A DNA stretch of 34,274 nucleotides from an uncultured Opitutia bacterium (GTDB taxonomy: Bacteria; Verrucomicrobiota; Verrucomicrobiia; Opitutales; Opitutaceae): the NCBI GenBank assembly GCA_903820035.1, contig CAIJFT010000163.1, positions 1 to 34,274 on the forward strand, given 5' to 3'. Shown in pieces: positions 1-34,274 of the stretch. Under the pieces are notes generated by a model. The model was not told the origin of the DNA and searched no databases. It saw nothing but the letters and a program-made list of their open reading frames with translations. Made by a program: the position numbers and the translations under genes. How positions within the stretch are numbered: position 1 is the first letter of the stretch; the number at the start of each line of letters is the position of its first letter.

Positions 1-13
1 CAACCCTTCCGCG

Positions 14-2182
14 TTGCGTTCGCCCGAGCCGGATGGCAACCCACTCGCCGTGTCGATCTCCCTGCCCGCCACCCGGTCCGCCCGCCTGCGATTCGGCCGT
101 TTCGCGCGGGGTGCGGTGGTGCTGCTGTTGGCCGCTGGAATTTCGGCCGGTCTGGTGCTGGTGATCGCGCCCCGCGGCACCGAGGTCCGGCGTCGCTTCA
201 TGCCGGGTCCACTCGGCGCGGAGCGCGGAGCTCCGCCGCCCCCGCCAACCGCGCTCGCCTACCGGACGCGGACGTTCACGGGCGTCGATCAAGGGGAGGC
301 GGCGGTCTGGGCCGCCGAGAATGGCCTTGGGCCGTCGCCGGCCTTTTCGCATCACCTCGCGGCGGTTTTTCCGCCGGAACTCGCCCGCACGCACCCGGAG
401 TTTTTCCCGCTTGTGGCGGAGGAGCGGATGGTGCCGACGGCGGGGGCGCAGAACTGGAATCCGGACCTGGGCCGCGCGGACGTGGCGGTCTGGGCGGCGG
501 CGGCGGCGCGACGGCATTTTCAGGCGAAGCCGGCCGACGAAACCTTTTCCGCGGGAGTGAACGACGGGCTGATTTTCGGGGAGAGTCCGGAGACGCTCGC
601 GCGGGTGACCCCGCCGCGCTGGTTTCGCGGGCGTCCGGATTATTCGAATCTGGTGTTCACGTTTTTGAATCGGACCGCGGCGGAGCTCGCGAAGACCCAT
701 CCGGATAAATTTCTGGGTGCGCTTGCGTATTACTGGTGCGAGCAGACGCCGGACTTTGCCGTGCATCCGCGGGCGATGCCTTTTCTCACGGCCGACCGGT
801 CGCAGGGGTATGATAAGGTTTGGCTGGCGGAGGAGCAGGCCCTGCAGCGGCGCTGGGCGCAGGCGGGACCGCAGCGGCTCGGCCTGTATGATTATCTGTA
901 CGGCCAGGGATTTCTGGTGCCCCGCGTGACCCCCCGGCTGATTGCGGAAAATATTCGGGCGGCGCGGCAACTCGGTTTCACCGACTATTTCGCGGAGGTG
1001 AATCCCAACTGGGGGCTCGACGGGCCGATGCCTTGGCTCGTTGCGCAGCTGCTGCAAGATCCGGCCCTGCGGCTGGAGGCCCTGCTTGATGAATATTACG
1101 CGCGGTATTTTCAGGCGGCGGGGAGGCCGATGCGGCGGTTCTTCGAGCGATGCGAAGCTCAGTGGCTGGCGCAGTCAGGTCCGCCGTATTGGCTGAAGCA
1201 CTTCCGCAACGAATCGCAGGCGACGCTTTTTCCGCCGGAGGTGTGCCGCGAGTTGCGCGGGCTGCTCGACGCCGCGGAACGGGCGGCGCAGAGCGAACCG
1301 GTGCGGGCGCGGGTGCGTTTCACCGCCGAGGCTTTTCGCGTGACCGAGGGTCTGGTGGATCTGCAGTGGTCGCGCGCCGCGCTGGGCCGTTGGCTGGCGA
1401 CGTCGGATCGGCGGGCGGCGGACGGCCGCGAGCTTTTGGCGGGTTATCGCGCGGCCCGCCGTCGTTTCGGATCCACGATTCAGGCGGTGACTCGGTCCGC
1501 CGAAGGCGCCATCGCTCCGGTGAATCAGGATGATTTTCTCCGCGACGATCCGACCTTTGCCGCGACGGTCGCCCTGGCCGGGGCGTTTGACCTGTCCGGC
1601 GAATCCGGCCTGGAGAGCCGCGTGCAGGCGGGGCGGGACTTTGTGGCGGCGCGGTCCGGAGCCCGGCTTGTCGAGCGGCTGACCGACGGCTCGCTGGAGG
1701 ACGTGCCGGCGGCGCCGCGGGTGATTGCCGGGCTGGCCCACGGCCTCGGGCTGCCCAGCGGCTGGCAGAGCCGCGTGGAACCGACGCAGGCGCATCGGGC
1801 GGGACTTGGGCTGCAGGCGGCGTGCACCGGCCTGCAGGGGCTGGACGTGGCCGGCGCGACCAATACCACGATGTATCGCTGGCTGCCGGCGAAGCCGGGC
1901 GTGCTGCACGCAGCCGCGGTGCAGGTGCGCGGCCGGGTTTCGGCGGGAAACGCGGTGACGCTGATCTTGGGCTGGATGGACGCCCGCCAGCGTGCGGTGG
2001 GCACCACCTTGGTGGCGCGGCTACCCGACGGTGATTGGGCCGAATGGATCACGCTCCGGCAGGGCGGGTGGGCGCCAGCGGATGCGGCTTGGGTCGGCAT
2101 CGGCATCCGGATCCAGAACCAAGTGTCCGGCGACTGGGTCCATTTTGACGACTTCTCGCTGACGGAAGCGGCGGGGAAGTGA
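14..2182 (+). CDS. Membrane-anchored DUF4838 domain protein
   Basis: The 722-residue reading frame starts at a TTG, and the frame stays open to the window edge, so the true start may lie upstream. Residues 33-51 form one hydrophobic segment after a basic N-terminus, consistent with a signal anchor and an extracytoplasmic body. The middle carries features I associate with DUF4838 proteins: YYWCEQTPDF and EVNPNWGLDGPMPWLVAQLL. This family is found with polysaccharide-degradation genes and resembles alpha-glucuronidase-like hydrolases, but I see no catalytic motif that settles an activity. The last 150 residues or so look like a beta-rich carbohydrate-binding type domain (ends HFDDFSLTEA). It converges on the response regulator gene, with a palindromic repeat between them. 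Family assignment is fairly secure; substrate is unknown. Confidence 0.75.
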   Translation: MRSPEPDGNPLAVSISLPATRSARLRFGRFARGAVVLLLAAGISAGLVLVIAPRGTEVRRRFMPGPLGAERGAPPPPPTALAYRTRTFTGVDQGEAAVWAAENGLGPSPAFSHHLAAVFPPELARTHPEFFPLVAEERMVPTAGAQNWNPDLGRADVAVWAAAAARRHFQAKPADETFSAGVNDGLIFGESPETLARVTPPRWFRGRPDYSNLVFTFLNRTAAELAKTHPDKFLGALAYYWCEQTPDFAVHPRAMPFLTADRSQGYDKVWLAEEQALQRRWAQAGPQRLGLYDYLYGQGFLVPRVTPRLIAENIRAARQLGFTDYFAEVNPNWGLDGPMPWLVAQLLQDPALRLEALLDEYYARYFQAAGRPMRRFFERCEAQWLAQSGPPYWLKHFRNESQATLFPPEVCRELRGLLDAAERAAQSEPVRARVRFTAEAFRVTEGLVDLQWSRAALGRWLATSDRRAADGRELLAGYRAARRRFGSTIQAVTRSAEGAIAPVNQDDFLRDDPTFAATVALAGAFDLSGESGLESRVQAGRDFVAARSGARLVERLTDGSLEDVPAAPRVIAGLAHGLGLPSGWQSRVEPTQAHRAGLGLQAACTGLQGLDVAGATNTTMYRWLPAKPGVLHAAAVQVRGRVSAGNAVTLILGWMDARQRAVGTTLVARLPDGDWAEWITLRQGGWAPADAAWVGIGIRIQNQVSGDWVHFDDFSLTEAAGK

Positions 2183-2206
2183 CGCGGGAGCGGAGCAAAG
2201 ATTCCT

Positions 2207-2284
2207 GTCGCCGCGTTTGCGCTGGAGGCGAAAACGCGGGTTCGCCCACGGAGCACGTTGTCGCTGCGTTCCAACGCGGCTACG
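2207..2284 (+). repeat. Palindromic intergenic repeat, family 1, copy 1
   Basis: This 78-bp copy begins GTCGCCGCGTTTG and ends CCAACGCGGCTAC, with inner arms GCGAAAACGCGG and GCACGTTGTCGC. The outer and inner arms are imperfect inverted repeats, so the element can fold into a long hairpin. It fills most of the gap between two converging genes. Three other copies occur at 5245-5319, 20290-20366 and 27358-27434. Confidence 0.8.
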
Positions 2285-2308
2285 ATCCGACCGCGAACGC
2301 CGTAATGC

Positions 2309-3664
2309 TCAGGCCGGCGGCGGCTGGTCGACGGGCGTACCCGCGGCGCGGAGACGCTGCAATTTGTAGGTCAGTGCGCGGCGGCTGATCGCGAGTTCCT
2401 TCGCGGTTTCGGTCCGGTTGTAATTATTTTTCCGCAGGGCCTTCAGGATCGCGTCGCGTTCGATCTCCTCGAGACGCTGGGCGTCGCCCGCGGGGGCGGT
2501 GACCGTCCCGGCGGTGGCGGCGAGGATCCGGGCGGGGAGATGCTCGGGCAGGACCACTTCGCCGCGCGACAGCAGCGCGGCGCGTTCCATCGCGTTGCGC
2601 AGTTCGCGGGCGTTGCCCGGCCAGCGGTAGTGCAGCAGTGCGCTGGCGACGGACGCGGCGAACCGCGGTTTCTGGCGCGAGAATTGGCCGATGAAATGGG
2701 TGGCGAGCGGCAGGATATCCTCCGGGCGTTCGCGCAACGGCGGGATGTGGAGCTCCATCACGTTGAGCCGGTAGAACAGGTCCTCGCGGAAGCGACCGGC
2801 CGCGATTTGCGCCTCCAGATCGTGGCTGGTCGAAGCGAGCACGCGGGCATCGGTGCGCAGTTCACGCGTGGTGCCGATGCGGCTGAAGGTCCCGTCGTTG
2901 ATGACGCGAAGCAGCTTGGCCTGTACGCCAGCGGGGAGTTCGCCGATCTCGTCAAGGTAGATGGTGCCGCCGGCGGCCGCCTCGAAGCGTCCGACCTTGC
3001 TCTCCGCGGCGCCCGGGAACGCGCCTTTTTCGTGGCCGAAGAGTTCGATCTCCAGCAGCGGTTCTGCGAGCGTCGCACACTCGACCCGCACCCACGGGGC
3101 GGCGGCGCGCCGACTCCAGGCGTGCACCACCCGGGCGACCACGTCCTTACCGACGCCGCTTTCTCCGGTGATGAGCACGCGGGTATCCGCCGGCGCGATT
3201 ACGGCCGCGTCACGAAAAACCGCCTGCATGAGCGGACTTTGGGCGATGACATCGGGAGGCAGCGGCGGCGTGGCGGCGGCGGTAGTGGCGGGGGCGGCGC
3301 CGGGCATCACGGCGAGTCTCACCGAGGTCATCAACTCATCCAGGTCGATGGGCTTCGCGAGGTAGTTGACGGCGCCATCGCGCATCGCCGTGACGGCGCT
3401 GCGGATGTCGGCAAAGGCGGTGACGAGCAATACGGGGAGGTTGGGGTGGGTCTGGCGCGCGCGCCGCAGCGTCTCCAGTCCGGACATACCCGGCATCCGC
3501 ACGTCGCTGATCATGAGGTCGAATGGGCCCCGGCTCAGCAACTGCAAGGCGGCCTCCCCCGAGGCGGCGGTTTCGGGTGCGAAGCCCTGTTTGCGCAGGA
3601 ACGACTCCAGGAGGTTCCGCTGGCCCGGGTCGTCGTCGACGATGAGGATGCGGGCGGTTTTCAC
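2309..3664 (-). CDS. NtrC-family response regulator with GAFPGA loop
   Basis: This 451-residue protein has the three NtrC-family modules. The receiver domain (1-120) has acidic pocket D10-D12, phosphoacceptor D54, T82 and K104. The AAA+ domain (about 140-380) has Walker A GESGVGKD at 167-174, Walker B with YLDEIGEL near 236-243 and arginine-finger candidates R293 and R299. A Fis-type helix-turn-helix lies at about 405-445. The sigma-54 contact loop reads GAFPGA (214-219) instead of the near-invariant GAFTGA, which casts doubt on ordinary sigma-54 activation. The GTG start overlaps the kinase stop codon (GTGA), so the two are translationally coupled. Targets are unknown; I saw no convincing -24/-12 promoter upstream of the kinase or the T2SS operon. 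Confidence 0.93.
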   Translation of the reverse strand: MKTARILIVDDDPGQRNLLESFLRKQGFAPETAASGEAALQLLSRGPFDLMISDVRMPGMSGLETLRRARQTHPNLPVLLVTAFADIRSAVTAMRDGAVNYLAKPIDLDELMTSVRLAVMPGAAPATTAAATPPLPPDVIAQSPLMQAVFRDAAVIAPADTRVLITGESGVGKDVVARVVHAWSRRAAAPWVRVECATLAEPLLEIELFGHEKGAFPGAAESKVGRFEAAAGGTIYLDEIGELPAGVQAKLLRVINDGTFSRIGTTRELRTDARVLASTSHDLEAQIAAGRFREDLFYRLNVMELHIPPLRERPEDILPLATHFIGQFSRQKPRFAASVASALLHYRWPGNARELRNAMERAALLSRGEVVLPEHLPARILAATAGTVTAPAGDAQRLEEIERDAILKALRKNNYNRTETAKELAISRRALTYKLQRLRAAGTPVDQPPPA

Positions 3665-5136
3665 GCGGTGGCCGGCGGAGGGGAGGAGACGACTCGCAGG
3701 TGGCTGAGCCGGAACAACGCGCCCCGCGGGTTGTTGCTCGTGCAGGTGATTTCCCAGCGGTGCGCGGCGACGATCTGGTGCACGATGGCGAGGCCGAGGC
3801 CGACGCCCTTCGGGCGCATTGTGACGTACGGTTTGAAAATGGCCTGACGCTCTCCGGGTGGAACGCCCGGGCCGTCGTCCGCGATCTCGAGCACGGCGCT
3901 GCCACCCGCGGTGGTTGACCAGCGGACGTCGATGTGGCCGCCCGGCGCGACGGCTTGGGCGGCATTGAGCAGCAGGTTGAACAGTGCCTGCCGGAGTAGC
4001 GGGGCGTCGGCCTCGATGGTCAGCGGGGCGGTCGCGAGGGTGAGTCGGAGCTGTTTCTCTTCGACGTCGGGTTGCAGGGTGCGGGCGACGTCTGCCGCGA
4101 GGGCGGCGAGTTCAACCGGGGCGGGGTGGGCTTCACGCGGCTTCGAGTAGTGGATGAACTCGTTCAGCTGGACGGTGACGCGGTCGGCTTCCTCGATGAT
4201 CCGGGCCGCATGGTCCTGCAGTTTGGCGGGTTCGTGGGAATCGAGCGCGATCATCTGGCCGAGGCCTCGAATCAGGTTGAGGGGGTTGCGCGTTTCGTGG
4301 GCGAGCCCGGCCGCGGCGAAATTCATTTCGCTCAGGTGCGTGTTCATTTCCCCGGCTTTGACGAGGCGGATTTGCAGGTCGGAGGTCTTCCGGACATTGC
4401 GCCACGCGAGGGCGGAGATCACCGCGGCACCCATGGCGAGCAGACTGACGAGGGCGCGGAGGAGCAGGTCGTTTTGCACGGCGCGCCGCAATTCGAGGGT
4501 CGAAAGCGAAATCACGAGGCTGTGCACGCCGCGCTTCTGAATGACGGATTCGTATTCCTCGCGGCTCATCCAGGACGGGCGGCTGAACGGGGATCGCGCG
4601 GTGTTTTCGCCGGCGGCTTCGCCGGTTTTGGTCGCCGGCATCTCCCCGGGGCGGCGGGTCGGACCCTGGCGGAAGGCGCGTGGGTCGGTGACGACGATGG
4701 TGGCGGGGGCGCGCGCGGGGTCCTCGGAGACGTTGGCCCCGAGATCCATCAGGTTCATCAGCGTGAGCGTGTGTTCCCGCCAGTAAACGCCGCGAGCCCG
4801 CAGCATTTCCGGGGTAATTTCAATGGCGGGCCCGGCGCTGGCGATGGTTTCGCCCGTGGCGCCGAGGATCGCGATGGCCTCGAGCTCACCGGGCCGGACG
4901 AGGTCTTGGAGCGTCGACTCAAGCCGGTCCTTGGAAACAATGCCGCCAAAGCGCCGCTGGGAGCGGACGACAACGCCGAGGGTCGAGGTGATGTCGCGAC
5001 CGCGATTGACGAGCACCTGGGTGGTGGAACGTTCAAAGCTCAGGTGTTCCGCGCGCTGCCAGCCCCCGACGGCGAGGACGGACGCGAGCAGGACCGCATA
5101 GATCCCGAAACTTCGATGGGCGGCCGGCCAGCGCAT
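3661..5136 (-). CDS. Membrane-bound sensor histidine kinase
   Basis: The 491-residue protein has transmembrane segments at about 11-27 and 226-246, which enclose a roughly 200-residue extracytoplasmic sensor region of no type I recognise. A HisKA domain follows with the phosphoacceptor in LAHETRNPLNLIRGLGQ (H280). The ATPase domain shows an N-box (FNLLLNAAQA, 386-395), G1 box DDGPGV (420-425) and G2 box KGVGLGLAIV (443-452). The H-box style and the NtrC-type partner fit the NtrB/PilS/AtoS group. It is a separate transcription unit from the T2SS operon, because a strong terminator and 185 bp or so of intergenic DNA, including a repeat, precede it. The signal sensed is unknown. Confidence 0.93.
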   Translation of the reverse strand: MRWPAAHRSFGIYAVLLASVLAVGGWQRAEHLSFERSTTQVLVNRGRDITSTLGVVVRSQRRFGGIVSKDRLESTLQDLVRPGELEAIAILGATGETIASAGPAIEITPEMLRARGVYWREHTLTLMNLMDLGANVSEDPARAPATIVVTDPRAFRQGPTRRPGEMPATKTGEAAGENTARSPFSRPSWMSREEYESVIQKRGVHSLVISLSTLELRRAVQNDLLLRALVSLLAMGAAVISALAWRNVRKTSDLQIRLVKAGEMNTHLSEMNFAAAGLAHETRNPLNLIRGLGQMIALDSHEPAKLQDHAARIIEEADRVTVQLNEFIHYSKPREAHPAPVELAALAADVARTLQPDVEEKQLRLTLATAPLTIEADAPLLRQALFNLLLNAAQAVAPGGHIDVRWSTTAGGSAVLEIADDGPGVPPGERQAIFKPYVTMRPKGVGLGLAIVHQIVAAHRWEITCTSNNPRGALFRLSHLRVVSSPPPATA

Positions 5137-5244
5137 GAGGGTGGCTCAGGAATTGCCGGATGCGCGGGGTATTCCAAGCTTCAACTGAGTCAGGGGAACC
5201 ACTGATCTTCGCTCATCACGGGACGGAGCGAATGCAAAATTCCC

Positions 5245-5319
5245 GTAGCGGTGTTTGAGCCAAAGGCGAAAACGCGGACCAATGCGGACCACGTTTTCGT
5301 TGCGCTCCAACGCGGCGGA
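5245..5319 (+). repeat. Palindromic intergenic repeat, family 1, copy 2
   Basis: This 75-bp copy starts GTAGCGGTGTTTGAGCC, has the inner arms GGCGAAAACGCGG and CCACGTTTTCGTTGCG, and ends CCAACGCGGCGG. It lies between the T2SS operon terminator and the kinase start, and is the only copy not placed between converging genes. Any kinase promoter must lie in or next to it (5137-5320). Confidence 0.8.
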
Positions 5320-5320
5320 G

Positions 5321-5363
5321 AAAAAACGTTTCCCTTAGGCCCGGTCAGCGCCCGGGCCTAAGG
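5321..5363 (-). terminator. Rho-independent terminator of the T2SS operon
   Basis: A perfect 12-bp inverted repeat (5333-5344 CCTTAGGCCCGG and 5352-5363 CCGGGCCTAAGG, loop of 7) lies 7 bp after the last secretin gene. On the minus strand it is followed, after a short spacer, by six T residues (5326-5321). The spacer between stem and T-run is longer than ideal. Confidence 0.75.
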
Positions 5364-5370
5364 TCGGTCC

Positions 5371-6552
5371 TTACTTCTTCGTGCCGAGGTAGCGATCCAT
5401 ATCCTGAGGGAAGGCCTTCGGCGCGAGTTCGAGCCGGTTGCGTTCCGAGTCGGTCGTGCCCGACAGGGCATCCGGATTCGGCACGACGTGCGGGGTCAGG
5501 AAGATCAGGAGTTCGGTTTTCACGTCGGTCTTTTGCTTCCGCTTGAAGGCGTTGCCGAGGATCGGGATATCGCCGAGGATCGGGACCTTGCTTTCGCGGT
5601 CGGACGTCTGGGTGGAGATCAGTCCGCCGATGACGACGGTCTTGTCGCTGGGCGTGACGACGACGGTGTCGGCGGAACGCTTGTCGATGACCGGTGAGCT
5701 GACGGTGTTCGAGATCGGCACGGTGGTCGCGCTGAGCGACGAAATTTCCGGCGAGACGATCATTTCGACGAGGCCTTCCGCGGTGATGAATGGCGTCACG
5801 CGCAGAATGATACCGATGTCCTGATATTGGACGGTGTTGATGGTGGTGTTCGTCTGGTCGCTGACGCGCGAGTTGGTGATGATGGGGACCGATTGGCCGA
5901 CCATGATCGTGGCCTGCTGGTTGTTCCGGGTCAGGATGGACGGGCGGGACAAGATCTCGGTTTTGCTGACGGAGCTGAGGGCATGCAGGGTGGCGTTTAC
6001 GTCGCGGCCCAGTACCCGGTAGAACGTGCCAACCTGCGTGGGATCGTTGGCGGCATCGGCGAGGCCGAAGCGGGTTGAAACGCTGTCGCGGGCGCGGCCG
6101 CCGGGTTCCGCGTTGATCCCCACGCTGCCGGCGAGGGAAGCTTCCAGCCCGAGGTCGAGGCCCTTGTCGTGGGTGACTTGGACGAAGACGACGTTGATCA
6201 GCACCTGGGGCTTCGGCTTGTCGAGGCTTTGGACAATGGTGCGGATGTTTTCGTTGGTCTCGTCGTCGGTGACGATAATGAGGCGGCGCGTCTCGAGATC
6301 GCTCGTGATCACGGCGTCGCCGATCATGGTGGAATTGACGTACTGGCGGCTGCCGCCGCTGGAGCTACCACTACCGCCGCCACCCCCGCCGGAGGCCGTG
6401 GTCGGACGGGCCGCGCTAGAGGTCGGGGGCCGGCTCGCGGTGGAGCCGCCACGAGAGCCGGTGGTCTGGGCGAGGGCTTGGCCGGCTGCGAGCGCCAGTA
6501 GGGCGCAGGGGAGCAACCGGAACCGGGGCGAAGGGGAGAAATGCGTCTTCAT
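5371..6552 (-). CDS. gspD: Secretin C-terminal half (GspD barrel subunit)
   Basis: This 393-residue protein carries the membrane-embedded secretin domain of the T2SS outer-membrane channel. It has its own signal peptide (1-29, ending ALAQ). A Gly/Ser-rich linker (about 30-70) is followed by the second half only of an N-type domain (IGDAVITSDLETRRLIIVTD through about 113). The secretin domain follows (about 115-375), with ILRVTPFI, VVIGGLI and the signature VPILGDIPILG followed by TELLIFLTPHVV. The N0, N1, N2 and first half of N3 are in the preceding gene. The two genes are in the same frame, separated by one TAA and 12 sense codons, but the internal signal peptide argues for two mature proteins. 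It is the last gene of the operon. Confidence 0.93.
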   Translation of the reverse strand: MKTHFSPSPRFRLLPCALLALAAGQALAQTTGSRGGSTASRPPTSSAARPTTASGGGGGGSGSSSGGSRQYVNSTMIGDAVITSDLETRRLIIVTDDETNENIRTIVQSLDKPKPQVLINVVFVQVTHDKGLDLGLEASLAGSVGINAEPGGRARDSVSTRFGLADAANDPTQVGTFYRVLGRDVNATLHALSSVSKTEILSRPSILTRNNQQATIMVGQSVPIITNSRVSDQTNTTINTVQYQDIGIILRVTPFITAEGLVEMIVSPEISSLSATTVPISNTVSSPVIDKRSADTVVVTPSDKTVVIGGLISTQTSDRESKVPILGDIPILGNAFKRKQKTDVKTELLIFLTPHVVPNPDALSGTTDSERNRLELAPKAFPQDMDRYLGTKK

Positions 6553-6588
6553 GAATAGGTCGGATTGGAGGCGTACGCTGGGGTCGGG

Positions 6589-7836
6589 TTAGCGGCCGTT
6601 GCGCGAGCCCAGCGTGATGTTGGAGCTGGTGCTCTGGCTGTTGCTCGTGGCCCGCGTGGCGAGCGGGTCGACCTGCTGCGACGTACTCGCACGGCTGTTG
6701 CTGTTCTGGAAGAGATTCCGGAGGATGGCTTCCACCTGCTTTACGTCGCCGTTCTCCATCGTGTAGACGAAGACCTTTTGCTTGTGGGCCGTGTTGGCGT
6801 CGAGTTGGGAGACCATTTCACCGATATCGACGAGCGCCTCCTTGGAGGCGGTGACGATGACCGAGTAGGTGCGGGGATCCGCGACGGCGACAACCGGCGT
6901 GCCGCGGCTCGCGCCGCCCCCACCCCCACCCCCACCGCTGCGAGAGGTACGGCCTCCGGACGATGTGCGGCCCCCGCCACCACCGGTAGAACCGCCGCGG
7001 GCTGCGGCGATGGCCGCCGCTGCTCCGCCGGGGAATCCGCCGCCGCCGAACATGCCGGGGAAGCCGCCCGGAAAGCCGCCGCCGGTGCCGCCGCGGCCGC
7101 TGTTGGAACCGCCGGAGGAGCCGTAGAGGTTAGAGATCAACTGGGCCATTTCGCTCGGATCGGCGTTTTTCAGGCGGAACACCTTCATGGCTGAGACCGA
7201 GCCGGACGAGCCGTCGAGGGCGGAGATCAACTCCACGATGTGGCGGATATTGCTCTGGGTGTCGGTGACGATGATGGAATTGCTGTCGGCGTTCGCGGTG
7301 ACCGTCGCGCTGCTCGGCAGGAGCGTGGCGAGGTCGGCGGCGGCCTGACTGGCGTCGATGCGTTCCAGCGGGATGATCTGCATGACCATCTCGGCGTTGT
7401 CCGGGATTTGTCGCGGATCGTTGCCGGTGTGGATCGGGATGTTCTTCTTCCGCGCCTCCTCCTTGGAGCTCACGATGAGGTTCCGGCCCTTTAACGTGGC
7501 GGTGTAGCCGTTTTTATTGAGGGCGATGTTGAGGAGTTGGACGGCTTCCTGGCGGCTGATCGGCTGGGCGCTCCACATGTCGATGGCGCCGCCACGGACC
7601 GGGGTCTCCAGGATGATCACGTAGCCGGCGGCCTCGCTCAGGTAGTTCAGGACGGTTTCGAGTGGGGCGCCGCGGAAGTTAAACCGCAGAGAGCCGGGTT
7701 GTTCGCGGCCGGTCCGGCCGGGGGCATCGGCGGAGGGGGCGGTCGCGGCCGGGGCGGCGGCGTCCTGCGCCTGCGCGCCGAAGGCGAAGAGGGTAAGACC
7801 GAGGCAGAGGGTCGGGGTGGTGAACTTCGTTTTCAT
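6589..7836 (-). CDS. Secretin N-terminal half (GspD N0-N3 periplasmic subunit)
   Basis: This 415-residue exported protein has a signal peptide (1-23, AQAQ). N0 spans about 48-131 (FNFRGAPLETVLNYLSEAAG). N1 spans about 148-209 (NADSNSIIVTDTQSNIRHIV). N2 spans about 217-347 and is interrupted by a Gly-rich loop (240-311). The first half of N3 follows (VFVYTMENGDVKQVEAILR, from 355). It ends in a Ser/Asn-rich tail without the second half of N3 or the secretin barrel, both of which are encoded by the next gene. A normal GspD of 650-750 residues would roughly equal the two combined. The start overlaps the preceding stop by one base (TAATG). It presumably forms the periplasmic vestibule of the channel; how it stays attached to the barrel protein is not evident. 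Confidence 0.9.
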   Translation of the reverse strand: MKTKFTTPTLCLGLTLFAFGAQAQDAAAPAATAPSADAPGRTGREQPGSLRFNFRGAPLETVLNYLSEAAGYVIILETPVRGGAIDMWSAQPISRQEAVQLLNIALNKNGYTATLKGRNLIVSSKEEARKKNIPIHTGNDPRQIPDNAEMVMQIIPLERIDASQAAADLATLLPSSATVTANADSNSIIVTDTQSNIRHIVELISALDGSSGSVSAMKVFRLKNADPSEMAQLISNLYGSSGGSNSGRGGTGGGFPGGFPGMFGGGGFPGGAAAAIAAARGGSTGGGGGRTSSGGRTSRSGGGGGGGGASRGTPVVAVADPRTYSVIVTASKEALVDIGEMVSQLDANTAHKQKVFVYTMENGDVKQVEAILRNLFQNSNSRASTSQQVDPLATRATSNSQSTSSNITLGSRNGR

Positions 7837-8450
7837 TACTTTAATTGTTTCTCGCGTTTCTGGAGGAGCCGCTTGAGCACTTCGGAGGTCTCGGCGGACG
7901 GGGCGGAATCGGTGGCGCCGGCGGTGGGCAAGGCGATGGTGGCGGTGGGGACGTTGGTGAAAGGGTTGGACGGCGAGGGCTGTACGGACCAGTCGCCCCC
8001 TTCGGGCCGGCTGAGCTGCTCGGAGAGTCGCAGGGTGAGCGGCTTGTCTGCCTGCAGGAGCTCCACGCGGTCGGCCGTGATGCGCTGGATCTTGAATTCG
8101 GCGATAGTATCCCCCTCGTGCAGCGCTTTGGTGTAGCGGGAGTCGGGGCTGTTGAAGAACGCGAGCAGTCCCTTCTCGTACTGCATCGTGCCGACCAGTG
8201 CGATTTCGTCGGTGCGGACGGCCTTGGCGTCGGACCCTTCGCGCGTGCGGCCAACCCGGTTCGGGTTGAAGATATTACGTTCAACGACGAGTTGGAATAC
8301 GGCGAAGCCTTGGGCGGGGGCGACGGTCTTGGAGGGGGCCGGCGTGACCGGAGTGGACGGGCGGCGGCGGTCGTCGGCGGCGGACGCGAGCGTCGCGGCG
8401 AGAACGGAGCCGGCGGCCGCGAGGAGGCAAAGGTGGCGGGCGCGGATCAT
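7836..8450 (-). CDS. GspC/PilP-like periplasmic connector
   Basis: The 204-residue protein has an N-terminal hydrophobic stretch ending LASAAD that looks like a cleavable signal peptide rather than a membrane anchor. The core begins FQLVVERNIFNPNR, the pattern that opens the homology region of GspC and resembles PilP. It continues with a small beta domain (VGTMQYEKGLLAFFNS...ALHEGDTIAEFKIQRI...RVELLQ). There is no PDZ domain and no lipobox. By position and homology it should link the inner-membrane platform (L/M) to the secretin N0 domain. The start overlaps the upstream stop (ATGA). I call it GspC-like; PilP-like is equally fair. Confidence 0.75.
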   Translation of the reverse strand: MIRARHLCLLAAAGSVLAATLASAADDRRRPSTPVTPAPSKTVAPAQGFAVFQLVVERNIFNPNRVGRTREGSDAKAVRTDEIALVGTMQYEKGLLAFFNSPDSRYTKALHEGDTIAEFKIQRITADRVELLQADKPLTLRLSEQLSRPEGGDWSVQPSPSNPFTNVPTATIALPTAGATDSAPSAETSEVLKRLLQKREKQLK

Positions 8451-8995
8451 TGTCTTCCTTCGAGGGGGGTGAGGCGCAGGCCGCTGACGAGCAGCCCGAG
8501 CGTGAGTTTCTGGCCGTTATCGTCGCGGGCCATGAGTTCGACGGAATCGACGCGCAGCGCGAGGGGAGACTTCTCCACCTCGTAAAGGAAGCGGCTCAGC
8601 GTGGACAAGGTCCCCGTGGCATCCACGCGGCATTCGAGCTGCGAATAGCGGTTGGTGGCGCCGCGCTTCCACTGCGGCTTGATCGAGCCGAGTTCGACGT
8701 TGTTGGCGCGGCCCCAGCGGTCGAAGGCGGTGATGAGGTCCTGTTCGGACTTGGCGGGGTCTTTGGGCAGAGCCTGCGATTGCATCTCGGCCCACTTCGC
8801 GCGGGTGCTGGTGGCGCGGGCGATCACCCCGCGGCCCTCGGTCACGTTCTTCTGCAGCTTCGTGATCTCGGCGCTGCGGGTCTGCCAGGCTTTCGACAGC
8901 GGCGTGAGCACGACGCTGTCGAGGATCAGCACGCCGATGGCGACGCCGGCCAGGATCAGCAGCATTTGCTGGCGGTTGGACGGATTGATTTTCAT
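8447..8995 (-). CDS. GspM/PilO-like inner-membrane assembly protein
   Basis: I place the start at the ATG at 8995, giving 182 residues. It forms an ATGA overlap with the preceding stop, and residues upstream of it would lie in another frame of the gspL gene. One membrane span (about 11-30, MLLILAGVAIGVLILDSVVL) is followed by a coiled-coil stretch with KLQKNVTEGRG, then a small alpha/beta domain ending in SVELMARDDNGQKLTLGLLVSGLRL. This is the architecture of GspM and PilO, bitopic proteins that pair with GspL/PilN. Sequence similarity within this family is low, so the call rests on topology and position between L and C. Confidence 0.78.
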   Translation of the reverse strand: MKINPSNRQQMLLILAGVAIGVLILDSVVLTPLSKAWQTRSAEITKLQKNVTEGRGVIARATSTRAKWAEMQSQALPKDPAKSEQDLITAFDRWGRANNVELGSIKPQWKRGATNRYSQLECRVDATGTLSTLSRFLYEVEKSPLALRVDSVELMARDDNGQKLTLGLLVSGLRLTPLEGRQ

Positions 8996-10395
8996 TTGCC
9001 GGTGTTTCCGACCCAGCGGAAGGTGAAGGTGAACTGCGCCGGCGTTTTGCCGCGGATCTGTTCGATCTTGAGCCCCTGGACTTCCTTGGCTTGGCGCAAC
9101 TGGTCGAGCGTCCGCAACAGCGAGGCGTTGTCGCGCGCGGTGCCGGTGACGCTGACATTCGCGGGGCCGTGGATCTCGAAGGATTTGGCGCTCACGCTGC
9201 CGTTGTCGGGGAAGCACTCCACGACGCGTTTCATGATCGTGAGGTTGCGGTACGACTCATCGTACCAGGGACGGAATTCACGGATGCTGCCCTGGATACC
9301 CTCCAGTTCCGTGACGTCGGCGGCCATCGCCTCCCATTCGGAGCGGAGCGACCAGCGGCGGAACTCCTGCCAGCCGAAGGCACCGAGCGTCACGAGGACG
9401 ACGGCGGCGGCGGCGAACCCGGCACTGGCGAGGCGGCGGGAGTTGTAGCGGGCGAGCAACAAGGCCCACCGGGAGGGCCGGGGTGGTAGAAATTCGAGGT
9501 CGCGTTTCGCTTCGAGCAGGTGGCGTTGCGCGAGCTGCTCGACGATTTCTTCTGCGGCCGGCCGGGGGGCCGCGGCGCCGTGGTCGAGGCTGAGTCCGGC
9601 GTCGCGCGTCCAGGCGCCCAAGATACCGGCGAGCTGGGCGACCATGGACGGCTCCCCGCGCAAGGCGAGTTCCCGGACCTCGGCGCGGAGGTCGGCGGGC
9701 AGCTGTTCGAAGCTGATGCGCAGCTCGCGGGCGAGGGCGGGACCGTTGATCACGTTTTCCCCGACTTCGGAATCGATCGTGGCTTCCAGCGTGCGCAGCG
9801 TGACGATACCGCCGCCGGCGGCGACCAGCAGCGTGGCGCCCTTGGGCTCCAACAGCAGCGTCATACGACTGGCACCGGTCGTGGGCAGTGCGCCCGGCAG
9901 GGCGGTGATCCCGATCGTATAACTGACGGCCTTCAGCCCCGCGGCTTTCAGTACTTCGCCGAGGCGGTTGAGTTGCTCGTGGCGGACGGCGAGTTGGGTG
10001 ACGTACGGCGCCTCGCCCGAGCGATGAGCGGAGCGGGCGATTTGCAACTCGTCGGGATTACAGGGGAAGCCCTTCTCGGCTTCGATGAGCAGCAGGCTGG
10101 CGGTGTCTTCCGGGGACAGCTCCGGCACGCGGGTGTGCTGGGTCATGACCCAGTCTGCGGGCAGGGCGACGACGCAGTGCCGCTCACGGATGCCGCAGGT
10201 GTCCAGGTGGTTTTTGATTTCCTGGCCGACGAGTTCGGGCTCTGGATGCTGCAGATCAAGCGTCAGCGTGGCCCCGGCGGCGTGCAGCACGGCGACCGCG
10301 TTTTTCGCGCGGGCGGCGTGGGCGACGCGGAGCTGGCCGTGGACGACCGAGATCGCGATCACGGATTGCAGGCGTTTTTTGGCGACCCACTTCAT
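8992..10395 (-). CDS. GspL-like protein (PilM-like plus PilN-like)
   Basis: The start chosen is the ATG at 10395 (467 residues), which overlaps the gspK stop as ATGA. Residues 1-300 form a cytoplasmic actin-like domain of the GspL/PilM type (for example HCVVALPADWVMTQHTRVPELSPEDTASL shortened here to HCVVALPADWV). A single membrane span lies at 324-341. The periplasmic part has a coiled segment and a ferredoxin-like PilN domain (SFEIHGPANVSVTGTA...LRTLDQLRQAKEVQGLKIEQI). In the T2SS, GspL recruits the GspE ATPase and pairs with GspM. Confidence in the role is high from architecture and operon order. Confidence 0.85.
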   Translation of the reverse strand: MKWVAKKRLQSVIAISVVHGQLRVAHAARAKNAVAVLHAAGATLTLDLQHPEPELVGQEIKNHLDTCGIRERHCVVALPADWVMTQHTRVPELSPEDTASLLLIEAEKGFPCNPDELQIARSAHRSGEAPYVTQLAVRHEQLNRLGEVLKAAGLKAVSYTIGITALPGALPTTGASRMTLLLEPKGATLLVAAGGGIVTLRTLEATIDSEVGENVINGPALARELRISFEQLPADLRAEVRELALRGEPSMVAQLAGILGAWTRDAGLSLDHGAAAPRPAAEEIVEQLAQRHLLEAKRDLEFLPPRPSRWALLLARYNSRRLASAGFAAAAVVLVTLGAFGWQEFRRWSLRSEWEAMAADVTELEGIQGSIREFRPWYDESYRNLTIMKRVVECFPDNGSVSAKSFEIHGPANVSVTGTARDNASLLRTLDQLRQAKEVQGLKIEQIRGKTPAQFTFTFRWVGNTGK

Positions 10396-11729
10396 GCGCG
10401 GGTCTCCTTCGCGTTCCGGAGTGTCTGCCGGACTTGGGTCCCCAGGGCCCAGCCATAGCTGGACAAGTCCTGATGGTAAATGGTGCGGGGTGTTCCTAGG
10501 GTCATGTCGAAAATGGTGCGGGCACGGCAATAGCCGCGGCCGGCGCGGCCCACGGCGGCGACGTCGGCGGTGAATTGATACGATTGGTCGGTCAGGTACG
10601 GGCCGGCGCGCGTGATGTCGCTGCGGCTGAGGACCTGAGTGATCCAGCTGAACGAGCCGCGGACATCCGGATTGGCGAGGCGGTAGGCGACCAGGGCGGA
10701 GGCGTTTTCGGGGCCGATTCCGGGAATGCAGGCGAGGACGGTTTCACTCGCGGTGTTCACGTTGATCAGGCCTTGGACGGTTGTGCCGTCACTCGCGGTG
10801 ATGTCGCCGCGAACCGAGTTGAACTCGTCGGACGTCATCCGGCTGGCGGCCATGAACTCCGCGACGCTCCGAAACTCCGTCGTGCCGATGGCGCCGATGA
10901 TTTCGGTGGCGCGCGGTCCGCCGATGCGCTGCTGGAGAATCTGATTCAGCTGCTGGCGGTTCTGCGGCGTCGTGATGTTGATCCGCCGGCCGCCGCCGGT
11001 CCGCGTGTTGGGCTGGCGGCTATAGACGGTCACGTACTCGAGGATACCGGGCTGAATCAGACCGTCGGAGTTGTCGCGGGGGGCGGAGGCGTCGCCGTCG
11101 TTCTCGTTGTCATCGAGCGCGCCATTGCGGTTTGTGTCTTCGCCGAAGAGGAGGTCGAGGGTGGCACCGTAAACCAGGCGCAGCTCGTCGACCGATTCAA
11201 AGGGGCCGCCCTTATTGGTCCGAGCCGGCTCGAGCCGGCCGTAGGTGGTGTCACCGCCGCCGGCCTGCGCGCGGGAGCGCCAGGCGACGATCCCGTCGAG
11301 GAGCTCGGGGGTCATGCCCGGCAGGGCCTCGAGCATGGTGCGCGGGGCGGTGTTCAGGTTGATCTTCGAGGCTTCGTCGACGAGGCCGAAGATCGGCTCT
11401 GTGGTCGGGCGCTGGTCGTTGTCGCGACCGATGAACCAGAACTTCGCTTCGCCGACCGGCAGCTCTTCGGCCTTGTAATCTTCACGGTAGGGCACGGTGC
11501 CGTTGGTGGCGAACTGGCCGAGGACGTATGATGCGTAGCGCGTCCCGGCCAACATCGCCTGACGCGCTGCAATGTCGGCGGCGCGGTTGTCGGCGGCCCG
11601 AAACTCCGAGGTCATCGAGTCGGCGAAATACACCGTGAGGGCCACGAGGCCCAGGCAGACCCACATGACGATGATCAGCACGGACCCGCGGCGGGGCGCG
11701 GCCAAGGTTTGGGCGGCGTGGCGTTTCAC
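10392..11729 (-). CDS. gspK: GspK minor pseudopilin
   Basis: The GTG start at 11729 overlaps the gspJ stop (GTGA) and gives 445 residues; longer in-frame sequence upstream is a shadow of gspJ. The prepilin leader ends PRRG, followed by SVLIIVMWVCLGLVALTVYF. It lacks Glu at +5, as is usual for GspK. Two helix-hairpin-helix-like stretches are visible (INLNTAPRTMLEALPGMTP and INVNTASETVLACIPGIGP), typical of the large GspK globular domain, which caps the pseudopilus tip with GspI and GspJ. An acidic insert (EDTNRNGALDDNENDGD) could bind calcium. Confidence 0.9.
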   Translation of the reverse strand: MKRHAAQTLAAPRRGSVLIIVMWVCLGLVALTVYFADSMTSEFRAADNRAADIAARQAMLAGTRYASYVLGQFATNGTVPYREDYKAEELPVGEAKFWFIGRDNDQRPTTEPIFGLVDEASKINLNTAPRTMLEALPGMTPELLDGIVAWRSRAQAGGGDTTYGRLEPARTNKGGPFESVDELRLVYGATLDLLFGEDTNRNGALDDNENDGDASAPRDNSDGLIQPGILEYVTVYSRQPNTRTGGGRRINITTPQNRQQLNQILQQRIGGPRATEIIGAIGTTEFRSVAEFMAASRMTSDEFNSVRGDITASDGTTVQGLINVNTASETVLACIPGIGPENASALVAYRLANPDVRGSFSWITQVLSRSDITRAGPYLTDQSYQFTADVAAVGRAGRGYCRARTIFDMTLGTPRTIYHQDLSSYGWALGTQVRQTLRNAKETRA

Positions 11730-12433
11730 GGGGCGGCCTCCGCTTCTTCCTGCTGGGTGGTCGTGGTCTTTACCAGCACGGGCACGATCAAATCGAGCGG
11801 GGTTCCGGCCGATTGATTGGGAGCCGCCGCGGTGCGCGTGATGGTCAGGCGCAGCGCGGTGGGCAGGGTCGACGAGGTCTCGGAGTCCCACATGTCGATC
11901 CAGCCGGAGCCGTCGTAGAACATCATGCTGGCCGACTCGACGTCGCTCATCAGGACCTGTGGATCGGCCTGCACATCCTGCACGGGCAGGAGATTGCGGG
12001 TGACGACGCGGACGAGGTCCTTGCCGTTGCCGGTGGTCGACGGCGAAAGGTAGTAGGCCACCATCTGCACCTCGGAGAACGGATTCCACCCGTCGATGCG
12101 GCCGGAGTTGGTGAAGATGTCCGGCGTCACGCGGTCGCCGTAATTACCCGAGCTCAGACTTGAGAAATTACTGGTCTGCAACTGTCCGGACAGCGTGCCG
12201 CCGGGCAGCATGATGCCCGCGAGGTCGCGGCGAATGATGCCGAGCGTGCGCTGGACCACGGCGTCCTCGTCGATCCGCGCGTGCGTGGTGTTGTGCAGGC
12301 GGAGCGCGCCGAAAAAGGTCGTCTGGATGACAATCAGCACCACCGCACCGACCGCGGTGGCGATCAGAAGCTCGAGCAGCGTGAAACCGCGCGAATGGCG
12401 GACGCCGGCGAAGGTGGAGCGGGGACGCCTCAT
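11726..12433 (-). CDS. gspJ: GspJ minor pseudopilin
   Basis: This 235-residue protein has a basic leader ending SRG and the class III signal FTLLELLIATAVGAVVLIVI, with Gly at -1, Phe at +1 and Glu at +5. The globular part begins RLHNTTHARIDEDAVVQRTLGIIRRDL, which matches the GspJ pattern. Its product should join GspI and GspK at the pseudopilus tip. The ATG start overlaps the gspI stop as ATGA, and its own stop overlaps gspK. Confidence 0.87.
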   Translation of the reverse strand: MRRPRSTFAGVRHSRGFTLLELLIATAVGAVVLIVIQTTFFGALRLHNTTHARIDEDAVVQRTLGIIRRDLAGIMLPGGTLSGQLQTSNFSSLSSGNYGDRVTPDIFTNSGRIDGWNPFSEVQMVAYYLSPSTTGNGKDLVRVVTRNLLPVQDVQADPQVLMSDVESASMMFYDGSGWIDMWDSETSSTLPTALRLTITRTAAAPNQSAGTPLDLIVPVLVKTTTTQQEEAEAAP

Positions 12434-12903
12434 GGTGCGAGTCCGGTATCCACCGCGGTCGAGCCGGCGGGGGTGATCAGCGTGGTGGCGCTGACGTCGT
12501 AAAGATTACCCTGAACGGTGAACTGCACGGTCACGGTCAGTTGCTGCATTGCGTCCTCGGGCCAGTTTTCGAGGCGCATCGTCCAAGGGTAGGCCATGTC
12601 CCCCTCGAGGGCGGTGCCGCTGGATGAGCCCTGCTGCGTCTGGGCTTCCGCGATGATTTCTTCGATCATGCGTTCGGCGACGCGCATCGCGACGGCTTTG
12701 CGTTGGCCAAGCACGCCGACGCGGCTGGAAACGCTCAGACCCTCCATGGTCACGGGAATGACGATCGCCATCATCAGCAGCGCGGCGAGCACCTCCACGA
12801 GCGTGAAGGCGCGGCGGGAGCCGGTGGCGATCCGTGACGGGCGACGTCCCAACGCGCCCGGGCGGGCCGGGTCAGTTGGTGCGGGTCGCGGGGCGGATCT
12901 CAT
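12430..12903 (-). CDS. gspI: GspI minor pseudopilin
   Basis: I choose the ATG at 12903 (157 residues), which overlaps gspH by 32 bp and gives a rather long leader of about 34 residues. A TTG at 12852 would give a shorter, more typical leader. The processing site reads SRRA followed by FTLVEVLAALLMMAIVIPV, so Ala rather than Gly sits at -1; Glu is at +5. The motif RVAERMIEEIIAEAQ and the short length fit GspI, which nucleates the pseudopilus tip. Confidence 0.85.
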   Translation of the reverse strand: MRSAPRPAPTDPARPGALGRRPSRIATGSRRAFTLVEVLAALLMMAIVIPVTMEGLSVSSRVGVLGQRKAVAMRVAERMIEEIIAEAQTQQGSSSGTALEGDMAYPWTMRLENWPEDAMQQLTVTVQFTVQGNLYDVSATTLITPAGSTAVDTGLAP

Positions 12904-13426
12904 AACTGAGCCGATTGAGGGTGGGCGCGATTTCGAGGGCGCCTTCATCCCCTTGGCGGATGATGATTTTACCGACGCTCGACTCGTCGAAGAAGCCGTC
13001 GGCGTTGAAGCGGATCGCCGGCAGATTTTCGGGCAGGCCGAGACGTTCGTCCTCCTGTTCGGAGGCGGGTGCGTCCGTGGCCGCGGGCACTTCAAAACGG
13101 AGTGACGGTTCGGCGGTGAACACGTCCTGGCGTTCGCTTTCGCCGGTGTGGCCGGCCTGGACCATCAGGCCGTAGGTTGAGCGCGTGGGGTCGACCCACA
13201 GCAGCACCGGTACGCCTTCGGCGATCGCCCGGCTGCGGCCGTAGTTGAGCAGCGAGAGCATGCGGCGCGCCTCGGAGCTGAGGGCGCGCCCGCGGAAGAA
13301 CGACGACATGCGCGGCGCCACCATCGAGGCCACGATGAGCAACAGCACCATCACCACAATCAGCTCCACCAAGGTGAAGCCGCGGTTGCGGCGGCGCTGA
13401 TGGGTGCTGGAGCCCGGCAGGGTCAT
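12872..13426 (-). CDS. gspH: GspH minor pseudopilin
   Basis: The 184-residue protein has a leader ending RNRG and the signal FTLVELIVVMVLLLIVASMV, with canonical Gly -1 and Glu +5. The following segment (SSEARRMLSLLNYGRSRAIAEGVPVLLWVD) is typical of GspH/FimT pseudopilins, in which the helix leads into a beta-rich domain. It lies between gspG (36-bp gap) and gspI (overlapping). GspH links the major GspG shaft to the I-J-K tip. Confidence 0.88.
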   Translation of the reverse strand: MTLPGSSTHQRRRNRGFTLVELIVVMVLLLIVASMVAPRMSSFFRGRALSSEARRMLSLLNYGRSRAIAEGVPVLLWVDPTRSTYGLMVQAGHTGESERQDVFTAEPSLRFEVPAATDAPASEQEDERLGLPENLPAIRFNADGFFDESSVGKIIIRQGDEGALEIAPTLNRLSYEIRPATRTN

Positions 13427-13462
13427 CGGAACGGCGTGCGGACGGCGCGAAGCGGGTCGCGC

Positions 13463-13951
13463 TTAGCGCGACGAAATGCGGGCGTTGATGATGTCGTCGT
13501 TGGTGCCGGCCTGACCGTCGGGACCCATCGAGCGGATGTCGTAGCCGGAGGGGTTCACCTTGCCGGGGAACTCGTAGACGTAGGGGTGCCCCCAGGGATC
13601 GAGCGGGATGTCGCTCTTCAGGTACGGCCCGCGCCAGTTGGTGACGTCGGACGGCTGCATGATGAGCTGGCTCAGGCCGTCGTTGCCGCGCGGGTAGCTG
13701 CCGGTGTCGACCTCATACGCGTCGAGTGCGGTGCCGAAGGTGGAAATCTGCGTTTGCGCCGCGGTGGTGCGGGCTTGTTCGGTACGGCCGGTGAACTTCG
13801 GCAGCACGAGGGCGGCGAGGATGCCCAGGATGACGAGCACCAGGAGCAGTTCGACGAGCGTGAACGCGGCCTGGGCGCGGCGGCGAAGGACGCGTTCGCG
13901 GCGGGAGGGAAGGAGCGGACGGGGATTCAGGGCTTTCATGGAGAAAATCAT
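13463..13951 (-). CDS. gspG: GspG major pseudopilin
   Basis: The start at 13951 overlaps the gspF stop (ATGA); a second ATG at 13939 is possible. The processing site reads AQAA followed by FTLVELLLVLVILGILAALVLP, with Ala at -1 and Glu at +5. The globular part has all the GspG marks: the YPRGNDGLSQLI loop, LDPWGHPYVYEFPG, and the calcium-binding loop GPDGQAGTNDDI. It forms the shaft of the pseudopilus. As in GspI, the Ala at -1 requires a prepilin peptidase that tolerates it. Confidence 0.95.
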   Translation of the reverse strand: MIFSMKALNPRPLLPSRRERVLRRRAQAAFTLVELLLVLVILGILAALVLPKFTGRTEQARTTAAQTQISTFGTALDAYEVDTGSYPRGNDGLSQLIMQPSDVTNWRGPYLKSDIPLDPWGHPYVYEFPGKVNPSGYDIRSMGPDGQAGTNDDIINARISSR

Positions 13952-15192
13952 TTGATGTGGTCCTGCAGGGAGAAAATCGGGATGACCATGCCGATGAAGA
14001 TGGTGCCGACGAGGGCCGCGATGAGGAACAGCATCAGCGGTTCGGCGAGCGCGACGACCGTCTTCAGCTGCCGGTCGAGGTCGCCTTCGGTGACGTTGGC
14101 AATGCGCAGCAATTCGCCGTCGAGTTTGCCGCTTTCCTCCGCGACCGAAATCATCTCGACGATGGCGCCGGGGAAGAGGTCGCGGTTTTGCGCCAGGCTC
14201 TTGCCGAGGGCCTTGCCCTCCTTCACGCGGTCGATCGAATCGGAAACGGCATCGACAAGGATCTGGTTGCCGATGGAGCGTCGGGCGACGTTGAGCGCGC
14301 TGATCAGCGGTACGCCGGCGCCCAGCAGGGTGCCGAGCATGCGGCAGAACCGCGCCATGGCGAACTGCGCGAGCAGCGGACCGAGCGTCGGGGCCTTGAG
14401 GATCATTCCTTCCCAGGAGCGACGCCCCTTGGCGGACTTGAACCAGTTGCGCAGGGAAATGAAACCGATGGCCGCCGCCGCGCCGATGAACAAACCGTAG
14501 CTGCGGACCGCCTCGGAGATGCCGACGATCACCTGCGTGAGCAGCGGCAACTCGGCGTTGAAGCCTTGAAACACGAGCTGGAAGCGCGGGATAAAGAACA
14601 CCAGCAGGAAGATCAGCACGCCCATGGCGAGGATCAGAAGGATCATCGGGTACATGAGCGCGGTCATGACCTTGCCCTGTAGTTCTTTTTCGCGCGCCTG
14701 GAAGTCCGCGATCTGTCCGAGCACGACGTCGAGGAAGCCGCCGGTCTCACCGGCTTCGACCATCGCCACGTAAACCCGAGGGAAGGTCTCGGGCGAGCGC
14801 GCCATCGCGTCGGAGAGCGGCATGCCGTCGATCACCAGGTCGTGGATCTCCTTCCACTTATCCTTCGCGACCGGATCCGCCGCCTCGCGATGGATGATCA
14901 CCAGCGCGCGGCTGAATGGTACGCCGGCCGCCAGCAGGCTGGACAGCAGGCGCGTGAAATTCTCCAGCATTCGGGGCGTGATCTTCTTGGCGCCGCCCAG
15001 ACGGAAATTGAGGGCGCCTTTCTTTTCCCCGCCCGCGGCGGGCGCGGCGGCGCCCTTGGTCTCGGCGAGGCGGATCGGTTTCAAACCGCGACCCTCGACC
15101 TGGCGCATCGCCTCCTGGCGGTTGCTGGCGTCGATGAGACCCTCGACGGAAATGCCGTCGAGCTGCAGGGCTTTGTATGCGAATTGGGGCAT
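13948..15192 (-). CDS. gspF: GspF inner-membrane platform protein
   Basis: The 414-residue length is usual for GspF. An N-terminal segment (AYKALQLDGISVEGLIDASNRQEAMRQVEGRG) is followed by two T2SSF repeats. The first has FTRLLSSLLAAGVPFSRAL and the second FCRMLGTLLGAGVPLISAL. Three membrane spans are visible, ending with LMLFLIAALVGTIFIGMVIPIF. It anchors the GspE ATPase and the assembling pseudopilus. It lies 30 bp downstream of gspE and overlaps gspG. Confidence 0.95.
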   Translation of the reverse strand: MPQFAYKALQLDGISVEGLIDASNRQEAMRQVEGRGLKPIRLAETKGAAAPAAGGEKKGALNFRLGGAKKITPRMLENFTRLLSSLLAAGVPFSRALVIIHREAADPVAKDKWKEIHDLVIDGMPLSDAMARSPETFPRVYVAMVEAGETGGFLDVVLGQIADFQAREKELQGKVMTALMYPMILLILAMGVLIFLLVFFIPRFQLVFQGFNAELPLLTQVIVGISEAVRSYGLFIGAAAAIGFISLRNWFKSAKGRRSWEGMILKAPTLGPLLAQFAMARFCRMLGTLLGAGVPLISALNVARRSIGNQILVDAVSDSIDRVKEGKALGKSLAQNRDLFPGAIVEMISVAEESGKLDGELLRIANVTEGDLDRQLKTVVALAEPLMLFLIAALVGTIFIGMVIPIFSLQDHIK

Positions 15193-15222
15193 GGTGCGGC
15201 CGGGGGAGGGCGACGGCTGGGC

Positions 15223-16965
15223 TTAGTGCCCGGCCGCCGGATACGGCGCGGTGGAGGCAACCGAGGGCGTCATCTCGTGCACGGTCGTGACGCTCAACAC
15301 TTCCTCCATCGTCGTGACACCTTCCTCGACGAGGCGCCGGCCGTCGTCGGCGAGCGTCGTCATGCCCGCCCGGCAGGCGGCCTCGCGGATGACGTCGGTC
15401 GAGGCGCTGCGCAGGATCAGCTGGCGGATCTCGTTGCTGCTGTCCATCCACTCGAAAATGGCGCGGCGGCCGTGGAAGCCGGTGTTACGGCATTCGCGGC
15501 AACCGACGGAGCGGTAAATCGTGGCGTCGGGGCGGATGCCGAGGCGCGTGCGGTAGGTCTGCGCGGTGGGCGAGTTATCCACTTGTTTGCACTGCTTGCA
15601 GAGCACGCGCACGAGACGCTGGGCGAGCACGGCCTCGAGGGAGGACGCGACGAGGTAGGGTTCGACGCCCATGTCGACGAGCCGCGTCAATGCGCCGGCG
15701 GCGTCGTTGGTGTGCAGGGTGGAGAAGACCAAGTGACCGGTCAGCGAGGCCTGCACGGCGATCTGCGCGGTTTCCTGGTCGCGGATTTCACCGATGTGGA
15801 TGACGTCGGGGTCGTGGCGCAAAATCGAGCGCAGGCCGCGGGCGAAGGTCAGGCCCGATTTCTCGGAAACCTGGATCTGGTTGACGCCCTTGAGCTGGTA
15901 TTCGACCGGGTCCTCGATGGTGACGATCTTGCGCTCGGCGTCGTTGATCTCGTGGAGCGCGGTGTAGAGGGTGGAGGTCTTGCCGGAGCCGGTCGGGCCG
16001 GTGACGAGCACGATGCCGTGCGGCAACTGGAGCACGCGTTCGAGGCAGGAGAGTTCGCGGGCGTTCATGCCGAGCTCGCGCGCGCCCTTGAGCGATGAAT
16101 TCTGGCGCAACAAGCGCATGACCACGGCCTCGCCGTGCAGCATCGGGATGATGGAAACGCGGATGTCGACCTCGTTGGTCTCGATCCGGACCTTGATGCG
16201 GCCGTCCTGCGGCAGGCGCTTCTCGGCAATGTTGAGATGACTGAGGATCTTGACGCGCGCCACGATGGCGGGCTGGAAGCGCTTGATCTGCGCCGGCACC
16301 GGCACCTCCTGCAGCACACCGTCGATACGGTAGCGGATGCGGAGCTCGTCTTCGAACGGCTCCAAATGGATGTCCGAGGCGCGCAGCTCGATCGCGTCCT
16401 TCAGGACTTGGTTGACGAAGCGGATGATCGACGCGTCCTCGGCCGCTTCGTCGAGGTTGTTGCCACCGGCACCGCCACCTTCGTCGACGACCTGCAACGC
16501 CGTCTCCTCGTCGAGGGTGTCGATCGTATCGGCACCGACGCCCAGCCGCTTCTTCATCTCGCGCTGGATGACCTCTGAAGGCGCGAGCACGGGGCGGAGC
16601 CGCAGGCCGGTGAGGGCCTTGAGTCCGTCGATACCCTGGGTGGCGAACAGGCGGCTGGTCGCAATTTCGATCTGATTGTCGATACGCCGGAGCGGCAGCA
16701 GCTCGTCCCGCAGCAGCAGTCGGGCCGGGAAGAGCGACAGCACCTGCTTGTCCGGCTCCAACTCGTCGAGCTTGGCAAAGCCCACGCCGTATTCGCGGGC
16801 CAGCCACCGGAGCACGGCTTCCTCCGTGAGGGCGTCGGACCCGGTGTTCTGGCGGAGATAACTGCGCGCGTCGGTCGCCGTCAGCTGCTTGCCCGCAATC
16901 ATGCGGGTCAGCAGCTCGGGGAAGGCAACGTCGGCGCCGGAGGCGGGGGCGAGATCAGTGAGCAC
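15223..16965 (-). CDS. gspE: GspE secretion ATPase
   Basis: This 580-residue protein starts at a GTG, 11 bp after the preceding gene. The N-terminal GspE/MshEN domain covers about 1-150. The catalytic core carries Walker A GPTGSGKT (323-330), an Asp box (TIEDPVEY, about 349-356), Walker B within DPDVIHIGEIRD (385-396) and a His box (HLVFSTLHTND, 411-421). The zinc-binding tetracysteine (C456, C459, C489, C492) distinguishes GspE/PilB from retraction ATPases. It powers pseudopilus assembly from the cytoplasmic face. The protein is complete with every catalytic box intact. Confidence 0.96.
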   Translation of the reverse strand: MLTDLAPASGADVAFPELLTRMIAGKQLTATDARSYLRQNTGSDALTEEAVLRWLAREYGVGFAKLDELEPDKQVLSLFPARLLLRDELLPLRRIDNQIEIATSRLFATQGIDGLKALTGLRLRPVLAPSEVIQREMKKRLGVGADTIDTLDEETALQVVDEGGGAGGNNLDEAAEDASIIRFVNQVLKDAIELRASDIHLEPFEDELRIRYRIDGVLQEVPVPAQIKRFQPAIVARVKILSHLNIAEKRLPQDGRIKVRIETNEVDIRVSIIPMLHGEAVVMRLLRQNSSLKGARELGMNARELSCLERVLQLPHGIVLVTGPTGSGKTSTLYTALHEINDAERKIVTIEDPVEYQLKGVNQIQVSEKSGLTFARGLRSILRHDPDVIHIGEIRDQETAQIAVQASLTGHLVFSTLHTNDAAGALTRLVDMGVEPYLVASSLEAVLAQRLVRVLCKQCKQVDNSPTAQTYRTRLGIRPDATIYRSVGCRECRNTGFHGRRAIFEWMDSSNEIRQLILRSASTDVIREAACRAGMTTLADDGRRLVEEGVTTMEEVLSVTTVHEMTPSVASTAPYPAAGH

Positions 16966-16976
16966 GGGCGGGTAAA

Positions 16977-17588
16977 TCAGGGCAGCAGACCAAACATGAC
17001 GGCGACGGCTTCCTGGCGGACGCTGAGGACGGCGCGTAATTCATCCTGGGCTTTGGCGAGGTTGGCTTCGTTGGCCTTGCGGGCTTCCCGGAGACGATCC
17101 AGGCGCATCTTGATCTCAGCGTCGGGCAGCTTGTCGCGCAGCGCGGAGGAAAGGAGTTCCATCTCCGGCGGGCCGCCGCCGCGCGTGCCCCGGCTGCTGG
17201 TGCGGTCGCCGCCGCCGCCGGCGCCACCCGGAGGGGGACCACCGCGGCCACCGAAGGCCATGCCCCCGCCACTCGCGCGACGGAGTTCGGATACTTTCAT
17301 GACGCGGGTCGAAATCAGCTTCCACTCCTCGTCGTCGGGTACCTCTAGCCGCTCGCGGATGGAGCTCAGCATGCGGGCCTGCATTTCTGCCGGATCAAAA
17401 TTCCCGCGACCGCCGCCGCCCTGCCCGGTGGTATCGCCACCGCGGCGCCGGCCACCGGAAGTGTCAGGGGTGTTTTGCGCGAAAACGGTCGCTGCAAGGC
17501 CCAAGCCGGCGCTAAAGATCAAAAGGGCAAGACGCGGGGAACGGGCCGACAGGGCCGGCCGGACAGCAGACAGCATTGAAGTTTTCAT
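16977..17588 (-). CDS. Exported Gly-rich protein of unknown function, first T2SS operon gene
   Basis: This 203-residue protein is not from a family I can name. A signal peptide (about 1-38, ending VFAQ) is followed by a Gly/Arg-rich stretch. Two helical segments (SSIRERLEVPDDEEWKLIS and LRDKLPDAEIKMRLDRLREA) flank a second Gly-rich loop. The C-terminus, DELRAVLSVRQEAVAVMFGLLP, recalls the repeat-like LTxxQ ends of Spy/CpxP-type periplasmic helical proteins, but this is only a resemblance. It is the promoter-proximal gene, 11 bp before gspE. It could be a periplasmic accessory factor of the secretion system; this is inference from position. Confidence 0.7.
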   Translation of the reverse strand: MKTSMLSAVRPALSARSPRLALLIFSAGLGLAATVFAQNTPDTSGGRRRGGDTTGQGGGGRGNFDPAEMQARMLSSIRERLEVPDDEEWKLISTRVMKVSELRRASGGGMAFGGRGGPPPGGAGGGGDRTSSRGTRGGGPPEMELLSSALRDKLPDAEIKMRLDRLREARKANEANLAKAQDELRAVLSVRQEAVAVMFGLLP

Positions 17589-17690
17589 GGGGGTGAGCGG
17601 GGAATGACGCGGGCACCCTGCTTGGAGTTGCGATTGATTGTAGAGTAAATTGATGCCGCGCGCAGCCCTTGCTCACCTCGACGCTAAGTC

Positions 17691-17707
17691 TGCGCAAAAA
17701 TTGCGCA
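17691..17707. promoter_or_regulatory. Perfect inverted repeat upstream of the T2SS operon
   Basis: TGCGCAA-AAA-TTGCGCA is a perfect 7+3+7 palindrome in the 234-bp gap between the divergent T2SS operon and EF-hand gene, about 100 bp from each start. Size and symmetry suit a dimeric regulator's operator, but its role is unproven. A TACAAT that could serve as a minus-strand -10 box lies near 17640; no good -35 accompanies it. Confidence 0.4.
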
Positions 17708-17822
17708 CCAGCGCCGGATTAGACCCTGATTTTCGGGCGTGATGACCTGCGTTGAAACTCCTGTTCTATTCCGCCGTCATTGCCCGCTGCAGCGAATCCT
17801 TCGCCTGCAACTATCCCCCCAA

Positions 17823-18137
17823 ATGAAATCCGCACGCTATATTCTCGTTGCTACCCTCGCCGCCGTGATCGCCCTGCCGATCGCCGCGCTTGCTGCCAAG
17901 GCCGACCGTAAAAAAGCCGACGATTCTCATCCCGCGTTCGCCACCATCGACAAGGATAGCAACGGCAGCCTCAGCGAGGCGGAGTTCGTTGCCGCGTTGA
18001 AGGAGAAGCTCGGCGAGGACGGGGCGAAGGCCAAGTTTTCCGAGCTCGACAAGGACAAGGACGGCAAGCTGACGTCCGAGGAATACGCCGCCGCCACTCC
18101 GGAAAAGAAGAAGAAGCGCAAGAAGGACGCGAACTGA
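17823..18137 (+). CDS. Exported EF-hand calcium-binding protein
   Basis: The 104-residue protein begins at the ATG at 17823, where a signal peptide (1-25, ending ALAA) starts; in-frame sequence farther upstream lacks such a signal. Two EF-hand loops follow: D43-K-D45-S-N47-G-S49 ending E54, and D76-K-D78-K-D80-G-K82 ending E87. Both have the acidic ligand at position 12. The tail is Lys-rich (KKKKRKKDAN). It should be a small periplasmic calcium-binding protein. It has its own terminator and is divergent from the T2SS operon. A link to the calcium-dependent pseudopilus is conceivable but unsupported. Confidence 0.85.
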   Translation: MKSARYILVATLAAVIALPIAALAAKADRKKADDSHPAFATIDKDSNGSLSEAEFVAALKEKLGEDGAKAKFSELDKDKDGKLTSEEYAAATPEKKKKRKKDAN

Positions 18138-18161
18138 GTTTCGCGCGAGGACTGATTTCCG

Positions 18162-18195
18162 GCCCGGCTCCCTCTCGCGGAGGCCGGGCTTTTTT
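18162..18195 (+). terminator. Rho-independent terminator after the EF-hand gene
   Basis: A GC-rich hairpin (GCCCGG at 18162-18167 paired with CCGGGC at 18184-18189, extended by CTCC at 18168-18171 with GGAG at 18179-18182 and one bulged G) is followed at once by six T residues (18190-18195). It starts 24 bp after the EF-hand stop codon. Confidence 0.85.
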
Positions 18196-18216
18196 GCGGG
18201 TAGGCGAGGCGACTGA

Positions 18217-18299
18217 CCGGTGGGGCGCGGCGTCCTCATCGGGTCGATTCGATCCGAGTGTCATCCTGAAATCGCCCGAGGGGGGACATCGGGACCACC
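18217..18299 (+). repeat. Intergenic repeat, family 2, degenerate copy
   Basis: This stretch aligns with 26724-26808: both share CCGGTGGGGC, then TCGGGTCGA followed by TCG, ATCCTG, GCCCGA and GGACATCGGG followed by CCACC, in the same order and spacing. The inverted arms are no longer perfect here. It lies just upstream of the symporter gene. Confidence 0.65.
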
Positions 18300-18363
18300 T
18301 TGAATGGTGCCGGCTTGGGATTCGGACTTGGCGCCGGCCGTCCCCGCTGCGACAACCTGCCGC

Positions 18364-19686
18364 ATGGATGTCGCTGCACCGGCTCCCCGGCGTTGGTTTC
18401 ACTTTAATCTCACCCAGCAGATCCTGCTGGGACTCGTCATCGGCTGCATCGTCGGCTGGTGGATGAACCAGTTGCCCGAGGCCGCACAGAAGTCGTGGGA
18501 CTCCGGCCTCAGGGTGGTGCGCGATGTCTTTCTGCACCTGATCAAGGCGATGATCGCGCCGCTCATTTTCGCCAGCGTGGTCCAGGGCTTCGCCGGCACC
18601 GGCGACATGAAGAAGGCGCGCCGCATCGGCCTGAAGGCGCTGATCTATTTTGAAATCGTCACCACGCTCGCGCTGGTCGTCGGCCTTTTTGTGGTCAACG
18701 TCGTCAAGCCCGGCGCGGGGGTGAGCCTGCCCGCGGATGTGGCCTCCACCGCTGCGCTGGCCAAGCCGCAGACGTTGTCCGAGATCATCCTCCACGCGTT
18801 TCCGGTCAGCCTCATCGACGCGATGGCCCGCAACGACGTGCTGCAGGTCGTGTGTTTCGCGGTCTTCTTCGCCATGGCCGTGATTGCGGCGGGCGACCTC
18901 GGCAAACCCGTACTGGATTTTTGCGGGAGCCTCACGCACGTGATGTTCAAATTCGCCGGCATCATCATGAAGTTCGCGCCCTACGGCGTCGGCGCGGCGA
19001 TCGCCGTAACCGTCGGTCATCAGGGCCTCGGTTCCCTCATCACCCTCGCGAAGCTCGTGCTCACGCTCTACGGCGCGCTGTTGATCTTTATCGTCTTCGT
19101 CTTCGGGGCGGTGATCTGGATCGCGAAAGTGCCGCTGAAGCCGTTCGCCCGCGCGGTGCGCGAGCCCTTCACGCTCGCGTTCGCCACCGCCAACAGCGAG
19201 GCCGCCCTGCCCAAGGCCTTCGAGCTGATGGAAAAACTCGGCGTGCCGCGCGGCATCGTCGGCTTCGTTTTGCCCGCCGGCTACTCGTTCAACCTCGACG
19301 GTTCGACGCTCCACCTTGCCGTCGCCTCGGTCTTCGTCGCCCAAGCCGCCGAGGCCACGACCGGTATCCACTTTTCGTTGGGCGAGCAAATCACGATGAT
19401 GCTGGTGCTCATGCTCACCTCAAAGGGCGTGGCCGCCGTGCCGCGGGCTTCCTTCGTCGTGCTCGTCGCGGCGCTGGAGTCGTTCAAACTGCCGGTGTCC
19501 GGCGCGTTTCTCATCTTGGGGGTCGATGCCCTCCTCGACATGGCCCGCACCTCGGTGAACGTCATGGGCAACTGCCTCGCGAGCGTCGTCGTGGCGCGCT
19601 GGGAGGGTGAGTTCGATGACGCGAAGGCGCATGCGAATTTCGGCAGTCCGGCCGCCGCCGTGAAAAGCGACAACTCCGCGGCATAG
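18364..19686 (+). CDS. Dicarboxylate/amino acid:cation symporter (DAACS family)
   Basis: The 440-residue product starts at the ATG at 18364, where family similarity begins (RRWFHFNLTQQILLGLVIG). An upstream in-frame ATG at 18304 would add 20 unconserved residues just after a repeat. About eight hydrophobic spans are present. The substrate-binding re-entrant loops read ATANSEAALPKAFE and GYSFNLDGSTLH, the latter a variant of the family's GYSFNLDGT. Such carriers import C4-dicarboxylates, glutamate or aspartate with Na+ or H+. Substrate cannot be settled from sequence. It has its own position after a terminator, 15 bp before mobA, so the two may be co-transcribed. Confidence 0.9.
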   Translation: MDVAAPAPRRWFHFNLTQQILLGLVIGCIVGWWMNQLPEAAQKSWDSGLRVVRDVFLHLIKAMIAPLIFASVVQGFAGTGDMKKARRIGLKALIYFEIVTTLALVVGLFVVNVVKPGAGVSLPADVASTAALAKPQTLSEIILHAFPVSLIDAMARNDVLQVVCFAVFFAMAVIAAGDLGKPVLDFCGSLTHVMFKFAGIIMKFAPYGVGAAIAVTVGHQGLGSLITLAKLVLTLYGALLIFIVFVFGAVIWIAKVPLKPFARAVREPFTLAFATANSEAALPKAFELMEKLGVPRGIVGFVLPAGYSFNLDGSTLHLAVASVFVAQAAEATTGIHFSLGEQITMMLVLMLTSKGVAAVPRASFVVLVAALESFKLPVSGAFLILGVDALLDMARTSVNVMGNCLASVVVARWEGEFDDAKAHANFGSPAAAVKSDNSAA

Positions 19687-19701
19687 CCCCGCGGAGTCCG
19701 C

Positions 19702-20277
19702 ATGCCCGCGCCCGCCCTCAGCGCCGTCGTCCTCGCCGGCGGCCGCTCGGTCCGCATGGGGCGGGAAAAGGCGCTACTGGAGGTCGCCGGCGAACCGCTC
19801 TGGCGCCGCCAGCGCGACGTGCTCGCGACTGCGGGTGCGGCCGAGCTTTTGCTTTCCGTCCGCGCGGAGCAGACGTGGCCGCGCGCGGCGGAGGGCTTTA
19901 CGGCGATCGTGACGGACACGCACCCCGACGGCGGCCCGTTGCTCGGGATCGCCGCCGCGCTGGAGCGGGCCTCGCGGCCTTGGCTCGCGGTGCTCGCCGT
20001 CGACCTGCCGAAAATGAGTCCGGCTTGGTTTGAAGCGTTGCGCCGTGAACTCGCCCCCGGCCGCGGCCTCGTGGGCCGGCGCGACGGATTCTTTGAGCCG
20101 TTGGCCGCGATTTATCCCGCGGCGTTTCGGGCGCTGGCGGACGCCGCCGTCGCCCGCGGGGAGTTTTCGCTGCAGCGCTTGCTCGCGGAGGCGGTCGCGC
20201 AGGGCCTGCTCGGCGTGCGTGAGATTAACTCCGCCGAGGTGGCGTGGTTTGAGAATTGGAACGAACCGGCCCCGTAG
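19702..20277 (+). CDS. mobA: Molybdenum cofactor guanylyltransferase MobA
   Basis: The 191-residue protein has the nucleotidyltransferase motif VVLAGGRSVRMGREKALLEV (residues 9-28), where most MobA proteins have GxDKA and this one has Glu. GGPLLGIAAAL and LAVDLPKMSP follow at the usual spacing. MobA transfers GMP to molybdenum cofactor in the cytoplasm to make the MGD form. A Mo-oxidoreductase gene faces it on the other strand, although that enzyme family generally uses cofactor without GMP, so the partner may be elsewhere. Nothing in the reading frame suggests damage. Confidence 0.9.
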   Translation: MPAPALSAVVLAGGRSVRMGREKALLEVAGEPLWRRQRDVLATAGAAELLLSVRAEQTWPRAAEGFTAIVTDTHPDGGPLLGIAAALERASRPWLAVLAVDLPKMSPAWFEALRRELAPGRGLVGRRDGFFEPLAAIYPAAFRALADAAVARGEFSLQRLLAEAVAQGLLGVREINSAEVAWFENWNEPAP

Positions 20278-20289
20278 CGCGCGGTTCCA

Positions 20290-20366
20290 GTCGCCGCGCT
20301 TGAGCCAAGGCGAAAGCGTGGCCCTCACGTTTCGACCACGTTGTTGCTGCGCGCCAACGCGGCTAC
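20290..20366 (+). repeat. Palindromic intergenic repeat, family 1, copy 3
   Basis: This 77-bp copy begins GTCGCCGCGCTTGAGCC and ends GCGCCAACGCGGCTAC, with inner arms GGCGAAAGCGTGG and CCACGTTGTTGC. It occupies the gap between the converging mobA and Mo-oxidoreductase genes. Confidence 0.85.
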
Positions 20367-20427
20367 GGGGCGAATCAATCCGCTCCCCTCATTCCCTCAT
20401 TTCCTCGCGGACGCGACCGCGCCGGCG

Positions 20428-21069
20428 TCACGCATACCGGTCCTCGGTCCACGGATCGGCCGTGTTCGAGTAGCCGCGCACTTCCCAGAAGCCGAGTTTG
20501 TCCGCGGCGAGAAACGTGATGCCGCTGACAAACTTTGCGCCCTTCCAGGCGTACAGCTTCGGAATGATGATGCGGGCCGGACCGCCGTGTTCGCGGGTCA
20601 CCGGCGCGCCTTCGAAACGCGTCGCCACCAGCACGTCGTCGTCGAGGCACTGGGCCAGCGAGACATTGGTCGAGTAGCCGTCGTAGCCGGTGAAATACAC
20701 GAATTGCGCCGCCGGATCCGGCTGGACGAGTTCGTACAAGGTCGTGAAGGCCACGCCGCCCCAACGGCAGTCGTACTTGCTCCAGGTGGTCACGCAATGG
20801 AAGTCGCTCACGTCCTCGACCTGCGGCAGCGCCTGCAGCGCGTCCCACGAAAGCGTTGCCGGTTTCGCGACCAGGCCGTCGACCTTCAGGCGCCACTCCG
20901 GCAGCGGAATCGACGGTTGCACGCCGAGGTCGAGGACCGGAAAGCCCGTCGTGAGTTTCTGCCCGGGCGGCAGGCGGTCCGCCGCAGCCGTGGCTCGGGC
21001 GGTGACGCCCCGGGCCTTCTGTTTTTCCGCCCACTTTTGTTTGGCGGCGATGTAGCGATCCTTCGACAT
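20428..21069 (-). CDS. Cytoplasmic sulfite-oxidase-like molybdopterin oxidoreductase
   Basis: I choose the ATG at 21069 (213 residues, MSKDRYIAAKQKWAEKQKAR); upstream in-frame sequence looks non-coding. The oxidoreductase molybdopterin domain shows WRLKVDGLV, then FHCVTTWSKYDCRWGGV with C92 as the likely molybdenum ligand, GYDGYSTNVSL, and HGGPARIIIPKLYAWKGAKFV. There is no Tat or Sec signal, so the enzyme should stay in the cytoplasm, as in the YuiH-like branch of the sulfite oxidase superfamily rather than MsrP/YedY. The substrate is unknown. It converges on mobA. Confidence 0.88.
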   Translation of the reverse strand: MSKDRYIAAKQKWAEKQKARGVTARATAAADRLPPGQKLTTGFPVLDLGVQPSIPLPEWRLKVDGLVAKPATLSWDALQALPQVEDVSDFHCVTTWSKYDCRWGGVAFTTLYELVQPDPAAQFVYFTGYDGYSTNVSLAQCLDDDVLVATRFEGAPVTREHGGPARIIIPKLYAWKGAKFVSGITFLAADKLGFWEVRGYSNTADPWTEDRYA

Positions 21070-21139
21070 GCGACGACCGTACGAACCTCCGCCTTGCGCG
21101 CAAGTGCGGGGCGATGCGCGCTGAGGTCGCTCGGCTCGT

Positions 21140-21213
21140 TGTAGGCCCGGCCGGTGGCCGGGCGATGCGGACGAACTTCCTTGCCTTGGACCCGGCCCGC
21201 GGCCGGGCCTACA
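21140..21213. repeat. Intergenic repeat, family 3, with 13-bp terminal inverted repeats
   Basis: TGTAGGCCCGGCC (21140-21152) and its exact reverse complement GGCCGGGCCTACA (21201-21213) bound a 74-bp element containing further GGCC-rich hairpins at each end. It lies between two minus-strand genes. A degenerate relative lies at about 30239-30284. Confidence 0.7.
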
Positions 21214-21231
21214 GCAATCACCCAATTCGCT

Positions 21232-21744
21232 TCACGCGCCGTCGCCGGCGCCAAGCGCGTCGATCACGGCGCGGCGGCGGCGCAGGTAGTACACGAGCAT
21301 GCTGCCCTGAAATCCGGCGCCGATCACCGCCACCGCGGCGACGGTGACACGGTTGAGGACGCGTTGGTATTCGTCGACCGACATACCCCACTGTTCGGCG
21401 CTGGCCTTGAAGACCTCCTGAAAGCCCTCGGGGATCGGTGGCAGCTCGATGAGCCAGAGGCGCAGCGCGCAGTAGCTGACGAGGACGGTGAGCAGTAGGG
21501 GCTGGCTCCAGACGAGCCACTCCATCCCGCGGCCGTTGCCACGCTCGATGAGCGCGAGGCCGTGCAGTTCCATCGCGCCGCCGCCCGCGGCCAGCAGGCC
21601 GATCACGGTGAACGGCACCTCATGCGCCGCCGCGGCGGTGAACGCGAACATCGCTCCCAGGATCAGCGCAGCCATGCCGTCGAAGCGCGCCACCCGTTGG
21701 ACGCGCATCAGGGTTTCTTCGGGAAGGAGGGGCGGGGGCCGCAT
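21232..21744 (-). CDS. Small integral membrane protein of unknown function
   Basis: The ATG at 21744 gives 170 residues (MRPPPLLPEETLMRVQRVARFDG); an ATG at 21804 is an alternative. I do not recognise the family. Four hydrophobic segments are visible: AALILGAMFAFTAAAAHEVPF, VIGLLAAGGGAMELHGLALI, WSQPLLLTVLVSYCALRLWLI, and VAAVAVIGAGFQGSMLVYYL near the C-terminus, which ends in a basic YYLRRRRAVID stretch. A soluble loop (PPIPEGFQEVFKASAEQWGMSVDEYQRVLN) separates the last two. The gene is divergent from hrpA and has no clear operon partner. Confidence 0.65.
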   Translation of the reverse strand: MRPPPLLPEETLMRVQRVARFDGMAALILGAMFAFTAAAAHEVPFTVIGLLAAGGGAMELHGLALIERGNGRGMEWLVWSQPLLLTVLVSYCALRLWLIELPPIPEGFQEVFKASAEQWGMSVDEYQRVLNRVTVAAVAVIGAGFQGSMLVYYLRRRRAVIDALGAGDGA

Positions 21745-21886
21745 CGGAGGTTTGTCATTTCCGCCCGCGGGCGGAAGCTCAAGCCTTTCCGTGCGGTCTG
21801 GCATTGCCGCACGGGCTCCGGTGCCGCAATCCAACGGGTTCGCCACTCCGGCTCTCCACCGCCACCCTAGATACCGCAGACCGACG

Positions 21887-21995
21887 AACCACGGATTATC
21901 ACTCATCACCACGGATCGCCCGATCCTGCCGCCATCGCTGCCCGGCTCGTGCTGCAGGGCTTGGAATAAGTGGTCCGCAGCGGAGATCCGTGGTT
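21887..21995. repeat. Inverted repeat between divergent genes
   Basis: The gap between the small membrane protein and hrpA (21745-22021, 277 bp) has no convincing gene. It holds AACCACGGAT at 21887-21896, a direct partial repeat ACCACGGAT shortly after, and the exact inverse ATCCGTGGTT at 21986-21995. It may be a worn mobile repeat; both promoters must lie in this gap. Confidence 0.5.
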
Positions 21996-22021
21996 ACCCG
22001 TCTGCGCTCACTCAATTTTTC

Positions 22022-25000
22022 GTGTCCGCCTCGCCTTCATCTTCCTCCTTTCCCTTCCGGCTCGAGTTCCCTCCCGAGCTGCCGATCAGCGTGCGCGCGG
22101 AGGAGATCACGGCGGCGATCCAGGCCAGCCAGGTCGTGATCCTCGCCGGTGAAACGGGCTCCGGCAAAACCACGCAGATCCCCAAAATGTGCCTCGCCGC
22201 CGGCTGCGGTTCGCGCGGCCGCATCGCCTGCACGCAACCGCGGCGCGTGGCGGCATTGTCAATCTCCCGCCGGGTGGCGGAGGAGCTCGGCGTCGCCTGG
22301 GGACGCGAGGTCGGCTGCAAGATCCGTTTCAACGACCAGACCACGCCGCAGACCGTCGTGAAATTCCTCACCGACGGCATGCTGCTCGCCGAGGTCCAGG
22401 GCGACCCGATGCTGCGGGAATACGACACCGTCATCATCGACGAGGCGCACGAGCGCTCGCTCAACATCGACTTCCTCCTCGGGCACCTGCGCACGCTGCG
22501 CTACAAGCGCCCGGACCTGAAAATCGTCATCACCTCCGCGACGATCGACACCGCCGCCTTCAGCGCCGCGTTTGACGGCGCCCCCGTCGTCCTCGTCGAG
22601 GGCCGCACTTTTCCTGTCGAGGTGATCTACGCGCCGCTTGACGAATTCGGGCGCGATTACGCCGACAACGACGAGAACGAGGACCAGGCCGACACCTCCG
22701 CCGTCGCCTCCGCCAAGGCCGAGGCGCTCCACTACATCGATGGCGCGGTCGAGGCGGTGGAACGCATTCTGCGCGAAAGCACCGCGGGCGATGTGCTGGT
22801 CTTTCTGCCGAGCGAGCGCGATATCCGCGAAGTCGGCGACCTGCTCGAGGGCCGCCGGCCGCGGAACGCGGAAATTGTGCCGCTCTTCGGCCGGCTCTCG
22901 AATGCGGAACAGCAGCGCGTCTTCGCGCCGTCGCAGCGCCGCAAGCTCGTCCTCGCGACCAACATCGCGGAGACCTCGCTCACGATCCCCGGCATCCGCT
23001 TCGTCGTCGATACCGGCCTCGCCCGCCTGAGCCGTTACTCGCCGCAGGCCCGCACGCGCCGATTGCCGATCGAACCCGTGTCGCAATCGAGCGCCGACCA
23101 ACGCAAGGGCCGCAGCGGCCGCGTGTCCGACGGCGTGTGCATCCGGCTGTATTCGGAAAAAGATTTTCTCGAGCGGCCGCGGTTCACGCAGCCGGAAATC
23201 CAGCGGGCGAATCTGGCGGACGTCATTTTGCGCATGAAGGCGTTCGGCCTCGGCGACATCGAGCGTTTCCCCTTCCTCAATATGCCGGCGGCGAAGTCCA
23301 TTCGCGCGGGCTACGCCTTGCTGGAGGAACTCGGGGCGATGGACGAGTTGCCGGCCGGTGCGGCCGAGGCCAAGTCCGCGGAGCCGCCGGCCCTGCTGGC
23401 GCGCGCGTTGACCCCGCTCGGCCGCGAGCTGGCGCGTTTGCCGGTGGACCCGACGGTGGGACGCATGATTTTGCAGGCGCGCGAGGAGCGGGCGTTGCGC
23501 GAGGTGCTGGCGATCGCGGCGGGTTTGTCGATTCAGGACCCCCGCGAGCGGCCGCTCGACAAGCAGCAGCAGGCCGATCAGGCGCACCGCCGCTTCGTGC
23601 ATCCGGATTCGGACTTTCTCACGCTGCTCAACATCTGGGACGCGTACCACGACGAGTTCGAGACGATGACGCAGGCGAAGCTGCGCCGTTTCTGCCGCGA
23701 CCATTTTCTCAGCTACACGCGCATGCGCGAGTGGCGCGACATCCACGCGCAGTTGCTCGACACGCTGAAGGAGCGCGACGAATTCCGGATGACGTCCGCG
23801 TTGCAGGGCCTGAAGACGGTCGATGAAAAAACCACCGTCTTCGGCACGCCGTCGTACCGGGCGATCCACCGCAGCATCCTCGCCGGCCTCCTCGGCAACA
23901 TCGGGCACCTCGACGAGGAGAATGGCGGTTACAAGGCGACGCACGACCGGCGCGTGGCGCTGTTTCCCGGCTCGGTGCTGTACAAGCGCGAAGAGCCGAA
24001 ACGCCGCGGGGCGGAGGGCGGGTCACGCCCCGCGCCGAAGAAGGACGTCAAGTCCCCGCGCTGGATCATGGCGTCGGAGATGATGGAGACGACGCGCCTC
24101 TACGCCCGCACCGCCGCGCGCATCGACCCGCAGTGGGCGCTGGATCTCGGCGAGCACCTGGTGCGCACGGCGCACAGCGAGCCGTTTTGGAACGAGGAGA
24201 ACGGCCGCGTGATGGTGAAGCAGCGCACGCGGCTCTACGGCCTTGAGCTCGACAGCCGCGGCGTGAGCTACGGCAAGATCGACCCCGAGCACGCCACGGA
24301 GATTTTCATCCGCGAAGGCCTGGTGAACGACACCGTGCGTTTCCCGCTCGACTGTCTCACGCACAACCGCGGGGTGCGGGAGAAGCTTGAGGATCTGCTC
24401 ACCCGGGCGCGCGACAGCGGTTACCTCAATCTCGACGAATCGGCCTATCGTTTCTACGCCGCGCGGCTGATGCCCGGGGCGACCCGCGTGCCCGACATCG
24501 GGGTGAGTGCGGTCGCCGAGCTCGTGGACCTCGTGCGCGAGCGCCGCGGGGCCGAGCCGAAATTTCTCATGATGGCGCCGGATGATCTGCGCGATCCCGA
24601 GACGATCACGCACGACGCCGCGGCCTTTCCCGCGGACCTGCCGCTGGACAATCGGGCGCTGCCGCTGAATTACGCGTACAAGCCGGGGCAGGCGGATGAC
24701 GGTGTGACACTGGAGGTGAGTGTGCGCGAAGCCGAGGCCCTGACGACGGCGGCGCTGGATTGGGCCGTGCCCGGACACCTCGAGGCCAAGGTTGAACACT
24801 ACCTGAGGGCGCTGCCGAAGGAGTTGCGCCGCGGCTTCGTGCCGTTGACCGAGACGGCGAAGAGCCTGGCGGTCCAGTTGAGCTCCCGCGATCGCCTCAC
24901 CGGCCGGCGCGAGTCGCTGCCGCCGGCACTGGCGGCCGCGATTGCCGAGCGCTTCCGCATCGCGCTTGATCCGGCGGTCTGGGCCGACAAGCCGCTGCCC

Positions 25001-26167
25001 GATCACCTCCGGGTGCGGGTGCGCGTCGTGGACGGTGCGGGCAAGGAGCTCGCGGCGAGCCGTGATCTCGACGAAGTGCGCCGCGGGTTGTTGCTGCAAT
25101 CCCGCGAGGCCAGCGTCGCCGTATCGCGCGAGGATCCCGTGGCCTGGCGCTCGGCGCGCGCCCAATGGGAAACCCCGGAGCAGACGACGTGGAATTTCGA
25201 GGCCATGCCCGAACGTGTGCTCGTCACCGAGCAGGCGGGGGCGCCGGTGTACGCGTTCCCGGGCTTGCTGTCCGGCCGTGACGGCGTGGCGCGCCGCCTT
25301 TTCCGCACGCCCGAGGAGGCGACAGCGGCGACGCGCCGCGCGCTCGCGGTCTTGCTGGAGCGTCAGCTCGGGCACGATCTGATGTGGACGCAGCGGGACC
25401 TGCGCGCGTTGAAGGAACTCGGTGCGTTGACGGCGACGCTCGCGCCGTTGGACGAGCTGCAGGAGCAGACATTCGCGTCGGTCCGCCGCTGGATCACCGG
25501 CCGCCCGGTGGAGCCGCTGACGGCGACGACGTTTGCGCTCGTCGTGGAGAAGGCGCGGACCGATCTGCGCGGGCTGGTGCCGCGCCTCGTGGATTTGTTG
25601 CGCGAGATTCTCACGCTCCGGCAGGACCTGCTCGTGTTGTCCGATCCGCCACCCGGACTGGCGCGGGATTTGGCGGCGCTGGTGCCGGCAAACTTCATCG
25701 GGACGACGCCGTATGCCCAGCTCGCGCATTTCCCGCGGTACCTGAAGGCGATGAAGCTCCGGGCCGAACGCGCGCGCAATAACCTGGCCAAGGACGCCGA
25801 ACGGGTCGCGCAGCTCGCGCCGTACGAGAAGGCGCTGTCGGCGTTAAATGGCGGCGGGGTCGCGTCCAGGCCGGTCGAAACCGCCCGGCCAACCGCCGAG
25901 CAAGCGGCGGCGCGGGAGTCGTTTCGCTGGCTGCTGGAGGAGTTTCGCGTGAGTCAGTTTGCGCAGGAGCTTGGCACCGCGGAGCCGGTTTCGACGGTGA
26001 AACTTGATCGCGCGCTCGCGGCGTTGAAGGGCGCGCCGGAGTCGGCGCGAACCGTCGCGGCGCCGGCGCCGGTGGCGAAGCCGATTCTCGCGGCGCCGGT
26101 CGCGACGGGCAAAAAACTTGCGCCGCTCAAAAACCTCGGGGCGCTCGACAAGTTGTTTCCCAAGTAG
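22022..26167 (+). CDS. hrpA: HrpA-type ATP-dependent RNA helicase
   Basis: The GTG at 22022 gives 1381 residues; in-frame sequence farther upstream overlaps the opposite-strand gene and shows no similarity. The DEAH-box helicase core has motif I GETGSGKTT (43-51), DEAH (140-143), the SAT motif in VITSATIDT, motif V TNIAETSLTIPGI and motif VI QRKGRSGR. Helicase-associated and OB-fold regions follow. The long C-terminal part has the HrpA-specific DUF3418 pattern (LPLNYAYKPGQADDGVTLEV, from about residue 880, and ALPKELRRGFVPL). The length fits bacterial HrpA (about 1300). Such helicases act on RNA in the cytoplasm, with roles reported in fimbrial mRNA processing and ribosome rescue. No truncation is seen. 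Confidence 0.93.
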   Translation: MSASPSSSSFPFRLEFPPELPISVRAEEITAAIQASQVVILAGETGSGKTTQIPKMCLAAGCGSRGRIACTQPRRVAALSISRRVAEELGVAWGREVGCKIRFNDQTTPQTVVKFLTDGMLLAEVQGDPMLREYDTVIIDEAHERSLNIDFLLGHLRTLRYKRPDLKIVITSATIDTAAFSAAFDGAPVVLVEGRTFPVEVIYAPLDEFGRDYADNDENEDQADTSAVASAKAEALHYIDGAVEAVERILRESTAGDVLVFLPSERDIREVGDLLEGRRPRNAEIVPLFGRLSNAEQQRVFAPSQRRKLVLATNIAETSLTIPGIRFVVDTGLARLSRYSPQARTRRLPIEPVSQSSADQRKGRSGRVSDGVCIRLYSEKDFLERPRFTQPEIQRANLADVILRMKAFGLGDIERFPFLNMPAAKSIRAGYALLEELGAMDELPAGAAEAKSAEPPALLARALTPLGRELARLPVDPTVGRMILQAREERALREVLAIAAGLSIQDPRERPLDKQQQADQAHRRFVHPDSDFLTLLNIWDAYHDEFETMTQAKLRRFCRDHFLSYTRMREWRDIHAQLLDTLKERDEFRMTSALQGLKTVDEKTTVFGTPSYRAIHRSILAGLLGNIGHLDEENGGYKATHDRRVALFPGSVLYKREEPKRRGAEGGSRPAPKKDVKSPRWIMASEMMETTRLYARTAARIDPQWALDLGEHLVRTAHSEPFWNEENGRVMVKQRTRLYGLELDSRGVSYGKIDPEHATEIFIREGLVNDTVRFPLDCLTHNRGVREKLEDLLTRARDSGYLNLDESAYRFYAARLMPGATRVPDIGVSAVAELVDLVRERRGAEPKFLMMAPDDLRDPETITHDAAAFPADLPLDNRALPLNYAYKPGQADDGVTLEVSVREAEALTTAALDWAVPGHLEAKVEHYLRALPKELRRGFVPLTETAKSLAVQLSSRDRLTGRRESLPPALAAAIAERFRIALDPAVWADKPLPDHLRVRVRVVDGAGKELAASRDLDEVRRGLLLQSREASVAVSREDPVAWRSARAQWETPEQTTWNFEAMPERVLVTEQAGAPVYAFPGLLSGRDGVARRLFRTPEEATAATRRALAVLLERQLGHDLMWTQRDLRALKELGALTATLAPLDELQEQTFASVRRWITGRPVEPLTATTFALVVEKARTDLRGLVPRLVDLLREILTLRQDLLVLSDPPPGLARDLAALVPANFIGTTPYAQLAHFPRYLKAMKLRAERARNNLAKDAERVAQLAPYEKALSALNGGGVASRPVETARPTAEQAAARESFRWLLEEFRVSQFAQELGTAEPVSTVKLDRALAALKGAPESARTVAAPAPVAKPILAAPVATGKKLAPLKNLGALDKLFPK

Positions 26168-26266
26168 CGCGGCGGGGGGGCGCCTTTCGCATTGCAGGTT
26201 CGGCGATTCGCGCGATCATCGGGGAACCCCGGCAGGACAACGTCAGGTTCAGCTTCTTGGCTTATC

Positions 26267-26710
26267 ATGAACACTCCCATCACCGCCATTTTGGATCGGA
26301 AAGGTTGTCGTGTGTTTCAGGTCGCGCCTTCGGCCAGTGTCGCCGAGGCCGTCGCGGAAATGAACCGCCAAAAGGTCGGCTCCGTCCTCGTGCTCGAATC
26401 CGGACGGCTGGTCGGCATCTTCACCGAACGCGACGTGTTGCGCCGCGTGGTGGGCGCGGGCTTGGATCCGACGAAGACTCCCGTCACCGACGTCATGACC
26501 TCAGGCGTGCAGACGATCACGCCGGCGACGACGATCGAGGAGACCCTGGTGCTCTTTACCGAGAAGCGGTTCCGTCACCTGCCCGTGTTGGATGCGGGCC
26601 GGCTCGCGGGCACGATATCGATCGGCGATATCACGCGCTGGATGGCCGATGAGAACCGGGCCGAGGCGCAGCACCTGAAGAACTACATCACCAGCGGATT
26701 CTCGGCTTGA
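26267..26710 (+). CDS. Two-CBS-domain protein
   Basis: The ATG at 26267 gives 147 residues. It consists of a pair of CBS domains (about 18-64 and 75-128) with typical IFTERDVLRRVV and GTISIGDITRWM ends, and nothing else. CBS pairs bind adenosine nucleotides or related ligands and regulate partner proteins; stand-alone ones are common and their partners usually cannot be predicted. It stands alone on the plus strand after hrpA (99-bp gap). Confidence 0.9.
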   Translation: MNTPITAILDRKGCRVFQVAPSASVAEAVAEMNRQKVGSVLVLESGRLVGIFTERDVLRRVVGAGLDPTKTPVTDVMTSGVQTITPATTIEETLVLFTEKRFRHLPVLDAGRLAGTISIGDITRWMADENRAEAQHLKNYITSGFSA

Positions 26711-26720
26711 GCGGCACGGG

Positions 26721-26811
26721 TTTCCGGTGGGGCCCGATGTCCCCTTCGGGTCGAATCGGGCGGAATCCTGGATGGAAAAGGCCCGATGTGGACATCGGGC
26801 CCCACCGGAAA
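26721..26811. repeat. Intergenic repeat, family 2, with perfect 22-bp inverted arms
   Basis: The 22-nt arm at 26721-26742 is exactly complementary to 26790-26811. A second exact palindrome, GGCCCGATGT-GG-ACATCGGGCC (26780-26801), sits inside the right end, so two competing hairpins can form. It begins 10 bp after the CBS gene stop. A degenerate copy lies at 18217-18299. Confidence 0.85.
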
Positions 26812-26913
26812 TTCAAGCCCGGGCCTTGAACGAACTATGAAAGCGGAGGACCGGTCCGGCGGGCGTCCGCGGGCGGCTTGCCAAGCTGCGGGGTTGTGAC
26901 TTGCTCGCGCCTC

Positions 26914-27333
26914 ATGGACTTAGAAACGGCCCGTCGGAGCATCCACGCCACGTTCGAGCGCATGCGCGCCGCCTACGGGCAGCCGGTGTTCGATGAGTGG
27001 GCCATTCTCTCGGTGCCCGCGGCGAGCGGCGGCGTGGTCGCGTATGCCGGCCCGCGCCCCGACGCGTTCAAGGTGAACCTCGCCCGCGACGCCGAGCCGC
27101 TGCGCGCGGCGGCGGCGGGGCGAAAGTTTACCGAGGGGGACATCGAGTTTGTGCCCGACGCCAAGGATACACACTACGACGCCTTCATGAAGATCGGGGC
27201 CGCGAGTTACCTGGTGCTGAATCACACCTCGAAAACCATGACGGAGATCCGCGCCGATGGGAGGTGGCTCGCGGTGCAAAGCGAGATCTTCGACCTCAGT
27301 GAAAAATTTCGCGCGGATCCGTTGGTGATGTGA
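26914..27333 (+). CDS. Conserved-looking protein of unknown function
   Basis: The ATG at 26914 gives 139 residues (MDLETARRSIHATFERMRAAYG). It has no signal peptide or membrane span, and looks like a small mixed alpha/beta cytoplasmic protein. Recognisable stretches are VFDEWAILSV, VAYAGPRPDAFKVNLARD, GDIEFVPDAKDTHYDAFMKIG, YLVLNHTSKTMTEIRADGRW and a helical C-terminus. I do not recognise the family. Codon use is like its neighbours. An in-frame ATG at 26878 would add 12 residues. Confidence 0.7.
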   Translation: MDLETARRSIHATFERMRAAYGQPVFDEWAILSVPAASGGVVAYAGPRPDAFKVNLARDAEPLRAAAAGRKFTEGDIEFVPDAKDTHYDAFMKIGAASYLVLNHTSKTMTEIRADGRWLAVQSEIFDLSEKFRADPLVM

Positions 27334-27357
27334 GGCGCCGGCTTTTCCCGTGAGGTG

Positions 27358-27434
27358 GTCGCCGCGTTGGCGCGCAGCGACAATGTGGTCCCCAGGCGCG
27401 ACGACGTTTTCTCCTCCGGCTCAAACGCGGCGAC
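27358..27434 (-). repeat. Palindromic intergenic repeat, family 1, copy 4 (inverted)
   Basis: Read on the minus strand, this 77-bp copy begins GTCGCCGCGTTTGAGCC, has inner arms GGAGAAAACGTCG and ACCACATTGTCGC, and ends GCGCCAACGCGGCGAC. It fills the gap between two converging genes. Confidence 0.85.
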
Positions 27435-27452
27435 GAGCCAGCGCGATCCGCT

Positions 27453-28469
27453 CTAGGCGGTAAATCCGGCCGCCACGAACCACACGTAGGCGGCGAGGAG
27501 CGGCCAGCCCATCCAGCGCGGGAGACCGTCGGCGAGCATCACGCAAAGCAGGTGGATCACCGTGGCGACGGCGAGAATGATAATGCCGGTTTCAAAAAAC
27601 GGCGGCAGCGTGATCGGGTGCAGCACCGCGCTCAGTCCGAGGCAAAGCGGAATGCAGATATGGCCGTCGCCGACCTGGGACGCGTACGCGATGTCGGCGC
27701 GCTGACGCGCGGCGTAGAAAAAGGCGAGCAGGGCGTTGGGTAGCACCATCAGCCAGCCGCTGAGCCAGCCGAGGTGCTTGGCGTTGAAGAATTCGCCGTC
27801 CTGCGCCGTAAGCCACGTCACCAGCCAGTCGATACTCGTGTACAGCCCGTAGGCGCCGGCGAGCACAATCAGGATGTCGACGTAGAACATCGGCCCGAAG
27901 TGGCGGCGTTGGCGGACATTTTGTTTCAGCACGTCGAAGACCTGGAAACACTGCCAGAAAAGGAACAGCGCGATGAGCACGAGCCCGTCGCTCGCGTCGA
28001 TGCGGCCGTCGGCCCCGAGCGCCCAGGTGACGCCGCTGAAGAACAGCACCGCGAAGAGGGTCATCAGCAGGGAAAGCCGCGTGAGCTGCTGCTCGGCCCC
28101 GGCCTGCTTCGTCGCGTTCTTGGCGGCGGCGGACTTGCCGGTTTTCTTTTTGCTCCGGATTTGCAGGCCCCAGATCAGCGCGGGCAGGCCGAGGAGCAGG
28201 GTGAGGTTGGTGACGTTGTTGACGAGGCAGTTGGTCACGACCTCCTGACTCTGGTTTTCGCGGGTCGCGACCAGCGCGACAAAGATTAGATTACCGAGCC
28301 CCGAGCAGTACGGCATCACGAGCGTGCCGACGGCGGTGCCCTCGAGGCCGTGGTCGAGCAGCGCCTCGAGGCGCCACATCATCAGCAGCGACGCCGCGAG
28401 AAAGAGCGCGAGGTAAACCCAGACGCCGGTGAGGTCCGCGCTCTGGAGGATGTCCGTCAGCGGATTCAC
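27453..28469 (-). CDS. Divergent CaCA-family (Na+/Ca2+ exchanger-like) membrane protein
   Basis: The GTG at 28469 overlaps the ABC ATPase stop (GTGA) and gives 338 residues. It has about ten hydrophobic segments in two halves, each carrying an alpha-repeat-like stretch: VMPYCSGLGNLIFVALVATR (51-70) and MVLPNALLAFFYAARQRAD (241-259). Both align with the CaCA pattern GTSLPE plus following helix, but Asn (N60 and N245) replaces the Glu that binds Ca2+ in known exchangers. The following GNxxGSN motifs are also altered (TNCLVNNVTN and ASQVGDGH). A charged cytoplasmic loop (RSKKKTGKSAAAKNATK) separates the halves. Family membership is likely; the transported ion is not known. Confidence 0.7.
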   Translation of the reverse strand: MNPLTDILQSADLTGVWVYLALFLAASLLMMWRLEALLDHGLEGTAVGTLVMPYCSGLGNLIFVALVATRENQSQEVVTNCLVNNVTNLTLLLGLPALIWGLQIRSKKKTGKSAAAKNATKQAGAEQQLTRLSLLMTLFAVLFFSGVTWALGADGRIDASDGLVLIALFLFWQCFQVFDVLKQNVRQRRHFGPMFYVDILIVLAGAYGLYTSIDWLVTWLTAQDGEFFNAKHLGWLSGWLMVLPNALLAFFYAARQRADIAYASQVGDGHICIPLCLGLSAVLHPITLPPFFETGIIILAVATVIHLLCVMLADGLPRWMGWPLLAAYVWFVAAGFTA

Positions 28470-29251
28470 GCCGAGGCCAACGCGAGACGTCCGTGACGTC
28501 CGTCGGCCGTCAACCGCAGTTTCGCGCCGAAAGTCTGCGAGAGATTGGCCGAGTTCAGCACGTCGGCGCGCGGTCCGGCGGTCAGCACGCGGCCGGCCTT
28601 GAGCATGAGCACGTGCGTGAAGGCGGGGGCGATTTCCTCGACGTGGTGCGTCACGAGCACGAGGGCCGGGGCGCGGCGCCGGCGGGCGAGGCGGTCGACG
28701 AAGCGGACGAAGTGCTCGCGGGCCACGGGATCGAGGCCGGCGCAGGGCTCGTCGAGGATCAGGAGACGCGGCTTCGCCATGAGCGCGCGGGCGATGAGGA
28801 CGCGCTGGCGTTCGCCTTGCGACAGGTAGGCCCATTCCCGGTGGGCGAGCGCGCCGAGGCCGATACCACGCAGCAGGCGGAGGGCGGCGACGCGGTCGGC
28901 GCGGGTGCCGGCGTGCCACAGGTCGAGTTGCGCGTACTTGCCGCTGACGACGGTATCGAGGGCGATTTCGGACGGCGGAATCGACATGGCGAATGCGCTC
29001 GTGACCATGCCGAGTTTGAGCCGCAATTCGCGCCAGTCGCTCTTGCCGTAGCGCAGGCCGAGCAGCGCGAAGTCGCCTGCGGTGGGGGACATGAAGCCCG
29101 TCAGCGTCTTGAGCAACGTGGTCTTGCCGGAGCCGTTGGCGCCGAGGATCACCCAGTGTTCACCGCGTGCGATGCGCCAATTCAGGTCGTGGAGAATCGT
29201 CGTGCGGCCGCGGGCAACGCGCAGGTGGGCGACTTCGAGGATGGGAGCCAT
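28466..29251 (-). CDS. ABC-type ATPase without a permease partner
   Basis: The ATG at 29251 gives 261 residues. One complete nucleotide-binding domain is present: Walker A GANGSGKTT (37-45), signature LSQGERQR (143-150, Gln instead of the first Gly of LSGGQ), Walker B LLILDEP (163-169) and H-loop THH (201-203). The LSQGE signature and small size recall the YlmA/ModF-like ATPases. No ABC permease or binding protein is nearby. Instead the gene is translationally coupled to a CaCA-like membrane protein. It may serve a remote permease or have a non-transport role. Confidence 0.88.
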   Translation of the reverse strand: MAPILEVAHLRVARGRTTILHDLNWRIARGEHWVILGANGSGKTTLLKTLTGFMSPTAGDFALLGLRYGKSDWRELRLKLGMVTSAFAMSIPPSEIALDTVVSGKYAQLDLWHAGTRADRVAALRLLRGIGLGALAHREWAYLSQGERQRVLIARALMAKPRLLILDEPCAGLDPVAREHFVRFVDRLARRRRAPALVLVTHHVEEIAPAFTHVLMLKAGRVLTAGPRADVLNSANLSQTFGAKLRLTADGRHGRLALASA

Positions 29252-29314
29252 GCGAGGCGGAAAGTGTGCAGGCGCAGGGTTGCGGCGGTCAATCATGGGT
29301 CTCAATTGGGCCCG

Positions 29315-29457
29315 ATGCGTTTCCCGATCTTTGCGTCCGGGCGGTGCGCCCTCGGCCTCGCCGCCTTCGCCCAAGCGCGTCCGTTCACCGTCGTGGCGGA
29401 CAACGTCGAAAACCTCTTCGACGTCGACTGCGGGTCGGTTTACGAGGATGACCCGCC
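29315..29457 (+). pseudogene. Remnant of an endonuclease/exonuclease/phosphatase-family gene
   Basis: An ATG at 29315 opens a frame with a short hydrophobic start (MRFPIFASGRCALGLAAFAQ) followed by RPFTVVADNVENLFDVDCGS and VYEDDPP. The VENLFD pattern is the N-terminal strand of endonuclease/exonuclease/phosphatase proteins, which normally run to 250 residues or more. Similarity stops where the arsC-like start codon begins at 29458; the frame closes at 29518 with sequence that is only a shadow of that gene. The rest of the nuclease domain is absent. It looks like a deletion that joined the 5' end of one gene to the next. Confidence 0.65.
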
Positions 29458-29817
29458 ATGCTTAAAATCTACACGCTCGCGACCTGCGATAGTTGCCGTT
29501 CGGCCACGAAGTGGTTGAAGGCCCAGGGGATCGCCCACGCCGAACAGGCCATTCGCGAGACGCCGCCGTCGGTCGCGGAGTTGCGGCTTATGCTCGCGGC
29601 GTACGACGGCGAAATCCGGAAGCTGTTTAATACTGCGGGCCGTGACTACCGCGACCAGCAGCTCGGGGAGAAATTGCCGGCGCTGTCGGTCGATGCGGCC
29701 CTCGGGCTCCTGGAAAATAACGGCAACCTGGTGAAACGCCCCTTTGTGATCGGTGGCGGGGTACATCTGGTGGGATTCAACGCGGCGACGTGGGCCGACG
29801 CCTTCGGTCAACGATAA
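29458..29817 (+). CDS. ArsC/Spx-family thioredoxin-fold protein
   Basis: The 119-residue protein has the family's N-terminal strand and active site MLKIYTLATCDSCRSATKWL, with a CxxC (C10, C13), and the C-terminal VKRPFVIGGGVHLVGF, which corresponds to the ArsC-family KRPI/P segment. The ARS/Spx/YffB families share this fold. No arsenic resistance genes are nearby, and the CxxC arrangement fits Spx/YffB as well as arsenate reductase, so the function is open. It starts exactly where the nuclease-family remnant loses similarity. Confidence 0.85.
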   Translation: MLKIYTLATCDSCRSATKWLKAQGIAHAEQAIRETPPSVAELRLMLAAYDGEIRKLFNTAGRDYRDQQLGEKLPALSVDAALGLLENNGNLVKRPFVIGGGVHLVGFNAATWADAFGQR

Positions 29818-29868
29818 CGCTGAGCGGTTGCATTGGTTCGCCGAGCACCCAATGCTGGGGGGCGCGTG

Positions 29869-30129
29869 ATGAACTCTTCTGAATCAGATCCTTTGCGACA
29901 GACCGTGCAGTGGTTGGCCCGGCACACGGGCTTCCCGACGGTGCGCCTGCCGGCCAAGGCCGAGGTGATGGTGTGCGTGGCCGCACTGGCGGCCGTGGAA
30001 GAAGAGGAGGAGTCGCGGCAGCGTTTTCTGCTCGAGCGCCGCGTCGGGGCGCAGACTTCCGCCCTGCGCCAGCACGCCCAGCGGCGTGCGCAGGTGCACT
30101 TCAAGTGCGATAATAGCGCGAAGGTGTAG
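29869..30129 (+). CDS. Small protein of unknown function
   Basis: The ATG at 29869 is preceded at good distance by a G-rich stretch (GGGGGG at 29857-29862) and gives 86 residues (MNSSESDPLRQTVQWLARHTGF). An acidic cluster AVEEEEESRQRFLLE sits in a predicted helix, followed by a basic stretch (RQHAQRRAQ). There is no signal peptide or membrane span and no family I recognise. It lies 51 bp after the arsC-like gene and could share its transcript. It is short enough to be doubtful. Confidence 0.5.
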   Translation: MNSSESDPLRQTVQWLARHTGFPTVRLPAKAEVMVCVAALAAVEEEEESRQRFLLERRVGAQTSALRQHAQRRAQVHFKCDNSAKV

Positions 30130-30154
30130 CGCCCGCGGCCGCCGGCCGCGGCGG

Positions 30155-30319
30155 TTGAGGGTTGAGAGATGAGAGTTGAGCGCGCGCTTTTCGTACGGTG
30201 GCTCAATCCTCTCTCCACCGACGTTTGAATCTGCCGATGTAAGCCCATCCGCTGGGCTGGCACCGGCCCGGCGGCCGAGCCTATAATCGATCCGTCTCTC
30301 AACTCTCATCCCTCAACTC
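30155..30319. repeat. Inverted repeat upstream of the TatD gene
   Basis: The 195-bp gap 30130-30325 contains TTGAGAGATGAGAGTTGAG at 30162-30180. Its inverse lies at 30298-30316, which on the minus strand reads TTGAGGGATGAGAGTTGAG, a match at 18 of 19 bases. The right arm ends just before the TatD start codon, so its transcript could fold against the left arm. A family 3 repeat relative lies between the arms. Confidence 0.6.
30239..30284. repeat. Intergenic repeat, family 3, degenerate copy
   Basis: GTAAGCCCATCCGCTGGGCT followed by GGCACCGGCCCGGCGGCCGA and GCCTATAA shows the same plan as 21140-21213: two adjacent GC-rich hairpins bounded by GTAGGCCC-like and GGGCCTAC-like ends. The similarity is imperfect and the middle is shorter. 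Confidence 0.4.
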
Positions 30320-30325
30320 TTCTGC

Positions 30326-31123
30326 ATGCCCCTGATCGACACCCACACGCACCTCGAGTCGTTTGTCCGGAACGGCACGCACGGGGCGGCGCTCGAGCGG
30401 GCGCGGGTCGCGGGCGTGACGGCGATGATCACCATCGGCACCTCGCCGGATGATTGGGCCCTGTACCGCGGACTCGCGGCCGAGCATCCCGGTTTCGTTT
30501 ACCACACGGTCGGCTTGCATCCTTGTTCGGTGGATGCGGCCTGGGAGCCGGCCGTGGCGCAGCTCGAGGCGTTTTGGCGGAGCGGGCCTGGGCCGGTCGC
30601 GCTCGGGGAGTGCGGCCTCGACCGCTTTCACCTGCCGAAGGATCCGGCGGAGGCGGAGCGGATCTTCGCGTGGCAGCAGGCCGCGTTCATCGCGCAGCTC
30701 GAGATCGCCCAGCGGCTGGGCTGTCCGGTGGTTGTGCACTCGCGCGGCGCTTTCCGCGAGAGCGTGGAGTTGATTGATGCGAGCGGCGTGGCCTGGGACC
30801 GCGTGGTGTTTCACTGTTTCACGGAGGGTGAGGCCGAGATGGCGGAGCTGGTGCGCCGCGGCGGCTTCGGGTCTTTCACGGGGATCCTCACGTACAAGTC
30901 GGCGGAGGCGATTCGTGCGGCGGCCAAGCTGCAGGGGCTCGCGCGCTGCATGCTGGAGACTGACGCGCCGTACCTCACGCCGGCCCCGCATCGCGGGAAG
31001 CCGAACGAGCCGGCCTACCTCGCGCACACGGCGGAGTTTGCCGCCACGCAGGTATTCGGCGTGACGCCGGCGGAATTGTCCGCCGCGACGACGACGCGGG
31101 CGCGGGCGTTTTTCGGGCTGTGA
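30326..31123 (+). CDS. TatD-family metal-dependent hydrolase
   Basis: The 265-residue length is usual for TatD. All metal ligands are visible: H7 and H9 in LIDTHTHL, E95 in VALGECGLD, H138 in VVVHSR, H163 in VFHCF, and D213 in METDAPYL-type MLETDAPYLTP. GLHPCSV matches the family's VGIHP element. TatD proteins are cytoplasmic nucleases or deacylases acting on DNA ends or D-aminoacyl-tRNA in various bacteria; the exact substrate is not predictable. The protein is complete. Confidence 0.93.
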   Translation: MPLIDTHTHLESFVRNGTHGAALERARVAGVTAMITIGTSPDDWALYRGLAAEHPGFVYHTVGLHPCSVDAAWEPAVAQLEAFWRSGPGPVALGECGLDRFHLPKDPAEAERIFAWQQAAFIAQLEIAQRLGCPVVVHSRGAFRESVELIDASGVAWDRVVFHCFTEGEAEMAELVRRGGFGSFTGILTYKSAEAIRAAAKLQGLARCMLETDAPYLTPAPHRGKPNEPAYLAHTAEFAATQVFGVTPAELSAATTTRARAFFGL

Positions 31124-31210
31124 GCGGCGCGGGCCGTTGGCGGCTCGGCGATCGACACGTTTCCATTCGTTGCGCAGGCTCCGCCGTCAACGTAGCTAAC
31201 CCCAAGAACG

Positions 31211-34200
31211 GTGAGACTCCCCGGCGGTTTTGAAACTTCGCGCAATCGTACCCTCTTGGGGCTCGTTGGCGTGGTCGCGGTCGTGGGGGTGTGGTTTCTC
31301 CGCCCTCCGGATGGACGGCGGTCCGCCCGCCCGGAATCGCCGGCACGGGCTTCGCTGGCCTCGGGCGCGCAATCACCCGCCACCATCCCAGCCGAGGCCT
31401 TGCCGGGTCGGCGGTTGCTGGATCAGATTCGGCCGGCGGCAGCCTCCCGTCAGGTTGCGGACCTTGTTCACTTGATCGCCCCGTTTCACGCCTGGCTGCG
31501 CGCGCAGCCGACTGAGCAAAGCGCGGACGTTTCACAGGGACTTGCACTCGCCACGCAGCGGCGGGCGGCCTTGAAGCAGTTGCTGGCGCTCGATGCGCAG
31601 CAGGCGCTCACCTTCCGGCTATCCAAGAGGGAACGGGCAAAGCTGACTCCGGACATCGCCGCTCAACTTGAGCAGGGCATCGACCGTTTTGGACGTTTTG
31701 CGGTGGAGGTGGCGTGCGGTAAGACGACCGCCCTCACCACTCGGACCGTGACCATTGAGGGTAAGAGCTACCACACCTTCACCTCGGGACGGCGGGCAGC
31801 ATCGGTCTCGCAAGCGAGCCTGCCGGTGCACGGTATTGCCATCGACGACCGACTGGCTTTGTCGGATCTGCCCTATCGGGTCGCCGACCCCGAGGAATCC
31901 CCGCCGGCGGCTCCGGACGAGATCATGGCTTGGGTGGGCGATTCGATCCGGGCGTTTTCCTCGGCCGAGGCGCTGGCGGACTGGGCCATCCCGCAAATCG
32001 CCGCGGAAGCCCAACTGCCCTCCGCCTTTGGTGAGCGGACGGTGCTTTTCATTAAGATGGATTTCGCCGACGCGGTTGGTGCCGCGGCCACCGATCAAGC
32101 GATTGCGGCATCGATGGCCGAAGTCGACCGGTTCTACCGCGACATGTCGGGCGGTCGGACCACCTTTAAGACGACAATCTTGCCGACTACGCTCCGCTCG
32201 GCGCGGCTCAAGTCAGACTACAACGCTGACCCCGCCCGTTGGACTACCCAGCTGACTGAAGCGACTGCCCTTGCCCGCAGCTACGCCGTATCAGCTGGGA
32301 TTGGTGCATACAACCCGGATATCTACCGGTACGTGATCGTTCTGGTTGGCGCCACTAATTCAGTCAGTTTCTCGGGTGTGGCGGTGACCGGGGGATTTGT
32401 GTGGCTAAATGGCACCGTGGCCACCGCCATTATTGCGCATGAAATCGGGCACCAACTGGGCCTGAGCCACGCCTATGCGTGGAAGCCAACGGCAGTGTCG
32501 CCCGTGCAACCAGGAAGTCATGTGGAGTACGGCGATCCCTTTGACGTGATGGGCGGTGACGAGTTGCAATTCAGCGCCCCCAAGAAACGCGCCCTGAGTT
32601 ACATGACGGATGCAAATATCCAGGTCGTAACTACGACAGGACAGCACCGCCTCTACCGTCACGATACCAGCTTTGGCAGTTCGCTCGTTGCGCTGCGAAT
32701 CGATGCGGGGACGGCCTATGACTACTGGCTGGAATACCGCCGCGAGTTTGGCTCGTCGCTCTCCGCATTTGCGGACAATGTGCGTAACGGGGTCCTGATT
32801 CATTGGAATAAACTCCCGGCTTTCACGCAACCGGGAGCGACGGGCACCTACCTCTTGGACATGTCACCGGGGTCCACTGGCGATATGAAGGACAGCGCGC
32901 TGACGCTCGGTCAGTCCTTCTACGATCCAGCGTACAAGATCAGGATCACGCCGGTCCGTACCGGCACGTCGAGTCAGGGCGACTGGATCGATGTCGCGGT
33001 CACGATCGGAGATCGCCCGGGTAATCGGGCGCCCGTGGTGCAATCCGTGAACACGTCCGCGACTGCGTTTGCCCGGAACTCAATCGCGCTGACCGCAACG
33101 GGAAGTGATTTAGACGGAGACACCCTTCTCTACCAGTGGGACCTGGGCGATGGTAAGCCGGTTTACACCACCGATTCCCAAGTGAACTATGCGTGGAATC
33201 GGAGCGGGGTTTTCCCGGTCAGTGTTCGAGCGTTCGACGCGTATGGTGGCGAATCACGCCAGACGGTTTTTATTACGGTGCAGGATCCGCTGGATTCATG
33301 GACCCAGGTTGCGGTCCCGGGGTTAACGGAAAATTTGAATGCTGTTTGTTTCGGTCTGGGAAGGTTTGCGGCCGTGGGGAATTTTATTTCTGCGTCTTCA
33401 ATCGACGGAATAAATTGGTCCAGAAATGCCAACGGCGTGACAGCCTTTTTAGGCAAAGCGATAACTTCCGGGGTGCAGCGCTTTGTCGCGGTTGGCGGTT
33501 TATATAATTTCAACACTCAATCATATTTCACCGGGATGGCTTACTCTTCAGATGGAGCCTCATGGACAAGTTTCTCATTTTCTAGGAGTGAAATTCTGAA
33601 AGGTGTCGCATTTGGAAACGGACGGTTTGTTGCGGTGGGCGACAGAGGGATCATCTGGTCCTCAATCGATGGTATCCAGTGGTCGAACGTACAATTGATA
33701 AGCCAGAAGAATCTTGTGGATGTTTATTTCGATGGAGCTTCGTTTCTCGCGATAGGCGACAGCGGAACCGCCATCTACAGCCTTGATGGAATTAAGTGGA
33801 CCGACGTTTCTATATCCGACCTGAACACCACCTCAGGCGGAGTATCTTGGTTCAAGGACACGGACGGATCTGGCCTTTGTGTGCTAAACGGTCGGTGGAC
33901 TGTAGCAACCAACTGGAGCTATTCTGACAAGAGCGCTAGCATCTACTGGAGTTCTTCAACTGCCAGCCGCTGGGATATTATTGCTGGAACGTATGTCGAA
34001 AGTTTTTCGCCCCTTAAGCTAGCGAGTTTCGGGAATCGAACCGTAGCCGTGGGGTTAGTACAAAATAACCAACAGCCCAAATTTCGTTTCAGTAGTGATG
34101 GCAAAGAATGGGTAGAGAAAATCTTAGGCCCCGCGTTGGCGGGCACCCTGCGCGGCGGGGCGGAGGGCCAGGGGCGAATCGTGTTGGTTGGAGACAAAGG

Positions 34201-34274
34201 CCAAATCTTTGTCACGGCCGACGGGCTGCCGGCGGTGGCGCAATCCCCCGTTTCAACCTCGGTGCTGCAGGGAC
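31211..34274 (+). CDS. Very large secreted metalloprotease with PKD domain and repeats (3' partial)
   Basis: A GTG at 31211 opens a frame with no stop for 1021 codons to the window edge. A hydrophobic segment (about 15-30, LLGLVGVVAVVGVWFL) suggests export or anchoring. After a proregion-like stretch, the zinc motif HEIGHQLGLSH (410-420; ligands H410, H414, H420) and the Met-turn in YGDPFDVMGG (M447) mark a metzincin, most like the gametolysin (M11) group. A PKD domain spans about 604-692 (SDLDGDTLLYQWDLGDG). From about 693 onward there are at least five repeats of the form FGxGRFVAVGxxG...SxDGxxW, a propeller-like array. This part (about 33300-34130) is much AT-richer than the rest. The protein is probably secreted; the C-terminus and any sorting signal lie outside. 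Confidence 0.85.
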   Translation, partial: MRLPGGFETSRNRTLLGLVGVVAVVGVWFLRPPDGRRSARPESPARASLASGAQSPATIPAEALPGRRLLDQIRPAAASRQVADLVHLIAPFHAWLRAQPTEQSADVSQGLALATQRRAALKQLLALDAQQALTFRLSKRERAKLTPDIAAQLEQGIDRFGRFAVEVACGKTTALTTRTVTIEGKSYHTFTSGRRAASVSQASLPVHGIAIDDRLALSDLPYRVADPEESPPAAPDEIMAWVGDSIRAFSSAEALADWAIPQIAAEAQLPSAFGERTVLFIKMDFADAVGAAATDQAIAASMAEVDRFYRDMSGGRTTFKTTILPTTLRSARLKSDYNADPARWTTQLTEATALARSYAVSAGIGAYNPDIYRYVIVLVGATNSVSFSGVAVTGGFVWLNGTVATAIIAHEIGHQLGLSHAYAWKPTAVSPVQPGSHVEYGDPFDVMGGDELQFSAPKKRALSYMTDANIQVVTTTGQHRLYRHDTSFGSSLVALRIDAGTAYDYWLEYRREFGSSLSAFADNVRNGVLIHWNKLPAFTQPGATGTYLLDMSPGSTGDMKDSALTLGQSFYDPAYKIRITPVRTGTSSQGDWIDVAVTIGDRPGNRAPVVQSVNTSATAFARNSIALTATGSDLDGDTLLYQWDLGDGKPVYTTDSQVNYAWNRSGVFPVSVRAFDAYGGESRQTVFITVQDPLDSWTQVAVPGLTENLNAVCFGLGRFAAVGNFISASSIDGINWSRNANGVTAFLGKAITSGVQRFVAVGGLYNFNTQSYFTGMAYSSDGASWTSFSFSRSEILKGVAFGNGRFVAVGDRGIIWSSIDGIQWSNVQLISQKNLVDVYFDGASFLAIGDSGTAIYSLDGIKWTDVSISDLNTTSGGVSWFKDTDGSGLCVLNGRWTVATNWSYSDKSASIYWSSSTASRWDIIAGTYVESFSPLKLASFGNRTVAVGLVQNNQQPKFRFSSDGKEWVEKILGPALAGTLRGGAEGQGRIVLVGDKGQIFVTADGLPAVAQSPVSTSVLQG

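What the first reader, a model, noticed from the sequence alone, without database searches (positions are those of the whole stretch)
5371..7836. Secretin split into two exported proteins, with the cut inside the N3 domain
The first gene encodes signal peptide-N0-N1-N2 and only the first half of N3, ending in a Ser/Asn-rich tail. The second encodes its own signal peptide, a Gly/Ser linker, the second half of N3 and the barrel. In single-chain secretins, variable loops interrupt N domains at the equivalent point, so the fission appears to have occurred in that loop. The two chains would have to rebuild N3 together, a natural split-domain assembly. Both are in the same frame, separated by one TAA and 12 sense codons, yet the second has a complete signal peptide, which argues against a simple nonsense mutation.
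Basis: partly seen in the sequence, partly recalled or inferred. Interest (0 to 1): 0.75.

Follow-up and report, generated by a model that had tools for sequence, protein, structure and literature searches.

The report
Secretion pore built from two proteins
In a large group of Verrucomicrobiota bacteria the gene for the outer-membrane pore of the type II protein secretion machine has been cut in two inside one folded domain, so two separately exported proteins probably have to assemble to rebuild a part that other bacteria make as a single chain.

Summary
Window 7836-6589 (-) encodes signal peptide-N0-N1-N2-first half of N3; 6552-5371 (-) encodes signal peptide-Gly/Ser linker-second half of N3-barrel. 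They end a T2SS operon (gspE to gspM-like, gspC-like, D1, D2).

All 110 genomes in which I found this secretin type (49 in the family, 57 elsewhere in the class, 4 elsewhere in the phylum) carry the same split; none has one chain. Over 122 distinct loci the two genes share a frame in only 36, which excludes nonsense mutation or sequencing error. Split barrels form one branch (100/99) against 29 single-chain secretins, though the split set was chosen by similarity.

The cut lies in the helix 1-strand 2 loop of N3, unresolved in Klebsiella PulD. Two distant relatives have a second cut at the same loop of N2, again with a new signal peptide: three-chain secretins.

AlphaFold2 gives neither chain a complete N3.

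Split secretins are known in rhizobial T3SS (chimeric) and mitochondrial T2SS-like systems. My literature listings showed no bacterial T2SS case.

The parts
6589..7836 (-). D1 (gspD-N): signal peptide, N0, N1, N2 with Gly-rich loop, first half of N3, Ser/Asn-rich tail; 415 aa
6697..6786 (-). D1 residues about 351-380: N3 strand 1 and helix 1 (AF2 strand 354-359, helix 365-379)
6592..6696 (-). D1 C-terminal tail (residues 381-415), Ser/Asn/Thr-rich; most relatives keep a short L-x-x-R type motif
6589..6591 (-). TAA stop of D1; 36 nt gap to the D2 start
5371..6552 (-). D2 (gspD-C): signal peptide, Gly/Ser linker, second half of N3, secretin barrel; 393 aa
6466..6552 (-). D2 signal peptide (residues 1-29; cleavage site inferred by eye)
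   Evidence: crude test
6346..6465 (-). D2 Gly/Ser/Thr-rich linker (residues about 30-69)
6220..6315 (-). D2 residues 80-111: N3 strands 2-3 and helix 2
5482..5982 (-). D2 secretin barrel core (PF00263)
7836..8450 (-). GspC-like protein (weak match); its TAA overlaps the ATG of D1 (TAATG)
   Evidence: (NF041515 23.4 bits, cut-off 150)
8447..9217 (-). GspM/PilO-like protein (true start probably inside this frame)
   Evidence: below curated cut-offs
8992..10530 (-). GspL/PilM-like protein
   Evidence: weak; one search shows it syntenic in relatives
10392..11732 (-). GspK
11726..12433 (-). GspJ
12430..13095 (-). GspI (start probably inside this frame)
   Evidence: below cut-off
12872..13426 (-). 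GspH
13463..13951 (-). GspG major pseudopilin
13948..15192 (-). GspF
15223..16965 (-). GspE ATPase

Best explanation
This is a two-chain GspD, produced by fission of a single-chain T2SS secretin in the loop between helix 1 and strand 2 of N3, and kept since the common ancestor of a large Verrucomicrobiota clade. Each half has its own Sec signal peptide. D2 probably assembles the outer-membrane barrel ring. D1 forms the periplasmic vestibule (N0-N1-N2) that meets GspC. They join by completing N3 in trans: strand 1-helix 1 from D1 and strands 2-3-helix 2 from D2. The Ser/Gly-rich free ends would lie where the N3 loop lies in one-chain secretins, inside the channel. Shown here: gene structure, conservation, cut position, operon, one branch on the tree. 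Inferred: export of both chains, hetero-oligomer, joint N3, placing of the free ends.
For: Domains of one GspD are divided over two adjacent genes in a T2SS operon. Gene order up to D1-D2 is kept in three far loci (L223 and L224, one genus of the class; L225, outside the class). The split is in 110 of 110 genomes found with this type and 122 of 122 distinct testable loci. A crude signal-peptide test is passed by D2 in 122 of 122; internal Met controls 96 of 374 (D2 was allowed any Met in its first 70 residues, each control one Met, so the comparison is uneven). The gap from stop to ATG is -30 to 70 nt in 118 of 122. One branch against 23 single-chain plus 6 giant secretins, 100/99. The cut maps to PulD between residue 286 and about 307-309; loop 288-303 is not built in PulD and N3 carries constriction sites (PMC6882859, passages). 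AF2: neither chain has all N3 elements, and the halves have block pLDDT of about 75-92. In the 203-residue model the only strands are 9-14 (D1) and 156-160, 163-168, 173-178 (D2), so the strand DSSP assigns in D1 must pair with D2 (inference). Two further cuts at the same loop of N2, each with a new signal peptide.
Against: Foldseek on the 203-residue model gave no match at E 0.001 or better. Its N-domain matches are mostly 32-39 columns, the size of one half (ranges not given), and the two longer ones to secretins in the list (51 and 54 columns) have 10-12 A rmsd, so it does not support a joint N3. pTM is 0.41-0.45; the full model aligns to PulD over 812 columns only at 18.6 A rmsd. The read-through links the halves covalently, which favours meeting. 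No coordinates to measure packing. No proteomics or expression data. The genome searches scored only the best 4 or 7 candidates per genome above set E-values, so a divergent one-chain member could be missed.
Confidence: 0.75

Rival explanations
1. Two-chain secretin without a shared N3. D1 and D2 form separate stacked rings; the half-domains are disordered or are completed by neighbouring copies of the same chain, and contact runs through GspC and ring-ring stacking.
For: Foldseek of the N3 construct did not bridge both halves. Both cut ends are long flexible Gly/Ser-rich stretches.
Against: Both half-domains are strongly conserved in sequence and predicted with block pLDDT of about 82-91 when together. 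D1 strand 1 is assigned as a strand although the only other strands in that model are in D2. Neither chain contains the missing elements.
Confidence: 0.18
2. Pseudogene, nonsense mutation, frameshift or assembly error in an otherwise one-chain GspD, or occasional read-through of the TAA to make the full protein.
For: In the window the two genes share a frame with one stop and 12 sense codons between them.
Against: Same split in 122 of 122 loci, frames 0/1/2 = 36/42/44, stop codons TAA, TGA and TAG. D2 passes a crude signal-peptide test in all. In 86 of 122 the genes are in different frames, so read-through cannot make one chain.
Confidence: 0.01
3. A chimera as in rhizobial T3SS: D1 is the relic of one secretin and D2 a second secretin recruited from another system.
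For: Rhizobial RhcC1/RhcC2 arose so (PMC3459982, passages).
Against: Both halves match the same family, TIGR02517, as best hit, with positions 1-295 and 247-596 that meet inside N3. Each supplies the N3 elements the other lacks. I did not build separate trees of D1 and D2 against outgroups.
Confidence: 0.05

Closest known systems
GspD/PulD/XcpQ, single-chain T2SS secretins (TIGR02517; PDB 6hcg, 5wq7, 5wln, 6i1x)
   Same: Same domains N0-N1-N2-N3-barrel in order, same operon partners; N3 loop at the cut position
   Different: One polypeptide with one signal peptide; here two, cut inside N3
RhcC1/RhcC2 of rhizobial T3SS (PMC3574062, PMC3973906, PMC3459982 passages; PMC4500985 whole text)
   Same: Secretin encoded by two genes, N-part and pore part
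   Different: T3SS; the two genes lie apart; RhcC1 carries the first N-domain and RhcC2 is Tad-derived with a BON domain, a partial replacement and not a fission inside a domain
Mitochondrial T2SS-like GspD plus GspDN1-3 of jakobids, heteroloboseans and others (PMC8134430 passages)
   Same: GspD split into several proteins; GspDN2 and GspDN3 correspond to halves of an N-domain; GspD-GspDN1 contact by yeast two-hybrid
   Different: Eukaryotic proteins, strongly diverged; which N domain each half belongs to could not be told; not an operon pair with Sec signal peptides
TadB/TadC platform proteins (PMC6668835, PMC10191384 passages)
   Same: Ancient gene fission of a type IV filament component, kept in a lineage
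   Different: Cut between two duplicated domains of an inner-membrane protein

Membership tests
T2SS secretin GspD | N0 domain followed by Secretin_N-type domains | tested here: met
   D1: PF21305 39.3 bits, PF03958 87.1 bits, both above cut-off
T2SS secretin GspD | Secretin barrel domain | tested here: met
   D2: PF00263 169 bits
T2SS secretin GspD | Encoded in a T2SS operon with GspE, F, G, H, J, K | tested here: met
   GspI, L, M and C below curated cut-offs in the window
T2SS secretin GspD | Single chain reaching the TIGR02517 equivalog cut-off (351 bits) | tested here: not met
   D1 165.5 and D2 250.9 bits, covering 1-295 and 247-596
T2SS secretin GspD | Sec signal peptide | tested here: met
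   crude test for D2, 122 of 122, control 96 of 374; D1 by eye only
T2SS secretin GspD | Forms a 15-subunit outer-membrane channel | not testable with these tools
   needs purification and cryo-EM
Rhizobial split secretin RhcC1/RhcC2 | Located in a T3SS cluster | tested here: not met
   the operon is T2SS
Rhizobial split secretin RhcC1/RhcC2 | BON domain on the pore chain | tested here: not met
   only PF00263 found in D2 at E 0.01
Mitochondrial GspD/GspDN | Eukaryotic genes | tested here: not met
   bacterial operon in a prokaryote genome

The most novel reading that the evidence does not exclude
The alpha1-beta2 loop of secretin N domains is a natural cut site. Evolution has split the pore there at least three times (once in N3 of the clade's ancestor, twice in N2), each time adding a signal peptide. 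The pore is then a ring of hetero-subunits, 30 or 45 chains if 15-fold, held together by domains completed in trans, with dozens of Gly/Ser-rich free ends forming a flexible gate inside the channel, and the periplasmic vestibule (D1) may dock on and leave the barrel (D2) as a separate, exchangeable part.
Probability: 0.3. Interest if true: 0.85.

Novelty: new variant of a known kind. Interest (0 to 1): 0.7.

Why it matters
Secretins are treated as one-chain ring proteins. A fission inside a folded domain, fixed across a clade that reaches beyond one class, and repeated in a second domain, shows where the fold tolerates a break. It lets the assembly order of barrel and periplasmic rings be tested with two natural parts, and it bears on how mitochondrial T2SS-like secretins came to be in pieces, including half N-domains. 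It also warns annotation pipelines: neither half in the window reaches the GspD equivalog cut-off, so T2SS may be under-called in Verrucomicrobiota.

Tried and rejected
Rejected: nonsense mutation, frameshift or read-through; a rhizobial-type chimera (not fully tested, no separate trees); each chain with a complete last domain. PADLOC gave no hits. A stretch of pNGR234a fetched to locate RhcC1/RhcC2 listed no secretin gene and I did not pursue it. Foldseek on the short N3 construct did not settle the joint fold. Shine-Dalgarno-like sites upstream of D2: 19 of 122 against 51 of 610 random positions, weak and not used. The tree (82 split, 23 single, quick) was redone with thinned rows and giant secretins (49 split left after dropping 33 that were 80% or more identical to a kept row, 23 single, 6 giant). 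The split set was chosen by score to profile A1, so 'one branch' is partly by construction; the stronger point is that no single-chain gene appeared among the high-scoring hits. Rows dropped: the first AF2 alignment used 56 rows picked by hand from 81 loci. For the second, 22 of 81 loci failed my motif rule and 4 were left out by hand; 76 rows were used. The planned genome search with the D1 alignment failed and was not repeated, so D1 genes without D2 were not looked for.

Full report
WHAT IS THERE. On the minus strand, D1 (7836-6589, 415 aa) is followed after TAA and 36 nt by D2 (6552-5371, 393 aa) in the same frame. D1 has the GspD N0 domain and two Secretin_N matches; D2 has the barrel. 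Against the one GspD model TIGR02517 they cover positions 1-295 and 247-596. Alignment with solved secretins places the end of D1 after N3 strand 1-helix 1 and the start of folded D2 at strand 2. In PulD (6hcg) helix 1 ends near 286 and strand 2 starts near 307-309; the authors could not build loop 288-303 and report N3 constriction sites in the channel (PMC6882859, passages). That the paper's numbers and the chain numbers agree is my reading.

CONTEXT. The genes upstream are gspE, F, G, H, J and K by Pfam above cut-off, GspI, L and M-like below cut-off, and a weakly matched GspC-like protein whose stop overlaps the D1 start. The order is kept in three far loci, two of them (L223, L224) from one genus of the same class and one (L225) from outside the class. 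In L225 the fetched stretch stops before GspE/F, in L223 GspE is cut by the stretch end, and GspM was not matched in any of the three. Downstream of D2 in the window lie a histidine kinase and an NtrC-like regulator. The same genome has three other secretins, all single-chain as far as read: PilQ-like L153, Amuc_1098-type L154 (below that model's cut-off and cut at its 5' side by the locus end) and a GspD-like L155 that covers TIGR02517 1-596 in one chain and has a long insertion in the same N3 loop, seen by eye.

CONSERVATION. In 38 genomes searched with D2 (own included, 25 of one genus), 18 of that genus had a close homologue (59-100% identity), all split. Profile searches with the D2 alignment: family 252 genomes, 50 hits, of which 49 are this type and one (G373, 9.9e-43) is not; order 273 genomes at E 1e-60, 4 hits, all in the family; class 384 genomes, 69 with hits, 62 of this type (5 of them in the family); phylum 387 genomes, 16 with hits, 4 new genomes of this type outside the class. 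The genome sets overlap and only the best 4 or 7 candidates per genome were scored. That makes 110 distinct genomes, and in all 110 I read the gene structure: D1 and D2 are separate open frames in all. Long open frames that looked continuous (G008, G010, G553 and others) were out-of-frame overlaps. Named contigs (62 loci) place the type in Opitutaceae, Opitutia, Pedosphaera and Verrucomicrobiales records; one of the 62 (L148, Omnitrophota) is a single-chain secretin of another type. After removing identical proteins there are 122 loci: frame 0/1/2 = 36/42/44; gap within -30 to 70 nt in 118; outliers 131, 135 (195 from a later start), 335 and 805 nt. L135 had no upstream sequence and was not counted. 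A crude signal-peptide test passes D2 in 122 of 122, internal-Met control 96 of 374; D2 was allowed any Met in its first 70 residues, which favours it. The loose ends are conserved: a L-x-x-R type motif in the D1 tail in 105 of 122 (18 in shuffled tails), and a Y-x-N-x-T-x-x-G-x-A type motif at the D2 head in 82 of 122 (0 in shuffled heads). I composed these motifs from the same data, and each shuffle was done once.

TREE. 49 split barrels form one branch, 100/99, against 23 single-chain and 6 giant single-chain secretins; the fuller quick tree, 82 split and 23 single, agrees. Since one-chain secretins are the rule in other systems (established knowledge), the split is most simply one ancient fission.

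MORE CUTS. In L130 and L185 the N chain itself is two genes. The first carries signal peptide-N0-N1-first half of N2. The second carries its own signal peptide, a Gly/Ser stretch, then the second half of N2 and on to the first half of N3 (signal peptides by eye). Against a two-chain relative the pieces of L130 align to residues 74-298 and 300-559, so the new stop and signal peptide sit in the Gly-rich N2 loop. Of 122 distinct loci in that scan, 117 are two-chain, 2 are three-chain and 3 are truncated. The two lie apart on a FastTree tree (2 changes needed; support of nodes between them 69-99). These are MAG contigs without read support here.

STRUCTURE. AF2 of the read-through (821 aa, 56 rows): pLDDT 67, pTM 0.45; N3 elements 354-359, 365-379 | 508-513, 518-523, 525-538; the stretch between is low-confidence. 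It aligns to PulD over 812 columns at 18.6 A rmsd. The N3-only construct (203 aa, 76 rows): pLDDT 63.5, pTM 0.41; blocks of the two halves mostly 82-91. DSSP gives one strand in the D1 part and three in the D2 part, so the D1 strand must pair with D2; this is inference from strand assignment, as coordinates are not given. Foldseek on that construct had no match at E 0.001 or better. Its N-domain matches cover mostly 32-39 columns, about one half, and the longer ones to secretins (51 and 54 columns) have 10-12 A rmsd, which does not support the joint fold. So joint N3 is likely, not shown.

MECHANISM. Most likely D2 makes the barrel ring and D1 the periplasmic vestibule that meets GspC, with N3 completed in trans and the flexible ends in the lumen at the place of the N3 loop. 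Steps shown: genes, conservation, cut position, operon. Inferred: export, hetero-oligomer, joint N3, gating role.

KNOWN. Split secretins are in print for rhizobial T3SS (RhcC1/RhcC2, of two origins; PMC3574062, PMC3973906, PMC3459982 passages; PMC4500985 whole text) and for mitochondrial T2SS-like systems, where two proteins are half N-domains (PMC8134430 passages). My ten library searches listed no paper on a split bacterial T2SS secretin or on one in Verrucomicrobiota. Two of the lists were partial (10 of 18; 8 of 671), and most subscription papers are not in that library. One Verrucomicrobia genome paper mentions GspD without noting a split in the passage seen (PMC8636102).

Noticed in passing
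L157:1039-13152 (minus), also L156, L158, L159, L160, L162; table: Giant single-chain secretins: open frames up to about 4000 aa with many tandem Secretin_N domains (38 matches by Pfam in L157, which also has an N0-like match below cut-off) and one C-terminal barrel. 19 of 384 class genomes had such a hit in an open frame of 984 aa or more (the 984 aa one starts at a contig end); 16 of the 19 also have the split T2SS secretin. I looked at the architecture in 6 of the 19. If stacked as rings they would make a very long tube.
   Followed up: partly
L130:1585-3333 (+) and L185:518-2344 (+): Three-chain secretins: a second cut in the N2 loop with a new signal peptide. Belongs to the same theme; needs read-level confirmation.
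   Followed up: partly
window 2309-5136: Histidine kinase and NtrC-like sigma-54 activator genes directly downstream of D2 on the same strand; possible regulators of the T2SS. No match to them in the three far loci fetched.
   Followed up: partly
L155 (own genome C458): A second, single-chain GspD-like secretin in the same genome, with a long N3 loop insertion; its operon was not examined.
   Followed up: no
L149 (CAMDGV010000010.1): Record named Akkermansia muciniphila whose contig length (89415) equals that of G613:C10, a genome with the split secretin in a family code shared with others of the window's class; the species name is probably wrong.
   Followed up: no
L067 and L076: Split pairs with an unusually long gap (335 and 805 nt) between D1 and D2; no clear gene was seen between them by eye.
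   Followed up: partly
window 16977-17588: 203 aa apparently exported Gly/Arg-rich protein without Pfam match directly upstream of gspE.
   Followed up: no
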